The notes under the pieces were generated by a model. It was not told where the DNA came from, did not search any database, and was given only the letters and a program-made list of their open reading frames with translations. The translations under genes were made by a program, and so were the position numbers. Shown here piece after piece: positions 1 to 64,000 of a stretch of 64,000 nt of DNA; the first letter of the stretch is position 1; each line of letters begins with the position of its first letter. Origin of the DNA: Gilvibacter sp. SZ-19 (GTDB lineage: Bacteria; Bacteroidota; Bacteroidia; Flavobacteriales; Flavobacteriaceae); contig NZ_CP019333.1 of assembly GCF_002163875.1 (NCBI RefSeq), positions 2,596,864 through 2,660,863 of the forward strand, read 5' to 3'.

Positions 1-109
1 TGCCCTCCTGGCTTGGTCCTTCTAATTCAAGATTTTAACTACCTTTAAAATAGCAAGTATTACCTAAAAAGCGATACTTACTATAGCTACTAAACTAACA
101 CCGTACACC
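1..109. other. Non-coding left edge
   Basis: No gene is visible before the first start codon. The only structure noticed is a weak inverted repeat, AAGTAT and ATACTT, around positions 55-88, which may belong to the promoter region of the first lipoprotein. The upstream gene, if any, lies outside the window. Confidence 0.4.
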
Positions 110-781
110 ATGAGACCATTTTCCTTTCTAGTAATAGGCCTAGGGCTGAGCTGTATTATATCATGCAAAGAAGCTAATAAAAACAATAGCTCAGACACAG
201 AGCAAGTAACAGTTGTTGATACGGCCGCGGTTGCTCAGGTGAATTATATACCTATCGCTTCGGATGAGGCCTTGATACAAACGGCACTGCTAGCTGCGCC
301 AGAAGCGGGAAGGGCAGGAGCTAAGGTTATTGGCTACAATGCAGCGGGAGAATTTGTGACCTTTAGAGAAGGGACCAATGAGTTTATTGTTTTGGTAGAC
401 GATAGCAGTCGCAAAGGATTCAATGCGGCCTGTTACCATAAGGATCTGGAGCCGTTCATGGCGCGTGGTCGTGCCCTGCGGGCGGAAGGTAAAAGTCCAG
501 ATGAGATCTTCGCCATCCGTGAGGCTGAGGCCAAGGCAGGGACGCTACCAATTCCCACCGGAGCCACCTTGCATATCTATTTTGGGCCAAGTACGAACTA
601 CGACCCGGAGAGCGGCGCTGTAGAGAAGGCTAAATTGCGTTATGTAGTCTATATGCCCTTTGCCACTGCAGAGTCTACAGGCTTACCGGAATCTCCCATA
701 GCGGCGAATCATCCCTGGATCATGAACCCTGGAACCCACAGAGCGCATATCATGATCTCACCGATAAATGGTGACCAATAG
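110..781 (+). CDS. Predicted lipoprotein of unknown function
   Basis: The 223-residue product starts with a hydrophobic segment that ends in a lipobox-like LSCIISC, so Cys19 is the probable lipid-anchored residue. An Asn/Ser/Asp-rich linker follows (residues 20-35), as is usual for surface or periplasmic lipoproteins of Bacteroidota. The remaining 180 residues look globular, with an alpha/beta-like centre and a conserved-looking C-terminal stretch rich in His, Pro and Ile (HPWIMNPGTHRAHIMI). I do not recognise a family. It stands alone on the plus strand, about 200 bp before another lipoprotein. A periplasmic or outer-membrane location is well supported; the function is not known. Confidence 0.8.
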   Translation: MRPFSFLVIGLGLSCIISCKEANKNNSSDTEQVTVVDTAAVAQVNYIPIASDEALIQTALLAAPEAGRAGAKVIGYNAAGEFVTFREGTNEFIVLVDDSSRKGFNAACYHKDLEPFMARGRALRAEGKSPDEIFAIREAEAKAGTLPIPTGATLHIYFGPSTNYDPESGAVEKAKLRYVVYMPFATAESTGLPESPIAANHPWIMNPGTHRAHIMISPINGDQ

Positions 782-814
782 CTTTTTTGCATCGCATTAT
801 ATTGAAATAGCTCT

Positions 815-822
815 TAATTTTG
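815..822 (+). promoter_or_regulatory. Candidate -7 element TAATTTTG
   Basis: This is an exact match to the Bacteroidota consensus TAnnTTTG. It lies about 158 bp before the start of the second lipoprotein gene, so a transcript from it would carry a long leader. No convincing -33 TTG at the usual spacing was seen, so confidence is moderate. Confidence 0.4.
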
Positions 823-841
823 TAAGAAAAAGTAGGGTTTT

Positions 842-923
842 ACCGTATTTTTTGTACGGTTAGTTGATTTGTGTTAAATTCCTCTTGTGAATGTTAGGCC
901 AGTTCCCCGGGACAGACGTTCAC
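842..923 (+). promoter_or_regulatory. Structured leader region upstream of lipoprotein gene
   Basis: Two potential stem-loops lie in the leader. ACCGTA (842-847) pairs with TACGGT (855-860) across a T-rich loop. GTGAATGT (887-894) pairs with ACGTTCAC (916-923) with one G-U pair across a GC-rich loop containing CCCCGGG. This could be a leader RNA element or simply operator sites. No known riboswitch class was recognised. Confidence 0.3.
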
Positions 924-979
924 CGGTTAACTAACTTAAACAATGATGACTCCCCCAGTTCATCGCAAAACCTCACTTT

Positions 980-1930
980 ATGAAAATCCTTAAAAATTCG
1001 ATTTTAACGGTATTTGCCGTTAGCCTGTTATTTATTGGTTGTACCTCTGAACCCTACACAGAGACCAATGATGTAAACCGCGACCTTGTTGTTGTAGATG
1101 ATATTGCTGCAGAGGCAGTAACCCCAGTGACCATTGTACCCTGGAGTTCTGGTGATGCTGCTTCGGAATGTGAACAAGCGGGTGCGGGCTGTGATTTCTC
1201 CTGGAAGATCGACGATTCGCCTGAGAACGGTATTTATAATACCAACACAGATCAGTACGGTAATACGCCGACAGACTTTGACCTCTCCATTAAAATTCTC
1301 AACAGCGATGGGATCTACTTTGATTGGTCTACGGACTATGAAGTATGTGCAGTGATTGTAAAAGGTGGCCCTGGAGCAAATGTATATTATTACCCCGATG
1401 GTGCCTGTTCTGATTCGGACCTGCACGCACCTATAAACCCTGCTAATGGCACGCCTTATGGTTTAAGCCACGTGACCTTCTGTTTTTCTGAAACTCCTTG
1501 TGATACAGATCCGTCGGAGTGTTTTGAAGATGAAACTGCTTGGGCCGATGGAGAGCGTTACACCAACAGAGGAAATTGGGCAACTTATACCGCCTATCCG
1601 GGAGATGGTGAATCGGTTGATATTTATGCAGGAAAGACCAACTACGCCGGAACCGTTACCTTTAATGACAATGGTGATGGAACGGTAGATCTGGATATCG
1701 CCTTAGAAGATGGATTTATTTTCTATTACGATATGGCAGACGATTCTGCAGACCACAACATTAAGATCCAAGATTACGATACTAGTCCATCTGGGAATCC
1801 AAGCCCTGGACTTTTCGATCACAAGTTTACGGCAAGTGCTGGAGCTTCTAGCATGACCGTTACTGTACCTATGAATGAATTCTACGGAATCCATTTGGAT
1901 GTAGGTGCAGAAGTACCTTGTGACGGATAA
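980..1930 (+). CDS. Predicted lipoprotein, Asp/Cys-rich, unknown function
   Basis: This 316-residue lipoprotein has a positively charged N-terminus, a hydrophobic core and a lipobox ending at Cys21 (LLFIGC). The mature part is acidic and beta-rich in appearance, with several Cys pairs (ECEQAGAGC near residue 65, CDTDPSEC near 175) and a DNGDGTVDLD segment that resembles a calcium-binding loop. A duplicated arrangement is suggested, with two similar domains before and after the Cys cluster, but I do not recognise a named family. It is monocistronic: a strong terminator follows within 30 bp. Surface exposure or a binding role is inference only. Confidence 0.8.
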   Translation: MKILKNSILTVFAVSLLFIGCTSEPYTETNDVNRDLVVVDDIAAEAVTPVTIVPWSSGDAASECEQAGAGCDFSWKIDDSPENGIYNTNTDQYGNTPTDFDLSIKILNSDGIYFDWSTDYEVCAVIVKGGPGANVYYYPDGACSDSDLHAPINPANGTPYGLSHVTFCFSETPCDTDPSECFEDETAWADGERYTNRGNWATYTAYPGDGESVDIYAGKTNYAGTVTFNDNGDGTVDLDIALEDGFIFYYDMADDSADHNIKIQDYDTSPSGNPSPGLFDHKFTASAGASSMTVTVPMNEFYGIHLDVGAEVPCDG

Positions 1931-1953
1931 TTTCAATGGAAATTGAATGATTG

Positions 1954-1983
1954 AAAAACCCGCGTTAGTTCGCGGGTTTTTTG
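1954..1983 (+). terminator. Rho-independent terminator
   Basis: CCCGCG (1959-1964) pairs with CGCGGG (1971-1976) around the loop TTAGTT, and a run of six T follows. It ends the 980-1930 lipoprotein transcript. Confidence 0.85.
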
Positions 1984-2006
1984 TTAAGCTACAATGCATT
2001 AAAAAG

Positions 2007-2036
2007 AAAACCCTCCACGATAGCCTGGAGGGTTTT
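2007..2036 (-). terminator. Terminator of proteorhodopsin gene
   Basis: This is an 11-bp perfect stem, AAAACCCTCCA (2007-2017) with TGGAGGGTTTT (2026-2036), loop of eight. Read on the minus strand it is followed by a T-rich tract, so it closes the proteorhodopsin transcript. Confidence 0.85.
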
Positions 2037-2076
2037 CCACATGCGCCCTAGGCGCAAATCACATAAGTGGGTGTGC

Positions 2077-2808
2077 TTACTGGTCTGTCGAAGTTTGTTG
2101 CACTGCTAGGTTGTAAATTACAAGCCCAAATCCGATCTTGTTGATCGCATCTGCAATATTGTAGAATACGTCCATGCTCAATCCGCCAAAGATTCCTTCA
2201 TACCATCCTGGGGTACCAGCCATGTAACCGATTGGGTAAATTGCCCATCCGACCAACACGAACCAACAAAGGATCTTGTGTGAGCTCGCTACTGAACCAC
2301 CAGCCTGCTTGGCGAGCTTTGCAGCACCACCGAGCCAGATCTCGTAAACAATAACGAAGTAAGCGATACCAGAGATAAGACCCCATAACCAGGCATTGTC
2401 TCTGTCCACACCTTCTCCCCAGTATCCTGTTACCAACATCACTACGGAAAGCAAGATAAGCTTCCACATGAGTGATTTTTTGGCTCCGGCCACTTTGAGG
2501 ATCAAGTAGAACTCCACACACATTAGTGGAACGGTAAGAATCCAATCCACATAACGGAAGAAGGTTGGCGATTCCATATTGGTTGCCCAATAATCGCGCA
2601 TGTACCAATAGTGTACTGCAGCTATGAACGTGATGAGTCCAGAAACGAGAATCGATGTTCTCCATTTGCGGTCAAAACTGTTCATAGACAAAAAGAAGAA
2701 GGCAGAAGCTGCCATCATGGCCATGCACCCTACAAAGAAGGTGAAGCCTACGTAATCGTCTGGCGCCAACTTAGGAACCAGTGAAATAAGGTTAGCAAAA
2801 TTTTCCAT
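2077..2808 (-). CDS. Proteorhodopsin, light-driven proton pump
   Basis: This seven-helix retinal protein of 243 residues pumps protons out across the cytoplasmic membrane in light. Helix C carries the proton-pump triad as D88 (acceptor), T92 and E99 (donor) within RYVDWILTVPLMCVE. H66 matches the conserved partner His of the acceptor, 22 residues before D88. K224 in DAINKIGFGL is the retinal Schiff-base lysine. Position 96, which corresponds to the known spectral switch residue 105 of marine proteorhodopsins, is Met, the variant expected for green absorption. The DTE pattern argues against a sodium (NDQ) or chloride (NTQ) pump. It is transcribed away from blh, which supplies retinal, and ends at a strong hairpin terminator. 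Confidence 0.97.
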   Translation of the reverse strand: MENFANLISLVPKLAPDDYVGFTFFVGCMAMMAASAFFFLSMNSFDRKWRTSILVSGLITFIAAVHYWYMRDYWATNMESPTFFRYVDWILTVPLMCVEFYLILKVAGAKKSLMWKLILLSVVMLVTGYWGEGVDRDNAWLWGLISGIAYFVIVYEIWLGGAAKLAKQAGGSVASSHKILCWFVLVGWAIYPIGYMAGTPGWYEGIFGGLSMDVFYNIADAINKIGFGLVIYNLAVQQTSTDQ

Positions 2809-2832
2809 ATACGTATGAATTATTAAATAAAA

Positions 2833-2906
2833 TGTTTAAATAAAATTACGAATAATTAAACAAAAAATACGTACTTTGTTTAATAAATTAACATATTCGT
2901 TAAACA
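2833..2906. promoter_or_regulatory. Four alternating heptamer sites between proteorhodopsin and blh
   Basis: Perfect copies of one 7-bp word occur at 2833-2839 (TGTTTAA), 2856-2862 (TTAAACA, its reverse complement), 2877-2883 (TGTTTAA) and 2900-2906 (TTAAACA). Start-to-start spacings are 23, 21 and 23 bp, close to two helical turns. This gives two equal inverted-repeat pairs of 30 bp, 44 bp apart. One site overlaps the likely -7 element of blh (TACTTTG, 2872-2878). The layout suggests binding sites for a regulator that controls both divergent genes. The identity of that regulator is unknown. Confidence 0.6.
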
Positions 2907-2912
2907 ATATAA

Positions 2913-3797
2913 ATGGTTAAAACACGGGAAATACTGATTATCATTACGTTTTTCAGCCTTTGGCTAACGAATTATTTTGAGGCCGGATCACAGTCAATTT
3001 TAGCATTTAGCTTGCTGTTTTCTGTAGGTTTATTGCACGGGTCTAACGATCTGCAACTTTTAGGACGTACTTTTTTTAAGAAGAAAAAGACGACTTTTTA
3101 CACCAGATTAGCACTTTATTTGGCCGTAGTGTTTGCTGCATTCAGTTTGTTCTTTACAGCACCTCTGTTGGCGCTTTTCTTGTTTATAGGCGTAAGTGGA
3201 TATCATTTCGGAGAACAACACTGGGACGAATACCTAGGCAGAAGCCCGCTCAATAAGCTGTTCTTTGCGGCTTATGGTTTGGGTATATTGTTCTTACTTT
3301 TCTTTTTGAATCCGGTGGAGACCAGCCAGGTAATCGAACAGTTGACACAGTTTGCCGTACCCAAAATGTGGTACGCCTACGGTCTTTTAATTGCAGCAGG
3401 CCTTTTTGCGATTATATTACCTTATTATATAGGAGCTAAAATGATCAGTCCTCCAAAGGCAGTTCAAGAACTTTTTTTGCTTGTAGTGTTTGCGGTTCTG
3501 TTTCGATGGGCGTCCTTGGTATGGGCCTTTACCATTTACTTTATCTTTTGGCACAGTGTGCCTTCCATAAAAGAACAGGTCGCTTATCTATACGGTAAGG
3601 TCAACAAACAAAGTGTGAAAAAATACCTGCGTGGTGCTATTTGGGTATGGCTGGCATCTATAGTTGGTTTGGTGGTTTTCTTTAAGCTGATGGAAGGCGG
3701 GAATCAATCTTTTCTCACCATTTTCTTTTCGTTCTTAGGAGCTATTACCTTTGCTCATACGGTTATCATAGCGCGTATGTTTGATCAGCAGGAATAG
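2913..3797 (+). CDS. blh: Beta-carotene 15,15'-dioxygenase, Brp/Blh family
   Basis: This integral membrane oxygenase cleaves beta-carotene into two retinals, the chromophore of the neighbouring proteorhodopsin. The 294-residue protein has about eight hydrophobic segments. His residues typical of the family appear near membrane edges: H42 in GLLHGSNDL, H98 and H103 in SGYHFGEQHW, H214 in FIFWHSVPSIKEQ and H282 in ITFAHTV; these are candidate iron ligands. It is divergent from the proteorhodopsin gene and shares a 104-bp regulatory spacer with it. The carotenoid synthesis genes needed to supply substrate are not in this window. The family call is firm; which His residues bind iron is inferred. 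Confidence 0.93.
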   Translation: MVKTREILIIITFFSLWLTNYFEAGSQSILAFSLLFSVGLLHGSNDLQLLGRTFFKKKKTTFYTRLALYLAVVFAAFSLFFTAPLLALFLFIGVSGYHFGEQHWDEYLGRSPLNKLFFAAYGLGILFLLFFLNPVETSQVIEQLTQFAVPKMWYAYGLLIAAGLFAIILPYYIGAKMISPPKAVQELFLLVVFAVLFRWASLVWAFTIYFIFWHSVPSIKEQVAYLYGKVNKQSVKKYLRGAIWVWLASIVGLVVFFKLMEGGNQSFLTIFFSFLGAITFAHTVIIARMFDQQE

Positions 3798-3816
3798 TAA
3801 TTGAAGTTAAAAGCAC

Positions 3817-3851
3817 TAAAAAAACCGGCACTAGGCCGGTTTTTATTTTTT
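3817..3851. terminator. Bidirectional terminator between blh and the M28 peptidase
   Basis: CCGGC (3825-3829) pairs with GCCGG (3835-3839) around ACTAG. An A-run precedes it and a long T-run follows it, so it can end transcripts from both convergent genes. Confidence 0.85.
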
Positions 3852-3863
3852 TATACTGTTTGC

Positions 3864-4880
3864 TTAAGGCTTAACCTTATCTGCAGTGATTCTACCCTCG
3901 CGATTGGCCACTTCCCAAGCCGTTAGGAAGATGAGTTGCGCACGCTTGGCCATAAGTTCGTATTCGATCTTGTCTGGCGTATCTGTGATCTGGTGATAAT
4001 CTTCGTGAGTACCGTTAAAGTAGAAGATGATCGGAATATTGTTCTTGGCAAAGTTGTAGTGATCTGAACGGTAGTAAAAACGATTCGGGTCGTTCTCGTC
4101 ATTATAGGTATAATCCAATTCTAGGTTTACGTATTTGCTGTTGATCATCTCAGAAACATCGTGCAACTCTTGACTCAACTTATCGCTACCAATAAGGTAG
4201 ATATAATCCGGTCCGCCGGCCTTGTCTGGGTCTATACGACCGATCATGTCCGTATTTAGGTTACAAACCGTGTTTTCCAATGGATAGACAGGATTGTCAG
4301 TATAGTAACGCGAACCGTACAAGCCAATCTCTTCTCCGGTAACGTGCAAGAATAGAATGGAACGCTTAGGGCCATTCCCCTCCTTTACGGCTTGTTGGAA
4401 AGCCTGAGCCATTTCTAACATAGACACGGTTCCGCTTCCGTCATCGTCTGCGCCGTTATAGACATTGCCTTTTTTGTCGGTTCCTACGTGGTCGTAATGC
4501 GCAGAAAGCACGATCACCTCGTCAGGGAACTCAGATCCTTTAATAAATGCTAATACGTTTTCTGAATCTTTAGGGTCTCTAGCGCGAGAGAAATAGCTAG
4601 CGGGAATCTCTTGGTAGTAGTCTTCTGCAGTTACGCCTCCGGCTATACCTTCGGCCTTGTAGAAGTTCACTAAGTATTCTGCGGCCATTTTTTGACCTTC
4701 AGAACCTGTCATACGCCCTTGCATTTCATCGCCGGCAAAGGTGTATAAATGCGATTTAAGATCGTCTACAGTAATGGTCGAAGCATAATCGACATTGGTC
4801 TTGGTGACTTTTTTTGCATTTTGAGCCGGTCCGCAGCTAATGACAAAGCCCGTAAGTAGCGCTAATAAAGTGTATTTCAT
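3864..4880 (-). CDS. M28 family zinc aminopeptidase, lipoprotein
   Basis: This is a predicted exported, lipid-anchored metallopeptidase of 338 residues with a lipobox at Cys16 (FVISC). The M28 di-zinc site is complete by eye: H128 and D130 in SAHYDH, D145 in NGADDDGSG, the pair E183-E184 in TGEEIG (catalytic base and ligand), D211 in NTDMIG and H296 in EDYHQITDTPD. It should remove N-terminal residues from peptides in the periplasm or at the cell surface. It is transcribed alone, convergent with blh. Substrate preference cannot be read from the sequence. Confidence 0.92.
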   Translation of the reverse strand: MKYTLLALLTGFVISCGPAQNAKKVTKTNVDYASTITVDDLKSHLYTFAGDEMQGRMTGSEGQKMAAEYLVNFYKAEGIAGGVTAEDYYQEIPASYFSRARDPKDSENVLAFIKGSEFPDEVIVLSAHYDHVGTDKKGNVYNGADDDGSGTVSMLEMAQAFQQAVKEGNGPKRSILFLHVTGEEIGLYGSRYYTDNPVYPLENTVCNLNTDMIGRIDPDKAGGPDYIYLIGSDKLSQELHDVSEMINSKYVNLELDYTYNDENDPNRFYYRSDHYNFAKNNIPIIFYFNGTHEDYHQITDTPDKIEYELMAKRAQLIFLTAWEVANREGRITADKVKP

Positions 4881-5013
4881 TCTGAGTTTATTTGCTTGAT
4901 TTTGATCGCTAAAGATAACAGAATCCCACAGTCTTTACTGTGAAATATTTGTGAAAACAAATCCGCAACTTCTAGCACGTAAAAACACCCGATTTTAAAA
5001 ATACCCGCTAAGG

Positions 5014-5047
5014 GGGAGCAATTTTTCACAAGCTCCCTGTATCTTTA
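5014..5047 (+). promoter_or_regulatory. Promoter-proximal inverted repeat before the 5069-7279 operon
   Basis: GGGAGC (5014-5019) and GCTCCC (5032-5037) form a 6-bp inverted repeat directly before a near-consensus -7 element TATCTTTA (5040-5047). The first gene starts 21 bp later. The repeat falls where a regulator would cover the -33 region. Confidence 0.35.
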
Positions 5048-5068
5048 AGTCAACTAATCGCACTATTT

Positions 5069-5473
5069 ATGGCACTACTTTACACCACGGAGATCCCCCT
5101 AGATGATCTGTCCAAAGCAGAAAAATTGTACCAGGAACTACACGATGAGAACTGTATACTGATGGTCGTGTTGGGAAATACAGAAGCAACAGTAAAAGGT
5201 GTTCAGACCGCAGACGATCTGGCATCAACTTCTCCCGGAGGCTTTAAACGAAAGATCATGTGGGTTAAAAATCATGTCGTATTAAAGGACAAACTCGAAC
5301 ACTTTTTAATTACTGCTAAAGTGATCCAAGATGATACGCCTTATGAAGAGATCAAATGTTTTTGTTTGACCTTAGGTCCTCGAAAAGCAAATAGCCGCAT
5401 TCACAAAAATGGCGTGATGGATTTTGTCCGTCTCGAACACCTATATGTTGAAGCCGAATCACAATCCCTCTAA
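5069..5473 (+). CDS. Conserved-looking small protein of unknown function
   Basis: The product is 134 residues, with no signal peptide and no membrane segment, so probably cytoplasmic. It reads as a compact alpha/beta protein: an N-terminal strand and helix (residues 5-27), a hydrophobic strand ILMVVLGN, and a C-terminal part with CFCLTLGPRKANSRIHKNG. I do not recognise a family. It is the first gene of a two-gene unit: only 9 bp separate it from the secreted 598-residue protein downstream, which has its own ATG and signal peptide. The pairing suggests a shared role, but nothing in the sequence states which. Confidence 0.75.
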   Translation: MALLYTTEIPLDDLSKAEKLYQELHDENCILMVVLGNTEATVKGVQTADDLASTSPGGFKRKIMWVKNHVVLKDKLEHFLITAKVIQDDTPYEEIKCFCLTLGPRKANSRIHKNGVMDFVRLEHLYVEAESQSL

Positions 5474-5482
5474 ATCCTACCT

Positions 5483-7279
5483 ATGAAAACCGCAATAACA
5501 CTTTTATTACTGCTTGTCTCTTATGGGATGACCGCCCAAAAGGCCATAGTGAACATTACCGAAAAGAAAGGCAAGAAGACCACTGAGATCACTTATGACG
5601 GCTCTCAAATTGTAGATATCAATGCCGATCTCAAACTGCGTATAGACAAATCCGCTTTAAGAGAACGAATAGGGGAGATCATTCCCTCGGTGCGCCAGAA
5701 CACGGCTTTACAAGCTCAGATAAGTCAATTCGAAGCGGCGCTGAGTACGCAGGAGCAAGTGCTAAATGCCTTAGACTCTAATTTGGAGAACGTAGAAAAT
5801 ATGGAATCACTCTACGAAGGCCTTACTAGTTTTTACAACACCTTAGTAGCCGGTGGGCCCGAAACTCGCGTATATCAGGAAACTTTGTCGTTGTATGCCA
5901 ATTGGCAGCAGAATCATAAAACTGCATTCGATAATGGCGCAGGGGTCTCTAAAGAATACTACATATTTACCAACCTGAACAAAGACCTGGATTCGTTAAA
6001 GTCACGGCTGGCCGTTTTGCCAAACACCGTCTATTTTGTGAGCATGGTTGCTTATTTGCAGACCGATCTGGGTTCGGCAGGTCGCGTTCATATAGACAAC
6101 TTTGATACTTATAGCGAACAAGATTTTTACGAAGTACCGCGTTGGGTGACTACTTTGAGTGACGACCAGCTGGAACGTCTTAAGGCGATCAAGGCCCAGG
6201 CTGAGGCGAATAATGCGAGACGGGTCAGTCTCTTCGAAGAGCTCAAGTCGAAGTTCTTGGCAGCCTTGCCGGAGCTTAAATGCGTCTCTGAAGTAAAGGA
6301 TAGCATTACCGATTTTTTGACAGATGGGAGTATAGCCGCAAGCATTAGTCCGGCGGTGCGCGCCAAGGCTAAAGAACTTATTGCTCAATACGAGGCTATG
6401 GTGGCTTTGGTAGAGACGGTAAAGAATACTGTGACCAACTTAGACATAGATTCGGTTTTTCAGATCACTTCGCTGATCCAGCAGGTCAAGAATCGTTTAG
6501 CGTCTTTAAAGGAGGTTTTTACAGACTTTGATGCGCTTGCGCAAGCGATTCGCGCCTTAGCTGCAAAGGCAGAAGCTTTAGGTAAGGACGTAAAGGCTTG
6601 TGTAGCGACGATGACACAATTCTATGCAGCCTTTGATCACTTGGCTGGGATACTGAAAGGGCATCAGAATAGATATCAAGACAATTTAGCCTTGGGTAAG
6701 GAGGTTAAACGCTTCACTTTGGACAATTTGCCAGACGAAGGATATTTACGCCTGACCCGTTCCGGAAAGCGTGAAGACGGAGATATCTTAGAGCTTAATT
6801 TATTGCTCGGTATTCCAAAAGAAGGTAAAGATCCAACGAGTACTAATCCGGACGATTATGAAATAAGAAAGTTAGAACCCTGGAATTTGCAAATGCAAAC
6901 ACTAGGCTTGTTCTCCAGAACCTATGTTGGGCTTATCATGGCCGATCCCTATAACGCAGACAGCCTATCTGGGGTGGAGGCCTTACAAGAGCGGCGCTTC
7001 TTGTATGCCCCTTCGGCCGGACTTTTGCTAAAAGTGGGTAGCCGCAACTCCCGTTTTTACAACGATCTATTGAGCCCAGGCTTAGGTGTTTCTATTTCCA
7101 CGCCTGATTTTGATACCAACGGTGACCCAGAATTTGGAACGGGTTTGGTGCTAACGGCTTTCAATAACATTTTAAGTATAGGGATCAATTACAACATTAC
7201 CCTAGATGTGCCTTATTGGTCCTTTGGGGTGAACCTGCCCTTTAGCCTGCCGGGTATCCCGATCAACAGGCCGCAATAA
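5483..7279 (+). CDS. Secreted coiled-coil/beta protein of unknown function
   Basis: This 598-residue protein starts with a signal peptide (about residues 1-18, ending GMTAQ). Residues 50-120 and 215-420 are rich in Ala, Glu, Leu and Lys in heptad-like order and look like long helices or coiled coils. The last 180 residues change to a beta-rich, aromatic and Gly-containing composition, with short amphipathic strands and a hydrophobic C-terminal end (NYNITLDVPYWSFGVNLPF), reminiscent of a small membrane-associated barrel. No family was recognised. It follows the 134-residue gene by 9 bp and is probably co-transcribed. An envelope location is likely; the role is unknown. Confidence 0.8.
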   Translation: MKTAITLLLLLVSYGMTAQKAIVNITEKKGKKTTEITYDGSQIVDINADLKLRIDKSALRERIGEIIPSVRQNTALQAQISQFEAALSTQEQVLNALDSNLENVENMESLYEGLTSFYNTLVAGGPETRVYQETLSLYANWQQNHKTAFDNGAGVSKEYYIFTNLNKDLDSLKSRLAVLPNTVYFVSMVAYLQTDLGSAGRVHIDNFDTYSEQDFYEVPRWVTTLSDDQLERLKAIKAQAEANNARRVSLFEELKSKFLAALPELKCVSEVKDSITDFLTDGSIAASISPAVRAKAKELIAQYEAMVALVETVKNTVTNLDIDSVFQITSLIQQVKNRLASLKEVFTDFDALAQAIRALAAKAEALGKDVKACVATMTQFYAAFDHLAGILKGHQNRYQDNLALGKEVKRFTLDNLPDEGYLRLTRSGKREDGDILELNLLLGIPKEGKDPTSTNPDDYEIRKLEPWNLQMQTLGLFSRTYVGLIMADPYNADSLSGVEALQERRFLYAPSAGLLLKVGSRNSRFYNDLLSPGLGVSISTPDFDTNGDPEFGTGLVLTAFNNILSIGINYNITLDVPYWSFGVNLPFSLPGIPINRPQ

Positions 7280-7338
7280 TTGCAATTCAAATAGTTTAAA
7301 AAAGCACATATTTCTTTTTTATAAAACAAAGGAGTGAT

Positions 7339-7346
7339 TATATTTG
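7339..7346 (+). promoter_or_regulatory. tRNA-Ser -7 element TATATTTG
   Basis: This is an exact TAnnTTTG match. It ends 11 bp before the first base of the tRNA, which is the expected distance for a transcript with a very short 5' leader. Confidence 0.7.
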
Positions 7347-7357
7347 CATCCGCTAAA

Positions 7358-7442
7358 GGAGAAATGGCAGAGTGGTCGAATGCGGCAGTCTTGAAAACTG
7401 TTGAGGGTCACACCTCCGGGGGTTCGAATCCCTCTTTCTCCG
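7358..7442 (+). tRNA. tRNA-Ser (UGA)
   Basis: The 85-nt gene folds as a class II tRNA with a long variable arm. The acceptor stem pairs GGAGAAA (7358-7364) with TTTCTCC (7435-7441), with discriminator G at 7442. The T arm contains GGTTCGAATCC. The anticodon loop CTTGAAA places TGA at 7392-7394, so it reads UCA and probably other UCN serine codons. The full CCA end is not encoded: after G comes CAA. The gene has its own promoter upstream and a terminator directly behind it. Confidence 0.97.
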
Positions 7443-7446
7443 CAAA

Positions 7447-7480
7447 AGGAAACCCGCAACGAGAGTTGCGGGTTTTTTAA
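7447..7480 (+). terminator. Terminator of tRNA-Ser
   Basis: This is a perfect 10-bp stem, AACCCGCAAC (7451-7460) with GTTGCGGGTT (7465-7474), a GAGA loop and a T-run. Confidence 0.9.
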
Positions 7481-7769
7481 TTTAAGGCCGCGGCAAATGC
7501 TCGCATTTGTAAGCGGCCGTAATTAAAAAACCCAAACGGCTTTGCCGTTTGTGGGTTCAATGCTTGCTCAGGATTCCCACCTGGGATGTTTTGCATCGCA
7601 AAACAATCCCTGCTTTCGTAAGCCCGTGTAATCAAAAAACCCAAACGGCATTGCCGTTTGTGGGTTTCTATGGTTGTATTGGATGCCCCTTTGGGATCAC
7701 GAGCGCGCCTCCTTTGCCAACGGCTTTGGAGGCCGAAGAGCGAGTAATCCTATTAGCGCTTTCCGCTTG

Positions 7770-7836
7770 CGCGGCTACCTTCATCAAACATCCACAGGAT
7801 GTTTGGTTCTGCAAGCAGAACTTCATTGCGGTAATG
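7770..7836 (+). repeat. 67-bp perfect direct repeat, copy 1
   Basis: This copy is identical over 67 bp to 7901-7967, 131 bp downstream. It contains two hairpins and ends in a weak CATT/AATG pair. A third, truncated relative starts at 8030 (GCGGCTACC). Confidence 0.9.
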
Positions 7837-7900
7837 TATTGGATACCCTATTGGGATGCTTCACGCAGTGAAGCAATCCCTAGCCAGTGCCTTCCGCTAT

Positions 7901-7967
7901 CGCGGCTACCTTCATCAAACATCCACAGGATGTTTGGTTCTGCAAGCAGAACTTCATTGCGGTAATG
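7901..7967 (+). repeat. 67-bp perfect direct repeat, copy 2
   Basis: Second copy of the 7770-7836 repeat. Perfect identity suggests recent duplication or ongoing conversion. The flanks differ: the segment before copy 1 reads TTGC and before copy 2 TAT at the hairpin loop. Confidence 0.9.
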
Positions 7968-8113
7968 CCCAGGATTCCCGTCTGGGATCACGAGCGCTGC
8001 GAGTAATCCAACCAGCGCTTTCCGCTTGCGCGGCTACCTAGCTCAAATGTCCACTAAAAACTCTTAACTTTAATCTGTTAATTAATTATTACTCGAGCTC
8101 ATCCAGCTCAAAT

Positions 8114-8857
8114 TTGATGCACAGTATAAAGACTTCATTTCAACCCAACTTTATCATTGCCATTTTGGTTGGTAGTTGGTTGTTTGTTTTTATAATGCTC
8201 GTTAGACCCTTTCAGGAGGAATCATTGTCATTACAGCAGTGGATCATACAAGCCTTAGGATACAGCCTAATCGTTACGGCTTGCTATTTGTTTATAATAC
8301 CAATACAGAAGCAGCTATACGATAAATTACAGCAATGGAATATTCGCTATGAAATTTCCCTGCTCTTGCTTTTCTATGTCGTGGCTTTGCTGCCCAGTTA
8401 TGCCTATCACCGCAGCGAACTTTTAAATGGCCTTTATGATTTACCCGATTTTTTTTTCAAGGTATTTATGCCTTCTGCTGTGGTCTTAAGCCCGCTGCTC
8501 GTTTTTGCCAGAATGTATCTGGTGAAGGATACGGAAAGCACAGAAAAGTCCGTGATTATTCGAGGGACATATAAATTGGACTATTTAAAGTTACCTTGGT
8601 CCAATTTGGTATGCGTGTCGAGTTCTCAAAATTATGTGGATGTATTTTTTTTAGCAGATGGAAGTTTGCAGAAAAAAACCTTACGTACTTCACTTAAAAG
8701 AATTGAAGAGCAAATCCCAGAGCTCCTCCGGGTGCATCGATCGCACCTCATTAACACAGATCATTTTCGATCTTGGAAGAACAGTAAAACACTTTCACTT
8801 ACCCAGATCGAGATTCCAGTGAGCAAAAATTATAAAGAAGGACTCAGTACGCTTTAA
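8114..8857 (+). CDS. Membrane-anchored LytTR-family transcriptional regulator
   Basis: This 247-residue protein has four hydrophobic segments in its first half (about residues 14-32, 45-65, 82-100, 115-135) and a C-terminal LytTR DNA-binding domain (about 145-245). Domain hallmarks are the strand SNLVCVSSSQNYVDVFF, the segment TLRTSLKRIEEQIP and the motif RVHRSHLINTDHF. It lacks a response-regulator receiver domain, so it is a one-component membrane regulator that probably senses a membrane or envelope signal. It lies 87 bp before a serine hydrolase gene on the same strand and may regulate it. The real start could be the second Met, one codon later. Confidence 0.9.
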   Translation: MMHSIKTSFQPNFIIAILVGSWLFVFIMLVRPFQEESLSLQQWIIQALGYSLIVTACYLFIIPIQKQLYDKLQQWNIRYEISLLLLFYVVALLPSYAYHRSELLNGLYDLPDFFFKVFMPSAVVLSPLLVFARMYLVKDTESTEKSVIIRGTYKLDYLKLPWSNLVCVSSSQNYVDVFFLADGSLQKKTLRTSLKRIEEQIPELLRVHRSHLINTDHFRSWKNSKTLSLTQIEIPVSKNYKEGLSTL

Positions 8858-8944
8858 TTTCGTCCCTAAAAGTTCGTACTTAATAACTATTTAGGTATTC
8901 GAGTGGATATTTTTTTATGCAGTGAATAGCTTGCGAAAAAAAAT

Positions 8945-10417
8945 ATGCGACAAAGGATTTGGGTTAAACTCCCCACTTTAATACTAATAATGCAAGGCCT
9001 ATGGAGTTGTACTAAAGACGCTACTGCTATAAATACTCTTTTTGGCACAAGTCTTTCCAAGCAAACAGTTGATGCGTTTATCGACAAAAAGATGGAGTCT
9101 CTGGATATGCCTGGTCTATCTATCGCCATTATCAATGAAGGGCGTGTGGTCTATCACAATGTGAAGGGCTATGCCAATAAAGAGAAACAGCAGCTTGTAG
9201 ATTCCCTTTCTATTTTTGAAGGTGCTTCCATATCCAAACCGGTATTTGGGCATTTCGTGATGACTTTGGTAGAAGATGGGTTGCTAGACTTGGATAGGCC
9301 GCTTTATAAATACTTGCCTAATCATTCGATAGCTCATGATGAAAGGTATCGAAAGATCACAGCCAGAATGGCTCTTTCTCACCGCACGGGATTTCCCAAC
9401 TGGCGAGATGATTATCCAACCAAGGAGTTGTTTATTCAGTTTGAACCGGGTAGTGAATACCATTATTCTGGTGAGGGTTATCAATATTTGGCAGAAGTAG
9501 TACGGCAAATTTTAAATACCAATTGGGCCGGTGTAGAGGCTGAATTTCAAAAAAGAATAGCAATCCCATTCAAAATGCAGCATACAAAATTCATTCTGGA
9601 TGCATATCTGCGCAGAAATAAAGTACAGCCTTATGATCAAAACGGGCGGTGGATCGACAAAAGTGCAAATGCTTGGTGGGCTAGTCGTGATTCGGTCTTT
9701 GTAGCTCCTACAACGCTGCACTCAGAAGCATTGGATTTTTCCAAATGGATGATCGCTATAATGGATCAGAAAGGCTTGTCATCTGAAGGATATGAGGAGT
9801 TGTTTAAATCTCATTCCGATATTTCCAGTGGATTGCTGGAACAAGACTATACTTTAGGGTTTGTCAAACTTTCTGTGCTCAATCTTGCCGACTTATATAC
9901 CCACAGCGGTAACAATGATGGCTTTTCCACTTATTTTGCCTTAGACAAGGATAAAAAGTGGGGCTTCGTATTTTTCACCAACGCATCGCGGGTAGGCGAA
10001 GCATTTGCACAGCAATTGACCTACAAATTGTTATTGTCTGGAACAAATAATAAGGTAATTGCCATAGTATTGGCCTTTGTTTCTGGCTTGCTTTTAGTAC
10101 TAATTAATCTATATCTGTTGCTGTTTAGGTCAAGACCTGCTGCATCTGGATTCAGAAAAACAAACCTATATATTGGATTCTTGTGCAGTAGTTATGTACT
10201 CGCTTTAATACTGCTTATGCTCTCGCTGTCTTATGGAATGGTCAAATACCTTTATCCCCTGGGGCTCTTTTTATTGCTTTGCGTGCTCGGAATTAGTTTT
10301 AATCAGATGAAGAAATATAGAGAAACACAAGACGACAAAAAGTTTAACTTGATCATCCAAAAAGCGCTGCTAATTTGCGTTTTGATCTCAGGACTTATTG
10401 CGGGCTTCGTTGAATAA
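8945..10417 (+). CDS. Beta-lactamase-fold serine hydrolase with C-terminal membrane segments
   Basis: This 490-residue class C beta-lactamase/penicillin-binding-protein-like hydrolase has an N-terminal lipobox (GLWSC, Cys22). The catalytic SxxK is S95-I-S-K98 in EGASISKPVF, the Tyr motif is Y174-S-G in HYSGEGYQY, and HSGNNDG plays the part of the KTG triad. Residues about 365-490 add three or four hydrophobic helices separated by charged loops, so the enzyme is tethered at both ends. Likely substrates are D-amino-acid peptides, esters or cell-wall fragments; resistance to beta-lactams should not be assumed. It follows the LytTR gene by 87 bp. Confidence 0.9.
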   Translation: MRQRIWVKLPTLILIMQGLWSCTKDATAINTLFGTSLSKQTVDAFIDKKMESLDMPGLSIAIINEGRVVYHNVKGYANKEKQQLVDSLSIFEGASISKPVFGHFVMTLVEDGLLDLDRPLYKYLPNHSIAHDERYRKITARMALSHRTGFPNWRDDYPTKELFIQFEPGSEYHYSGEGYQYLAEVVRQILNTNWAGVEAEFQKRIAIPFKMQHTKFILDAYLRRNKVQPYDQNGRWIDKSANAWWASRDSVFVAPTTLHSEALDFSKWMIAIMDQKGLSSEGYEELFKSHSDISSGLLEQDYTLGFVKLSVLNLADLYTHSGNNDGFSTYFALDKDKKWGFVFFTNASRVGEAFAQQLTYKLLLSGTNNKVIAIVLAFVSGLLLVLINLYLLLFRSRPAASGFRKTNLYIGFLCSSYVLALILLMLSLSYGMVKYLYPLGLFLLLCVLGISFNQMKKYRETQDDKKFNLIIQKALLICVLISGLIAGFVE

Positions 10418-10490
10418 AACCTGGGATGTAGCACTCAGTTTATCCTTCTTTTGTCTGTTTTAAAAAAAGTAAACCAATAGCCTATACATT

Positions 10491-10576
10491 GGGCAAAATC
10501 CACCCCCGCACCAGCGATCGCAGCAAACTACCGTGTAGTGCGAAGAGCGCGGTGACGCCTCTGGCGGCAGGTGCCC
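10491..10576. other. GC-rich structured intergenic element
   Basis: A GC-rich block sits inside an otherwise AT-rich 281-bp spacer that has no gene. GGGCA (10491-10495) or GCACC (10508-10512) can pair with TGCCC/GGTGC at 10570-10576. Inside lie GCGATCGC, ACTAC-CGT-GTAGT (10527-10539) and CGCC-TCT-GGCG. It could be a small RNA, a repeat-type element or a degenerate gene end. No class was recognised. Confidence 0.35.
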
Positions 10577-10616
10577 TAAAAAGAAACAGCAAAAAATTCA
10601 AGTTTAATGTTGAAGT

Positions 10617-10664
10617 ATTGGGATAATATTGAGCTATCCCAATTCAAAACTTTCCCTAACTTTC
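10617..10664 (+). promoter_or_regulatory. Inverted-repeat operator and promoter of the DUF418 gene
   Basis: This is a perfect 9-bp inverted repeat, ATTGGGATA (10617-10625) and TATCCCAAT (10635-10643). It stands 13 bp before a near-consensus -7 element TAACTTTC (10657-10664), and the coding start is 35 bp further on. The repeat covers the -33 region and has no T-run, so an operator is more likely than a terminator. Confidence 0.45.
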
Positions 10665-10698
10665 GCATTACTTCAAACGAGCAAAAAATAGCGATAAC

Positions 10699-11910
10699 TT
10701 GAGCGAAAAACCTACTGCCCACAAGAAACGAATTGAACTTTTAGACGTTTACCGAGGCTTTGCCATTCTTGGGATTTTTGTGGTCAATATTGTGATCATG
10801 AACTCGACCTTTTTAAACCAAGACGAGTTTGCCAAACAGTGGACTTCCAATATCGATACTATTACGGCCCGTGTTTTACAACTGTTCTTTTACACTAAAT
10901 TCTTTCCGATTTTCTCCTTGCTGTTCGGTTTGGGCATATCCATGCAGGCTATAAAGATGTTAGAGAATAAGGCGCTAAAGTCGTCGTTCTTTGCCCGTAG
11001 GATGTTCATCTTGTTCCTCTTTGGAGTGGGGCATATCGTACTGCTCTGGTCTGGGGATGTTTTGAATCTCTATGCCATACTCGGGCTATTGACGACCATT
11101 TTTATTAAACGATCTGGTAGGCTGATCTTAGTGCTCTCGGCCATTTTTCTACTGTTTCCGTTCTACGATCAAGTGTTAGAGGCCTTGTTCGACCTGGTGA
11201 ACTTTAGGCCGCACACTTATCTAAGCGAGTATACCGGTGCTTCGGTGAATGAGATTATTCGTAATGGGACCTATGCTCAAGGAATCGAATTGCGCCTAAG
11301 GGAGTATTTGTCTAACATATCAATGTTATTCGGTTTTTTAGCCCCGATTGCCTTGTCCATGTTCTTGTTAGGGCTCTATCTTGGGAAAAAGGAGGTGTTC
11401 GAATCCGCAGCAGCCTTTATTGAACGTATAAAGAAGCCAGCGATAGTCTTGGCAATTCTTACCAATCTTTACAGAATACTGTTCTTGTTTGTGCTAACTA
11501 AATTGGAGGTGTATAAGATCGAGCTGGTCCGAATGCTTTTTATAAAGCTCATGGTTATTGCTGATGTTGTGATGGGCTTATTCTATCTTTGGCTTATCGG
11601 TTGGCTTTGGGAAACAAACAAGTTCAGAAAAATACTCACGCCTCTAAAGTATGTTGGCAGAATGGCATTGACCAATTATTTATTACAAAGCTTTATTGGT
11701 CTTATCATTTTTACCTCTGTTGGCTTTAAAGGCTACGAAACCTTGAGTCCGAGTCAAGCCTTTTTAACGGCGATCGGGGTTTTTATTTTTCAGCTGATTT
11801 TGAGTAGACTTTGGCTGCGTTATTTTAAGTACGGGCCGTTTGAATGGTTGTGGAGATGCCTTACCTATAAGCAATGGTTGCCTATTAGAATTGATACGGG
11901 TAGCGGATAG
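10699..11910 (+). CDS. DUF418 family multi-pass membrane protein
   Basis: This 403-residue membrane protein has the DUF418/YeiB-type N-terminus (RIELLDVYRGFAILGIFVVNI), a first loop with a short helix, FSLLFGLG, and about nine to ten membrane segments. The C-terminal block (residues 315-385, with VGRMALTNYLLQSFIG and YGPFEWLWR) is the DUF418 domain itself. It starts with TTG at 10699; no in-frame ATG lies close enough to give the conserved N-terminus. Family members are thought to be transporters or acyltransferase-like proteins, but the activity is not established. It stands alone behind an inverted-repeat operator. Confidence 0.88.
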   Translation: MSEKPTAHKKRIELLDVYRGFAILGIFVVNIVIMNSTFLNQDEFAKQWTSNIDTITARVLQLFFYTKFFPIFSLLFGLGISMQAIKMLENKALKSSFFARRMFILFLFGVGHIVLLWSGDVLNLYAILGLLTTIFIKRSGRLILVLSAIFLLFPFYDQVLEALFDLVNFRPHTYLSEYTGASVNEIIRNGTYAQGIELRLREYLSNISMLFGFLAPIALSMFLLGLYLGKKEVFESAAAFIERIKKPAIVLAILTNLYRILFLFVLTKLEVYKIELVRMLFIKLMVIADVVMGLFYLWLIGWLWETNKFRKILTPLKYVGRMALTNYLLQSFIGLIIFTSVGFKGYETLSPSQAFLTAIGVFIFQLILSRLWLRYFKYGPFEWLWRCLTYKQWLPIRIDTGSG

Positions 11911-12051
11911 GTTAAGCTAGTAAGTACGATTTTTAGACATAAAGATTCTGAAGACATATGGCTTACAAGCTATTTGGGTAAATATAAATTACCCAGTAGT
12001 GGGTATGTTGCTGATCGGATTGTTGATTTAGTTTTAGGAAAAATCAAAATC

Positions 12052-12786
12052 ATGAAGTCAGTTCTTTCCCTTTACATATTCTTTTTAGCGCTTAATGTTT
12101 GGAGTCAGTGTCCAGATCAGAACACTGTCGATCATCAAAACTTAGTGGCGAAATACCCTGCAAATGAGTTTTATAAACTATTAGCCGACTATCACGCCAA
12201 AAAATGTTTTTGTGTTAGCGGAAGTAGTGATCCACAGACAGCAATGAACGATCTAAACGTCGCAATAGATCGCATTAACGCAACAGGCAAAGTGAATTAT
12301 CCAAAGGCTGTTCGATGTATTTCACTAGATGAGAAGCCCGCAGACAATTACATACAATGGGATGGCAAAGAAGAATCATTTTCAAAGGTGGTCTATATTG
12401 GGAATCTAGATAGTGGAATTCCAAAGCAATTACATTTGAACAATTTGGACGCCGAAGGGAGACTTGTTAAGAACGGCAAGAAAATGCAATACATTAGGCT
12501 GTCAGGTTTTCAGAGATTGGAATATCAGGATGAAATTAAATTGAATGAGGAGAATGGTTTAATTCATGTTGGTATTATAGATATTGAGAATGACCATTAC
12601 TACTACACGGCTAAAAGTGCCTCGCTAATCGGTTTAGGAAATAACAAGTATAAGCTTGAGGCTCATTTTTACTTTACGGGCTCAGCGGGGAATAATTTTC
12701 AGCAACATCCCAATTATCCAACCTATCCCAATGATTATAAATTGACCGCGTACTTTGAGTTCAATCCTATTTTTCAAATGGAATGA
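12052..12786 (+). CDS. Secreted protein of unknown function
   Basis: The frame is open from 11974, but the ATG at 12052 directly yields a signal peptide (MKSVLSLYIFFLALNVWSQ), so that start is chosen; it gives 244 residues. After cleavage the protein begins with CPDQ, followed by a short Cys-rich stretch KKCFCVSGSS (about residues 52-61). The remainder looks beta-rich with several Tyr/Asp turns and ends at an aromatic-rich PNDYKLTAYFEFNPIFQ. No family was recognised. It opens a block of three secreted unknown proteins on the plus strand, whose DNA looks more AT-rich than the regions on either side; this was judged by eye. Confidence 0.75.
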   Translation: MKSVLSLYIFFLALNVWSQCPDQNTVDHQNLVAKYPANEFYKLLADYHAKKCFCVSGSSDPQTAMNDLNVAIDRINATGKVNYPKAVRCISLDEKPADNYIQWDGKEESFSKVVYIGNLDSGIPKQLHLNNLDAEGRLVKNGKKMQYIRLSGFQRLEYQDEIKLNEENGLIHVGIIDIENDHYYYTAKSASLIGLGNNKYKLEAHFYFTGSAGNNFQQHPNYPTYPNDYKLTAYFEFNPIFQME

Positions 12787-12828
12787 TTACTTGGCGGACC
12801 GAAATTTTACTCGATCAAATATTTGGAA

Positions 12829-12862
12829 TAGAGCAGGGGCACAAGCAATGGTTCCTGCTCTA
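12829..12862. repeat. Inverted repeat in spacer
   Basis: TAGAGCAGG (12829-12837) and CCTGCTCTA (12854-12862) form a perfect 9-bp stem with a 16-nt loop. It lies 43 bp past the preceding stop. There is no T-run, so a classical terminator is doubtful. The rest of the 254-bp spacer holds no convincing gene. Confidence 0.5.
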
Positions 12863-13040
12863 AATGAACATTGTAGGAAGTCCATCACACCAATAACTCA
12901 TAGCATTGAACTTTCTACAGTGAAAAGTTTTATTACCTTTAAATTTCACCCCACAGCTTTAATTATAACCGCAATTGGTCAATTCCCGCTCTAAGTACTT
13001 GATGATTTTTAAGAGTTGTTCTGGCCTAAATTTATAAACG

Positions 13041-14081
13041 ATGAATATTAAACTAACCGTCCTTTTACTTTTCTTGAGTTACTCTAGTTTCGCTCAAATC
13101 AATCTACAGGAGTTTTCTAAAATAAACATGGTAACCCAAGAGCGTGAAACTGTAAATCTGAAGGAGTATTTAATCGCTAGAGATAAGGGAATACCCACAG
13201 TTATCATTACGAATAATTTGAGGAATTGTGGCATGGAATGTCTTACCGCTATGATGGGTATAGCCAATGAATTGTTTGACGATCCTTATATGTTCGATAC
13301 ACTGACAATTGAGTTAGAATACGACATTCCGGACGAACAAAATGAGGCAAGTGAATTAACCGACCGTTTAAGAGAATTCAAAGAGTATACGCAATATGCG
13401 CAACATTTGAATATTATCATCGCAGATAAAGGTGAAGTTGTATACTACAGGTCGGGGCAAGGGAATTTTACAGGTTCTGAATTAGGTAGCATGGTGGCAC
13501 AAGCGGTAAGAAACATTAAAAACAACACGATTGACAATGTATACGGATTGACCAAATTTGAGGTTAAGACCGATTATTTCGAAAGAGAATATTATGAAAG
13601 TGGAGCCCTAAAAAGTGAGGTGCGGGTATTAAATGGCGAATATCACGGTGACCTAAAGAAGTATCATGAAAATGGTCAATTATTAGGGTTTGTACGCTAT
13701 GATCACGGTAAACCAGCGACATTTGTATACGAGATATTTTCTGAAAATGGCGTCTTACTATCTAGAGTAAATATGGTTGATGGAATCCGTCAAGGGGAGT
13801 ACGTAGAATATAATGAGGAGGGAGAATTAGAGCGGCGAGGTACTTTTAAAGATGGCGCTAGAGTTGGACTCTGGACCACCTATAATATTGCCGATGACGA
13901 GAAAAAAGCCTATGAAGAACACACCTTTGAAAACGACAAATATAATGGTCCTTACCGATTGTATTACAAGAAGAACAGTTTAGCTGTTGAGGGCACTTAT
14001 AAAGACGATGAGCAAGTTGGACTGTGGAAATGGTACGACAAAAAAGGTAATCTTGAAGATACTGAAAACTTCGATGAATAG
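13041..14081 (+). CDS. Secreted thioredoxin-like/MORN-repeat fusion protein
   Basis: The 346-residue product has a signal peptide (about 1-19, ending SSFAQ). Residues 25-165 resemble a thioredoxin-like fold: a strand PTVIITNN, then a CxxxC pair C63-GME-C67 where thioredoxins have CxxC, and later a strand ending in DKGEVVYYRSGQG, the usual late strand-turn of TlpA-like proteins. Residues 185-345 are about six MORN_2-type repeats (patterns such as YYESGALKSEVRVLNGEYHG and TYKDDEQVGLWKWYDKKGN). MORN_2 proteins are often labelled YwqK antitoxins in databases, but no toxin gene is adjacent and this one is exported. A role at the cell surface is inferred; redox activity is uncertain because of the unusual Cys spacing. 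Confidence 0.8.
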   Translation: MNIKLTVLLLFLSYSSFAQINLQEFSKINMVTQERETVNLKEYLIARDKGIPTVIITNNLRNCGMECLTAMMGIANELFDDPYMFDTLTIELEYDIPDEQNEASELTDRLREFKEYTQYAQHLNIIIADKGEVVYYRSGQGNFTGSELGSMVAQAVRNIKNNTIDNVYGLTKFEVKTDYFEREYYESGALKSEVRVLNGEYHGDLKKYHENGQLLGFVRYDHGKPATFVYEIFSENGVLLSRVNMVDGIRQGEYVEYNEEGELERRGTFKDGARVGLWTTYNIADDEKKAYEEHTFENDKYNGPYRLYYKKNSLAVEGTYKDDEQVGLWKWYDKKGNLEDTENFDE

Positions 14082-14136
14082 TTTGACCAGAGAACATCCC
14101 TTAAAACATCCTCTTAGATTGAATACAAGTAGTTAT

Positions 14137-15033
14137 ATGAATAGAATATACATAGTGCTAATATGCTTCTTTTGGTTTGTGCAAGCTGGTTTATCTCAGA
14201 CAAGAGAAGAGATCATTAAACAGTATCAAACTGGAGTTTTTTACGACGAGAATTTTGAATTTGATGGCAAGACCTTGACACTTCCTGATTTAAGGACTTC
14301 GTATAATAAAGCCTCCACCTGTTATGATGAAGAGGAACCTATAGAAGAGGGCATTAGGTTTTATGATTGTGTTGTAAAAGAAGATGGGGAAGAGTACGAT
14401 TTAATCATCTCCAATAGAGAGGAAAACAGCTTTTTTGCTACTTATATCAGTAGATTAGGAAGAAAAAATTACATTAAAGAGGTAAAGACACGCGCCATAA
14501 CCACCAAAATAGAAAACGGCAGGGTGAGTGCACAATGTGTTTGTGATTTTAATACATTGCCCGATGCATTTCGCCAAAGTGTATTTGATATTAAATGTCA
14601 CTTGATCACTAGTGAAACTGCAGCCCTACTCAATGCTTTATACACCAAAGAGAATCACAATAAGCCTGAAATTTGGAATCAATTCATAGCTTATTTAAAT
14701 AGTAGAGAGTACAAGAGGGAATTTACAGAAATGACCAAGGTTGTGTACAATGATATTTTTACGAGCATCAATAAGAAGATAAATAAGCGGTGGTACGACA
14801 AGTATAAAAGATACGACCGATCTAAAGTCTTCTCGACCTTAGATATTATACGGGAAATGGAGAGCGAACACAATACTATTGTAAAAACCACCACTGAATT
14901 GTTGGCTTTTAAACCCTTGGCCAAAGAAATAGGAATTAACTTTCTGAGTAAAATTGGAGCTTTGGGCGCCAGTGATTACGGGAAGAAAAAAACCTATGTC
15001 GATGTGAATCTTTTGGAGTTGAATTTCGATTGA
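14137..15033 (+). CDS. Secreted protein of unknown function
   Basis: The reading frame is open from 13987, overlapping the MORN gene, but the ATG at 14137 begins a good signal peptide (MNRIYIVLICFFWFVQAGLSQ), giving 298 residues and a 55-bp gap from the gene upstream. The mature part has a Cys in an acidic stretch (STCYDEEEPIEEG), another at FYDCVV, and CVC near residue 145. The C-terminal half is rich in Lys, Tyr and Glu and probably helical. No family was recognised. It likely forms one transcript with the thioredoxin/MORN gene. Confidence 0.75.
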   Translation: MNRIYIVLICFFWFVQAGLSQTREEIIKQYQTGVFYDENFEFDGKTLTLPDLRTSYNKASTCYDEEEPIEEGIRFYDCVVKEDGEEYDLIISNREENSFFATYISRLGRKNYIKEVKTRAITTKIENGRVSAQCVCDFNTLPDAFRQSVFDIKCHLITSETAALLNALYTKENHNKPEIWNQFIAYLNSREYKREFTEMTKVVYNDIFTSINKKINKRWYDKYKRYDRSKVFSTLDIIREMESEHNTIVKTTTELLAFKPLAKEIGINFLSKIGALGASDYGKKKTYVDVNLLELNFD

Positions 15034-15209
15034 TCAGATGTAAATCATTTGAGAATCGAGTTTTTGGAGCTCTTAAACGAAGCACATACAGATAGGGGTC
15101 TAGTAGAATTGGTTTGACTAATTGTTAAGTTGAGTTAATTGGAACGATCGATCTCATCCGAATTCCTTATTTTTAAAGTGCAACCACTCCCTTTTAGTAC
15201 TGACTTGCA

Positions 15210-18200
15210 TTGAAATTAAAACTCAACAAACGTTTTAAACGGATCTTATTGCTCCTAATTGCGCTACCGCTGCTGCTTGCAGCTGGCCTGCTGTTGTATG
15301 TTCAAAACCATCAGGCGGAGATTATCAAAGGTGAGATCGCCAAGCTGAATTTAGAGCATCAAGGCTTGGTAAAAATAGGAGATAGTGAGCTCACCCTCTT
15401 GGGCAACTTTCCGGATGTCTCTATCAAGGTCTACGATGTGCAGGTCTTTGAATCTAAGGCAGACAATGCCGCTATGATCTTAGATGTTGAGGACATTTAT
15501 GTAGGCTTTAACCTCTGGGATATTGTAAATGGTAATTACGACATTCAGTCTATTTTGGTAGAAGATGGCGTGTTCAATCTGGTGATCCACGAGAACAACA
15601 CCACCAATATTCAGCTCGCCTTAGCCAGCCCAGAAGGTACAGATAGCACCACCACAAACATCCATCTAAAAAAGATAAAGTTCAAGAATTTAGATGTCCA
15701 CACCTTAGATGAGGCTACCAATACCGATGTGGAGAAATTCATTTACGAAGGCCGTGGTGGGTTCCGCAGGCAAGACAGTATCATTGCTGGTAATATCGAC
15801 ACGGAATTGGAGCTCAACGTGATCAAAGATGGGGACACCACCTTTATTCGCAAAAAGCATTTTGAACTGCATACCGACGTCTCTTATAACGAATCGACAG
15901 GGATCTTAGACATTCAACCCTCTGGTATCGCTATGGAGAATGGCGATTTTGAACTCGTGGGCAACATAGATATTTTAAACGATGTGGATTTGGATCTGAC
16001 CATCACAGGGACCAAACCTAATTTTGATATGTTGATCGCTTTTGCTCCGGCAGATGTGATCCCTTTTTTAGAACGCTATAACAACGCAGGAGAGATCTAT
16101 TTCACGGCTACTATTCAAGGAGCTTCCAATCTGGGAAATCGTCCCTTGATCAATGCGGAGTTTGGAGCGGGCAAGGCGTATCTAGAGAACAAGGCTATAG
16201 ACAAGCGTATCGATCAGGTTGGTTTTAAAGGACATTTTACCAATGGTGCCAACAGAGACGCCAGTACCATGGAGTTCTCAATAACCGATATGCGAGCTTC
16301 TTTAGAGCGAGGGGAATTTACAGGTTCTTTGTTTGTAAAGAATTTCAATGCTCCGGAGGTGGATATGCAGATCGATTCTAATTTTAACTTGGAATTCATT
16401 AGCGACTTCTTTGAACTTAAGCAAGTACAAGATGCTTCTGGTAGTGTTTCGCTAAAGATGAATTTTCACGATATCATAGATATTGACCATCCGGAGTTGG
16501 CCCTACAACAGCTCAATCAGGCCTATTTTGCGTCACTTAAGGTAGAAAACCTGAGTTTGGACGCCGAGCAATTTCCGGTGCCGCTAGACAGCTTAAACAT
16601 CGATCTGGTGATGAATGGCAAAGAGGCCAAGCTGAACCAGTTTGAGCTAAGGATGGGTAATTCCGATCTGAGTGTCAGTGGCTTTTTGTCTGACTTACCG
16701 GCCATAGTGCATCATACCGAAATTCCTGTAGAAGCGCATTTAGATATAAAATCTTCGAAGCTCGATCTGCGAGAACTTACTCAATATCAAATAGTAGACG
16801 CTGTGCAAAATGGTATAGATGAGCAGATCACCAACTTGAGTTTGGGCTTGTCTTTTGTAGCTGCAGCCAAAGATTTCACGGAATCCGAATACTTGCCGCG
16901 AGGAGAATTTTTTATAGACAGTCTAAACGCTGACCTGCAGCATTATCCGCATAAATTGCACGACTTTCATGCCGACATACTCCTTGATGATTCAGATTTG
17001 AAGATCGTAGATTTTACTGGATTTATAGACGATAGCGATTTTCATTTCGATGGTCTTATCCACGACTATGCCTTTTGGATGCAACCCGAGCTCAACGGCG
17101 ATGTGGACCTAGACATCAATTTGACCTCGAAAAAACTGCGTTTAGAGGATGTGTTCTCATACAAAGGGGCAAACTATGTGCCCGAGCAGTACCGCCACGA
17201 GATCTTTGACGATCTGGCTTTGCACTTTACTTCAAGCATGCATTATCGGGACTCCATTTTGCAATCTGTAGAATTGGCCCTAGATAAGTTGGACACCAAG
17301 ATGGAGCTCCATCCGCAGCGTTTCACCAATTTTAGAGGAGATATCTTATATGAAGACGACTATTTGTTCATAAAGGGTTTCCACGGCGAGATAGGAGCTA
17401 CCAATTTTAATTTCGACTTGAATTATTATTTGGGCGATGCCACTCAGGCCAATAAACAAGAGAATTACCTCTACCTCAATGCCGATTATATAGACTTTGA
17501 TGCCTTGTTTGCCTTTGAGCTTAGCCCTCAGCCGGAAAACACTAGCACCCCAACCACAGCAGATGTCGACGTACACGCAAGCGCTTTTAATATTTACGAG
17601 CTGCCCTTTACCGAGATGCGATTTAAGGCCGATATAGCGCATTTTATATACCACAAGATAGACCTACAAAATATTACCGCGGAATTGCGTACCACCCCCG
17701 ACCATTATATCTATGTGGATACCTTGAGTATGGATGCCGCCGGAGGTAACATTCGGCTTAGCGGTTATTTTAATGGTAGTGATCCGGGGCATATCTATTT
17801 ACAGCCCGATCTGCAAATGACCAATGTGGAGTTAGAGAAGCTCCTTTTTAAGTTCGAGAATTTTGGACAAGACCACTTGGTCTCAGAGAACTTACAAGGT
17901 ACCTTAACCTCTAGAATACAAGGCAAGATTCGCGTCTATCCAGATCTGGTTCCAGATCTGGATCAGTCGAGTTTGACCATGAATGTCAAAGTGCTCAACG
18001 GCCGACTCAAAAACTACGACCCCATGTTGGCCTTATCGGACTATATGGGCGATAAGAACTTGCAGAACATCCGCTTTGATACCCTGCAAAATAACCTGGT
18101 TGTCCGACAGGGAACCATCAGCATACCAAACATGACTATAGAATCCTCTCTTGGGCATATGGAGCTTTCTGGAACGCACGACAGCAATCAAAATATCGAC

Positions 18201-18413
18201 TATTCCCTGCGAATTCCATGGAAAACAGTGCGCAAGGCGGCCTGGCAAAAGCTTTTTGGCGGCAAGCGAGATACCGTGACCGATTCGCTACAGGAAGATG
18301 AGATCGTTGAGGTTGATCCTACACGGAAAGTCAAATTTTTGAATGTTCAAGTAAAGGGCAGTATAGACGATTACGAGGTTTCTCTTGGGAGGAAAGCAAA
18401 ACAGAATAGTTAG
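15210..18413 (+). CDS. AsmA-like envelope protein
   Basis: This large protein of 1067 residues has one N-terminal membrane helix (about residues 11-31) and a long periplasmic body made of repeating beta segments. The N-terminal part matches the AsmA pattern (signal anchor, then NFPDVSIKVYDVQV and an ILVEDGVFNLVI strand pair). The C-terminal third (DLVPDLDQSSLTMNVKVLNGRLKNYDPM onward in this order, about 910-1060) resembles the AsmA-like C-terminal domain. Relatives are bridge-like proteins implicated in lipid movement between membranes and in outer-membrane assembly. It starts at TTG 15210; no ATG is available before the anchor. The DUF2188 gene follows 36 bp later. Confidence 0.85.
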   Translation: MKLKLNKRFKRILLLLIALPLLLAAGLLLYVQNHQAEIIKGEIAKLNLEHQGLVKIGDSELTLLGNFPDVSIKVYDVQVFESKADNAAMILDVEDIYVGFNLWDIVNGNYDIQSILVEDGVFNLVIHENNTTNIQLALASPEGTDSTTTNIHLKKIKFKNLDVHTLDEATNTDVEKFIYEGRGGFRRQDSIIAGNIDTELELNVIKDGDTTFIRKKHFELHTDVSYNESTGILDIQPSGIAMENGDFELVGNIDILNDVDLDLTITGTKPNFDMLIAFAPADVIPFLERYNNAGEIYFTATIQGASNLGNRPLINAEFGAGKAYLENKAIDKRIDQVGFKGHFTNGANRDASTMEFSITDMRASLERGEFTGSLFVKNFNAPEVDMQIDSNFNLEFISDFFELKQVQDASGSVSLKMNFHDIIDIDHPELALQQLNQAYFASLKVENLSLDAEQFPVPLDSLNIDLVMNGKEAKLNQFELRMGNSDLSVSGFLSDLPAIVHHTEIPVEAHLDIKSSKLDLRELTQYQIVDAVQNGIDEQITNLSLGLSFVAAAKDFTESEYLPRGEFFIDSLNADLQHYPHKLHDFHADILLDDSDLKIVDFTGFIDDSDFHFDGLIHDYAFWMQPELNGDVDLDINLTSKKLRLEDVFSYKGANYVPEQYRHEIFDDLALHFTSSMHYRDSILQSVELALDKLDTKMELHPQRFTNFRGDILYEDDYLFIKGFHGEIGATNFNFDLNYYLGDATQANKQENYLYLNADYIDFDALFAFELSPQPENTSTPTTADVDVHASAFNIYELPFTEMRFKADIAHFIYHKIDLQNITAELRTTPDHYIYVDTLSMDAAGGNIRLSGYFNGSDPGHIYLQPDLQMTNVELEKLLFKFENFGQDHLVSENLQGTLTSRIQGKIRVYPDLVPDLDQSSLTMNVKVLNGRLKNYDPMLALSDYMGDKNLQNIRFDTLQNNLVVRQGTISIPNMTIESSLGHMELSGTHDSNQNIDYSLRIPWKTVRKAAWQKLFGGKRDTVTDSLQEDEIVEVDPTRKVKFLNVQVKGSIDDYEVSLGRKAKQNS

Positions 18414-18449
18414 CTTTGCTTAATTTGAACATTGAGATTTTATTCAGAC

Positions 18450-18731
18450 ATGGCTAAGGAAAAATCCTTTTTGCGTACCCTATTAGAGATCATTACACAG
18501 ATCTTCGAGACCACTCAACGAAACTCACGTACCCGAACCTGGCATCAACATGTTGTCCCCTATGAAGACGGCTGGGCAGTGCGCCGAGAAGGAAACAAAC
18601 GCATTACCTCAAAACACCGCAAGCAGAGTACGGCTATTAATCGGGCAAAATCTATAGCGCGTAAAAAGAAAGCCGACGTGATCATTCACCGCAAAGAAGG
18701 TGGTATTCGCGACCGGATTAGCTTTGATTGA
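18450..18731 (+). CDS. DUF2188-like small basic protein
   Basis: This 93-residue basic protein starts from the ATG at 18450 (MAKEKSFLRT); an in-frame ATG at 18432 would add six residues. The second half has the DUF2188 pattern: a strand with HVVPYEDGWAVRREGNKR, a helix containing AINRAKSIARKK, and a terminal strand ADVIIHRKEGGIRDRISF. The function of this family is not known. It follows the AsmA-like gene closely on the same strand and may share its transcript. Confidence 0.8.
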   Translation: MAKEKSFLRTLLEIITQIFETTQRNSRTRTWHQHVVPYEDGWAVRREGNKRITSKHRKQSTAINRAKSIARKKKADVIIHRKEGGIRDRISFD

Positions 18732-18822
18732 TCTGCTTTCACTTCAATTTACTTTGGGATTTTATTCGTATTTTAAGGTTGGCATATCTTTTGTGTCCTA
18801 AAAAGTGAGAAAGAGAAATCCT

Positions 18823-19275
18823 ATGCGGCAAAAACTAGCCATTAAAAGCCTACTACTAACTGCTGTTATTGTGGGTTTAAGCAGTTGCCAAGTGTATACT
18901 GTAAGCCCAGAGAGTTTTAAGATCCAAATGCTGGAATATCCGGTCTTTACCCAATTGGATTCCACAGATAGCTTGTATTTAGGCCCTGTTTATTTCTATG
19001 CTTACGATATGGAGTACATCTTTGTAAAGGACAAGAACGGCAAGTCTAAATTCTTGCAGAACAATCCTACCATAGAAGCGCGCATATTCGATAATAGCGG
19101 CCGCAAGACCGTATTTTATTTCGACACTATGGAACTCAAGAACGATACTTTAACAGGAATCCGAAGTTTTCTCAATCCGGAGCGGAATGATGTTGCGATC
19201 CCCTACGATTCTATTCAGAAGATCGAGATCCAGAATCATAAGAAAAAGTTCTACTTTGTAGACGAGGAGTTTTAA
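18823..19275 (+). CDS. Small lipoprotein of unknown function
   Basis: A GTG at 18805 is in frame, but the ATG at 18823 gives a cleaner N-terminus (MRQKLAIKSLLLTAVIVG) with a lipobox LSSC, so it is preferred; the product is 150 residues. The mature part looks beta-rich with many Tyr and Phe (YLGPVYFYAYDMEYIFVKD) and ends in a Lys-rich strand KKFYFVDEEF. No family was recognised. Confidence 0.75.
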   Translation: MRQKLAIKSLLLTAVIVGLSSCQVYTVSPESFKIQMLEYPVFTQLDSTDSLYLGPVYFYAYDMEYIFVKDKNGKSKFLQNNPTIEARIFDNSGRKTVFYFDTMELKNDTLTGIRSFLNPERNDVAIPYDSIQKIEIQNHKKKFYFVDEEF

Positions 19276-19291
19276 TCTTTAGTTGCTAGGT

Positions 19292-19720
19292 CTACATCTT
19301 CCAATTTTCATCGGCTTGGGCTTTTAAGCCTTCAGGATCTTCCAGCCACTTCTTCAAAGTATTATTTCCCCAAGCGTTGTAGAAGAGATATAACTTGCCA
19401 TCTCTTATCTCAAAGGTCTCCGGATCGATGTCTACCTTTTTTCCATTTAGGGCGATGGCATAGGCACAATATCCGCCGTATTGGGGCAAGTAGGCTTGCG
19501 GATCGGCCTTAAATCTTTTTGCATTCGCTGCGGAGGTAAAGCGGTAAGTAACTCCCTCATGAGAAAGTTCAAAGGCTTTGTCGCCTTTTTGCGGCTGCCC
19601 ATCAAAATAGGCCACTACATCATAGCCTTTAACAGCTACACCTCTTTTGGTATTGACCTCTTGTGCCTGGCTAATAGGACTCAGCATTAAAAAGAAAGCG
19701 GCGATCATCAATTTATACAT
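19292..19720 (-). CDS. Secreted YHS domain protein
   Basis: The 142-residue protein has a signal peptide (about 1-20, ending SQAQ) and a single YHS domain. The recognisable parts are KGYDVVAYFDGQPQKG, the strand YRFTSAANAKRFKADPQAYLPQYGG and the following YCAYA. YHS domains are small metal-associated modules named after a Tyr-His-Ser motif, and periplasmic versions of this form are common in Bacteroidota and Proteobacteria. It is monocistronic and convergent with the small lipoprotein gene, whose stop lies 17 bp away. A role in metal or redox handling is inferred from the family. Confidence 0.88.
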   Translation of the reverse strand: MYKLMIAAFFLMLSPISQAQEVNTKRGVAVKGYDVVAYFDGQPQKGDKAFELSHEGVTYRFTSAANAKRFKADPQAYLPQYGGYCAYAIALNGKKVDIDPETFEIRDGKLYLFYNAWGNNTLKKWLEDPEGLKAQADENWKM

Positions 19721-19828
19721 AAAAGTTTCTTTGATAGTCTGCTCCTAATGCTTCTCCTTACAGTTAAACTGGCTCAAGGCATTGTTTTTTTGCTGCTTGC
19801 GCTTTAACTTTACTAGAAAATCACAGCT

Positions 19829-20272
19829 ATGAGTAACAGATTAGATAGCGCCCTTAACACCCTATACCAAGGATTCTATGGTGGGAACCTGCATCCAGAA
19901 GATGCTTGCCGTTGTGCCGTTGGCACCCTCACTGGAGGCTGGAGCGCCTGGAAGCATTTTAGCGATTTTCACGGCAGCGAGAGTCTCAATTATGTTGGCA
20001 AGGTTCACGAGGGTCTCGGTAGGCGTTATGCAGGTTATTTGCCCAGTGAACTGTTGCACATAGAAGCGGCCTTTTTAAGTGGCTGCGGATACCAACTCCC
20101 GCTAGACCACAAGAGCGCAAGGCCTGAGGATCCACAGGATACGCAGGTCATATACAATGGGCTCTTGGCTGCGATAGGTGAACTTTGCAGGCTCGATGGA
20201 GTTCCTGATCTAGTTCCTCATACTAAAACCTTAGAGCGGATCTTCGCAGAAAGACAACTACAAACAGCATAA
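19829..20272 (+). CDS. Conserved small cytoplasmic protein, often mislabelled NqrF
   Basis: The 147-residue product has no signal or membrane segment. It contains two CxxC-like features (CRCAVG and, later, SGCGY) and the stretch GKVHEGLGRRYAGYLPSELLHIEA. I recognise this as a small family widespread in Flavobacteriaceae; in some databases its members carry the name of Na+-translocating NADH-quinone reductase subunit F. It has none of the FAD, NADH or ferredoxin motifs of NqrF, so that label looks wrong. The function is unknown. A bidirectional terminator follows directly. Confidence 0.8.
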   Translation: MSNRLDSALNTLYQGFYGGNLHPEDACRCAVGTLTGGWSAWKHFSDFHGSESLNYVGKVHEGLGRRYAGYLPSELLHIEAAFLSGCGYQLPLDHKSARPEDPQDTQVIYNGLLAAIGELCRLDGVPDLVPHTKTLERIFAERQLQTA

Positions 20273-20273
20273 A

Positions 20274-20300
20274 AAAACCCGGCGCTTGGCCGGGTTTCTT
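20274..20300. terminator. Bidirectional terminator
   Basis: The hairpin of CCCGGC and GCCGGG is flanked by an A-run on the left and T-rich DNA on the right. It lies between convergent genes and can serve both. Confidence 0.85.
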
Positions 20301-20315
20301 ATTTGTTATCAACTT

Positions 20316-20942
20316 CTAGTAGAAGGTTACACTGCCGTCTGCAATGTCGTACATGCCTCCAACAATGGCAATGCTGCCATCGTCTTCCATTTCTTTCAAG
20401 ACGCCAGAACGGTTGCGAATGTTTTTTATAGTCATTTCCACGTTCTTTTTGGCTACGGCGTTCACAAAGTCAATGTTCTTTGAAGTGCGCTCTTCTGGTT
20501 CTGTAGGCTCGCTTACCGCTTCTACAGCAGGCTCAAGTTTGTTGATCAGCGTAGTTAGATTGCCCAAACGCGCGTGATCACAAGCTCCTTTAACTGCACC
20601 ACAAGCCGTGTGTCCTAAAACAACGATCAGTTTGGTACCTGCCAATTTACAGGCGAATTCCATAGAACCTAAAATATCATCGTTGACAAAGTTTCCTGCT
20701 ATACGAATGCTAAAGATATCGCCTATACCTTGATCAAAAAGTAATTCGGCAGATACTCGAGAGTCTATACAATGCAAAACAGTAGCGAATGGATACTGAC
20801 CATTAGCGGTATCGGCAATCTGTTGATTCAGATCACGATTAACCTGCTGGCCAGCCATAAAGCGCTTGTTTCCATCTATCAGTGCCTGTAGGGCAGTGGC
20901 GGAGGTCATTGCCGCCTGTGTTTCTTTAGTATGTGCTTTCAT
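20316..20942 (-). CDS. Beta-class carbonic anhydrase
   Basis: The enzyme interconverts CO2 and bicarbonate in the cytoplasm. The 208-residue sequence has the zinc site C58 and D60/R62 in HCIDSR, and H111 and C114 in GHTACGAV. The usual CSDSR is CIDSR here, a tolerated change since only Cys, Asp and Arg are catalytic. It begins three bases after the stop of the SulP transporter gene, so the two are almost certainly co-transcribed: the transporter brings in bicarbonate and the enzyme equilibrates it with CO2 for carboxylation reactions. No signal peptide is present. Confidence 0.95.
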   Translation of the reverse strand: MKAHTKETQAAMTSATALQALIDGNKRFMAGQQVNRDLNQQIADTANGQYPFATVLHCIDSRVSAELLFDQGIGDIFSIRIAGNFVNDDILGSMEFACKLAGTKLIVVLGHTACGAVKGACDHARLGNLTTLINKLEPAVEAVSEPTEPEERTSKNIDFVNAVAKKNVEMTIKNIRNRSGVLKEMEDDGSIAIVGGMYDIADGSVTFY

Positions 20943-20945
20943 TAC

Positions 20946-22520
20946 TTATGAAGTTGGTTTTAATTTGAAAAATTCGATATAACTGTCTGGATTCTCTACG
21001 GTCCCTCGTGTAGAGATCAGATTAATGGTTATGTTCCTATTCTTGGCCTTTTCTTGGAAGTCCTCCAGAATCTCTATGATGTCATTGTCCAGATAACGCG
21101 TATTGCGCACGTCCAATTCCAAATAAGAGTTTTCTTCTAAGGCATCTAGCTCTTTTAAGATAGCCCCTTTGTTAAAGAAGGTCACCTCTTCTGCCAAGGT
21201 CATTTTTATCTTCTGTTTGCCGTTACTCTTGTCTTCGATATGCAAGAAGTGGGAGTTTTGGTAGCTCTTGTATAAAATGATGATGATACCTACTGCCAAA
21301 CCAAGTCCAATTCCTTTAAGCAAGTCTAAGCGCACAATTCCAATAACGGTAACTATGAAAGGAATAAACTGCTTCCAGCCCATGCGGTACATCTTAACGA
21401 ACAGCTTAGGGTTGGCGAGTTTATAACCCACTACCAAAAGCACAGCGGCCAGAACAGACAGCGGGATCTTGTTCATCAAGGTTGGGATAGCGATAACAGC
21501 TAGAATTAGGAAGAATCCGTGAATAATAGCAGATAGCTTAGATTTCCCTCCAGATTGAATATTGGTAGAACTTCTTACAATTACCTGAGTTATCGGAAGC
21601 CCTCCAATAAGTCCAGAGACCATGTTTCCGGCTCCTTGAGCCAATAGCTCTCTATTGGTAGGAGTAACGCGTTTCTCTGGGTCAAGCTTGTCTGTCGCCT
21701 CTACACAGAGTAGCGTCTCTAAAGATGCAACCAAAGCAATGGTGAAGGCCGTTACCCAGATTCCTGAAGTGGTAATGGCGCTCCAATTCGGAAAGGTGAA
21801 TTGTCCTAAGAAAGAGGAGAAGTCTTCAGGTACAGGAATTTGTACCAAATGCTCCTTGCTGATCTCCAAATCTGTTCCTAAGGTGAAAGAAAAGAATACG
21901 ATCCCCAATACTACGGCCACTAAAGGCCCTTGTATCAATTTAAAGATGCTAGACTTCTTGGTCAGTACTTTGTCCCATAAGATCAAAATAGCCAAAGAGA
22001 CCAAAGCGATCAAGGTGGCACCAGGACTTATATAGTCCATCATATTGCCTAATTCTGTAAAGGTGGTTTGTCCGTCCATTTGGTTGTAAGCAAAGTCGCC
22101 TATAGCGTCCTTGTCATATCCAAAGAAGTGCGGGATCTCTTTAAGGATAATAATAATACCAATACCTGTAAGCATTCCTTTGATCACCGAAGAAGGGAAA
22201 TAATACGCAATGATTCCGAAACGCAACAGTCCAAAGCCAATTTGAATGACACCGGCCAGAACTACCGCCAATAGAAAGGTCTCAAAGCCTTCCAACGAAA
22301 TAATAGCAGCAGATACAATAGCAGCTAAGCCCGCTGCAGGACCAGAAACTCCAATACTCGAACCACTTAAAGATCCGACGATAATACCCCCTACAATACC
22401 TGCGATAAGACCAGAGAAGAGGGGAGCTCCACTAGCAAGCGCGATCCCCAAACAGAGTGGAAGCGCTACAAAGAATACGACGATACTTGCAGGCAAGTCG
22501 TTTTTAATATTTTTAAACAT
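20946..22520 (-). CDS. SulP family anion transporter with STAS domain, probably bicarbonate
   Basis: The frame opens at 22550, but the Met at 22520 (MFKNIKNDLPASIVVFFVALPLCLGIALASGAP) matches the family start, giving 524 residues. The first 400 residues hold the SulP membrane core with GVSGPAAGLAAIV and the helix pair FIPFIVTVIGIV. A cytoplasmic STAS domain occupies the last 110 residues (ending in the TRYLDNDIIEILEDFQ region). SulP proteins carry sulfate, chloride or bicarbonate. The next gene, three bases downstream, is a carbonic anhydrase, which favours bicarbonate, as in BicA-type carriers. Substrate assignment is inference from context. Confidence 0.92.
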   Translation of the reverse strand: MFKNIKNDLPASIVVFFVALPLCLGIALASGAPLFSGLIAGIVGGIIVGSLSGSSIGVSGPAAGLAAIVSAAIISLEGFETFLLAVVLAGVIQIGFGLLRFGIIAYYFPSSVIKGMLTGIGIIIILKEIPHFFGYDKDAIGDFAYNQMDGQTTFTELGNMMDYISPGATLIALVSLAILILWDKVLTKKSSIFKLIQGPLVAVVLGIVFFSFTLGTDLEISKEHLVQIPVPEDFSSFLGQFTFPNWSAITTSGIWVTAFTIALVASLETLLCVEATDKLDPEKRVTPTNRELLAQGAGNMVSGLIGGLPITQVIVRSSTNIQSGGKSKLSAIIHGFFLILAVIAIPTLMNKIPLSVLAAVLLVVGYKLANPKLFVKMYRMGWKQFIPFIVTVIGIVRLDLLKGIGLGLAVGIIIILYKSYQNSHFLHIEDKSNGKQKIKMTLAEEVTFFNKGAILKELDALEENSYLELDVRNTRYLDNDIIEILEDFQEKAKNRNITINLISTRGTVENPDSYIEFFKLKPTS

Positions 22521-22572
22521 AAGATGCACTTTTAAGCCTTGCAAAGGCATTAGAAATAAGATGAAATTTGAC

Positions 22573-22881
22573 CTAGATACGGGTCATGTGCTCCGGAGGC
22601 GGACAACTAACTTCTGATGCGGGGAGTGCATACCCAGTAAAGAGGGTAACGAAGTTGTGTTGGCTCTGCTCGGCAAAAGCCAGCAAAGTGTTGTTAAGAC
22701 GAGGCGTGTCCCATTGTTTTTCTTCGGATTCCTTTTCGGTCTTCTCCTTTTTAGATTCGTCATCGCTTTCTTTGACCAAAGAGGTCTCTACGCTGATCTC
22801 CAATAAGGTACAGACAGAAGGCGCCAGTATTGACAAACTCAATACTCCAGAAATAATAAATAAGACTAGTGACTTCCTCAT
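22573..22881 (-). CDS. Small exported protein of unknown function
   Basis: The 102-residue product has an N-terminal signal or anchor segment (MRKSLVLFIISGVLSLSILAPSV), then a Glu/Lys/Ser-rich stretch (residues 38-56), and a C-terminal tail SCPPPEHMTRI. It lies about 50 bp before the SulP gene on the same strand, so it probably heads that operon. The opposite strand is also open here, but only this frame has a signal peptide and sensible composition. No family was recognised; a regulatory or accessory role in anion uptake would be speculation. Confidence 0.6.
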   Translation of the reverse strand: MRKSLVLFIISGVLSLSILAPSVCTLLEISVETSLVKESDDESKKEKTEKESEEKQWDTPRLNNTLLAFAEQSQHNFVTLFTGYALPASEVSCPPPEHMTRI

Positions 22882-22993
22882 TGATGTAAATATAATGCGT
22901 TTTTATAAGAATCATAAATCATTTTAATGTGCTAGATGTTAAAAATCCTTAAAGCCTTAAACCTCAAAGAAGAAGGCATCTTTTTGAAAACTG

Positions 22994-23001
22994 TATTTTT
23001 G
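22994..23001 (+). promoter_or_regulatory. -7 element TATTTTTG, TSUP gene
   Basis: Exact TAnnTTTG match. It ends five bases before the ATG at 23007, so transcription probably starts at or next to the start codon. Confidence 0.6.
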
Positions 23002-23006
23002 CTTCC

Positions 23007-23765
23007 ATGGAATTCGATTGGAATCTCTTGTTGCTCGTAGGAGCGGGTTTTATTGCAGGTGTGGTAAATACCTTTGCCGGCGGAGGCTCTCTGCTTACGC
23101 TACCTGTGCTGATCTTTATGGGCTTACCTGCTGCCGTGGCCAACGGAACCAATAGGATCAATATCCTTTTGCAAACCATGTCTAGCTCGGCAGGGTTTTT
23201 ATCTAAGGGAGTCAATACCTTTCCTTTCAGCATATATTTGGCTATCCCGGCGGTGATAGGTGCGGTCTTAGGGGCTCGCATCGCCATTGATCTACCTGAA
23301 TCGCTGTTCAACAAAATTCTAGCCTTTGTCATGATCGCGGTGGTGGTCTATTTGGTCACTCAACGCAAACGCGGATTAAAGGAGCTGGCCGAACGCCTCA
23401 GTGGGAAACACTTGTGGGTAAGCATGCTCTTATTCTTCTTTATTGGTATTTACGGCGGATTCATTCAGGCTGGAACCGGCTTTTTGATCCTTTTGGTACT
23501 CGCCATGGTCAACCGCTTGAGTTTGGTCAAATCCAATGCGGTAAAGGTCATTGTGGTCTTTATTTTCAATATCGGAGCCCTGCTGACCTTTGCTTTGGCC
23601 GGCGATATCAAATGGAGTTACGGACTGGTAATGTCAATAGGTAGTGCTAGTGGAGCTTGGTTGGCCAGCCGTTGGGCAGTAGACAAAGGCGATAAATTGG
23701 TCAAGATCTTTTTGGTGGTCATGGTTATTGCCATGGCTATCAAGCTTTGGTTCTTTACTTCCTAA
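23007..23765 (+). CDS. TSUP (TauE/SafE) family membrane permease
   Basis: This 252-residue membrane protein has about eight segments. The family signature FIAGVVNTFAGGGSLLTLPVLIF lies in the first repeat and a matching second repeat at FFIGIYGGFIQAGTGFLIL, as expected for the two-fold TSUP fold. Family members export sulfite, sulfoacetate or related small organic anions. No sulfur-metabolism gene is adjacent, so the substrate is open. The start at 23007 is supported by the closely spaced promoter. Confidence 0.9.
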   Translation: MEFDWNLLLLVGAGFIAGVVNTFAGGGSLLTLPVLIFMGLPAAVANGTNRINILLQTMSSSAGFLSKGVNTFPFSIYLAIPAVIGAVLGARIAIDLPESLFNKILAFVMIAVVVYLVTQRKRGLKELAERLSGKHLWVSMLLFFFIGIYGGFIQAGTGFLILLVLAMVNRLSLVKSNAVKVIVVFIFNIGALLTFALAGDIKWSYGLVMSIGSASGAWLASRWAVDKGDKLVKIFLVVMVIAMAIKLWFFTS

Positions 23766-23838
23766 CGCTATCAGCATCACTTTTTTTACCATTTGAGAAT
23801 CTTATAGACAGCCTGCCCAAGGGAACTTCTTTAGGCCG

Positions 23839-23846
23839 TATCTTTG
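23839..23846 (+). promoter_or_regulatory. -7 element TATCTTTG, nitroreductase gene
   Basis: Exact TAnnTTTG match only four bases before the ATG at 23851. This suggests a leaderless or near-leaderless mRNA. Confidence 0.6.
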
Positions 23847-23850
23847 TATT

Positions 23851-24489
23851 ATGGAATCAGCAGTAGTAGAAAAACTCAATTGGCGATACGCCACTAAGAA
23901 GTTCGACCCGAACAAAAAACTGAGTCAAGCCCAGCTCGACACTTTGAGCGATGCTTTTAATCTCACCGCAACCTCTTATGGTTTACAAGCGTTAAAAATG
24001 GTAGTGATCTCCAATCAGGCCATAAAAAAAGAACTCGTAGCTCATAGCTGGAATCAACAGCAGGTAAGTGATGCCTCACACGTGCTTGTGATCTGTAGAG
24101 AAACGGTACTTGATTCCAACTTTATCAAAGCGCATTTTCAGCGCGTGGAGGAAATCCGCAACACACCACGTGAGATCTTGGCTCCCTTTGAACAGTTTCT
24201 CTTGGATTCTTTTGCCGACAAATCAGAGACAGAACTGGCTACTTGGATGGATAAACAGGCCTATATCGCTTTGGGAAATCTACTTACCGTATGCGCTTTG
24301 GAGCACATAGATTCCTGCCCTATGGAAGGCTTTGATCCTGTGGCATACGATAGGGTTCTAGGTCTCCAGGCCAAGGGACTGACCTCTGTTTTGGTCCTGC
24401 CGGTGGGTTATCGTGCTGAAGATGATTTTATGGCCGAACTCAAGAAAGTTCGCCGAGGCACAGACCAAGTGGTTCTTACCGTTGAATAA
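23851..24489 (+). CDS. FMN-dependent NAD(P)H nitroreductase family oxidoreductase
   Basis: The 212-residue protein matches the nitroreductase fold (NfsB-like group). The N-terminal RYATKKFDPNKKLS binds the FMN phosphate side, TSYGLQALKMVVIS is the second strand region, and the C-terminal GLTSVLVLPVGYRAEDD segment with CPMEGFDP contacts flavin in relatives. It reduces nitro compounds, quinones or flavins with NAD(P)H in the cytosol; the physiological substrate is not evident. It has its own promoter and sits between a TSUP permease and an aminotransferase with no clear pathway link. Confidence 0.92.
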   Translation: MESAVVEKLNWRYATKKFDPNKKLSQAQLDTLSDAFNLTATSYGLQALKMVVISNQAIKKELVAHSWNQQQVSDASHVLVICRETVLDSNFIKAHFQRVEEIRNTPREILAPFEQFLLDSFADKSETELATWMDKQAYIALGNLLTVCALEHIDSCPMEGFDPVAYDRVLGLQAKGLTSVLVLPVGYRAEDDFMAELKKVRRGTDQVVLTVE

Positions 24490-24528
24490 CTTTCTCCCTT
24501 TGCCGTTTTAAGGGCGAGCTGCAAATGC

Positions 24529-24536
24529 TATATTTG
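24529..24536 (+). promoter_or_regulatory. -7 element TATATTTG, aminotransferase gene
   Basis: Exact TAnnTTTG match ending 17 bases before the ATG at 24554. Confidence 0.6.
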
Positions 24537-24553
24537 TTCAAAACAAAGAGCTC

Positions 24554-25744
24554 ATGCCCGGATTTGAACTTTTCGGTGCTGCAGAACGCCAGCACGTACA
24601 AGACGTACTCAATACAGGAATTTTAATGCGTTATGGTTTTGATGGCCTGCGCGATGGAATTTGGAAAGCTAAAGAATTTGAATCGGCCTTTGCCGAGCGC
24701 ATGGGCGTAGACCATTGCCAGTTGGTAAGCAGTGGAACAGCAGCACTTACTGTGGCTCTTGCAGCTGCAGGAATCGGGGCAGGAGACGAGGTGATCATGC
24801 CTACCTTTACTTTTGTAGCCAGCTTTGAATCTATCATAGCGATAGGCGCAGTACCTGTACTTGTAGACATAGATGATACCCTTTGTTTAGATCCAACTGC
24901 TGTAGAAGCGGCCATAACTCCTAAAACCAAATGTGTCATGCCTGTGCATATGTGCGGTGCCATGGCAGATCTGGAGCCTTTAAAAGCCATTTGTGATAAA
25001 CACGGCCTCTTGCTTTTAGAAGATGCTTGTCAGGCCATAGGTGGAACATATCAGGGCACCGCCTTAGGGGCCTATGGCGATCTAGGATGTTTTTCTTTCG
25101 ACTTTGTAAAGACCATTACCTGCGGAGAGGGCGGGGGTGTCATTACTAACAATGCCGATTATGCTAAACGCGCCGATCATTACCAAGACCACGGCCACGA
25201 TCATATTGGTAACGACAGAGGAGCAGAAGGGCATCCCTTTTTGGGCTACAATTACCGCATCAGCGAATTACAAGCTGCAGTAGGGTTGGGCCAACTTAGT
25301 CAGTTCGATGAGATCCTCAGCATACAAAAAAAGAATTTCAGGATTATAGCAGAAGCTTTAGCAGACCTGCCCAACGTTACTCCAAGACGCATTCCAGAAG
25401 GGGCGGAGGGGAACCATTCCTTTATCAATTTCTTTATGGAATCTGAAGTACAGGCCGCGAAAGCACAAAAAGCACTTGCAGCGGCTGGTATAGACGGCTG
25501 CTTTTACTGGTACAACAACAATTGGCATTATATCCGCGGATGGGCGCACTTAAAGAACGCCACAGGAGCCGGACCACTATCAGAAGCCATAAAAAAGCAA
25601 TTGTTATCCCTTGAAGAACGCGATTTCTCTAAAAGCGATCATTGGATGGGCAGGAACCTCTCTTGTCTTGTGAAACTATCATGGACAGAAGCGGAGGTGC
25701 GCAAACGCGCAGCTACTATGCGAGAGGTGCTATCTAAGCTCTAA
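24554..25744 (+). CDS. DegT/DnrJ/EryC1/StrS aminotransferase, KdnA-like
   Basis: This PLP-dependent sugar aminotransferase has 396 residues. The PLP lysine is K186 in SFDFVKTITCGEGG, with D157-A-C-Q stacking and the cofactor pocket SSGTAALT near residue 60. The N-terminal MPGFELFG with RYGFD and the phrase TITCGEGG closely resemble, from memory, KdnA, which installs the 8-amino group on the lipid A-core sugar Kdo8N in Shewanella. KdnB, its dehydrogenase partner, is not adjacent. Its stop overlaps the convergent ribB end by four bases. The family is certain; the KdnA role is a hypothesis. Confidence 0.9.
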   Translation: MPGFELFGAAERQHVQDVLNTGILMRYGFDGLRDGIWKAKEFESAFAERMGVDHCQLVSSGTAALTVALAAAGIGAGDEVIMPTFTFVASFESIIAIGAVPVLVDIDDTLCLDPTAVEAAITPKTKCVMPVHMCGAMADLEPLKAICDKHGLLLLEDACQAIGGTYQGTALGAYGDLGCFSFDFVKTITCGEGGGVITNNADYAKRADHYQDHGHDHIGNDRGAEGHPFLGYNYRISELQAAVGLGQLSQFDEILSIQKKNFRIIAEALADLPNVTPRRIPEGAEGNHSFINFFMESEVQAAKAQKALAAAGIDGCFYWYNNNWHYIRGWAHLKNATGAGPLSEAIKKQLLSLEERDFSKSDHWMGRNLSCLVKLSWTEAEVRKRAATMREVLSKL

Positions 25745-26883
25745 TAATTGATATAATCGGTGATCTCCAAACCGTAACCAATCATACCAACGCGCTTGGT
25801 TTGTGGGTTGTTTGAGATCAGGCGGATCTTGGAAATACCCAGGTCGTGTAGAATTTGAGCACCAATACCAAAGTCTTTGTTGTCCATTGCAATGCGCGGA
25901 GCTTTGACCACTTCATTGCCGGACTGCTGTGCCTTGAGCTCGCTTAAACGCTTCAATAGATTAAGTGATTGCGACTGCTGATTGATGAACACCACGGCAC
26001 CTTTACCTTCTTTTTCGACAGCTTTGAACATATCGTCCAGTTTTTTGTCGGCATTGTTGGTCAGGGTTCCTAAGATGTCATTATTGACCAAGGTTGAATT
26101 GATCCTAACGGCTACAGGCTCGTCGGAAGACCAATCGCCTTGGGTCAAGGCCAAATGCACTTGATCATTGGTGGTTTGTTTGTAGGCGCGTAAACGATAA
26201 CTCCCAAAGTTGGTCGCTATCTGAAAATCTTCCATCTTCTCGATCAAGGAGTCATGCTGCATGCGATAGGCTACCAGATCTTCTATCGAGATCAACTTCA
26301 GATCGAATTTTTTGGCTACTTCTACCAACTGAGGCAAACGGGCCATGGTTCCGTCTTCGTTCAGGATCTCTACCAAGATACCTGCTGGCTCCATACCGGC
26401 CAATCGAGCTAGATCTATAGCTGCCTCGGTATGTCCGGTACGTCTTAGTACACCACCTTCTTTAGCACGTAATGGGAATATGTGTCCGGGACGCCCCAAG
26501 TCTTGTGGTTTGGTGTCTTTATCCACTAAGGCCTTTATGGTCTTGGCGCGGTCATGAACGGAAATTCCGGTGGTGCAACCGTGACCAATAAGATCTACAG
26601 AAACGGTAAATTGGGTGTGGTGTAAAACTGTATTGTTCTCTACCATCATGGTGAGTTCTAACTCTTGGCAGCGCTCCTCGGTAAGTGGCGCACAGATAAG
26701 TCCACGACCGTGAGTAGCCATAAAGTTGATCATTTCTGGGGTTACGGCCTCGGCGGCAGCGATAAAATCCCCTTCATTCTCTCTGTTCTCATCGTCGACC
26801 ACTATAACCACCTTGCCGGCACGAATGTCTGCAATAGCTTCTTCTATGGTGTTTAAAGTGATCTGCTTTTGAGCCGTCTCCAT
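25741..26883 (-). CDS. ribB: DHBP synthase with degenerate GTP cyclohydrolase II domain
   Basis: Residues 1-205 form 3,4-dihydroxy-2-butanone 4-phosphate synthase of riboflavin synthesis, with intact DDENRENEGDF, HGRGLICAPL, GISVHDRAKTI and GHTEAAIDLARLAG. Residues 206-380 align with GTP cyclohydrolase II, but the three zinc cysteines are lost: the site normally reading C...RCDCG is L265 and T275-N-N-A-D279. The second domain should therefore not open GTP, and a separate RibA must supply that step. It is the last gene of the ftsK-lolA-lptF-ribB run, 30 bp after lptF. There is no room for an FMN riboswitch in that gap. Confidence 0.93.
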   Translation of the reverse strand: METAQKQITLNTIEEAIADIRAGKVVIVVDDENRENEGDFIAAAEAVTPEMINFMATHGRGLICAPLTEERCQELELTMMVENNTVLHHTQFTVSVDLIGHGCTTGISVHDRAKTIKALVDKDTKPQDLGRPGHIFPLRAKEGGVLRRTGHTEAAIDLARLAGMEPAGILVEILNEDGTMARLPQLVEVAKKFDLKLISIEDLVAYRMQHDSLIEKMEDFQIATNFGSYRLRAYKQTTNDQVHLALTQGDWSSDEPVAVRINSTLVNNDILGTLTNNADKKLDDMFKAVEKEGKGAVVFINQQSQSLNLLKRLSELKAQQSGNEVVKAPRIAMDNKDFGIGAQILHDLGISKIRLISNNPQTKRVGMIGYGLEITDYINY

Positions 26884-26913
26884 GATTCGAAAATTTCTGC
26901 AAAGATAAGGCCT

Positions 26914-28890
26914 TTACAATTGTTTTATGTCTGCTTCTATGCGTTTATCGAAAGTTCTTTTAAAGAAGTAGAAAAGCGGCAAGCCGAAAAGTAAATATCC
27001 CACAATGATATCCACTGGAGTTTTTTGCTTCATGGCCTTGTAGATCTTGTTGTGCCAAAGAAAGGTCTGTATCAGTTTGATATAGAAAAAAGCGAGTGTG
27101 GCATAATAAACAACAGGCAAAGCAGCTTCTAGAAATGCACCTACTTGAGCATCGTAAATAGCAAAGAATAAGAATAGTATGCTCAATGCTACACTTAAGA
27201 GATACATATACAATGTTTGTTTGGAGAGTTTTTTATACTCCCCAAATGCCAACATGGCTTCGTTGTAAATGTGATCTTCAAAATTACCTTGCATCCGCAG
27301 TTCTAATTCTGAGATACCCCTTTGTTCCAAATAGAGTAGGGCCTGATTGCGATACGTACTGCTATATCCGAATTTGCGGTGGTATTTCACCACACGAATC
27401 AAACCATCGTTGTCTAAGGCGGCCAGTTCATCCTTTTGTGTTTGGCTCAATGCCACCTGATTGGCCACCGGAGCCAATTTGGGTCTGCGTCTAAAGCGGC
27501 CAAAGAAACTGTCAAAGTCAAAGACATTCTGGTCTGTTGTAGCGCGGTAGGTGATCCAAATACCCAAGGGTAATAAGATCAGACTAGATAGCCAGGTTGC
27601 CATCACAGCATTTAAGGAGCCGTCTTCTGCGCTGTTCTTGGCAAAGATCCCGATAAAATGATAGGTCAAAAACAGTAAGATGGCAATAACCATGGGCAGT
27701 CCAAAACCTCCTTTTCTAATGATAGCTCCCAAGGGCGCTCCAATAAAGAATAAAATTACACAGGCAATGGCAAAGACGTATTTCTCGTGCAGGGCTATTT
27801 CGTGTTTGATGATGTTTTTGCGTTTTAAGAAGAACTCATCTTTTTTGGCCTCTAAGGTCTGCAGTGTCCCGCTAACATGGCTCTGCGCAATTTGAATGAT
27901 CTTTTTCTGATCTATCGGTTGAAAGGCATCTAGCGGATTATAAACCGTGTCTTTAGGTTCTTTAGGGGCATAATTCTCACCAATGCTCGGCACACCGCTG
28001 CGCAAGTACATGGTGTTGGCAAAGGTCTTGATGTCTGTAGAGAAATTATCAGAAAGGGTGTCTATGGCAGGTATCAATTCCGAAATAGGATACATCCCGT
28101 GATTGCTCAGCTCGCCCTCGGCCTCTAAGTCAATGTTGTTGATCTCACTCAGATCTATATTTATGGTATAGACATCCAAATAGCTCTTAACAAAGGGTTT
28201 CTTTTTCTTCTTTTGGACATCTCGGGGCTGGACCTCATCGTAGTAATAGACGTTGTCTAGCTTTAAGGAGAGTACATTGGAATCTTCGGAGCCGATAAGT
28301 TCTCCGCGTTCTGCCACCATAACCGTATAGTTACCAGCTATTTTGGGTTTCTTTTTGTGAATGATGACCTCTTCCAAAAACTGGTCTCTATCGCCCGATT
28401 TTTTTTCCACCTTAATGTTGAGTTCCTCGCCTATAGGGCTGAACTGTCCTTCGGCGATAACCATAGCCGGTTTTTTCTGGGCAATGTTACGCCTTAGGTT
28501 GAGCGATTTGTATTCCGCCCAGGGAATTACACTGTTGGCAAACCAAAAAGCTGTAAAGCTTATCAGAATAATAAAGAGGGTAAGGCTACGCATGGCCCTT
28601 TGCAGGGAGATCCCGGTAGACTTCATGGCGGCAAACTCGTACTTCTCTGCAAAGTTCCCAAACACCATCAGGCTAGAAACTAAGATCGTCAAGGGCAATA
28701 CTAACGGAATCAATTTTGGTGAGAAGTACATTAAGAACTTCAAGACCACCATCATGTCCAAACCTTTTCCTGCCAGCTCAGAAATATACAACCAGATTGT
28801 CTGGAGTATAAAAATGAACATAAGGATCAGGAACACACTTATAAAAGTGCGTATATAGGTGACCAGTATGTAACGATCGAGTATTTTCAA
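26914..28890 (-). CDS. LptF/LptG family lipopolysaccharide export permease, long form
   Basis: This inner-membrane permease subunit of the LPS export machine has 658 residues. It has three N-terminal helices (starting KILDRYILVTYIRTF), a periplasmic jellyroll domain (about 130-370, with a Lys-rich insert KKKKKPF near 237), and three more helices ending near residue 455. Unlike the common form of about 360-400 residues, it continues for about 180 residues with a charged helical stretch and three extra hydrophobic segments. It lies six bases after lolA, linking LPS export and lipoprotein trafficking. Whether it acts as LptF or LptG cannot be decided here. Confidence 0.9.
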   Translation of the reverse strand: MKILDRYILVTYIRTFISVFLILMFIFILQTIWLYISELAGKGLDMMVVLKFLMYFSPKLIPLVLPLTILVSSLMVFGNFAEKYEFAAMKSTGISLQRAMRSLTLFIILISFTAFWFANSVIPWAEYKSLNLRRNIAQKKPAMVIAEGQFSPIGEELNIKVEKKSGDRDQFLEEVIIHKKKPKIAGNYTVMVAERGELIGSEDSNVLSLKLDNVYYYDEVQPRDVQKKKKKPFVKSYLDVYTINIDLSEINNIDLEAEGELSNHGMYPISELIPAIDTLSDNFSTDIKTFANTMYLRSGVPSIGENYAPKEPKDTVYNPLDAFQPIDQKKIIQIAQSHVSGTLQTLEAKKDEFFLKRKNIIKHEIALHEKYVFAIACVILFFIGAPLGAIIRKGGFGLPMVIAILLFLTYHFIGIFAKNSAEDGSLNAVMATWLSSLILLPLGIWITYRATTDQNVFDFDSFFGRFRRRPKLAPVANQVALSQTQKDELAALDNDGLIRVVKYHRKFGYSSTYRNQALLYLEQRGISELELRMQGNFEDHIYNEAMLAFGEYKKLSKQTLYMYLLSVALSILFLFFAIYDAQVGAFLEAALPVVYYATLAFFYIKLIQTFLWHNKIYKAMKQKTPVDIIVGYLLFGLPLFYFFKRTFDKRIEADIKQL

Positions 28891-28896
28891 ATGCCT

Positions 28897-29547
28897 CTAG
28901 TTCAGTCTGTTGATGTAGTAGCCGTCTGCTTCGTATTTGGGCTCATCAAAACTAAACAAGGTTTTCGAAATGGGCTCGTTGGTTTTAAAAGAATTAACAG
29001 TAATGGTAAACTCCGTCCCGTTGGCATCGGTCTGGATAAGCTTGTAGATGTGCTTGGTCATACTGTCTATCCCCAACAAGATATTTTTGATCTCCGCATT
29101 GCTATCTATAGGCATCAGCTTTACATATTGGATCTTACGGCCTTTTACGTTTTGAACGATGTCCATTTTATAGGTGTAACCCTCTTCGTAAAAAGTAAGC
29201 ATCTCGCTTGGGGTGATCCCAGATTTTTCATCGCTTCCAATAGTGGAGATGGTCACTTCCTCATCTTCAGGAACTATAGAGTAAATGTACTTGCCATCGC
29301 TAATACGCGTGGTGCCTAACATGTTCAGATGGTATTTGTCGCCCTGCAAGGTCACATTGCCCCGGGTGTCTTGTTTTACCTTTTGCTTTTCGTTGTTAAG
29401 ACTGTATTTAAAGTCGATGACGATATTGTCATAAGACCGCACCTTGGCAGATACTTCGTCCAATAGGGCTTTGGCGTCCTGCGCTTGGGCAAATCCGCCG
29501 CTAATAACTAATAAACACCCTAGAATTATCGATTTCATGGTTTTCAA
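28897..29547 (-). CDS. lolA: Outer-membrane lipoprotein carrier protein LolA
   Basis: This periplasmic chaperone ferries lipoproteins from the inner to the outer membrane. The 216-residue protein has a signal peptide (about 1-22, ending GGFAQAQ), then the LolA half-barrel pattern: a first helix AKALLDEVSAKVRSYDNIV, strands FKYSLNN and GNVTLQGDKYHLNMLG, and DGKYIYSIVPEDEEVTI. It sits between ftsK (13-bp gap) and lptF (6-bp gap) in one operon. A bacterium this rich in lipoproteins depends on the pathway. Confidence 0.9.
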   Translation of the reverse strand: MKTMKSIILGCLLVISGGFAQAQDAKALLDEVSAKVRSYDNIVIDFKYSLNNEKQKVKQDTRGNVTLQGDKYHLNMLGTTRISDGKYIYSIVPEDEEVTISTIGSDEKSGITPSEMLTFYEEGYTYKMDIVQNVKGRKIQYVKLMPIDSNAEIKNILLGIDSMTKHIYKLIQTDANGTEFTITVNSFKTNEPISKTLFSFDEPKYEADGYYINRLN

Positions 29548-29560
29548 TTTTTGCTGCTTT

Positions 29561-31957
29561 TTATTCTTCGTTATCCAAAAGTTGATTCAGGGCCTCAATG
29601 GTGGGTACTAAGACCTGTCTGGCCTTACTGCCTTCAAATGGGCCAACGATTCCCGCTGCCTCCAACTGGTCTATGATCCGGCCTGCCCGGTTGTATCCCA
29701 GTTTGAGTTTGCGTTGCAATAAAGAAGCCGAGCCTTGCTGAGCAATTACCAACACTTCTGCCGCTTCTCTAAAGAGTGAATCGCGTTCGTCTTTAGATAT
29801 ATCAAGATTTGTACCACTTTCTTCTCCTACATATTCCGGTAACAAATGCGCATCCGGATAGGCTTTTTGTCCACCTATATAATCGGTGATCTTAGCAACT
29901 TCAGGAGTATCTACAAAGGCGCACTGCAGACGGATCACTTCATTGCCTTGTGTATAAAGCATGTCTCCACGCCCTATAAGTTGATCGGCTCCGGCTGCAT
30001 CTAAAATTGTACGTGAATCTATCTTCGAAGTCACCCTAAAGGCAATTCTGGCAGGGAAATTCGCCTTAATGATACCCGTGATCACATTAACCGAAGGTCG
30101 TTGCGTAGCAATGATCAGGTGGATCCCAATAGCACGGGCCAACTGGGCCAAACGCGCAATAGGGGTTTCCACTTCTTTACCGGCGGTCATGATCAAATCG
30201 GCAAACTCGTCTACCACCAAGATAATGTAAGGTAAATAACGGTGGCCGTTATTCGGATTGAGTTTACGCGCCTTGAATTTGGTATTGTATTCTTTAATGT
30301 TACGCACCATAGCGTCCTTGAGCAGGTCGTAACGCGCATCCATTTCAATACACAAGGAGTTCAGCGTATAGATCACTTTGGTGGTATCGGTAATGATGGC
30401 ATCTTCTGTATCTGGTAGCTTGGCGAGGTAGTGACGCTCTATTTTATTAAAAAGGGTCAATTCTACTTTCTTCGGATCGACCAAAACGAATTTCACCTCG
30501 GCAGGATGTTTTTTGTAGAGTAGGGAAGTTAAGATCGCATTGAGTCCAACAGACTTACCTTGACCGGTAGCACCCGCCATAAGTAAGTGGGGCATTTTAG
30601 CCAGATCCACTACAAAGGTCTCGTTGGCTATTGTCTTTCCTAAAGCCAGCGGTAAAGCCATTTCGGCTTGTTGAAACTTGTTAGCAGCTATTACAGAGCG
30701 CATCGATACAATGCGCGGATTCTTATTCGGCACTTCAATACCAATAGTACCTTTACCGGGTATAGGTGCAATAATACGGATCCCGAGCGCGGAAAGCGAA
30801 AGCGCAATATCGTCTTCCAAGTTCTTGATCTTAGAAATACGGATCCCGGCCTCTGGGACTATCTCGTACAAGGTAACGGTAGGCCCAACAGTGGCCTTGA
30901 TCTGCGCAATGGCGATCTTATAGTTGCGCAAGGTCTCTACAATACGATTCTTGTTCTCTTCGAGCTCCTCTTGATTGATAGTGATCCCTGCACCGCCAGT
31001 ATAATCTTTCAATAGCTCTAGCGGAGGAAACTTATAGTTGCCCAGCTCTAGCGTAGGGTCGAACTCACCAAAGTCTTCTACAAGCTTTTTGGCAGTTTGG
31101 TCTGCTGGCAGTTCCTCTTCCTCTGCGGCGGCTTCTACTTCCATAGTAACCTCATCTTCTTGAGTAACTGTCTTAGGTGGTTTGAGTTGGATGTTCTCCA
31201 ATTCCGGTTCTGGAGTAAGCTCCAAGGGCTGTGTTTGTGTCTGTTGTGTTATAACCTCTGGCTCGGGTTCAGGTGTCGTTTCTATGGTGTTTACTGCGGA
31301 GTCTGACTGAGCTAGCGACTCTTCGGTAGTGCTTTCTGATTTAAAGTCTTCGGCTATGGCTTCTTGGGTCTTTTTAAGCTTGGCGGCTACCTTGTCTGGA
31401 GTAACACGCAAGCGCAATACCAAATAGGCGATCAACAAGAAAGCCATTAGGATGGCGGTTCCTGTGAAGCCTAGATAGTCTTGTAAAAAGTCGTTGAGTT
31501 CGTAACCGACGGTTCCCGCCAAGATACCACCTTGAGCCGCAAAGAATCCGAAGAAAACAGCAAGCCAAAGCATGACCAAGAGGCCCCAAAACCAGAATCG
31601 GCCAAGGGCAGATTTCTTAAAATCAAAGAAAAAATAAACCCCGCTTAAGGTGACCAGGGTGCTAAAAATAAAGGCTGCAATTCCAACTCCTTTATAGATG
31701 AAGAAATCACCAAGAGCTGCACCGAACTTGCTCAGCAGGTTTGCGGCTTCTGCTTCTCGATCGCTCAATTCTCCCAGAATAGATTGGTCTTCTTGCCAAT
31801 TAAAAAAGAAGGATGCAAAGGCCAAAGTGAGGGCCAAACCAAAGAGCATTAAAAAGCTCCCCAAGACAACTTGTTGTTGCCGGTTGAGGGTCAATTTAGG
31901 AATCTTGAATCGTTTAGCTTTTTTCGCGCTGCGTTTAGTAGTCTTCTTCTTGGCCAT
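29561..31957 (-). CDS. ftsK: DNA translocase FtsK
   Basis: This is a septum-located DNA pump that clears chromosome termini at division. The 798-residue protein has four N-terminal membrane helices (about 28-50, 88-112, 120-140, 165-182), an acidic Pro/Gln/Thr linker (200-290), and a RecA-type motor. Walker A is GATGQGKS (462-469) and Walker B is ILVVDEFADL (579-588). The C-terminal winged-helix gamma domain (about 730-798, KLGYNRAGRIIDQLEAAG) reads KOPS-like sites. It probably heads the lolA-lptF-ribB transcript. Confidence 0.96.
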   Translation of the reverse strand: MAKKKTTKRSAKKAKRFKIPKLTLNRQQQVVLGSFLMLFGLALTLAFASFFFNWQEDQSILGELSDREAEAANLLSKFGAALGDFFIYKGVGIAAFIFSTLVTLSGVYFFFDFKKSALGRFWFWGLLVMLWLAVFFGFFAAQGGILAGTVGYELNDFLQDYLGFTGTAILMAFLLIAYLVLRLRVTPDKVAAKLKKTQEAIAEDFKSESTTEESLAQSDSAVNTIETTPEPEPEVITQQTQTQPLELTPEPELENIQLKPPKTVTQEDEVTMEVEAAAEEEELPADQTAKKLVEDFGEFDPTLELGNYKFPPLELLKDYTGGAGITINQEELEENKNRIVETLRNYKIAIAQIKATVGPTVTLYEIVPEAGIRISKIKNLEDDIALSLSALGIRIIAPIPGKGTIGIEVPNKNPRIVSMRSVIAANKFQQAEMALPLALGKTIANETFVVDLAKMPHLLMAGATGQGKSVGLNAILTSLLYKKHPAEVKFVLVDPKKVELTLFNKIERHYLAKLPDTEDAIITDTTKVIYTLNSLCIEMDARYDLLKDAMVRNIKEYNTKFKARKLNPNNGHRYLPYIILVVDEFADLIMTAGKEVETPIARLAQLARAIGIHLIIATQRPSVNVITGIIKANFPARIAFRVTSKIDSRTILDAAGADQLIGRGDMLYTQGNEVIRLQCAFVDTPEVAKITDYIGGQKAYPDAHLLPEYVGEESGTNLDISKDERDSLFREAAEVLVIAQQGSASLLQRKLKLGYNRAGRIIDQLEAAGIVGPFEGSKARQVLVPTIEALNQLLDNEE

Positions 31958-32063
31958 AAAGGGTAAAACAAATGTACGAATTGTTAACGTTTAAAAAACA
32001 CCCAAATTATAAGGTAAAATGTCGTTATGAGCATTGCAAGCACAATAAAACAAAGGATTTTCT

Positions 32064-32096
32064 GAATTTCAGCATAGCAGCGCTATGGTTAAATTC
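32064..32096. repeat. Inverted repeat between dgkA and ftsK
   Basis: GAATTT (32064-32069) and AAATTC (32091-32096) enclose CATAGC (32073-32078) and GCTATG (32082-32087), a nested inverted repeat with a small internal loop. It lies in the 222-bp spacer, which holds no gene. It could be a terminator remnant or an ftsK operator. Confidence 0.4.
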
Positions 32097-32179
32097 AAAA
32101 ATTCAGTGAAACAATTGGTTTTGAAGTGATTTCAATGCGGAATAGATTTTTTACCTGGCAATTTGGGTAACAATAGTAC

Positions 32180-32542
32180 TTAGTTAAAGTAGGGAATATA
32201 GATGATACAACCAATCACTATAGCGATAACTGCAGCAAAAAATACCGCCCCTGCAGCTACGTCTTTGATATAACCAATTTTAGGGTGATGGTCTGGGTGG
32301 ATAAAGTTGGCAATTTCCTCTATTGCCGTATTGGCTCCTTCTACAGCCATTACCAGACCAATGGCAAAGAATTGCAAGGCCCATTGGGTGGTGGTAATGT
32401 CAAAGTAAAAACCAGCCACTATCATAAGCACGGCAATAGCCGCCTGAACCTGGATGCTGGCTTCGTTTTTAAGCAACATCCAGGCTCCGCGACCGGCGTA
32501 TTTGAACGCCTTTAATCTTTTGGCGATAAAATTGTCTTTCAT
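32180..32542 (-). CDS. dgkA: Diacylglycerol kinase/undecaprenol kinase family protein
   Basis: The small inner-membrane lipid kinase of 120 residues has an amphipathic N-terminus and three membrane helices. The signature is present as VEGANTAIEEIANFIHPDHHPKIGYIKD-like order: the helix with E, N, T and E active residues and the loop Lys-Asp pair before the last helix. It recycles diacylglycerol or, as in Gram-positive relatives, phosphorylates undecaprenol. It starts three bases after the tpx stop, so the two are co-transcribed. Confidence 0.92.
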   Translation of the reverse strand: MKDNFIAKRLKAFKYAGRGAWMLLKNEASIQVQAAIAVLMIVAGFYFDITTTQWALQFFAIGLVMAVEGANTAIEEIANFIHPDHHPKIGYIKDVAAGAVFFAAVIAIVIGCIIYIPYFN

Positions 32543-32545
32543 TGA

Positions 32546-33043
32546 TTATAATGCGGCAAGTGCAGCCTCGTAATCGGGCTCTTCGCCAATTTCTGCAACC
32601 TGTTGGTTGTAAATGACCTTACCGTTCTCATCGGTCACCACAACAGCGCGCGAAAGCAGCGCATCGAAAGCACTACCTTTTATAGTCGCGCCATAATCCT
32701 GGCCAAAGGCTCCGGTTTTAAAGTCAGAAAGCATATGTACATTCTCAAGGCCTTCTGCGGCACAGAACTGTTGTTGCGCAAAGGGCAGGTCCTTAGAAAT
32801 GCACAACACAGCAGTGTTCTCTAATTGTGAAGCCGCTTCGTTGAAGCGACGCGCTGAAGCTGCGCAAACTCCGGTGTTGACCGAAGGAAATATATTCAAG
32901 ATCAGTCTTTTGCCGCTGTAATCGGCCATGGTCTTGGTAGACATATCGTTGGCAACCAATTTAAAATCTGGTGCTTGAGTTCCTACTGCAGGCAAGTTGC
33001 CAATAGTTTCGGCGGGATTTCCGCCCAAGGTAATAGAAGCCAT
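32546..33043 (-). CDS. tpx: Thiol peroxidase
   Basis: This atypical 2-Cys peroxiredoxin of 165 residues reduces hydrogen peroxide and alkyl hydroperoxides using thioredoxin. The peroxidatic Cys60 sits in PSVNTGVCAASARRF and the resolving Cys94 in QQFCAAEGLENV, the spacing typical of Tpx; an extra Cys81 is present. The N-terminal GGNPAETIGNLPAVG is characteristic. It has no signal peptide and is probably cytoplasmic. It is followed by dgkA after three bases. Confidence 0.95.
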   Translation of the reverse strand: MASITLGGNPAETIGNLPAVGTQAPDFKLVANDMSTKTMADYSGKRLILNIFPSVNTGVCAASARRFNEAASQLENTAVLCISKDLPFAQQQFCAAEGLENVHMLSDFKTGAFGQDYGATIKGSAFDALLSRAVVVTDENGKVIYNQQVAEIGEEPDYEAALAAL

Positions 33044-33114
33044 AGTTGTTATTTTTTTACAAAAATACGACGCCCAAATGCAGAATGCATTAAGGTTCTC
33101 TTAAAAAATCTAGA

Positions 33115-34587
33115 TTATTTTGCGGTTGCCAATTGACGGATCTTTATGCGGAAAGCAGCGAAGATCAACGTCATGAAAGGACTCAGCCAGTTAAAGATCG
33201 CAAAGGCAAAGTAGTCAACCACTGGGACTCCCAAAACGCCACTTTGATAAGCGCCACAGGTGTTCCATGGTACCAAGACCGAAGTTACTGTCCCGCTATC
33301 TTCTAAGGTTCTAGAAAGGTTTTCCGGAGCTAAGCCGCGGTCTTCATAAGCTTGTTTGAACATCTTTCCGGGGATCACCAAGGCTAAATATTGATCCGAA
33401 GCAACGACATTAAGCCCCAAACAACTGATCACTGTTGAGACAAAAAGTCCGAAGATAGAATCTGCCAAGCTCAAAAGGGCCTTGGTAATTCTTGCCAGAG
33501 CACCTATAGCATCCATAACGCCTCCAAAAACCATAGCGCAAATGATCAAGGCGATGGTCCAATTCATTCCCCACATACCTCCAGCGGCGAAAAGGTCATT
33601 CAGATCGGCATTGTCTGTTGCTACTGCAGTATCGAAGAAGATAGCATTTACAACTACGCCTATATTGGAATCGCCCAAGCTGGCCAGAACGTCGCTTTGA
33701 AATACCAAAGCGAAGATCACTGCTGCTATGATACCACCACTGAGAGCCACTAAGGGCTTGGCTTTAAGTAGGATCATCCCAATGACGACTAAAGGAACAC
33801 CAAACAACCAGGGGTTGATATTAAAAGTGCTGTCTATCGTATTTAATATTGCAGAGACGTCAGCATCTCCACTTACATCGGCACTGAAAGAAAGAATGGC
33901 AAAAACCACCAAAGTGATCAAAATAGATGGCACTGTGGTGATAGACATGTATTTAATGTGGGTAAAAAGATCTGTGCCCGCCATGGCTGGGGCTAAATTG
34001 GTCGTGTCGCTCAGAGGAGACATCTTGTCTCCAAAATAGGCACCAGAGATCACAGCTCCTGCAATCATTCCTGGGGAGATACCTAAAGCTATTCCAATAC
34101 CCACCAAAGCAATTCCCACAGTTGCAGAGGTGGTCCAACTGCTTCCGGTAGCTATGGAAATAATTGCCGAGATGATCACGGAGGCTGGCAAGAATATCTC
34201 AGGGCTCAATACCTTAAGACCGTAGTATACCATAGCGGGAATTACACCACTAACCAGCCAAGTTCCGGCCAAAGCGCCTACGAGCAGTAGGATCAGTACT
34301 GGAACAAAAATACTTTTTAGGTTTTCCCAAATCTCTGCGAGCATTAGGTTCAGGCTTACTTTATTGACAAAGCCCATGATCATTGCTGCAGCGCCTCCTA
34401 AAAGCAGTATGTATTGGTTGGAGAAATCCCCAAGCCAAACACCGTCTTTGGCAAATATGTTGTAGGCGAGCAAGGCCATTAAGATAATCACAGGTATTAA
34501 GGCTTCCCAGATATTGAGTTCTCTGTTTTCAATGATCTTCTGATCCTCCATGGGGATCTTTTCAATATTGTCTTGCTCGTTTTGCAT
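33115..34587 (-). CDS. nhaC: NhaC family Na+/H+ antiporter
   Basis: The 490-residue inner-membrane antiporter has about eleven to twelve helices. The family signature is intact: GSSWTTSATVGIALVGIG, then GAYFGDKMSPLSDTTNLAPA in the core. It expels sodium in exchange for protons, which fits a marine cell and would use the gradient made by respiration or proteorhodopsin. A short acidic cytoplasmic N-terminus of about 25 residues precedes the first helix. It is probably transcribed alone, 71 bp before tpx. Confidence 0.94.
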   Translation of the reverse strand: MQNEQDNIEKIPMEDQKIIENRELNIWEALIPVIILMALLAYNIFAKDGVWLGDFSNQYILLLGGAAAMIMGFVNKVSLNLMLAEIWENLKSIFVPVLILLLVGALAGTWLVSGVIPAMVYYGLKVLSPEIFLPASVIISAIISIATGSSWTTSATVGIALVGIGIALGISPGMIAGAVISGAYFGDKMSPLSDTTNLAPAMAGTDLFTHIKYMSITTVPSILITLVVFAILSFSADVSGDADVSAILNTIDSTFNINPWLFGVPLVVIGMILLKAKPLVALSGGIIAAVIFALVFQSDVLASLGDSNIGVVVNAIFFDTAVATDNADLNDLFAAGGMWGMNWTIALIICAMVFGGVMDAIGALARITKALLSLADSIFGLFVSTVISCLGLNVVASDQYLALVIPGKMFKQAYEDRGLAPENLSRTLEDSGTVTSVLVPWNTCGAYQSGVLGVPVVDYFAFAIFNWLSPFMTLIFAAFRIKIRQLATAK

Positions 34588-34660
34588 GCTTAGTTTTTAA
34601 GAACTGTAATGTTACGATTTTAGCCTCCGAATTGCAAACGCTAATAAGCCGCATCCGCAG

Positions 34661-34689
34661 CACAAAAAAAAACGGGCACTAGGCCCGTT
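34661..34689 (-). terminator. Terminator of the Cys/Met lyase gene
   Basis: On the minus strand AACGGGC pairs with GCCCGTT around CTAGT and is followed by about ten T. It lies 21 bp past the stop at 34710. Confidence 0.88.
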
Positions 34690-34709
34690 CTAAAACTTGT
34701 TTCTATTAT

Positions 34710-35927
34710 TTAGATAGTCGTTGCAGGTTGCAAAACACCAACAGCTTCCATACAGGCTTTCATCTGCGCGAAGGTTCTGGTGATGTCGTTATCTAAGCCT
34801 ACGGAGAAACGAATAAGTCCGTCGCTTAGGCCCATTTCCGCTTGTTCTTCTGCGGGGATCTCCGAAGAGGTTGAACTTCCCGGAGCGCTGAATAGGGTCT
34901 TGTAGAAACCTAAGCTAACTGCTAAATAACCTAAGTTGCGCTCTTGCATAAGTTCCATCAGCTCATTGGCTTTCTCTAAACTGCCAACGTCTATGGTCAG
35001 CATGCCTCCGAAACCATATTCTGAGTTCATCATCTTGGAGAACACTCCATGACTTGGGTGTGATTCCAAACCAGGATAAACCGTTTTTAAACCTAAGCTT
35101 TCAAAGGCGCGGGCCAAATAAAAGGCATTGTGGCTGTGTTGTTTCATGCGGATGTGCAGCGTACGGAGATTTTTTAGGATAGACGAGGCTCTAAGACTGT
35201 CCATAGTGCTACCCAAGAGCATGGCAGCTCCGTCATTCACATTGCGCAATTGGTCAATGAATTCTCGGGTTCCACAGATCACACCACCCACCGTATCCGA
35301 AGAGCCGTTGATGAACTTGGTCAAACTGTGGATCACTACATCTGCTCCTAAACGTCCTGCAGGAATTGAGAGCGGAGAGAAGGTATTGTCAACTACCAGC
35401 TTTAAATTGTGCTTCTTGGCCAATTCAGCTAAGGCCGTAATATCTGCCACCTCAAGCAACGGATTGCTCACTGCCTCACAATACAACACTTTGGTGTTCT
35501 TGTTAATGGCTGCTTCTACCACATCCAGTTTGGTGATGTCTACAAAACTGGTAGCAATTCCCAAGCGCGGGGTGAAATTCTTTAGAAAGGCATAAGTTCC
35601 GCCGTAAATGGTGCGGCTAGAAACTATATGATCCCCCTGCCCGCAGAGCTGCAGGAGCACAGGGCAAATGGCGCCCATACCACTGGCAGTCACATTTGCG
35701 GTCTCGGTCCCTTCTAAGGCAGCCAGCGCTTCTCCCAAATACAAATTGCTCGGGGAGCTGTGGCGGGAGTAGAGGTAACAGCCGTCTGCGTTGCCCTCAA
35801 AAGTATCGAACATGGTCTTGGCCGATAAGAAGGTATAGGTGGAGGAGTCTGAGATCGATGGGTTAACGCCACCGAATTCTCCGAAGTATTGTAAGTCTTG
35901 GATGTTGTCTGCAGGTTTGAAAGCCAT
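34710..35927 (-). CDS. Cys/Met metabolism PLP-dependent lyase (methionine gamma-lyase type)
   Basis: The 405-residue fold-type I PLP enzyme carries the cofactor lysine K204 in HSLTKFINGSSD, D180 in VVDNTFSPL and the phosphate-binding YSRHSSPS and ASGMGAI segments. The family includes methionine gamma-lyase, cystathionine gamma-lyase/synthase and O-acetylhomoserine sulfhydrylase. The divergent neighbour is an Lrp/AsnC regulator, a pairing common for methionine gamma-lyase, so sulfur amino-acid degradation is favoured. The exact reaction cannot be settled by eye. Confidence 0.88.
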   Translation of the reverse strand: MAFKPADNIQDLQYFGEFGGVNPSISDSSTYTFLSAKTMFDTFEGNADGCYLYSRHSSPSNLYLGEALAALEGTETANVTASGMGAICPVLLQLCGQGDHIVSSRTIYGGTYAFLKNFTPRLGIATSFVDITKLDVVEAAINKNTKVLYCEAVSNPLLEVADITALAELAKKHNLKLVVDNTFSPLSIPAGRLGADVVIHSLTKFINGSSDTVGGVICGTREFIDQLRNVNDGAAMLLGSTMDSLRASSILKNLRTLHIRMKQHSHNAFYLARAFESLGLKTVYPGLESHPSHGVFSKMMNSEYGFGGMLTIDVGSLEKANELMELMQERNLGYLAVSLGFYKTLFSAPGSSTSSEIPAEEQAEMGLSDGLIRFSVGLDNDITRTFAQMKACMEAVGVLQPATTI

Positions 35928-35964
35928 TTTTGTAGGGTTTTATTCATCAAATTTAATTTAGAAA

Positions 35965-36032
35965 GGTTTATTTAACCAAACATTTACATATGATTAGTAT
36001 ATTATTAGGTCAAAAAGGGTTTACTTAGTAAA
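35965..36032. promoter_or_regulatory. Candidate Lrp operators in divergent spacer
   Basis: TTTACT-T-AGTAAA (36020-36032) is a perfect 13-bp palindrome, and GGTTTATTTAACC (35965-35977) is a near-palindrome. They lie in the 154-bp spacer between the lyase and the lrp gene. The spacing of about 55 bp fits a regulator that binds several sites, as Lrp proteins do. Confidence 0.4.
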
Positions 36033-36081
36033 AAATTTATCACCTTTTCTAAAAAAAGCTACGAACACCGAAAAATTTTCT

Positions 36082-36549
36082 ATGCAATTAGACCAAACGG
36101 ATAAGCAGATTTTAAACATTCTGCAAGAGGACGCTAAAATCACCAATAAAGAACTGTCGTCGCAACTTAATCTTTCGCCTACGGCAATCTATGAGCGCAT
36201 CAAAAAACTAGAGCGCAATGATTTCATCAAGAATTATGTGGCCTTGCTCAATGATGACAAGATTGAACGTGACTTTGTGGTTTTTTGTCAGATAAAACTG
36301 TTGCAACATGCCAAAGATTATCTGACCACCTTTGAGGCAGATATCATTGCTTTGCCAGAAGTTTTGGAATGCTATCACATTAGTGGCGATTACGATTATT
36401 TACTCAAAGTAGCGGTAAAGGACATGGAAGCTTACCGGGCCTTTATGGTTACTAAATTGACTACCTTGCAGTACATTGGTAGCACGCACAGTTCGTTTTC
36501 GATCAGTGCGGTTAAGCACACCACCAAACACGAAATGGGTAATGAATAA
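36082..36549 (+). CDS. Lrp/AsnC family transcriptional regulator
   Basis: The 155-residue regulator has an N-terminal winged helix-turn-helix (residues 5-50, with ITNKELSSQLNLSPTAIYER) and a C-terminal RAM ligand-binding domain (residues 65-145, with VLECYHISGDYDYLLKV). Such proteins form octamers that respond to amino acids. The divergent Cys/Met lyase is the obvious target. Its stop codon overlaps the start of the CPBP membrane protein gene, so the two are translationally coupled. Confidence 0.94.
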   Translation: MQLDQTDKQILNILQEDAKITNKELSSQLNLSPTAIYERIKKLERNDFIKNYVALLNDDKIERDFVVFCQIKLLQHAKDYLTTFEADIIALPEVLECYHISGDYDYLLKVAVKDMEAYRAFMVTKLTTLQYIGSTHSSFSISAVKHTTKHEMGNE

Positions 36550-37186
36550 ACAACTGCTGCTTGGTGCAGAGTTTCTGATCTTCTTTGTGGTCTTACCGGT
36601 AAGCTTTGCTTGGAATTATTCTATATGGATAAAAGCCGGCTTGGCCTTGGCAGGCTTGGGTTATATCATTGCCAGATTGGTCAAGGACCCGACTAAACCG
36701 CTAAAGTGGTTCAATTCTTATCCTTGGAGATCCTTTTTAAAACGCATTTCGTTACAATTCGTGATCATTGCCATAGTGACGACACTTTTTGTCCTGTGGA
36801 AAGCGCCAGCGAGTCTATTTTGTGTGCCTAAAAGTGATCCGCAGCTGTTTATAGGCATCTTGGGGGTGTATACCTTTTTGTCCGTATGGCCACAAGAACT
36901 AATCTACAGAACCTATTTCTTTAGTCGTTTTGAAGCTTTGTTTCCCAATAAGAAGGTCTTGATCTTTGTCAATGCCGTTATCTTTTCTTTGGCGCATATC
37001 TTTTTTAGAAACACCTTGGTGAGTGTGCTTACCTTTATAGGCGGTTTGCTGTTTGCCTATACCTATCTGAAAACCAGATCCACACTATTGGTCAGCATAG
37101 AACACGCCATCTATGGCAATTGGTTGTTTACCGTTGGGATGGGAGACATGCTGGCTTTCCCGGGGATGGATGCCTGCGCTGCTTAG
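36542..37186 (+). CDS. CPBP family intramembrane protein
   Basis: The open frame begins earlier, inside lrp, but the ATG at 36542 is the natural start and overlaps the lrp stop by eight bases; the product is 214 residues. It has about six membrane segments and the CPBP (Rce1/abortive infection-like) motifs: motif 1 reads Q118-E119-L-I-Y-R123 in place of EExxxR, motif 2 FSLAH152, and motif 3 H188 with N193 in EHAIYGNW. Loss of the first Glu may or may not abolish protease activity, since the second Glu, Arg and both His remain. Its biological substrate is unknown. Confidence 0.87.
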   Translation: MNKQLLLGAEFLIFFVVLPVSFAWNYSIWIKAGLALAGLGYIIARLVKDPTKPLKWFNSYPWRSFLKRISLQFVIIAIVTTLFVLWKAPASLFCVPKSDPQLFIGILGVYTFLSVWPQELIYRTYFFSRFEALFPNKKVLIFVNAVIFSLAHIFFRNTLVSVLTFIGGLLFAYTYLKTRSTLLVSIEHAIYGNWLFTVGMGDMLAFPGMDACAA

Positions 37187-37245
37187 GGCTTAAGGAAGAA
37201 CAAAACATTGCGACCAAGCCCTTAGGTAGAACGCCAAAAGCTTTG

Positions 37246-37253
37246 TAAATTTG
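37246..37253 (+). promoter_or_regulatory. -7 element TAAATTTG, lpdA
   Basis: Exact TAnnTTTG match 24 bp before the lpdA start. Confidence 0.6.
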
Positions 37254-37277
37254 CAGTCGATTTAAATCATTTTTTCT

Positions 37278-38684
37278 ATGAGTTCATTTGATGTAGTAGT
37301 AATCGGTTCGGGCCCTGGAGGCTATGTAGCAGCCATTCGTTGTGCGCAATTGGGTATGAAGACAGCCCTGATTGAAAAGTACAATACCCTGGGAGGTACC
37401 TGTTTAAATGTAGGTTGTATTCCGAGTAAGGCCCTGTTAGATTCTTCGCATCACTACGAAGATGCCGTAAAGCATTTTGAAGAGCACGGCATTGAAGTTC
37501 CGGGCGAGGTGAAAGTGAATTTAGAGAAAATGATCGCTCGCAAGCAGGACGTAGTGGATCAGACCACCTCTGGGATAGACTACCTAATGAAAAAGAACGA
37601 GATCACCGTATTTCACGGGATGGGCTCATTTGTAGATGCAACGCACGTAAAAGTTGACTTGACCGAAGGAGGCGAAGAGACCTTAGAGGCCAAGAACATC
37701 ATAGTTGCTACCGGAAGTAAACCATCGACCTTACCTTTTATCACTATCGATAAGGAGCGTATAATAACTTCTACGGAGGCTTTAAAAATGCCAGAGATCC
37801 CAAAACACTTGGTTATCATTGGAGGAGGAGTTATTGGCCTTGAGCTAGGACAGGTTTACCGTCGTTTAGGGGCCGATGTTTCTGTGATCGAATATATGGA
37901 TCGCATCATTCCAACAATGGACCGTGCTCAAAGCAAGGAACTTACCAAAGTGATGAAAAAACAAGGGGTGAAATTCCACGTTTCACATCAAGTTACTTCG
38001 GTGGAGCGCAATGGCGATGAGGTGACCATCAAAGCCAACAACAAAAAAGGCGAAGAGGTTAGCTTTACGGGAGACTATTGTTTGGTCTCTGTGGGGCGTC
38101 GTCCGTATACAGATGGATTGGCTGCCGATAAGGCAGGAATCCAAATGGACGAGCGCGGTCGTATTGAGGTGAATGAGCATCTGCAAACCAATGTATCTAA
38201 TATCTATGCCATTGGCGATGTAGTTAAAGGTGCTATGTTGGCGCACAAAGCCGAAGAAGAAGGGGTATTCGTTGCAGAAACCATTGCCGGACAGCAGCCA
38301 CACATCAACTACAATTTGATTCCTGGAGTTGTATATACTTGGCCAGAAGTTGCATCCGTAGGGAAAACCGAAGATCAGCTCAAAGAGGAGAACGTAGACT
38401 ACAAAGTTGGACAATTCGGTATGCGTGCCTTAGGACGTTCTCGTGCTAGTGGAGATATAGACGGTTTTGTAAAGATCCTTGCCGACGCCAAGACAGACGA
38501 AGTCTTAGGTGTACATATGGTGGGAGCACGTGTAGCTGACCTGATCAGCGAAGCGGTAACTGCAATGGAGTTCCGCGCTAGCGCAGAAGATATTGCACGT
38601 ATGAGTCATGCGCACCCAACCTATGCAGAAGCTGTTAAGGAAGCTGCCTTAGACGCCACAGACAAGCGTCCACTACATATCTAG
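37278..38684 (+). CDS. lpdA: Dihydrolipoyl dehydrogenase (E3)
   Basis: This flavoprotein reoxidises dihydrolipoamide for pyruvate, 2-oxoglutarate and branched-chain dehydrogenase complexes. The 468-residue sequence has the FAD loop GSGPGGYVAA (10-19), the redox disulfide C42-C47 in GGTCLNVGCIPSK, the NAD loop GGGVIGLELG, the second FAD motif with YAIGD, and the C-terminal catalytic HAHPTYAEAVKEAALD (His, Glu). E1/E2 genes are not adjacent, which is common for a shared E3 in flavobacteria. Its stop is one base from the convergent unknown gene. Confidence 0.97.
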   Translation: MSSFDVVVIGSGPGGYVAAIRCAQLGMKTALIEKYNTLGGTCLNVGCIPSKALLDSSHHYEDAVKHFEEHGIEVPGEVKVNLEKMIARKQDVVDQTTSGIDYLMKKNEITVFHGMGSFVDATHVKVDLTEGGEETLEAKNIIVATGSKPSTLPFITIDKERIITSTEALKMPEIPKHLVIIGGGVIGLELGQVYRRLGADVSVIEYMDRIIPTMDRAQSKELTKVMKKQGVKFHVSHQVTSVERNGDEVTIKANNKKGEEVSFTGDYCLVSVGRRPYTDGLAADKAGIQMDERGRIEVNEHLQTNVSNIYAIGDVVKGAMLAHKAEEEGVFVAETIAGQQPHINYNLIPGVVYTWPEVASVGKTEDQLKEENVDYKVGQFGMRALGRSRASGDIDGFVKILADAKTDEVLGVHMVGARVADLISEAVTAMEFRASAEDIARMSHAHPTYAEAVKEAALDATDKRPLHI

Positions 38685-38685
38685 A

Positions 38686-40932
38686 TTATTCGCCTAGCGC
38701 TTCTTTATAGCTGCGCAATAAAGCTCTGGCTTGTGCTTTCCATGCAGTTTTGACCTCGTCAAATTCTGTGTATGCAGGCGTAACTGAGAAGTCTTCCGGG
38801 TCTGGGGAATCGATCACCCCAATGGCAAGGATGGGTTCGCTTTCGTCCGAAGTTGATAAGACCTTGTACACACCTACGCGGACTCCAGAATCTTCTATTT
38901 CGCCCATTTTCTCGACCTCGTTATTGTATTCGCCGATATAATCTCCGACGTAATTATAAACACAGAGCTCGGTAAAACTATCTGGCGCTAGATATTGCTG
39001 CGGAATCACATCTGCCAGTTCGGCATTGAACAAGGCTTCCATGATCTCATAGCGGGAGTAGAAAGGATCCATATATTGCTTGAGAATTTCAGGATCCGCC
39101 TCATAACCCATGCGCATGTATTTGAGCAAGGCTTCGGTTTTGGTCCAAGGCTCTTTGGCGTAAGGCGTATAGATGGCTTTTAAGATGGCCCCGCTCTTCT
39201 CAGCATCAACGGCAGGATCAGACTCCGCAATAGACATATAATAGTAGATCAAGCTATCGTTGAGGTAGAACTCCTTGTCACGGGTAGCAGCATCGTTGTA
39301 TTTGCGCAATTGTGTTTGGATGTCTTCGGTGATCGCTTCCTGCAAGGCGCTGAACATTTCAGGCAAGTCGTCTTCTCCCATGATATGGTCTGCATAGAGT
39401 CCAACAAGTAGATCTTTAAAATCATCGTTGCGGTATAGTGCTGCCAATTGCTGCGGATACTTTTTTATGAGGTGTAAACTATCCTCCAGCTGATAAAAGG
39501 CCAAGAAGGTTTCTTCTGTGCGCTTTGGTGGATCGGTAAGCAACAGATCCATGAGCTTTTTATCTGCTTGTAGCTCTTGAAAGTTTAAAAATTCACTAAC
39601 GATCTCTTCTCTTACCTTTTCTGGGGTTTGATCTTGTTGGTAATAGGCTAGCAGGCCATCCATATGCGACTGATTCCCCAACTTGGTTATGGGAATGATA
39701 AGGTCGGTCTTATTCTTTTCATAGCCTTGATCTTCTACTGCTTCATAAGACATAGCAGACAAGAGTAGATCTATATCGGCAGTGGTGAAATCGTGATAGA
39801 GTAGTGCCGTTTGTCCCCGTTTTACCTGGGTGGTATCGCTGCTGAGTAGCGCAGCCACGATCTCCTTGGTCTTTGGCGCTCTGATGTCCATTTTGGGCGC
39901 TTTTCTTGTATAGGTAAAGGAGCCTAGAAAGCCATTTATTAGGCCCAGATCTATTTCTTCTTGCCCCACACAACTGTAGAGCTGTACCAAATGGTCATCT
40001 ACATACATGGTTTGGATAAACTGTTGTACGTTGGTGTTGGGGTTAAGGATCCTTGCCCTGATTCCGCGCACTCCGTTTATGTCAATCAGTTCTTTTTCGG
40101 CAATGGAGTCTTTGTACTCCAATAAATCGTCCAAAGCCCCAACAAGATAAGTATCTACATCTTGGGTTCTGTAAAGGGAATTGAGTTTGCTGGTCTCTAC
40201 CATATAAAGACCGCCAGTAAAGTCTGATGTTCCTGTATATGTCCGCGTATACAAGAATTCGTCAGCCGGTGTTCCTTCTGTTTCTGTAAACAGACGCATT
40301 TCTGTTGGAGCTTCAAGCTGGAAAAGATCTTCAAAGACAAAATCACTGATCTGATCTTCTTGAAAAGGTTCTAGCTTAAAGGAGGTGAAAAAGCGCGAAT
40401 CGATATCTACTTTGTCTCCCTTTTCTTTGGCCTGCGCCATGATGGCGTAGCTCCGATTACCTCTAAAATAGAATTTAAACACGCCATTATAGGTGTTAAA
40501 AAAGCTCAGATAAGCAATAAAACCTTTTACACCTTGCTCTTCAAAAGGGATAGGGTCACCTACAAGCTCGATGCCATTGGCTAATTCCGACCCCAAAGTC
40601 TCCAATACCTCTTCCTGATTTACCAAATAATATCCTTCGGGCTGATCGTTATAGCGGATCAGATAATTGAAATCTAGCTTAGGGTCGCTTATGAATTCAA
40701 TATTCATATAATACGGTTGCCCTTCTGGATCCAGCGGATTTTCAACCTCACGATCCATTTGCTTCATCGGCACATCGGGGATCTCTATACTATATGCGCC
40801 TTGAGCGTTAGAATAGGGAACCCATTTAACTTTACGGTCTTGATCTGTCTTGGTAGTTTCTAATGAGATTGGCGTTAATAGGCTTTTGTAGCTGTTCTGA
40901 CCTAATGCGAGCTGAATGCTTAGCGTTAACAA
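38686..40932 (-). CDS. Large secreted protein of unknown function, uncertain N-terminus
   Basis: The 748-residue product has no ATG at its front. TTG at 40932 gives only MLTLSIQLALGQ, a signal peptide with no charged n-region. Reading further upstream in the same frame gives a hydrophobic extension and then a TGA at 40968-40966. Just before that stop comes TTG at 40986 followed by codons for N, K, L, R and P. The mature part begins NSYKSLLTPISL, has beta-rich modules in residues 30-340 and helical, HEAT-like repeats with many Asp/Glu and Tyr afterwards. No family was recognised. It is convergent with lpdA. Confidence 0.65.
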   Translation of the reverse strand: MLTLSIQLALGQNSYKSLLTPISLETTKTDQDRKVKWVPYSNAQGAYSIEIPDVPMKQMDREVENPLDPEGQPYYMNIEFISDPKLDFNYLIRYNDQPEGYYLVNQEEVLETLGSELANGIELVGDPIPFEEQGVKGFIAYLSFFNTYNGVFKFYFRGNRSYAIMAQAKEKGDKVDIDSRFFTSFKLEPFQEDQISDFVFEDLFQLEAPTEMRLFTETEGTPADEFLYTRTYTGTSDFTGGLYMVETSKLNSLYRTQDVDTYLVGALDDLLEYKDSIAEKELIDINGVRGIRARILNPNTNVQQFIQTMYVDDHLVQLYSCVGQEEIDLGLINGFLGSFTYTRKAPKMDIRAPKTKEIVAALLSSDTTQVKRGQTALLYHDFTTADIDLLLSAMSYEAVEDQGYEKNKTDLIIPITKLGNQSHMDGLLAYYQQDQTPEKVREEIVSEFLNFQELQADKKLMDLLLTDPPKRTEETFLAFYQLEDSLHLIKKYPQQLAALYRNDDFKDLLVGLYADHIMGEDDLPEMFSALQEAITEDIQTQLRKYNDAATRDKEFYLNDSLIYYYMSIAESDPAVDAEKSGAILKAIYTPYAKEPWTKTEALLKYMRMGYEADPEILKQYMDPFYSRYEIMEALFNAELADVIPQQYLAPDSFTELCVYNYVGDYIGEYNNEVEKMGEIEDSGVRVGVYKVLSTSDESEPILAIGVIDSPDPEDFSVTPAYTEFDEVKTAWKAQARALLRSYKEALGE

Positions 40933-41044
40933 TAATAAAGTCGGTGAAAGACCACAAATACAGGCTCAGGGGCGTAGCTTGTTCAATTGTTTAAAAATAA
41001 AGGGATTTGTACCAATCAATAATAGTAATTTTAAGCCATAATTC

Positions 41045-42358
41045 TTGAGTTTCTTGAGGAAATCTTATCAATTCACCGTATCTGATCCCGCTAAGTTCAA
41101 GCAGCAGCTTTTTATGTGGAGCCGCAGTTTTGAGCAATTGGTCATTTTGGATTCCAACGCACATCTGTCTGCGCACTCTGCTTTTGACACGGCCTTTGCT
41201 CTGGGTGCGCGAGCAGCCATAAAATGCCAGGCGGGAGAAGCTTTTGCGGCTTTACAAGCCTTTAGAGCATCCCATCCGGATTGGATGTTCGGCTATTTGG
41301 GCTACGATCTAAAGAATGAATTAGAAGACTTAGATTCCCAAAATCACGACGGACTCCGATTCCCTGATCTACACTTTGTGGTTCCAGAGAAACTGATCAT
41401 TCTAAAAGAGGATAGCTGTACTTTTTGGTATCCGCAGGAATTAGCAGATCAGGCAAGCAGTGATAAAGAGACCATTGAAGCCATTGTTTTAAGTCTGCAA
41501 ACGGAAAAGGTCGATAAGGAACCTTTAAAGATCCGCCTGCGAACTACCAAAGACACTTATTTTGAGCGTTTCGCCAAGATACAGGGGCATTTACAGCGCG
41601 GCGATATTTACGAGACCAACTTTTGTCAGGAGTTCTTTGCAACTGCTGCAGCGCTGGATCCCTGGCAACTATACCAGCAGTTAAACAGGGTAGCGGAAGC
41701 GCCGTTCAGCACTTTTGTGCGCTTTAATGAGCATTTTATTATTTCTTCCTCGCCGGAGCGTTATTTACAACGTAAAGGCACTGTGGTGATCTCACAGCCC
41801 ATTAAAGGCACTGCTAAGCGAGGCAGTGACCCTAAAACAGACGAACTCCACAAGCAACGCCTGCAAGCAGATCCTAAAGAACGCAGTGAGAATATCATGA
41901 TCACAGATCTGGTGCGCAACGACCTGTCGCAATTGGCTGTTCCTGGTAGCGTGCAGGTCACCGCACTCTGCGAGCTGCATTCGTTTAAGCAAGTGCATCA
42001 ACTTATAAGTACAGTACAGGCGGAGGTCTTAGCAGAAACCGATTCTGTAGATATAATCAAGGCGACCTTTCCTATGGGGAGTATGACAGGAGCACCTAAA
42101 GTAGCGGCCATGCAGATCGCAGAAGAAGTAGAAGACTTTAAACGCGGTGTATACAGCGGTGCGATCGGCTATTTTACCCCAGAAGGTGATTTCGATTTCA
42201 ATGTGGTTATCCGCAGTATTTTGTACAATGCTGCTCGAAATTATGTCAGCTTTCCCGTTGGTGGTGCCATCACCGCCGCTGCCAACGCTCAAGACGAATA
42301 CGAAGAATGCCTCTTAAAGGCCAAAGCCATGCGGCAGGTGCTAGAAGGTATTTCTTAG
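41045..42358 (+). CDS. pabB: Aminodeoxychorismate synthase component I
   Basis: This chorismate-using enzyme, first step toward p-aminobenzoate and folate, has 437 residues from TTG at 41045; TTG at 41054 (then RKSYQF) is an equally possible start, and no ATG lies near. The active site has P-I-K-G-T, the Lys that separates PabB from anthranilate synthase (PIAGT). Other motifs are TFPMGSMTGAPKVAAMQI, ERSENIMITDLVRNDLS and YSGAIGYF. The glutamine amidotransferase partner is not adjacent. Its neighbour tilS starts 45 bp later, behind its own promoter. Confidence 0.92.
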   Translation: MSFLRKSYQFTVSDPAKFKQQLFMWSRSFEQLVILDSNAHLSAHSAFDTAFALGARAAIKCQAGEAFAALQAFRASHPDWMFGYLGYDLKNELEDLDSQNHDGLRFPDLHFVVPEKLIILKEDSCTFWYPQELADQASSDKETIEAIVLSLQTEKVDKEPLKIRLRTTKDTYFERFAKIQGHLQRGDIYETNFCQEFFATAAALDPWQLYQQLNRVAEAPFSTFVRFNEHFIISSSPERYLQRKGTVVISQPIKGTAKRGSDPKTDELHKQRLQADPKERSENIMITDLVRNDLSQLAVPGSVQVTALCELHSFKQVHQLISTVQAEVLAETDSVDIIKATFPMGSMTGAPKVAAMQIAEEVEDFKRGVYSGAIGYFTPEGDFDFNVVIRSILYNAARNYVSFPVGGAITAAANAQDEYEECLLKAKAMRQVLEGIS

Positions 42359-42372
42359 AGAAGCCTTAACAG

Positions 42373-42400
42373 TTGTATTGATTGGCAAACCCTATCTTTG
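42373..42400 (+). promoter_or_regulatory. Promoter of tilS, TTG-n17-TATCTTTG
   Basis: The -33 TTG (42373-42375) stands 17 bp before the -7 TATCTTTG (42393-42400), a full Bacteroidota promoter. The ATG at 42404 follows within four bases, so the mRNA should be leaderless. It also argues against the TTG at 42398, which lies in the -7 element, as the start. Confidence 0.65.
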
Positions 42401-42403
42401 CGC

Positions 42404-43720
42404 ATGCTCACTACCTTTTCAGCTCAGTTTGGTGAAACCCTCCCCGAAATCAAGGGAGCCAAGGTTCTTATTGCCTGTAGCGGGGGCTTGGACAGTAGCG
42501 TGCTCTTATATTTAATGGCACAACAAGATTGTGAGCTATTGGTAGCCCATTGCAATTTTAAATTGCGCGGCGCGGAGAGCGACCAAGATCAGGAGTTTGT
42601 TCGAGAGCTAGCTGCTAAGTATAAAGTCGGTTATTTTGAAAAATCCTTTGACACAAAGGCCTTACTAGAGCAAAGCGGGGAATCGCTTCAAATGATGGCC
42701 CGTAGGTTGAGATACGATTGGTTCGAGCAGTTGCTCCAAGAGCAGCAAGCGGACTATCTGATGACAGCCCATCATGCCGATGACAATCTGGAGACCTTCT
42801 TGATCAATATCAATAGAGCGAGCGGAATTAAAGGCCTTTGTGGGATCCCATCGCATAGCGATAAATTGTTAAGGCCGCTATTGAGTTTTGATCGAGACAC
42901 CATCAGAGCCTATGCCAACAAGGAAGGGCTTGCTTGGCGAGAAGACAGTTCCAATGCCTCCGATGCCTATTTACGCAACGCTTTGCGTCATCATGTTATT
43001 CCTGCATTAAAAGAACAGCTTCCCGATATAGAAAACCAACTTTTACAGACACAAACTTATTTACAGCAAGATTTAAAGCTCTTGGTGAACTTTATCGAAC
43101 AGCTAAAAGATAAAGTGTGGCAGCCTACTGTTTACGGCATGACAATAGACCTTGCTGCACTCAGTGAAATTGGAGCTGCAGATGCTCTGTTGTTTCATTT
43201 GCTGCGTGATTATGGGTTTACAGATTGGAAGGCCATAGGAGAGCTTAAACAAGCCCAAACGGGTAAAAAGGTTTATTCTGCAACGCATCAGCTATTAAAA
43301 GATAGAGAGCAGCTGCTTTTATTCAAAAAGGAGATCAGCACTCCAGATGCCTATTTCGAGTTTGAGGTCTTTAGCACCCAAGAGCTACCTGTAGCGCTTC
43401 AGTTTAAAAAGGTCAGCAGTTGGTCTAAGCTTGCAAACCACACTATAGTCGTAGATCAGGACCGTTTATCGAGCCCTTTGATTTTGCGAAAATGGCAGCC
43501 CGGAGATCGATTTTTTCCCTTGGGAATGCAAGGTTCTAAAAAATTGAGTGACTACTTTACAGACCAGAAGATTTCGGGACCAGAAAAAGAAAAAATATGG
43601 CTACTTTGCAGCGGTTCTGAAATCGTTTGGGTTGTTGGCTATCGGGCAGATGATCGATTCAAAGTAACCAAAAACACTAAAAATCTACTCCAAATTTCAT
43701 GCGCAGCTTCAAGTCATTAA
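42404..43720 (+). CDS. tilS: tRNA(Ile)-lysidine synthase
   Basis: This enzyme converts C34 of the AUA-reading tRNA-Ile to lysidine. The 438-residue protein begins at ATG 42404. The PP-loop SGGLDSS lies near residue 30, followed by HCNFKLRG and ESLQMMARRLRYDWF. Further motifs are TAHHADDNLETFLININR and the segment with REDSSN; the C-terminal RKWQPGDRFFPLGMQGSKKLSDYFTDQKI is the tRNA-binding TilS_C domain. The gene is essential in most bacteria. Its end overlaps the start of dsbD by 22 bases. Confidence 0.96.
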   Translation: MLTTFSAQFGETLPEIKGAKVLIACSGGLDSSVLLYLMAQQDCELLVAHCNFKLRGAESDQDQEFVRELAAKYKVGYFEKSFDTKALLEQSGESLQMMARRLRYDWFEQLLQEQQADYLMTAHHADDNLETFLININRASGIKGLCGIPSHSDKLLRPLLSFDRDTIRAYANKEGLAWREDSSNASDAYLRNALRHHVIPALKEQLPDIENQLLQTQTYLQQDLKLLVNFIEQLKDKVWQPTVYGMTIDLAALSEIGAADALLFHLLRDYGFTDWKAIGELKQAQTGKKVYSATHQLLKDREQLLLFKKEISTPDAYFEFEVFSTQELPVALQFKKVSSWSKLANHTIVVDQDRLSSPLILRKWQPGDRFFPLGMQGSKKLSDYFTDQKISGPEKEKIWLLCSGSEIVWVVGYRADDRFKVTKNTKNLLQISCAASSH

Positions 43721-45687
43721 TAACTTTACTGGTTTTATTTTTCGCCTTAACTGCTCAGGCTCAGGTCATTGATCCGATCAAGTGGGAGGTAAGTATCAGC
43801 GAGCAGCGCGGTGATACCTTAAAGCTTAGCCTAAATGCTGAGATCATAGAAGATTGGTATACCTATGCTTATTATATGGACGAAGGAGGGCCTATTCCCA
43901 CCGAGATATCATATGAATTTACTGCAGGAGATTATACCATTCTAGACGATGTTGCAGAGAGTGAAGTGATCCGTAAGTTCGATGAGACCTTCGAAATGGA
44001 GATAGGTATTCACGAGCAAACCGCAACTTTTACACAGTCTGTTATTCAGCATAAGCAAGGAGCGCCACTAAACATTGTAGTAGACTATCAGTCTTGTAAT
44101 GCGGAGCGCTGTATATTCGAAAATGCGGTGCTGGCTGTTCCTGTTCCTGGTGGCAGCTCTGTAATTGAAAACCCCGAAGCCACTGAAAAGGACAAGACCC
44201 TTAGTGAGGCCCTTAAACTCGATCTGGGAAATGGTCAGTACTTAGAGACAGATCAGGAAGAGAACTCCGGCTGGATGAACTTTTTCTTAGGATTTTTAGG
44301 CGGTCTCATCGCACTGCTTACACCCTGTGTTTTTCCTATGATCCCCCTCACGGTCTCCTTTTTCACCAAGGGCAGCGAGGATAAAAGGAAAGGTATTTTC
44401 AACGCCGTGCTCTACGGTTTGTTCATTGCGCTTATCTATGTGCTGCTAAGTGTTCCTTTTCACGTTCTGGATTCTATAAACGAAGAGATCCTAAACACCA
44501 TCTCTACCAATGTAACGCTCAATGTGGTCTTCTTTGTGATCTTTTTGGTCTTTGCCTTTTCCTTGTTTGGATATTTCGAATTGACCCTGCCGAGCTCTTG
44601 GGGAACTAAAATGGATCAAAAAGCGACCTCATTAGGCGGCGTGCTGGGTATTTTCTTTATGGCGATAACCCTAGCCATTGTCTCCTTTTCTTGTACCGGA
44701 CCTATTTTGGGTACGCTCTTGGGGAATTCACTTTCTTCTGATGGAGGCGCCTGGCAATTGACTTATGGTATAGCGGGCTTCGGATTGGCACTGGCCTTGC
44801 CATTCGCACTTTTTGCCATGTTCCCGAATTGGTTGAACTCCTTACCCAAAAGCGGCGGGTGGATGACCACAGTAAAAGTGGTTCTCGGATTTTTAGAACT
44901 CGGTTTTGCCTTTAAATTTTTAAGTAATGCCGATCTGGTCTCGCATTGGGGAATCCTTAAGCGAGAGATCTTTTTAGGCGTTTGGATACTCTTAAGCTTG
45001 GCCCTAGCGGCCTATCTCTTCGGATTCTTTAAGTTTCCTCATGAAGGTAAAAGCAAGCGCAAGGCGATCCCTGTATTGCTCGGGCTCCTGTTCGTGGCTT
45101 TTGCGGGCTATATGACCTTAGGCTTGACCAATCCGCCTAAATCCAACCTATCCTTATTGAGTGGTTTTGCACCACCGATGTTTTACAGTGTCTACGACAA
45201 AGATATTTCCGATATCCACGGAGAGCACACCTATACAGATTTTGAGCAAGGTGTGGCTGCAGCTCGCAGTTTGAACAAACCACTGATCATAGACTTTACC
45301 GGTTGGGCCTGTGTTAATTGCCGCAAGATGGAAGAACAGGTGTGGGTCGAGCCACAAGTCCGAGCATTATTACACGAAGAATATGTGCTTGTTTCTCTTT
45401 ATGTGGACGATAGAGCGCCCTTAGATGCCTCAGAGCAATTCAATTTTTTACGTCAGGACGGTAGTTTAAAATCAATTCGCAACGTGGGTAATAAATGGGC
45501 AACCTTCCAAACGGTGAACTTTAAGAACAACTCTCAGCCATATTATGTTCTTATGGATGCAGACCTAAATCTGCTCAACAGGCCGGTAGGATATACTCCG
45601 GACGCGGACGAATTTGCCTCTTGGCTGCAAACCGGGCTGGATAACTTCAATGCTACGAAAGCACCAAAGCCGATCATCGGGAATTAA
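43699..45687 (+). CDS. dsbD: Thiol:disulfide interchange protein DsbD
   Basis: This transmembrane reductant conduit carries electrons from cytoplasmic thioredoxin to the periplasm. The 662-residue protein has a signal peptide (1-22), a periplasmic N-terminal domain with the Cys pair in YQSCNAERCIF, an eight-helix membrane part with LTPCVFPMIPLTVSFF and SFSCTGPILG supplying the buried cysteines, and a C-terminal thioredoxin domain with C538-VN-C541 in FTGWACVNCRKM. It overlaps the tilS 3' end, so it is likely co-transcribed. It serves cytochrome c maturation and disulfide repair. Confidence 0.95.
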   Translation: MRSFKSLITLLVLFFALTAQAQVIDPIKWEVSISEQRGDTLKLSLNAEIIEDWYTYAYYMDEGGPIPTEISYEFTAGDYTILDDVAESEVIRKFDETFEMEIGIHEQTATFTQSVIQHKQGAPLNIVVDYQSCNAERCIFENAVLAVPVPGGSSVIENPEATEKDKTLSEALKLDLGNGQYLETDQEENSGWMNFFLGFLGGLIALLTPCVFPMIPLTVSFFTKGSEDKRKGIFNAVLYGLFIALIYVLLSVPFHVLDSINEEILNTISTNVTLNVVFFVIFLVFAFSLFGYFELTLPSSWGTKMDQKATSLGGVLGIFFMAITLAIVSFSCTGPILGTLLGNSLSSDGGAWQLTYGIAGFGLALALPFALFAMFPNWLNSLPKSGGWMTTVKVVLGFLELGFAFKFLSNADLVSHWGILKREIFLGVWILLSLALAAYLFGFFKFPHEGKSKRKAIPVLLGLLFVAFAGYMTLGLTNPPKSNLSLLSGFAPPMFYSVYDKDISDIHGEHTYTDFEQGVAAARSLNKPLIIDFTGWACVNCRKMEEQVWVEPQVRALLHEEYVLVSLYVDDRAPLDASEQFNFLRQDGSLKSIRNVGNKWATFQTVNFKNNSQPYYVLMDADLNLLNRPVGYTPDADEFASWLQTGLDNFNATKAPKPIIGN

Positions 45688-45689
45688 AA

Positions 45690-45764
45690 AAGCACTCTGA
45701 ACCGAAGTACGAGAGTGCTTAGACAAACCTAACTTAGCAAAGACTGAAGCTCTTGAGCTTCAGT
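45690..45764. terminator. Tandem hairpins after dsbD
   Basis: AAGCACTCT (45690-45698) pairs with AGAGTGCTT (45712-45720). A second, perfect 10-bp hairpin ACTGAAGCTC-TT-GAGCTTCAGT spans 45743-45764. Neither has a good T-run, so termination may be factor-dependent or the second hairpin may have another role. Confidence 0.5.
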
Positions 45765-45952
45765 TACGTACCTGTGTCTATTAATAAAAATTCATCCCCA
45801 CAAAAAATTATTAATTGTAACGACAAAAGCACGTTTTCTTAGTTGGTTAAAAATAATATGGGATGGACGCATATCCTATACGTACTTCCACGTATTTTTT
45901 CACCTCCATTAATATAAGCATTTCCGCCAATTTTTTGGTATTTTCACGTCAT

Positions 45953-48757
45953 ATGAAGCGCTTCTTGCTATTCACGGGATTCTTCTGCTTGCTCCAATGC
46001 ATGGTCTATGCACAGGAACTCCCTCCCATAAAGGCATATACTTCAAAGAACTATCAGGCTGGAAATCAGAATTGGGGCATAAGCCAAGATTCCAACAAGA
46101 ATATGTTCTTTGCCAACAATGAGGGCTTGCTTCATTTTGACGGCAACAACTGGAAGCTTTACAATTCACCCAATAAGACGATAATGCGTTCGGTACTGGC
46201 TGTAGGTGAACGTATCTATACCGGTTGTTATATGGAGTTTGGATTTTGGGAAAAGAATCCTGCTGGGGCCTACCAATACACTTCTTTGAGTCAGGACATA
46301 GCTGGGCGTTTAGTAGAAGACGAACAATTCTGGAGTATTCAGCAGGTGGACGACCTGGTCCTGTTTCAATCCTTAGATAGAATTTATATCTACGATACGG
46401 TCAATACCACTATAGAGACAGTTCCAACTCCTGGAATCTTTAAGATGTTCAGACAAGGGAACACTTTTTATTTCCAAGACAATGATTTGACCTTTTACCG
46501 TATTGATGAGCAATTAGCACAGCGCACGGGAGATCTATCAGATTTTAATAGCGATCGGGTAGTGGCGCTATTTCCGACAAGTACAGGCACCTTATTGCTC
46601 AGTCAGACCTCTGGGTTTTACAGGTTAACCCCTAACGGCTATGAGCCTTGGCAAACGGCCTTAGACGACATGGCCACCGATTTGAGAGTCTACGCAGCAA
46701 TTCAACTAGAGAATGGAAATTTTGCTGTGGGTACTGTGGCTTATGGCCTAATGATCTTAAACAGCGAAGGGCAATTGATCGCTCAATTTAATCAGCGCAA
46801 TGGCCTGTCAAATAACACCGTACTGGCACTTTATGAAGATGCCGATAACAACTTATGGGCGGGCTTGGACAATGGAATAGATGTATTAAATCTCAATGCT
46901 CCATTAAAGATCTATACAGATGTAAATGGAACCATTGGCAGTGTTTACACGGCAGTTGAACATCAGGGAATGATGTATTTGGGTACTAACCAGGGGCTGT
47001 TCTATCGCGATCTTAATGGTTCGGCGGAGTTTAAACGCATCGATGGCACTAATGGCCAGGTTTGGGAGTTAAAACTAATCGATGGCAATTTGTTCTGCGC
47101 TCATAACGATGGCACCATGATAGTCAAGGGCAGTACAGCTACGCTTTTATCTGACCACTCTGGTAGCTGGACCTTTTTGGCTGTTCGAGACGATCCAGAT
47201 CGTATTCTGGTCGGTAATTATCAAGGAATAAGCCTTTTAAAGCGCAATAAAGGCAACTGGGAGTTCGATGGCGCAATAGAAGATTTTCAATACTCCTCTC
47301 GATTTTTGTATTACGATGCCGATGGCACAGTATGGATGAATCATGAGTACAAAGGGGTTTTTCAACTGGAACTAGATCTGGAAAACAAACGACTACTCAA
47401 TATTAGTCGAGAGGATGATTTACCACTTGGAAAGAATTCAGGCTTGGTACGTTATAAAGACCGTTTGGTCTACGCTGCAGAATCCGGAGTATTTGTAAAA
47501 GAACCAGGCCAAGAATTTAAATTAGACAGTCTGTTATCTGCCGCATATCAGAAAGACGATCAATACGTAACGGGCCAATTGGATGTAGACGAGCAACAGA
47601 ACCTTTGGTTATTTGGAGCTAATCAGATCAAGATCTACGGCCCCAGTTCATTCGGGCGTTCCATAGTCATGAAGAACATTGCCTTGTCAGAAGACATAAG
47701 AAATCAAGTGATAGGATATGAAGAGGTAGGTATTACAGCAGACGGACACTATATACTCGGTACAACCACCGGATACCTTATGCTAGATGTAGAAGGCTTC
47801 TCGCCCAAAGTGAATGTGGTACATATTGGTGCGGGTAATATGACCAGTGAACGCGGCGAGGAAAGAGCCATCACACAGTCCGAAGAGGAGTTCAGTTCAA
47901 ACTTCAACAGTTTACATTTAGCACTCCATACGCCGAATTACGATACCTATCTCAGTAAGGAATTCCGCTATCGCTTAATCGATTTTAGGAAACAATGGAG
48001 CCCTTGGAGCAAGGACAATACGGTGATCTTTGAGAATTTGCCTCCAGGAACCTATACTTTAGAAGCTCAGTCTCGTGTAGGGTTAAACCCATCTTCCAAT
48101 ACGGCCACTTGGGAATTTACCATTGCAAAACCTTGGTACGCTTCCAATTGGGCAGTTGGCTGCTATGTCGTATTAGGCTTGCTGAGCATGCTTTTTATAA
48201 ATGAAGTTTACAGACGCCGCTATAAAAAACAACGCAAGAAAATAGAGGAGGACAATCAGCGGAAGCTAGAAATGGAGCGCCTAAAGAATGAAAAACAGAG
48301 CATCGCTCTGCGCAATGCGAATTTGGAGCGCGATATGGCGAGCAAGAACCAAGAGTTAGCCATTGCAACTATGGGTATGGCACGTAAGAATGAGGCTTTA
48401 CAGGGAATCAAGAAAGATCTCGACAAAATAGACGAGAAAGATGCCAGACAAGCCCTTAAGCATGTTCGCTCAATAATAGAGAACAATCTAAACGACAGTA
48501 GCGATTGGGAACTATTGCAAAAGGCCTTCAATAACGTGGATAAGGATTTCATCAAGGAGCTTAAGACCAAGTATCCTAAACTTACCCCAAACGACCTAAA
48601 ACTATGTACCTATTTGCGTTTAAATCTCAGTTCTAAGGAGATCGCACCTCTTTTAAATATCTCGGTCCGTTCTGTAGAGATTAGTAGGTATCGCTTGCGC
48701 AAGAAAATGGGATTGCCCACAGAGATAAATCTGGTCGATCACATACTTTCCATATGA
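45953..48757 (+). CDS. Membrane-spanning beta-propeller/Y_Y_Y/LuxR-HTH regulator of the glucan locus
   Basis: The open frame starts at 45863, but ATG 45953 begins a signal peptide (MKRFLLFTGFFCLLQCMVYAQ), giving 934 residues. The periplasmic part is a two-component-regulator propeller (blocks such as NTVLALYEDADNNLWAGLDNG) and a Y_Y_Y domain (about 650-725, FRYRLIDFRKQWSPWSKDN). One TM helix (about 735-757) leads to a coiled coil and a LuxR-like HTH (877-934, LRLNLSSKEIAPLLNISVRS). It resembles the hybrid two-component sensors of glycan loci but has no kinase or receiver domain. It is inferred to sense oligosaccharides and control susC onward, whose gene starts 255 bp downstream. Confidence 0.88.
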   Translation: MKRFLLFTGFFCLLQCMVYAQELPPIKAYTSKNYQAGNQNWGISQDSNKNMFFANNEGLLHFDGNNWKLYNSPNKTIMRSVLAVGERIYTGCYMEFGFWEKNPAGAYQYTSLSQDIAGRLVEDEQFWSIQQVDDLVLFQSLDRIYIYDTVNTTIETVPTPGIFKMFRQGNTFYFQDNDLTFYRIDEQLAQRTGDLSDFNSDRVVALFPTSTGTLLLSQTSGFYRLTPNGYEPWQTALDDMATDLRVYAAIQLENGNFAVGTVAYGLMILNSEGQLIAQFNQRNGLSNNTVLALYEDADNNLWAGLDNGIDVLNLNAPLKIYTDVNGTIGSVYTAVEHQGMMYLGTNQGLFYRDLNGSAEFKRIDGTNGQVWELKLIDGNLFCAHNDGTMIVKGSTATLLSDHSGSWTFLAVRDDPDRILVGNYQGISLLKRNKGNWEFDGAIEDFQYSSRFLYYDADGTVWMNHEYKGVFQLELDLENKRLLNISREDDLPLGKNSGLVRYKDRLVYAAESGVFVKEPGQEFKLDSLLSAAYQKDDQYVTGQLDVDEQQNLWLFGANQIKIYGPSSFGRSIVMKNIALSEDIRNQVIGYEEVGITADGHYILGTTTGYLMLDVEGFSPKVNVVHIGAGNMTSERGEERAITQSEEEFSSNFNSLHLALHTPNYDTYLSKEFRYRLIDFRKQWSPWSKDNTVIFENLPPGTYTLEAQSRVGLNPSSNTATWEFTIAKPWYASNWAVGCYVVLGLLSMLFINEVYRRRYKKQRKKIEEDNQRKLEMERLKNEKQSIALRNANLERDMASKNQELAIATMGMARKNEALQGIKKDLDKIDEKDARQALKHVRSIIENNLNDSSDWELLQKAFNNVDKDFIKELKTKYPKLTPNDLKLCTYLRLNLSSKEIAPLLNISVRSVEISRYRLRKKMGLPTEINLVDHILSI

Positions 48758-49012
48758 TGTTGTGGTATTAGATTGTTAATTTTCACTCAACATTACCTAT
48801 ACAATATTGATCCAAACCTGTTCTATTTTATCCAAAATGACTCAACATTGATATTGTTAAGTGTCTGTAAAATAGATGTTTAGATTTTTAAAATTATCAA
48901 ATCAACAATTTAAATGTTAAAATTTTAGGATGTAGATATTTTGTAGGGGTGTAAATTGTCAAATCGTAAATGTAGTGGTGTAATTTAGTAGATGTAATAT
49001 TAAAGTATCTCT
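48758..49012 (+). promoter_or_regulatory. AT-rich susC upstream region with 10-bp direct repeats
   Basis: This 255-bp spacer has no gene. ACTCAACATT occurs at 48785-48794 and again at 48840-48849, 55 bp apart, each near an ATCCAAA word. AACATTGATATTGTT (48844-48858) is an imperfect inverted repeat. These are candidate sites for the upstream regulator. No clear TAnnTTTG match was found close to the susC start. Confidence 0.45.
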
Positions 49013-52000
49013 ATGAAACTGCTCTTCACTGCAATTTTCGGCTTTTTTATCTTGTCTGTCTCCGCGCAGCAACTCAACATCACCGGAACCGTTTACGACA
49101 ATCAGAACATTCCTTTAGGGGGTGTTAATGTTGTAGTTCAAAATACCAACCTTGGAGCTATATCTGACTTCGATGGAAATTTCGAAATCCAGAACGTTCC
49201 AGCTGGTGCTACCTTAGAATTTACCTATATAGGGTTTAAAACCGTAACTCAGGTTGTCAATTCCAGTGGAGCCCTTACTATAATAATGGAAGAAGATGCG
49301 CAAGCCTTAGATCAAGTAGTGGTTGTGGGTTATGGTGCACAAAAACGAAAAGAGATCACCGGGGCTGTTACTGTTCTATCCGCAGAGACCATAGAAGAGC
49401 TAAAACCAACACGTGTGGAGCAAGCACTTCAAGGTCAAGTGGCGGGGGTTCAAGTTACCTCTGGTTCCGGGGCACCAGGTGCCGGACTTAATATTACTAT
49501 ACGTGGTGTTTCCACAAACGGGGATTCTCGTCCCTTAATATTAGTAGACGGTAACGTTATTGAAGACTTAAGTACTATTAGCCCTACCGATATTGAATCC
49601 ATCAACGTATTGAAAGATGCCACGGCAGGTATCTACGGTGTGCGGGCTGCAAATGGTGTTATCCTTATTACCACCAAATCAGGTCGTAAAAATGCACCGC
49701 TATCTTTAAGTCTAAACACTTTTACCGGATTTCAGCAGACCAGCAGAAAGATCCCTGCGCTCAACGCTACAGAGTATGCTTTATTGGTCAATGAGGCTAG
49801 AACCAATGGTGGGCAAGCGCCTTTGTTCAATGATGTATCTGGTTTAGGACAAGGAACAGACTGGCAAGACGAGGTGTTTAAAACCGCCGCTCGTTCCTTT
49901 ATAGAGCTCACCGGAGATGGTGGAGGTGACAAATCCCGCTATTCCTTCAGTTTGGCCTACACCAACCAAGACGGTATCGTAGGTGGGGGAGATAAGTCTA
50001 ACTTCGAAAGAACCACTGGACGTCTTAACTACCAATACGATATACTAGATAACCTAAAGTTCACTACCGCAGCCATTTACACCTATACCGACAGTCGTGG
50101 GATCTTAGAGAACGCTATTGGATCGGTACTTTACAACGCACTTAACAATGCGCCGACCTTCGCTATTCGCGATGCCAACGGCGATTTTACATTGGCAGAA
50201 GGACTCGGGAACGAGGTGATCAATCCCTTGGCTCAATTAGAGAATACCTACAACAGAACCAAAGTGAATAAGATTGGTGGTAGTGCGACGCTTAGATATG
50301 AATTCTTGGATGATTTTGCTGCGGAGGCCCGTTTTCAAGGAAACTACTCCGAAGTTGACGGATGGTTCTTTCAGCCAGAGGTTTTCTACGGATCTGGGAA
50401 GGTCTTTAACATAGCTCGTAATGCTGTAGGAGAGTCCTTAAATACCTTTAAAGATTACACCTTCGATGCCTTTGTAAATTACAACAAATCCATTGGAGAC
50501 GATCACAATATCAAAGCCACCATTGGTACTTCGGTATTCCAAACGGTAGGTGAATTCACCGGTTCAACAGGTTTTGACATTCCAGACAACGATGTGGCCA
50601 ACGCTTCTATTGCCAACGCTACAGACGTTATCGATAATTTCTTGAACGTACCCAACACTTTCGATGCCCGCTTGCTTTCGTATTTCGCACGTGTTCAGTA
50701 CGACTATAAAGGAAAGTATTTGTTCTCGGGAGTTGTTAGACGTGACGGTTCTACCAAGTTTGGTCCTAGAAACAAATTCGGGATATTCCCATCATTCTCA
50801 GCGGGTTGGATCATGAGCGATGAGGCCTTTCTGGCAGATGTGTCATGGTTAGATTTCTTAAAGCTTAGAGCTTCTTACGGAATACTCGGAAACGACCGTA
50901 TTCCAGATTTCCAATTCGTTTCTCTGCTAGGAGGCGAAGGAGAATACGTGATAGATGGCAACTTAGAGCAGCGTCCTACGCTAGGGGTTATTGCAAACCC
51001 AGAGATCCAGTGGGAGCAGCAAGAGTCTTTCAACATCGGATTCGACTCGCGCTTCTTTAACAGCCGCTTGAATGTGACCGTTGATTACTTTAACAGACAG
51101 ACCAACGACCTATTGGTATCTGCACCGATCTCTGGTATCCTTGGAGCCAGTGCTCCAGGATCTTTACCACCTATTGTTAACGCAGGTACAGTAGAGAACC
51201 AAGGAGTTGAATTTGCAGTGTCTTGGCGCGGAACTATCAACGAAGATTTCAGATACAGTATTAGTGGTAACATGACTGCCTTGCGCAATGAAGTGTTGTT
51301 CGTTAATAGTGACAATTCATTCTTGCCTGGAGGTTCCTTTGGGATCGGACAAGATTTCCCTGCCCGTATGGAGGCTGGTTTCCCTATTGGATATTTCTAC
51401 GGATTGCAAACCGACGGGATCTTCCAGAATCAGGCAGAGATCGACGCACACGCTATTCAAGACGGCGCATTGCCTGGAGATCTTCGCTTTGTTGACGTAA
51501 ATGGCGACGGTGTAATTGACAGCAACGACCGCACCAATATCGGAGACCCAATTCCAGACCTTACATTTGGTCTTAATTTCTCTTTTGAGTGGAAGAACTT
51601 CGATTTCTTGGCCTATGCCTTCGGATCTGTCGGAAACGACATTGTTCGCAACTACGAACGCAATCAGCAGTTGACCAACCGAACTGTATATTATCTAGAT
51701 CGCTGGACTGGCCCAGGGAGTTCAAACTCTTTCCCTCGTGTGACCACGGCAGCTACTTCAAACACATTATTCTCTGATTTCTACGTCGAAGACGGTAGTT
51801 TCTTAAGAATGCAGAATCTCCAATTGGGGTATTCCTTTGGAGAGGGAATGCGTGAGAAATTCAAACTCAGTAAGTTCAGAGTATACGTATCTATTGACAA
51901 CCTATTCACCCTAACCGAATATCAAGGGTATGACCCGACAGCTTCTGGCGGAGCGCCAATTGGAGCGGGAATTGACCAAGGATTCTATCCTACACCAAGA

Positions 52001-52033
52001 ACCTTTTTGTTAGGCCTAAACATCAAATATTAA
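49013..52033 (+). CDS. susC: SusC/RagA-type TonB-dependent glycan transporter
   Basis: This outer-membrane importer has 1006 residues. Following a signal peptide (1-18, ending SVSAQ) come a carboxypeptidase regulatory-like domain (20-95, ITGTVYDNQNIPLGGVNVVV), the TonB-box region with VVVVGYGAQKRKEITGAV, a plug domain (110-225, ending NGVILITTKSGR) and a 22-strand barrel ending in an aromatic LGLNIKY. It should take up glucan oligosaccharides delivered by SusD. susD starts four bases after its stop. Substrate is inferred from the GH16/GH3 enzymes downstream. Confidence 0.96.
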   Translation: MKLLFTAIFGFFILSVSAQQLNITGTVYDNQNIPLGGVNVVVQNTNLGAISDFDGNFEIQNVPAGATLEFTYIGFKTVTQVVNSSGALTIIMEEDAQALDQVVVVGYGAQKRKEITGAVTVLSAETIEELKPTRVEQALQGQVAGVQVTSGSGAPGAGLNITIRGVSTNGDSRPLILVDGNVIEDLSTISPTDIESINVLKDATAGIYGVRAANGVILITTKSGRKNAPLSLSLNTFTGFQQTSRKIPALNATEYALLVNEARTNGGQAPLFNDVSGLGQGTDWQDEVFKTAARSFIELTGDGGGDKSRYSFSLAYTNQDGIVGGGDKSNFERTTGRLNYQYDILDNLKFTTAAIYTYTDSRGILENAIGSVLYNALNNAPTFAIRDANGDFTLAEGLGNEVINPLAQLENTYNRTKVNKIGGSATLRYEFLDDFAAEARFQGNYSEVDGWFFQPEVFYGSGKVFNIARNAVGESLNTFKDYTFDAFVNYNKSIGDDHNIKATIGTSVFQTVGEFTGSTGFDIPDNDVANASIANATDVIDNFLNVPNTFDARLLSYFARVQYDYKGKYLFSGVVRRDGSTKFGPRNKFGIFPSFSAGWIMSDEAFLADVSWLDFLKLRASYGILGNDRIPDFQFVSLLGGEGEYVIDGNLEQRPTLGVIANPEIQWEQQESFNIGFDSRFFNSRLNVTVDYFNRQTNDLLVSAPISGILGASAPGSLPPIVNAGTVENQGVEFAVSWRGTINEDFRYSISGNMTALRNEVLFVNSDNSFLPGGSFGIGQDFPARMEAGFPIGYFYGLQTDGIFQNQAEIDAHAIQDGALPGDLRFVDVNGDGVIDSNDRTNIGDPIPDLTFGLNFSFEWKNFDFLAYAFGSVGNDIVRNYERNQQLTNRTVYYLDRWTGPGSSNSFPRVTTAATSNTLFSDFYVEDGSFLRMQNLQLGYSFGEGMREKFKLSKFRVYVSIDNLFTLTEYQGYDPTASGGAPIGAGIDQGFYPTPRTFLLGLNIKY

Positions 52034-52037
52034 ACCC

Positions 52038-53525
52038 ATGAAAGTGTCCATTTTTCTAAAACCTGTCTTAGCTTTTTGCCTGCTTGTAGGCTTTGCCTGG
52101 AGTTGTAGCGACGATTTTGTAGACGTTGACGCTCCTGTGGCTAATTCAGAAGACTATTTCAACAACGAAGAGGAGTATCAATCTGCCTTGATAGCGGCTT
52201 ACGATCTACTCCAGAGTAGCTATATCAATGTGATGTTAGGGGAGATAGCCTCTAACAACACTTTGGCTGGAGGTGAAAGTGCGATCGACGTTCCTGGAAT
52301 TCAGGAAATAGACGATATGCGTCATACGCCTATCAACCAACAGCTGCGTGACATCTGGACTTGGATGTACGGTGGAATCAACCGTGCGAACTTTATCATG
52401 GAGTTTAAAGACAAGACCGATTTCCCAGGGAAAGCCAATGTGCTTGGACAAACCACATTCCTTAGAGCTTATTATTATTTCGAATTGGTAAAATTCTTTG
52501 GCGATGTACCGCTAGCAGTCGACAAACGCATTCTTTTTGGAGAGGAGACCAGTATCGACAGAACTCCAGCGGCAGAGGTCTATGCTCAGATCGAGGCCGA
52601 TCTACAGTTTGCCATAGATAATTTGCCAGCGGTGCAACCCGAGACCGGGCGCGTGACCAAAGGTGCTGCTCAAGCCCTATTGGGTAAAGTTTACTTGTAT
52701 CAGAATAAATTCGGCGATGCTGCCACTGTTCTAGATCAAGTGATCAACTCTGGTAACTATTCTTTAGTAGAGAACTTTGCAGACATTTGGGAATTGGAAG
52801 GAGAGAACGGCCCAGAATCTGTTTTCGAAGTACAGTATACAGATGTACAAGGTGCGAGTTTCAACTGTTTGCAGTGTAGCGAAGGAAACGTTGCGGTTGG
52901 TTTTAACGGGATCCGCAATTTTAGCGGCCCTTTATACGATTCAGGTTTTAGCTTCAATGTACCGACTCAAGAGACCTATGACGCTTATGAAGATGGCGAT
53001 ACGCGCAGAGATGCCGGTATTTTAAATATCGAGCTGTTTGCTGCAGAAAATGCCGATTACAACGGCGGAGCAGGTGTGTCTTGGGTAGAAGGTTTTGAGC
53101 ACACAGGCTTTTACAACAGAAAATACATTGCGCGTCAAGGAGATCTTAACATTGGAGATCAAAACCTGACCAATCCAAACAACTACAGAGCTATCCGTTA
53201 TGCAGACGTATTACTAATGGCTGCGGAGGCGCACAATCGCGGCGGAGGCTCTGATGTAACTGCACAGCAGTATCTGAATCAGGTTCGCGAAAGAGCTGGC
53301 TTAGCTCCGATCACTGCAACAGGAGCTGCATTGACAGAGGCTATTTACCTAGACAGAAGATTAGAGCTTGTTGGCGAGGGACACCATTTCTTTGATTTGG
53401 TAAGAACTGGCCGTGCAGCTACCGATATAGACGGTTTCCAAACCGGCAAACACGAATTATTTCCAATCCCAGAAATTGAGATTCAATTAGCGGGTAACCG
53501 TTGGGAACAAAACCCCGGATATTAA
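52038..53525 (+). CDS. susD: SusD/RagB-type glycan-binding lipoprotein
   Basis: This surface lid of the SusC transporter has 495 residues with a lipobox (FAWSC, Cys23). The family pattern is clear: the N-terminal EEYQSALIAAYDLLQS, RANFIMEF, the TPR-like stretch AEVYAQIEADLQFAIDNLP, TKGAAQALLGKVYLYQ, and the C-terminal RYADVLLMAAEAHN, YLNQVRERAGL and LVGEGHHFFDLVRTG. It captures glucan chains at the cell surface and hands them to SusC. It lies four bases downstream of susC and one base before the next lipoprotein gene. Confidence 0.96.
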   Translation: MKVSIFLKPVLAFCLLVGFAWSCSDDFVDVDAPVANSEDYFNNEEEYQSALIAAYDLLQSSYINVMLGEIASNNTLAGGESAIDVPGIQEIDDMRHTPINQQLRDIWTWMYGGINRANFIMEFKDKTDFPGKANVLGQTTFLRAYYYFELVKFFGDVPLAVDKRILFGEETSIDRTPAAEVYAQIEADLQFAIDNLPAVQPETGRVTKGAAQALLGKVYLYQNKFGDAATVLDQVINSGNYSLVENFADIWELEGENGPESVFEVQYTDVQGASFNCLQCSEGNVAVGFNGIRNFSGPLYDSGFSFNVPTQETYDAYEDGDTRRDAGILNIELFAAENADYNGGAGVSWVEGFEHTGFYNRKYIARQGDLNIGDQNLTNPNNYRAIRYADVLLMAAEAHNRGGGSDVTAQQYLNQVRERAGLAPITATGAALTEAIYLDRRLELVGEGHHFFDLVRTGRAATDIDGFQTGKHELFPIPEIEIQLAGNRWEQNPGY

Positions 53526-53526
53526 T

Positions 53527-55578
53527 ATGAAGCATTTAGTGAGAACCATACGACCATTTGCGGCAGTTGCCTTTGTCTTTCTGCTTGTTTTTAGCGCCTG
53601 TAAGGACGACGACCGCGATCTTGACTTTTTAGATCAGATAACCGTACCTCAGGACTTGCGACTCGGGGTGCTTCTGGCCCAAGACAATTCCGGAACCGTG
53701 ACCTTTACGCCAACAGCCCAAGGTGCTTCGACCTTTGTTATCGACTATGGCGATGGTGGAGGGTCGAGTGACGAATTGACTCCGGGGCAACAAGACAGCC
53801 ATGTCTATGCAGAGGGAACCTACACTGCTACGCTTACGGCCTTTAATCTGGAAGGAGAGAGCACAACCTTGGAACAAGAGGTAGTTGTCTCTTTTCGAGC
53901 TCCTGAGAATTTAGTGGTCAATGTGGTACAAACCAGTGATGCGTTTACTATAGAGGTTTCTGCCTCGGCTGACTTTGCTGCGAGCTTCGAAGTATTCTTC
54001 GGAGAAGTAGCAGACGAAGAAGCTACTCCTTTCGGAATAGGAGAGACAGTGCCTTATACCTATGCCGAGGTTGGTTTTTACGATGTTCGCGTTGTGGCAT
54101 TGAGTGGTGGAGCCGCTACTGCCGAAGAGACTGTGACCATAGAGATCAGAAACCCGATAGTATTGCCTATTGATTTTGAATCTAGCACCATCAATTATGC
54201 ATTTGTAGATTTTGGCGGAGCTCAAAGCCAGGTTATTGACAATCCGGATCCTTCTGGTATAAACACGAGTACAAAGGTTGCTGAGTTCTTTAAAGAACCA
54301 GGAGCTGAGATCTTTGCGGGAACCATACTGCAATTAGGAGATCCAATAGATTTTAGCGAATTCCAAAGCTTTACGGTAGACGTATGGTCTCCACTGGCAG
54401 GAGCCGTTGTTAAATTGAAATTAGAGAATGCAGACGATCCGGCAATAGCCACAGAGATCGATGCCGTGACCTCTGTTACCAATGAGTGGGAGCAGCTAGG
54501 TTTTGATTTCTCAGGTGCAGACCTTACCCAAGAATATTCTAAAGTGGTTATCTTCTTTGACTTTGGCAATGCAGGAGCAGGAGACACTTTCTATTATGAC
54601 AATATAGAACAGGCCAACGTGACCACCGGTCCTATAGTTACACTTCCTGTAGATTTTGAAGACGATACTTTGGATTACGGTATCTTCGGATTCGAAGGAG
54701 CAGATTCTGCTCGTGAGGCGAACCCAGTGCCAGGTGGTATCAATACCAGTGCCAATGTGGTTCGCACTACCAAAGAGGTAGGGGCACAATTCTTTGCAGG
54801 GACCATTGTACAACTGGGAGAGCCCATTGACTTTAGCGAGTCGTCTTCCATCCGAATGAAAACCTATTCTCCTAAAGCTGGAATTCCAGTGCGTATGAAA
54901 CTGGAGAATTCTGCCGATCCGGGCGAATTTGTTGAGCTAGATGCCAATACCACCGTGATCAATACTTGGGAGACTCTAGTTTACGACTTCACAGGGGCAT
55001 CAGGAACTTACGACAGAGTAATCGTATTCTTTGAGTTCATTGTGGACTTACCTGGAGATGGTTCTACCTATTATTTCGATGATATTGAACTAGACACACC
55101 AGCTGGGGTAGAATTACCAGTGGACTTTGAAGATCCCGATCTGACCTATACGGTCTTCGGATTCGAAGGTGCCGACTCTGCAGTAGAGGCCAATGCCGTA
55201 CCCGGTGGTATAAACACCAGTGCAACAGTGGTGCGAACTACTAAAACGGTAGGAGCACAGTTCTTTGCAGGTACCATAGTAGAACTAGACAGTCCAGTAG
55301 ACTTCTCTGCAACCCAGATGATCTCTGTGAATACTTATTCTCCTAAAGCTGGGATTCCAGTACGTTTAAAACTGGAGAATTCGGCAGATCCGGGCGAATT
55401 TGTAGAGCTCGATGTCAACACCAATGTTATAGATACTTGGGAGACCTTGACTTGGGACTTTTCCGGCTCAAGTCCAACAGGAACTTACGACAGGGTGATC
55501 ATTTTCTTTGAGTTCGTTGTAGACCTCCCTGGAGATGGATCGACCTATTATTTTGACGACATTCAACTTGCTTTTTAA
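53527..55578 (+). CDS. Surface lipoprotein with PKD-like domains and three tandem binding-type modules
   Basis: This 683-residue lipoprotein (lipobox VFSAC, Cys25) occupies the SusE/SGBP slot of the locus. Residues 40-125 form a PKD-like domain (VIDYGDGGGSSDELTP, HVYAEGTYTATLTAFN) and 126-208 a second. Then come three homologous modules of about 150 residues: 211-361, 371-522 and 529-683. Each opens LPVDFED-like, has SGINTS/GGINTS, AGTIVQL, YSPKAGIPVR and ends STYYFDDI. Modules 2 and 3 are near-identical. It probably binds glucan at the surface, with repeat number raising avidity; the module family was not named by eye. Confidence 0.88.
   Translation: MKHLVRTIRPFAAVAFVFLLVFSACKDDDRDLDFLDQITVPQDLRLGVLLAQDNSGTVTFTPTAQGASTFVIDYGDGGGSSDELTPGQQDSHVYAEGTYTATLTAFNLEGESTTLEQEVVVSFRAPENLVVNVVQTSDAFTIEVSASADFAASFEVFFGEVADEEATPFGIGETVPYTYAEVGFYDVRVVALSGGAATAEETVTIEIRNPIVLPIDFESSTINYAFVDFGGAQSQVIDNPDPSGINTSTKVAEFFKEPGAEIFAGTILQLGDPIDFSEFQSFTVDVWSPLAGAVVKLKLENADDPAIATEIDAVTSVTNEWEQLGFDFSGADLTQEYSKVVIFFDFGNAGAGDTFYYDNIEQANVTTGPIVTLPVDFEDDTLDYGIFGFEGADSAREANPVPGGINTSANVVRTTKEVGAQFFAGTIVQLGEPIDFSESSSIRMKTYSPKAGIPVRMKLENSADPGEFVELDANTTVINTWETLVYDFTGASGTYDRVIVFFEFIVDLPGDGSTYYFDDIELDTPAGVELPVDFEDPDLTYTVFGFEGADSAVEANAVPGGINTSATVVRTTKTVGAQFFAGTIVELDSPVDFSATQMISVNTYSPKAGIPVRLKLENSADPGEFVELDVNTNVIDTWETLTWDFSGSSPTGTYDRVIIFFEFVVDLPGDGSTYYFDDIQLAF
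54637..55575 (+). repeat. Intragenic duplication of a 150-codon module
   Basis: The segments 54637-55092 and about 55111-55575 encode modules 2 and 3 of the lipoprotein and remain highly similar at DNA level (for example the stretches around 54868-54950 and 55339-55420). Module 1 (from about 54157) is clearly more diverged. This points to a recent duplication after an older one. Confidence 0.8.
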
Positions 55579-55588
55579 AAAATAGACT

Positions 55589-57235
55589 ATGAAACGTATT
55601 TATCAATTATTTTTCATCATCACAGTGATTCTAGGTGTCCAGGGATGTCAAGAAGACGATAAGGTCTTCGGCGATGTCACTGCACCGACTAATTTGCAAG
55701 TTGAACTCACAGTGGCCAGTGACCAATCAGGCGTAGTTAGTGTTTTACCATCGGCAGACAATGCCATTAATTTTCATGTCTTTTTTGAGCCTGATGCTGA
55801 CCCTGTGGTAGTTAGTAATGGACAGGAAGCCACCTTCCGCTATATCGAAGTTGGCCAGTACACGCGAGATATCGTTGTAGTGGCCTTTGGTAGAGGAGGG
55901 GCTTCCAGCTCATTGCAGTTAACAGCAGAACTCGATGTTATCTTGGTTTTGGATCCTGATGTACAATTTGCCTTAGCCGGAGACGGCAGCAAAACTTGGG
56001 TTTGGGATTCAGCAAATGGAGGACACTTTGGAGTAGGTGCTCCAGATGTTGATTTTGCCAACTTCTTTAGTGCTGCTCCGAATCAATTAGATCCTTGTCT
56101 TTATGACGATACTATCACTTTTAGTTTCGACGGAGCTGGAGGTTTCTTCTATACCTTAGATCCGGGTGCGGAGACCTTTATTAACTGGACAGAAATCAAG
56201 CGTTTCTTTCCGGAGGCTAATCCAGGTCAGTTTGTAGACGAATGTAGAGATATCTCTGATCAGATAGAACTGAGTACTAATTTCTCGTTGATCGAATCAG
56301 ACGGAACAACAACGCTCACTGTTCCAGGTAGTACTCTTTCATATTATGCTGGAATTACAGAATATGAGATCGTAGAGCTTACCGAGAACAAACTGGTTGT
56401 ACGTGGAATTCAGAATCCATTTGATCCACCAGGAGATCCACTAGCTTGGTACCACACCTTTGTCCCAGAAAGTGGAGGAGGAGATCCAGGTTGTGCTGGC
56501 GGTTCTACAGGAGCCACCGGAAGTGGAAACAACGATGTGTTAGTGTGGGCCGATGAGTTCGATACTCCAGGAGCGCCTTGTGAGGCCAACTGGACCTTTG
56601 AGATAGGAGATGGTTGTCCAGACCTATGTGGTTGGGGTAATGGCGAGGCGCAGTACTATACCGATCGTCCAGAGAATGCCATTGTAGAAGACGGAGTATT
56701 GAAGATCACTGCAAGAGCCGAGGCTTTTGAAGGATCAAACTATACCTCAGCTCGTATGATCACCAAAGATAAATTCGAGTTCCAATACGGACGTGTGGAA
56801 ATGCGTGCCAAGCTGCCTACGGGTGCCGGAACTTGGCCAGCATTCTGGATGCTAGGAGCCGATATAGATACCAACCCTTGGCCAGGAGCAGGAGAAATGG
56901 ACATTATGGAGCACGTTGGCAACAGCCAAGACGTGATCTTTAATTCCCTGCACTTCCCTGGGAATTCTGGAGGAGATGCTATCACAGTAGATACTCCATT
57001 ACCTGGAGCGTCAGATGACTTCAATATCTACGCCTTAGAATGGACAGAAGATCAGATAACCTTTTATGTCAATGATACTGTTGGATTGAGCTTCCCGAAT
57101 TCTGAGTCGGTTCCTTTCCAAAAGGACTTTTTCCTTTTGGTCAATGTGGCCATGGGAGGAACCTTTGGCGGTGCTATAGATCCTGCCTTTACGGAATCTA
57201 CATTTGAAATCGATTACATAAGAGTATACCAATAG
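55589..57235 (+). CDS. GH16 endo-beta-1,3-glucanase (laminarinase-type), multi-domain lipoprotein
   Basis: The 548-residue lipoprotein (Cys20) has a PKD-like domain (30-115), an unnamed domain (120-300, with GDGSKTWVWDS), a Gly/Ser linker (295-315) and a GH16 catalytic domain (316-548). The catalytic motif is G-E436-M-D438-I-M-E441-H, nucleophile and acid/base. The insertion IGDGCPDLCGWGNGE and TWPAFWMLG are typical of laminarinases. It should cut beta-1,3-glucan at the cell surface. The gap to the gene before it is 10 bp and the next gene begins directly after its stop. Confidence 0.94.
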   Translation: MKRIYQLFFIITVILGVQGCQEDDKVFGDVTAPTNLQVELTVASDQSGVVSVLPSADNAINFHVFFEPDADPVVVSNGQEATFRYIEVGQYTRDIVVVAFGRGGASSSLQLTAELDVILVLDPDVQFALAGDGSKTWVWDSANGGHFGVGAPDVDFANFFSAAPNQLDPCLYDDTITFSFDGAGGFFYTLDPGAETFINWTEIKRFFPEANPGQFVDECRDISDQIELSTNFSLIESDGTTTLTVPGSTLSYYAGITEYEIVELTENKLVVRGIQNPFDPPGDPLAWYHTFVPESGGGDPGCAGGSTGATGSGNNDVLVWADEFDTPGAPCEANWTFEIGDGCPDLCGWGNGEAQYYTDRPENAIVEDGVLKITARAEAFEGSNYTSARMITKDKFEFQYGRVEMRAKLPTGAGTWPAFWMLGADIDTNPWPGAGEMDIMEHVGNSQDVIFNSLHFPGNSGGDAITVDTPLPGASDDFNIYALEWTEDQITFYVNDTVGLSFPNSESVPFQKDFFLLVNVAMGGTFGGAIDPAFTESTFEIDYIRVYQ

Positions 57236-59521
57236 ATGAAAAAAGCAGCATTTTTCGGGATATTTATTTTGGCTTTGACCTTTGTGGCCTGTAATTCAGG
57301 AACGGGGTCATCTAAAGTCAGTTCAGACAGTTCGAGTCCGTTTGCCGCCGAAGTTGATTCTTTACTGAGTATCATGACCTTAGAAGAGAAGATCGGCCAA
57401 ATGAATCAGTACAATGGTTTCTGGAACGTAACAGGACCAGTACCAGCGGGTGATGAGGCTGCAAACAAAAAATACGATCACCTCAAGAAAGGTTGGGTCG
57501 GCTCTATGTTGAATGTTCGTGGGGTTGAAAATGTACGCGCAGTACAGAAGATAGCTGTAGAAGAGACCCGCTTGGGAATACCGCTTATCATTGGTTTTGA
57601 CGCCATCCACGGGTATAAAACCCTAAGCCCGATACCGCTAGCGGAAGCTGCAAGTTGGGATATGGAAGCCATTAAAAGATCCGCAGAAGTATCTGCAGCA
57701 GAGTCAGCCGCTTCTGGAATCAATTGGACCTTTGCTCCTATGGTCGACATAGGACGAGACCCACGTTGGGGTCGAGTTATGGAAGGAGCAGGAGAAGATC
57801 CATACCTCGGAAGCAAGATAGCCATGGCTCGTGTTAAAGGATTCCAGGGCGACGATCTTTCAGATCCCTTTACCATTGCGGCTTGCACCAAGCACTTTGC
57901 GGGATATGGTTTTGCCGAAGGTGGTAAAGATTACAACACTGCCGATTTTGGCAGCAGTACGCTGTACAATATGGTTCTACCCCCTTTCAAGGCTACAGTA
58001 GATGCCGATGTAAAGACCTTTATGAATAGTTTTAATGTGCTTAACGGAATACCGGCAACTGGCGATGAGTTTCTTCAACGAGAGATATTAAAAGGCCAAT
58101 GGAATTTCCAAGGTTTTGTGGTTTCTGATTGGGGATCTATCGGAGAAATGATTCCTCATGGCTATGCGGAAGACGGGAAACACGCTGCCGAGTTGGCTGC
58201 AAATGCCGGTTCAGACATGGATATGGAATCCTATTTATATGTGGAGCATTTAGCGGCCCTCGTACAAGAAGGAAAAGTAGACGAGGCCTATATCAACGAT
58301 GCTGCAAGACGAATCTTAACGGTGAAATACGAATTGGGACTTTTTGAAAATCCTTATAAATACTGTGACGAGGCCCGAGAAAAAGCCACCATTGGTAAAG
58401 AAGCGCATCAAGAGGCAGTACTAGATATGGCTAAGAAGTCCATTGTACTGCTAAAGAATGAGAATAAATTACTCCCTTTGAAAAAGTCTGGGCAACGCAT
58501 AGCCGTAATAGGTCAGTTTGCCAATGACAAAAACTCCCCACTGGGTAGTTGGAGAATTGCCGCCGATGACAATACTGCCGTTTCATTAATGGAAGGTATG
58601 GCGGCCTACCCAGACAACAGGCTTACCTACGCTTTAGGAGCGCAGGTATCCGTTGGACCTACCTCTTTTGTAATGGAGACCAAGATCAACGAAGATGATA
58701 CCAGTGGTTTCGCAGAGGCAATACGCGTAGCTCGTTCCGCAGATGTGGTGGTCATGAATCTCGGAGAGGTAGGATGGCAAACTGGAGAAGGACGCAGTCG
58801 TGCGAATATAGATCTGCCAGGTGTTCAACAAGAGCTATTAGAGGCAGTTTATAAAGTTAATAAGAACATAGTACTGGTGTTGCAAAGCGGACGACCTTTG
58901 GCCTTGCCTTGGGCAGACGAAAACATTCCTGCTATTGTGCAAGCATGGCAGTTGGGAACTCAAAGTGGAAACGCAATTGCTCAAGTGCTTTACGGAGACT
59001 ACAACCCAAGCGGGAAGATGCCAATGACCACGCCAAGAGACAAGGGGCAAATTCCTTTGTATTACAACCATAAGAGCACAGGTAGACCGACAATCCCAGC
59101 GCCAAATTTGGTTTTCTGGCAACACTATATGGACGAATCCAACGACCCTTTATATCCGTTCGGACACGGATTGAGCTATACAGAGTTCAAATATGACGGA
59201 TTAGAGGTTAATGCCAATGGAGACGGCTCTTATAAGGTCAGCTTTACCCTTACCAACTCCGGAGCGGTTAAAGGCAAAGAGGTAGCTCAGCTATACATAC
59301 AAGACGTAACTGCGTCTGTGACCCGACCTGTTCGTGAACTCAAAGGATTCGAATTGGTGGAATTAGAACCGGGAGCATCTAAAGAGATCACTTTCAACAT
59401 AAGTGATGCCGAATTAGGTTTCTACAATAATGACGGCGAGTTCATAGTGGAAGACGGTCTTTTCAGAGTTTTCGTTGGAGGGAGCTCAGCAACCCAGTAC
59501 AGTACAGAATTTGCCAGATAA
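57236..59521 (+). CDS. GH3 beta-glucosidase, lipoprotein
   Basis: This exo-acting glycosidase has 761 residues with a lipobox (TFVAC, Cys19). The GH3 N-terminal barrel has LGIPLIIGFDAIHGYKT, GRDPRWGRVMEGAGEDPYLG and KHFAGYG; the nucleophile is D298 in GFVVSDWGS. The C-terminal half holds the second catalytic domain (GEVGWQTGEGRSRANIDLPG) and a fibronectin III-like domain (about 665-761). The layout matches BglX. It should trim oligosaccharides released by the GH16 enzymes to glucose in the periplasm. It starts immediately after the GH16 stop. Confidence 0.95.
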   Translation: MKKAAFFGIFILALTFVACNSGTGSSKVSSDSSSPFAAEVDSLLSIMTLEEKIGQMNQYNGFWNVTGPVPAGDEAANKKYDHLKKGWVGSMLNVRGVENVRAVQKIAVEETRLGIPLIIGFDAIHGYKTLSPIPLAEAASWDMEAIKRSAEVSAAESAASGINWTFAPMVDIGRDPRWGRVMEGAGEDPYLGSKIAMARVKGFQGDDLSDPFTIAACTKHFAGYGFAEGGKDYNTADFGSSTLYNMVLPPFKATVDADVKTFMNSFNVLNGIPATGDEFLQREILKGQWNFQGFVVSDWGSIGEMIPHGYAEDGKHAAELAANAGSDMDMESYLYVEHLAALVQEGKVDEAYINDAARRILTVKYELGLFENPYKYCDEAREKATIGKEAHQEAVLDMAKKSIVLLKNENKLLPLKKSGQRIAVIGQFANDKNSPLGSWRIAADDNTAVSLMEGMAAYPDNRLTYALGAQVSVGPTSFVMETKINEDDTSGFAEAIRVARSADVVVMNLGEVGWQTGEGRSRANIDLPGVQQELLEAVYKVNKNIVLVLQSGRPLALPWADENIPAIVQAWQLGTQSGNAIAQVLYGDYNPSGKMPMTTPRDKGQIPLYYNHKSTGRPTIPAPNLVFWQHYMDESNDPLYPFGHGLSYTEFKYDGLEVNANGDGSYKVSFTLTNSGAVKGKEVAQLYIQDVTASVTRPVRELKGFELVELEPGASKEITFNISDAELGFYNNDGEFIVEDGLFRVFVGGSSATQYSTEFAR

Positions 59522-59524
59522 GAC

Positions 59525-60289
59525 ATGTTAAGAACCATTTTGATCATATCGTCTTTTTTGCTTTTAGCTGGTTGTGGACACACTTCTAGCAAGCTCGTTT
59601 TCGAGGAGCATTTTGACGGGAATCAGCTTAATGAGGTCTATTGGAATTACGAACTCGGCGACGGTTGTCCTAATCTCTGCGGTTGGGGTAACAACGAGCG
59701 ACAGATCTACAATAAAGCCAATGCTGTGGTAGATAACGGTCATTTGATCATCTCCGCCACTAAAAAAGGTGATGTATACAACAGCAGTCGTATCACCACC
59801 AAGGGCAAAATGGAGTTTCAATATGGCAGTATTGAGGTTCGAGCCAAATTACCTAAAGGAAAGGGGATCTGGCCAGCCATTTGGATGTTAGGCAACGATA
59901 TTGATACCAACACTTGGCCGGCTTGTGGTGAGATCGATATTATGGAGTACGTTGGCAAGCAACCTGGGGTGATCTACAACTCCCTACATACGCCCGATAG
60001 TTATGGGGCAACGATCAACTCAAAACAAACACATATCGCTGATGTGGAAAACGACTTCCATGTGTACCGTACGGATTGGACGGCCGACAAGATCAGCTTT
60101 TATATAGACAATAAAGAAGTATACACTTTTAAGCCCAAGACAAAGAACGCCCAGACCTGGCCGTTTGATAAGCCATTCTATTTGATCATTAATATGGCGA
60201 TTGGAGGACATTTTGGCGGCCCTGAGGTAGATGATAACATCTTTCCGCAGGACTTTATCGTGGACTACGTGAAGGTGTACAATTATTAA
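59525..60289 (+). CDS. GH16 beta-1,3-glucanase, short lipoprotein form
   Basis: This second GH16 has 254 residues, little more than the catalytic domain behind a lipobox (LLLAGC, Cys17). The active site is G-E136-I-D138-I-M-E141-Y. It shares the laminarinase insertion LGDGCPNLCGWGNNE and IWPAIWMLGNDIDTN with the larger GH16 of the same locus, so the two are paralogues. The lack of accessory domains suggests action on shorter or soluble chains. It starts three bases after the GH3 stop. Confidence 0.94.
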   Translation: MLRTILIISSFLLLAGCGHTSSKLVFEEHFDGNQLNEVYWNYELGDGCPNLCGWGNNERQIYNKANAVVDNGHLIISATKKGDVYNSSRITTKGKMEFQYGSIEVRAKLPKGKGIWPAIWMLGNDIDTNTWPACGEIDIMEYVGKQPGVIYNSLHTPDSYGATINSKQTHIADVENDFHVYRTDWTADKISFYIDNKEVYTFKPKTKNAQTWPFDKPFYLIINMAIGGHFGGPEVDDNIFPQDFIVDYVKVYNY

Positions 60290-60326
60290 ACGTGAAACTT
60301 GAATATTAATTTAAATTGAAAATGTG

Positions 60327-61190
60327 ATGAGAAAAACTTACTTACTCTTAGCAATGATGCTAACCTTTGCCACCGGTATGGCACAGGTGACCATCGAAAC
60401 TGATCCTTGTGCGGGCGCCGATGGAGACGCCTGGGGAGGATTCATGAACGTTTTTGAACTAGATGGTGTTACTTACGCTTTCGGTTCAGGATGGGGAGTA
60501 GCTGATCTAAAAACAACTGTAGACTGTGCAGGTGGTACGATCACGCTACAGCCTAACTTCAACACTTATGCGGACAACCCAGACGATCCGTTTTGGGTAG
60601 ACCAAACTACTGGAGAAGGAAACAAACTAATGAAAGCTAGTACTATCTACGCAGACAACTCTGCAGTAGGACAAGAGATCACCTTTACTGGTGGTGTAGG
60701 AAGCTACACGCTAGATGGTGCTTATTCTGTAGTAGCTTTTGTACGTGTATTCAACGCAGATTTCTCTACACTTCGTGAAGTGACTACTCCTATCACTGGA
60801 ACAGGAGTATTCTCTGTAACTATGACAGAGGTAGAAGGAACTGACGCTAACGTACAAGTTGGATTCGAAGTTGTTGGAGCTAACGCTAACCCAGCTGACG
60901 AAGCTGCTCTAGGTAGCGTAGTTGTAGGACCAGTTGCTCTTAACGTGAACGATGCTGAGATCATCGGCTTGTCTGCTTATCCAAACCCAGCTAACGATGT
61001 TCTTAACGTACAGACTAGAACCGAGCAAACAGGAATCGCTATTTACAATGTTCTTGGACAACAAGTTTTGACTCAGAAACTTACAGGAACAAACTCTGCT
61101 ATCAATGTAGCTGGTCTTAAGACCGGAGTTTACTTTGCTACAGTGACTACTGACGCAGGTCAGCAGCAGATCAAGATCGTAAAGCGATAG
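60327..61190 (+). CDS. Type IX secretion cargo protein of the glucan locus
   Basis: A GTG at 60324 and the ATG at 60327 are in frame; ATG is taken, giving 287 residues. It has a signal peptide (ending ATGMAQ), one beta-sandwich-like domain of about 180 residues (WGGFMNVFELDGVTYAFGSG, LQPNFNTYADNPDDPFWVD), and a C-terminal type A sorting domain (about 213-287, LSAYPNPANDVLNV ... GVYFATVTTDAGQQQIKIVKR). I recall similar domains in marine Bacteroidota polysaccharide loci. It is probably a secreted glycan-binding protein. Codon choice differs visibly from its neighbours (many GCT, AAC, CTA/CTT, GTA), as in very highly expressed genes. Confidence 0.85.
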   Translation: MRKTYLLLAMMLTFATGMAQVTIETDPCAGADGDAWGGFMNVFELDGVTYAFGSGWGVADLKTTVDCAGGTITLQPNFNTYADNPDDPFWVDQTTGEGNKLMKASTIYADNSAVGQEITFTGGVGSYTLDGAYSVVAFVRVFNADFSTLREVTTPITGTGVFSVTMTEVEGTDANVQVGFEVVGANANPADEAALGSVVVGPVALNVNDAEIIGLSAYPNPANDVLNVQTRTEQTGIAIYNVLGQQVLTQKLTGTNSAINVAGLKTGVYFATVTTDAGQQQIKIVKR

Positions 61191-61211
61191 TCTAAAAAGA
61201 CGGCAAACCTA

Positions 61212-61277
61212 AAGAACAATACGTTCTTCATTTTTATTATTAACTTGCCCAGACTGTCCGTTTGGGCAAGTTTTTAT
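61212..61277 (+). terminator. Two hairpins ending the sus operon
   Basis: AAGAAC-AATAC-GTTCTT (about 61212-61228) is followed by a T-rich tract. AACTTGCCCA (61242-61251) then pairs with TGGGCAAGTT (61263-61272) and a T-run. They separate the type IX cargo gene from the symporter gene. Confidence 0.75.
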
Positions 61278-61296
61278 CAACCAACATCAAACAACT

Positions 61297-62946
61297 ATGC
61301 TAGCAATTTTATCCTTCGTAGGCTTTACCGCAATGGTGGGTGTGATCTCTTATTTAGCAACCCGAAAAACAGACGAAAATACCAGTGACGGTTATTTTCT
61401 CGGTGGCCGAAGTCTTACGGCTGGTGTCATTGCCGGCTCGCTCTTATTGACCAACCTTTCCACAGAACAGATCGTGGGTCTTAACGGATCTGCTTACGAT
61501 CAAGGTATCTTGGTAATGGCTTGGGAAACCCTTGCAGCGATTGCTATAGTTGTAACTGCTTTATTTCTATTACCACGCTATTTAAAAGGCGGACTCACAA
61601 CGGTACCTACATTTTTGGCCAACCGTTTTGATGTCACCACAAAGACATTGACATCCGGTTTGTTCTTAACAGGTTATGTAGTTGTACTGTTACCTGTTAT
61701 TCTTTACTCCGGATCCTTGGCGATCTCCAATATGTTTGGGATCCCAGAATTATTAGGCGTTTCAGATACCGCAGCACTGTGGATCTGTGTTTGGGGAATT
61801 GGTATTATCGGTTCCATTTATGCCGTATTTGGAGGGCTGAAGGCAGTAGCCGTTTCTGACACTATCAATGCCATTGGCTTACTCATAGGAGGATTGCTTA
61901 TTCCTATCTTCGGACTGATGGCCATAGGTGATGGCAGCATCATGGAGGGCTGGACTACCCTTACTGAGGCGAACCCGGAGAAATTTGAAGCTATGGGGAG
62001 CAATACCAGTGCGATCCCATTCTCTACGATATTTACAGGAATGATGCTGGTTCAACTTTTCTACTGGGGAACCAACCAACAGATCATTCAGCGTGCCTTG
62101 GCAGCTAAAAACCTTAAAGAAGGCCAGAAAGGATTGATCCTGGCTTCTTTTATTAAAATATTAGGCCCTGTGATCGTGGTATTGCCCGGTATTATCACCT
62201 TCCATTATTTCCAAGGCGGATTGGAGCAGGCCGATGCGGCTTATCCACGTTTGGTTAATGCCGTATTGCCTTCTGCATGGCTCGGTTTCTTTGCAGCCGT
62301 GCTCTTTGGTGCGATCTTGAGTTCGTTCAATTCTGTACTTAACAGTTCGGTGACCCTTTTCGGGATAGACATCTACAAGCAACATATAAACAAAGACGCC
62401 GACGAAAAGACCGTAGTTAAGAACGGAAAGACCTTTGGAGTAATACTTGCATTGGCTTCTATGTTCATTGCGCCACAATTGGCCAATGCTGGATCGCTGT
62501 TCGACTACTTACAAGAAGTAAACGGAATCTATTCGATTCCTATTCTAACCATCATTGTGATTGGTTATTTGACCAAGCGTGTACCGGCATTAGCGGCCAA
62601 GATAGGGTTGCTGTCAGGTTCTTTACTTTATATTTTGAGCCAGTTCATTATGCAACCTCATTTTGTCGGTAAGGCCTTAGAAGACGCAGCGGCAAGAGGG
62701 ATCACTGACGCTGAACAGTTAGCGGCGATAGAAGCGGGAGCCTATCCTCACTTCTTACACGTAATGGCGATCTTATTTGTTTTAAATACTTTGATCATGC
62801 TTGCCATCGGAAAGTGGAAGCCGAGAGAAACGCCTTATGTTCAAAAGTATACCGAGCAGGTCGATATTGAACCGTGGAAACACGTTAAGCTCGCCGGCGC
62901 TATAGTGGTGATCATAGTGATCGGTACTTATGTGTATTTCCAATAA
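61297..62946 (+). CDS. SSS family sodium/sugar symporter
   Basis: The 549-residue inner-membrane carrier has about fourteen helices. Family features are the N-terminal SDGYFLGGRSLTAGVIAGSLLLTNLSTEQIVGLNG, GGLKAVAVSDTINAIG and YWGTNQQIIQRALAAK, which match the sodium/galactose-glucose branch (SglT/YidK). It should import the monosaccharide released by GH3, using the sodium gradient. It is separated from the sus operon by a terminator and ends at its own hairpin, so it may be transcribed independently. Confidence 0.93.
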   Translation: MLAILSFVGFTAMVGVISYLATRKTDENTSDGYFLGGRSLTAGVIAGSLLLTNLSTEQIVGLNGSAYDQGILVMAWETLAAIAIVVTALFLLPRYLKGGLTTVPTFLANRFDVTTKTLTSGLFLTGYVVVLLPVILYSGSLAISNMFGIPELLGVSDTAALWICVWGIGIIGSIYAVFGGLKAVAVSDTINAIGLLIGGLLIPIFGLMAIGDGSIMEGWTTLTEANPEKFEAMGSNTSAIPFSTIFTGMMLVQLFYWGTNQQIIQRALAAKNLKEGQKGLILASFIKILGPVIVVLPGIITFHYFQGGLEQADAAYPRLVNAVLPSAWLGFFAAVLFGAILSSFNSVLNSSVTLFGIDIYKQHINKDADEKTVVKNGKTFGVILALASMFIAPQLANAGSLFDYLQEVNGIYSIPILTIIVIGYLTKRVPALAAKIGLLSGSLLYILSQFIMQPHFVGKALEDAAARGITDAEQLAAIEAGAYPHFLHVMAILFVLNTLIMLAIGKWKPRETPYVQKYTEQVDIEPWKHVKLAGAIVVIIVIGTYVYFQ

Positions 62947-62950
62947 CAAA

Positions 62951-62978
62951 AAAGGCGCTCAGTGAGCGCCTTCTTTTT
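62951..62978 (+). terminator. Terminator of symporter gene
   Basis: AAGGCGCTC (62952-62960) and GAGCGCCTT (62964-62972) form a perfect 9-bp stem with an AGT loop, followed by CTTTTT. Confidence 0.9.
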
Positions 62979-63105
62979 AATATCAACTATAATAGCGACC
63001 CTTAACGGGCTAAAAATTCACTAATAGATGCTATTATTACTTCCTTAAAAGTAAAAGTAGCCTAAATATTGAGTCTGCAAAGCTTGTGCAGCTAAGAAAG
63101 ACCCA

Positions 63106-63133
63106 CGAAAACGTTTGCGTGTTGATAAGTTTG
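63106..63133 (+). promoter_or_regulatory. LacI-type operator overlapping the lacI promoter
   Basis: CGAAAACGTTTGCG (63106-63119) is a 14-bp near-palindrome with a central CG, the usual form of LacI-family operators. Seven bases later comes an exact -7 element, TAAGTTTG (63126-63133). A further inverted repeat CTGCA/TGCAG lies at 63075-63091. The 297-bp spacer otherwise holds no gene. Autoregulation is inferred. Confidence 0.5.
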
Positions 63134-63243
63134 CGTATTTTAACACTTTCTAAAATTTTACGGACGAATACTACAGAATCGAGAATATTTCGGCCTTTGA
63201 TTATCAATTGTTTAGCACTTTTTAGAATCCTACAATAGAGCCT

Positions 63244-64000
63244 ATGCCAAAAATGACCTTAAAGAAGATCGCCTCAGAATTAGAGGTGTCTATCTCTACC
63301 GTATCAAAAGCATTAAAGGACAGCCACGAAATTGGGGAGGAAACCCGCAAGAAAATCCAGGCATTTGCCGCCTTGTACAATTACAAGCCCAATAATATAG
63401 CCTTGAGCCTAAAGAATCAACGGGCTCATACCATAGGGATCATTATTCCGGAGATCGTCCATCATTTTTTTACTACGGTAATTCAAGGCGTAGAGGAGGA
63501 GGCCAACAGTAGAGGTTATAATGTGGTAATTGGACTCTCTAACGAGTCATTTGCCAAAGAGGTGCACAACATGGATACCCTAGCCAACGGGAGTATAGAT
63601 GGCTTTATCATCTCCGTAGCAAAAGAAACCCTGCTTAAAAAAGACTATCACCATTTGCGTGAGACCATAAACCAAGGAATGCCAATTGTGATAGTGGATA
63701 GGGATCTGCCAGATCTGGACACCGATAAAGTAGTGGTAGACGACGTGCGTGGCGCTCGAACAGCAGTGTCTTACTTGGTAGATCAGGGTTGTTCCAATAT
63801 TGGTATCATTACCACCAACGATCATGTCAATGTAGGTAAGCTTAGGTATATGGGCTATCAGAAAGCCTTGAAAGATGCAGGCCAGGAAGAAATGTCGCAG
63901 CGGGTGTTAAAACTAGATGACGATATGGACACTATAGCGCAGAGTGATGCCTTAGATATGGCCATAGGCGCTTACTTAGATAAAAACCCTGACCTGGATG
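63244..64000 (+). CDS. LacI family transcriptional regulator, cut by window end
   Basis: The reading frame starts at ATG 63244 and remains open to the end of the window (252 codons seen; the family usually has about 340). The N-terminal HTH is clear: TLKKIASELEVSISTVSKALK (residues about 5-25 in this order), followed by the hinge region NNIALSLKNQRAHTIGIIIP. The periplasmic-binding-protein-like domain includes VIQGVEEEANSRGYNVVIGLSN and GSIDGFIIS. It probably senses a sugar and controls the symporter or neighbouring sugar genes, and perhaps itself through the operator upstream. Confidence 0.95.
   Translation, partial: MPKMTLKKIASELEVSISTVSKALKDSHEIGEETRKKIQAFAALYNYKPNNIALSLKNQRAHTIGIIIPEIVHHFFTTVIQGVEEEANSRGYNVVIGLSNESFAKEVHNMDTLANGSIDGFIISVAKETLLKKDYHHLRETINQGMPIVIVDRDLPDLDTDKVVVDDVRGARTAVSYLVDQGCSNIGIITTNDHVNVGKLRYMGYQKALKDAGQEEMSQRVLKLDDDMDTIAQSDALDMAIGAYLDKNPDLD

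Follow-up and report, generated by a model that had tools for sequence, protein, structure and literature searches.

A hairpin array behind tRNA-Ser(UGA)

We analyzed a window of 64 kb from the genome of the marine bacterium Gilvibacter sp. SZ-19 (G000), in which the stretch between tRNA-Ser(UGA) and a LytTR-domain gene (8114-8857) is filled by a dense array of hairpins (Table 1). The same window carries, closer to its start, a gene for what we take to be a microbial rhodopsin-like protein (2077-2808, minus strand) and one whose product presumably resembles the rhodopsin-adjacent carotene-cleaving enzyme (2913-3797, plus strand).

Between positions 7486 and 8055, the array contains nine perfect hairpins with a stem of at least 7 bp, whereas 1000 dinucleotide shuffles averaged 0.16 and never exceeded 2. 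Their stems measure 7-9 bp and their loops 2-3 nt, and the tRNA terminator comes in addition. When imperfect and composite hairpins are included (the GGCCGC stem at 7486-7518, the CCGC mini-hairpins and TACC/GGTA stems of the element that we call B, and the GGAT/ATCC feet), the total exceeds ten, in keeping with the original prediction of at least ten strong hairpins in 570 bp. The region folded better than every shuffle, with MFE z-scores of -7.95 for the plus strand and -7.02 for the minus strand. No other such cluster exists in the window: 570-bp frames held 0.8 hairpins (stem of at least 6 bp) on average and 10 at most, and all frames with at least five hairpins start between 7100 and 7700.

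The fold begins within the tRNA terminator itself, where the 3' arm and U-tract pair with an inverted copy of themselves further on (the T-module of Table 1). Positions 7605-7666 form a second tandem unit, with 82% identity to 7496-7557, and it is in this unit that the AAACGGC stem recurs with its loop changed from TTT to ATT, just as had been claimed. Element B is present as two nearly identical 83-nt copies and a truncated third. The repeat families are irregular, with copies 109-160 nt apart and 62-100% alike, which bears out the view that the locus is not a CRISPR array. Any likeness to the tRNA 3' end within the array is short and degenerate (own score of 10, versus a mean of 8.8 and a maximum of 10 for other arrays). 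Rfam returned sub-threshold matches to the array and none above gathering; Flavo-1 RNA (RF01705) was not found there at gathering, nor among matches up to E 10 in 7300-8200.

Table 1. Features of the tRNA-Ser(UGA) array, in window coordinates.
Feature	Position	Strand	Method or remark
tRNA-Ser(UGA), anchor of the array	7358-7443	+	ARAGORN; Rfam
Intrinsic tRNA terminator hairpin h1, 11-bp stem followed by a T run	7450-7475	+	
T-module, terminator 3' arm and U-tract (7470-7482) paired with an inverted copy (7521-7533)	7470-7533	+	
GGCCGC stem and hairpin h2, CAAATGCTCGCATTTG, enclosed by the T-module	h2 7494-7509	+	
Hairpin h3, CAAACGGC-TTT-GCCGTTTG	7533-7551	+	Slot in G001: CAATGCGC-TGC-GCGCATTG
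A-module 1, GGGAT-[GTTTTGC ATC GCAAAAC]-AATCCC	7583-7610	+	Slot in G002: different palindrome, GCTTCAC..GTGAAGC
Hairpin h3, second copy, loop ATT, in second tandem unit	7642-7660	+	
A-module 2, GGGATCACGAGCG ... CGAGTAATCC around GCCTCC/GGAGGC hairpin	7693-7750	+	
Element B, copy 1	7761-7843	+	CCGC/GCGG mini-hairpin, TACC/GGTA closing stem, CAAACATCC-ACA-GGATGTTTG hairpin, GTTCTGC/GCAGAAC hairpin
A-module 3, GGGAT-[GCTTCAC GCA GTGAAGC]-AATCCC	7853-7880	+	GNA triloop
Element B, copy 2	7892-7974	+	
A-module 4, GGGATCACGAGCGCTGCGAGTAATCC	7984-8009	+	
Element B, copy 3, truncated	8020-8056	+	

Similar arrays lie behind many tRNA genes of the genus

A BLASTN search of the array against its own genome returned 30 places, 18 of them within 1.5 kb behind a tRNA gene (two of the 18 being the array itself), which answers in the affirmative the question of whether such hairpins occur elsewhere behind tRNA genes. 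Eight of the 14 stretches around the places outside the window contain tRNA genes (Pro, Pro, Arg, Val, Val, Phe, Arg, Met, Arg and Leu). Across all 33 tRNAs of this genome, we counted 0-10 hairpins per 800-nt downstream stretch and 0-2 in the 600 nt upstream, apart from one upstream stretch whose four hairpins are the array of the preceding tRNA-Pro; background density was 0.34 per kb (320 kb).

Past the first 45 nt behind tRNAs, hairpin density reached 4.16, 5.11 and 5.05 per kb in three Gilvibacter genomes, and at least three hairpins were present at 16 of 33 tRNAs in SZ-19 and at 13 of 23 and 16 of 23 in the two others. These counts cover all 33 tRNAs of SZ-19 and 23 of 33 in each of G001 and G002, where the tRNAs omitted are mainly those in gene clusters; stretches behind neighbouring tRNAs overlap, and neither these nor orthologous or within-array stretches count as independent. 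In four further genera of the family, the density was 1.44, 1.12, 0.79 and 1.39 hairpins per kb (18 of 33 tRNAs examined in G008, 14 of 34 in G009, 13 of 34 in G016 and 30 of 46 in G017), and one of them, G016, carries four tandem units of the same style, the last diverged, behind tRNA-Arg (anticodon tcg). By contrast, the 700 nt behind the two 5S rRNA genes hold just 0 and 2 hairpins, so that the suggested placement behind rRNA genes was not borne out. Together, these results show that many tRNA genes of the genus are directly followed by an array of DNA palindromes, the tRNA-Ser array being a case in point. Set side by side, the arrays have a common order and little common sequence.

As a side observation, contig C61 of G002 carries two tRNA-Met(CAU) genes 667 bp apart (L116 159-232 and 826-899).

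Recurrent modules and dispersed elements

The T-module is not peculiar to tRNA-Ser. An inverted copy of the terminator 3' arm and U-tract, enclosing a small hairpin, was found at 22 of 62 tRNAs (score of at least 11) versus 1.9% for swapped isotypes, and the trailer itself is repeated in inverted form at 7 of 62 versus 0.7%; the terminator detector returned none at 18 of 80 tRNAs and mis-picked a neighbouring hairpin at some others (e.g. Ala, Met and two Pro). In the 63.7 kb behind 80 tRNAs, the A-module, GGA-[hairpin]-ATCC, matches the tRNA strand 59 times and the opposite strand 31 times, strand counts that are not independent because the pattern is nearly its own reverse complement. It lies on the tRNA strand behind 31 of the 80 tRNAs and is absent from the 320 kb of background. 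Judged by eye from printed arrays, a tandem unit starts halfway through the small hairpin and continues as far as the A-module.

We counted 23, 26 and 21 copies of the 83-nt element B in G000, G001 and G002. Of these, 11, 5 and 13, respectively, fall in the 1.5-kb stretches downstream of tRNAs, which make up 1.2-1.4% of the genome; copies common to orthologous arrays are not independent. Of the 29 downstream copies, 27 are on the tRNA strand, and none of the 70 copies is upstream of a tRNA only. A sequence profile of the element found 3 copies in 320 kb of background. Since just 5 of the 26 copies in G001 lie behind tRNAs and 12 of the 30 own-genome BLAST places lie elsewhere, the elements have also spread beyond tRNAs. 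Within the first kb behind 80 tRNAs, a core word of element C matched the tRNA strand 11 times and the opposite strand once; the background (320 kb) had a single occurrence. In the same first kb, all 14 occurrences of element D were on the strand opposite the tRNA, with none in background. Flavo-1 gave 26 matches in the three genomes; among the 22 matches listed with positions, 17 lie within 2 kb downstream of a tRNA, 16 of these on the same strand (examples behind tRNA genes are L027 3487-3560 and L024 7059-7127).

We had considered element B to be confined to the genus. This idea fits a class sample of 247 genomes, in which G000 and two marginal matches were found, and is overturned by a family sample with matches in 13 of 120; in that sample, 11 genomes other than G000, G001 and G002 carry 1-4 copies each. 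At four loci in other genera (L231-L234), element B lies at the 5' ends of paralogous genes that start with MIKFFR or MIEFFR and belong to one small membrane-protein-like family. By eye, a copy of the gene start lies on the far side of element B, an arrangement that resembles the tRNA-tail copies described below. A motif of this family was not found at 14 Gilvibacter loci, two of them short, that together hold 21 B copies at a distance from tRNAs. B copies away from tRNAs often adjoin element D, GTCATCGAGTG-[variable hairpin]-TATCGAGATGAC (L026, L079, L152, L155, L159, L161 and L164), which is another case of constant feet around a variable core.

Palindromes of this kind could belong to the REP/BIME type, moved as folded single-stranded DNA by a Y1 (RAYT) transposase for which tRNA flanks serve as single-stranded, harmless landing sites. 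Consistent with this idea, the SZ-19 genome has one RAYT-like gene with a Y1_Tnp domain (189 aa; L063 1729-2295, minus strand; G000:C1:1300728-1301295), about 0.9 kb behind tRNA-Ala and with hairpins on both flanks. Element B is dispersed and pairs at the DNA level (see below), 7 of the 32 rows of the B alignment (A1) have CTAC, which reads GTAG on the opposite strand, after the first hairpin, and IS200/REP transposases use single-stranded DNA and hairpins, according to PMC6006769. However, the hairpin on both sides of the gene is a third type, GCACCAGAC-nGA-GTCTGGCGCTAGCG, which is neither B nor A-module. A PF01797 search of the 20 contigs of G001, a genome with 26 B copies, found no match at E 0.001, where a diverged enzyme or an assembly gap could hide one. 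For these two reasons, we do not file B and the A-modules under REP/RAYT. The CTAC tag is also restricted to a minority of copies, and transposition would leave the tandem units and tRNA-tail copies unexplained. Overall, we regard a RAYT origin as unlikely, albeit the strongest of the alternatives.

Array stems keep pairing on both strands alike

In 50 distinct rows of element B, aligned with its own model, 94.9% of paired cells are intact pairs, and we counted 147 changes on both sides of a pair versus 38.5 in shuffled alignments, none of 500 of which reached 147. At orthologous slots of the arrays in three genomes, the 116 stems kept show 95 both-side changes; 57 of them have fewer than three compensatory pairs changed, and fifteen have at least three, some stems being wholly replaced. 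Within the tRNA-Ser array, such whole-stem swaps set CAAACGGC/GCCGTTTG against CAATGCGC/GCGCATTG and GTTTTGC/GCAAAAC against GCTTCAC/GTGAAGC. The slot filter dropped 57 aligned stems (not made unique) as lost, with more than two mismatches, and others for gaps or poor flanks, and the count omits isotypes with two genes. Hence, the covariation expected across relatives is present and strong, and the hairpins are neither restricted to one place in the genome nor devoid of covariation.

Strong covariation would ordinarily point to a transcribed structured RNA, as the original prediction had allowed. Read-through from the tRNA promoter could carry the hairpins into a transcript, where they might act in trailer processing, as a sponge or as stacked terminators. 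This proposal gains from the fact that copies of B and Flavo-1 downstream of tRNAs lie almost uniformly on the tRNA strand, from the MFE z-score near -8 and from the many both-side changes. The mismatch classes, however, tell against it. G-U is no commoner than A-C in element B (16 versus 15) or in array stems (15 versus 14, with 28 other mismatches, of 882 cells), whereas a control set of 42 distinct tRNAs of the same genomes gave 41 versus 2 in the acceptor and T stems. The stems nearest the tRNA, mainly terminators, are also RNA-like at 5 versus 1, in few cells. A looser array count (both directions, misaligned stems, noisy) had given 54 versus 29 and is superseded by the filtered one. Flavo-1, an Rfam RNA family within the same arrays, is RNA-like with 32 versus 5, a weaker control than tRNA given that 23 of the 32 G-U cells lie in three outer RNAalifold pairs, without which the count is 9 versus 3. 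In addition, a strong terminator stands between the tRNA and the array, which itself lacks an above-gathering Rfam match. We therefore judge a structured RNA to be improbable as the explanation of the arrays.

Equal numbers of G-U and A-C mismatches would also be expected from relaxed selection, and the argument for DNA thus needs their combination with many both-side changes. Taken in combination, the data show that array stems change in sequence and yet preserve Watson-Crick pairing, equally on the two strands.

The loops are asymmetric between strands. Among 119 distinct triloop hairpins past the first 45 nt, 39 have a c-GNA-g tip and 5 the reverse complement, c-TNC-g; a GNA loop occurs in 1 of 31 background triloop hairpins. 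DNA hairpins with GNA or GNNA loops are described in PMC4686876 as having extraordinary stability. The DNA and RNA parameters of ViennaRNA assign equal energy to GNA and TNC triloops and are uninformative on this stability. The ratio of GNA to TNC is 17:1 at leading-oriented tRNAs, 4:4 at lagging-oriented ones and 2:0 at unassigned ones, with replichores drawn from the weak GC skew of the sampled stretches. Element D puts TNC loops on the sense strand, so that loop asymmetry differs between families, and for this reason we leave the leading/lagging split uninterpreted.

Growth and turnover of the arrays

The tRNA-Ser(UGA) locus is syntenic in all four genus genomes compared. At this locus, a 120-base stretch of G001 is repeated directly and exactly with a period of 115, and in G003 the tRNA is separated from its trailer by an insertion of 134 new bases together with a perfect duplicate of the final 17 bases of the tRNA; beyond the inserted unit, the trailer of G003 resembles those of the other genomes. 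Copies of the tRNA's own tail (18 nt, up to four mismatches) lie behind 7 of 80 tRNAs versus 84 of 5880 swapped pairs (8 of 80 when a case that is the next tRNA gene is included). Thus, the arrays turn over by local tandem duplication and, in one clear case, by addition of a unit at the tRNA 3' end. The earlier suggestion of a REP-like multi-part element growing next to tRNA genes stands as regards tRNA linkage (18 of 30 places) and growth (G001 and G003), but membership in REP/RAYT was not borne out.

We also considered a single dispersed mobile element and rejected it. The newest unit, that of G003, is single-copy: BLAST of the inserted stretch against its own assembly (2.3 Mb, 510 contigs) returned itself and the tRNA end only, and phage and plasmid collections gave no match.

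Separately, the tRNA-Leu 3' half at L031 (about 3160-3420; G000:C1:1805.2 kb), with its own terminator and an element-C hairpin, follows repeated AGGTACAACA words that are also found behind the full tRNA-Leu at 1717.6 kb. This partial tRNA-Leu may mark the distal border of an integrated element about 88 kb long.

Discussion

We propose that the arrays are REP-like DNA palindromes, and that template switching promoted by their hairpins keeps them perfect and enlarges them at sites where single strands are laid bare by tRNA transcription, a mechanism whose chances of being right or wrong we consider about equal. Heavy tRNA transcription, together with the replication forks that it disturbs, would expose single strands, and these would fold into very stable hairpins. 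A polymerase switching template inside such hairpins could restore perfect arms or replace whole stems, and the same switching could leave inverted copies of the tRNA trailer and unit duplications. The dispersed REP-like palindromic elements B, C and D would gather at the same sites, and the target of selection or mutation would be folded DNA rather than an RNA product. A strand-symmetric process presumably keeps the DNA palindromes perfect, and template switching would be the simplest such process. Indeed, template switching has been proposed to make and preserve perfect stems (PMC8794818); that study deals with RNA genes, in which it finds two-step compensations to proceed mostly via G-U. 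Even at loci that apparently run against replication (Pro, Pro, Phe, Arg and Met), as far as weak GC skew allows orientation to be assigned, element B keeps to the tRNA strand, which points to transcription.

One feature goes beyond this account. The conserved feet (GGAT/ATCC and TACC/GGTA) around variable cores suggest that a protein may recognize the folded strand, and template switching alone does not explain them. Carried further, the arrays might be folded-DNA cassettes anchored at tRNA genes, with constant feet and exchangeable cores, added at the tRNA 3' end and kept by a strand-reading enzyme, such that shape is inherited rather than sequence, in an attC-like logic without genes; we rate this extension as a long shot.

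The arrays might also act as topological insulators. E. coli BIMEs are linked to gyrase, and BIME-like arrays could bind gyrase or a nucleoid protein and relieve supercoils downstream of heavily transcribed tRNA genes. Their location 3' of such genes and their constant feet with variable cores would suit this role. However, rRNA operons are heavily transcribed too and have almost none of these hairpins behind their 5S genes, and the four other genera do without dense arrays at most tRNAs, all of which makes the role very improbable. It is equally hard to believe that the arrays are scars of tRNA-targeting integrative elements, whose repeated 3'-end integration would account for stacks of incomplete tRNA copies and for the ends of such elements (element C): tRNA 3'-end copies do lie behind Gln, Asn, Val, Leu (L031) and Ser tRNAs, several beside element C, and L031 has its partial tRNA-Leu, but a recognizable tail copy exists at just 7 of 80 tRNAs at the threshold used, most hairpins have none, and the unit inserted in G003 exists in one copy and is much too small to hold an integrase gene.

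The arrays bear on how covariation is read. Covariation is usually taken as a strong sign of a functional RNA. The arrays supply a large natural set of stems that covary strongly, and the G-U versus A-C count of these stems argues for DNA-level pairing. Template-switch mutation, REP-like elements and false positives in RNA-family discovery can all be tested on this set, and the arrays offer a direct handle on how tRNA transcription may shape the instability of adjacent DNA.

Comparison with known systems

In our search of the open-access literature, we found no description of such tRNA-linked arrays. Among the nearest known counterparts are the GTAG- or CGTC-tagged REP/BIME elements with their RAYT transposases. 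Both kinds of element are short, mainly intergenic palindromes that pair at the DNA level and form mosaic clusters, and a RAYT-like gene is present in the same genome. The REP literature describes tagged palindromes and single-stranded DNA transposases, including a Bacteroidetes subclass with atypical secondary structures (PMC3733652, PMC6006769), and the available portions of these papers do not mention tRNA-linked arrays. Our arrays differ in being linked to tRNAs in one orientation, with cores that vary from slot to slot within fixed feet. Moreover, B is not the hairpin of the RAYT gene, G001 is without a Y1 match, and the tag is limited to the 7 of 32 B rows.

Flavo-1 RNA shares the tRNA-linked arrays of the genus with our elements; it differs in having no match in the tRNA-Ser array, another structure and an excess of G-U. 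Integron attC arrays likewise keep a folded single-strand architecture while sequence varies and grow beside an anchor, whereas no cassette genes were seen in the arrays here. Finally, hairpins generated by template switching, as in quasipalindrome correction and as far as PMC8794818 describes them, have in common with ours perfect Watson-Crick stems, multi-base compensatory changes and inverted copies of nearby sequence; the difference is that here they are massed behind tRNA genes, in tandem units with constant feet.
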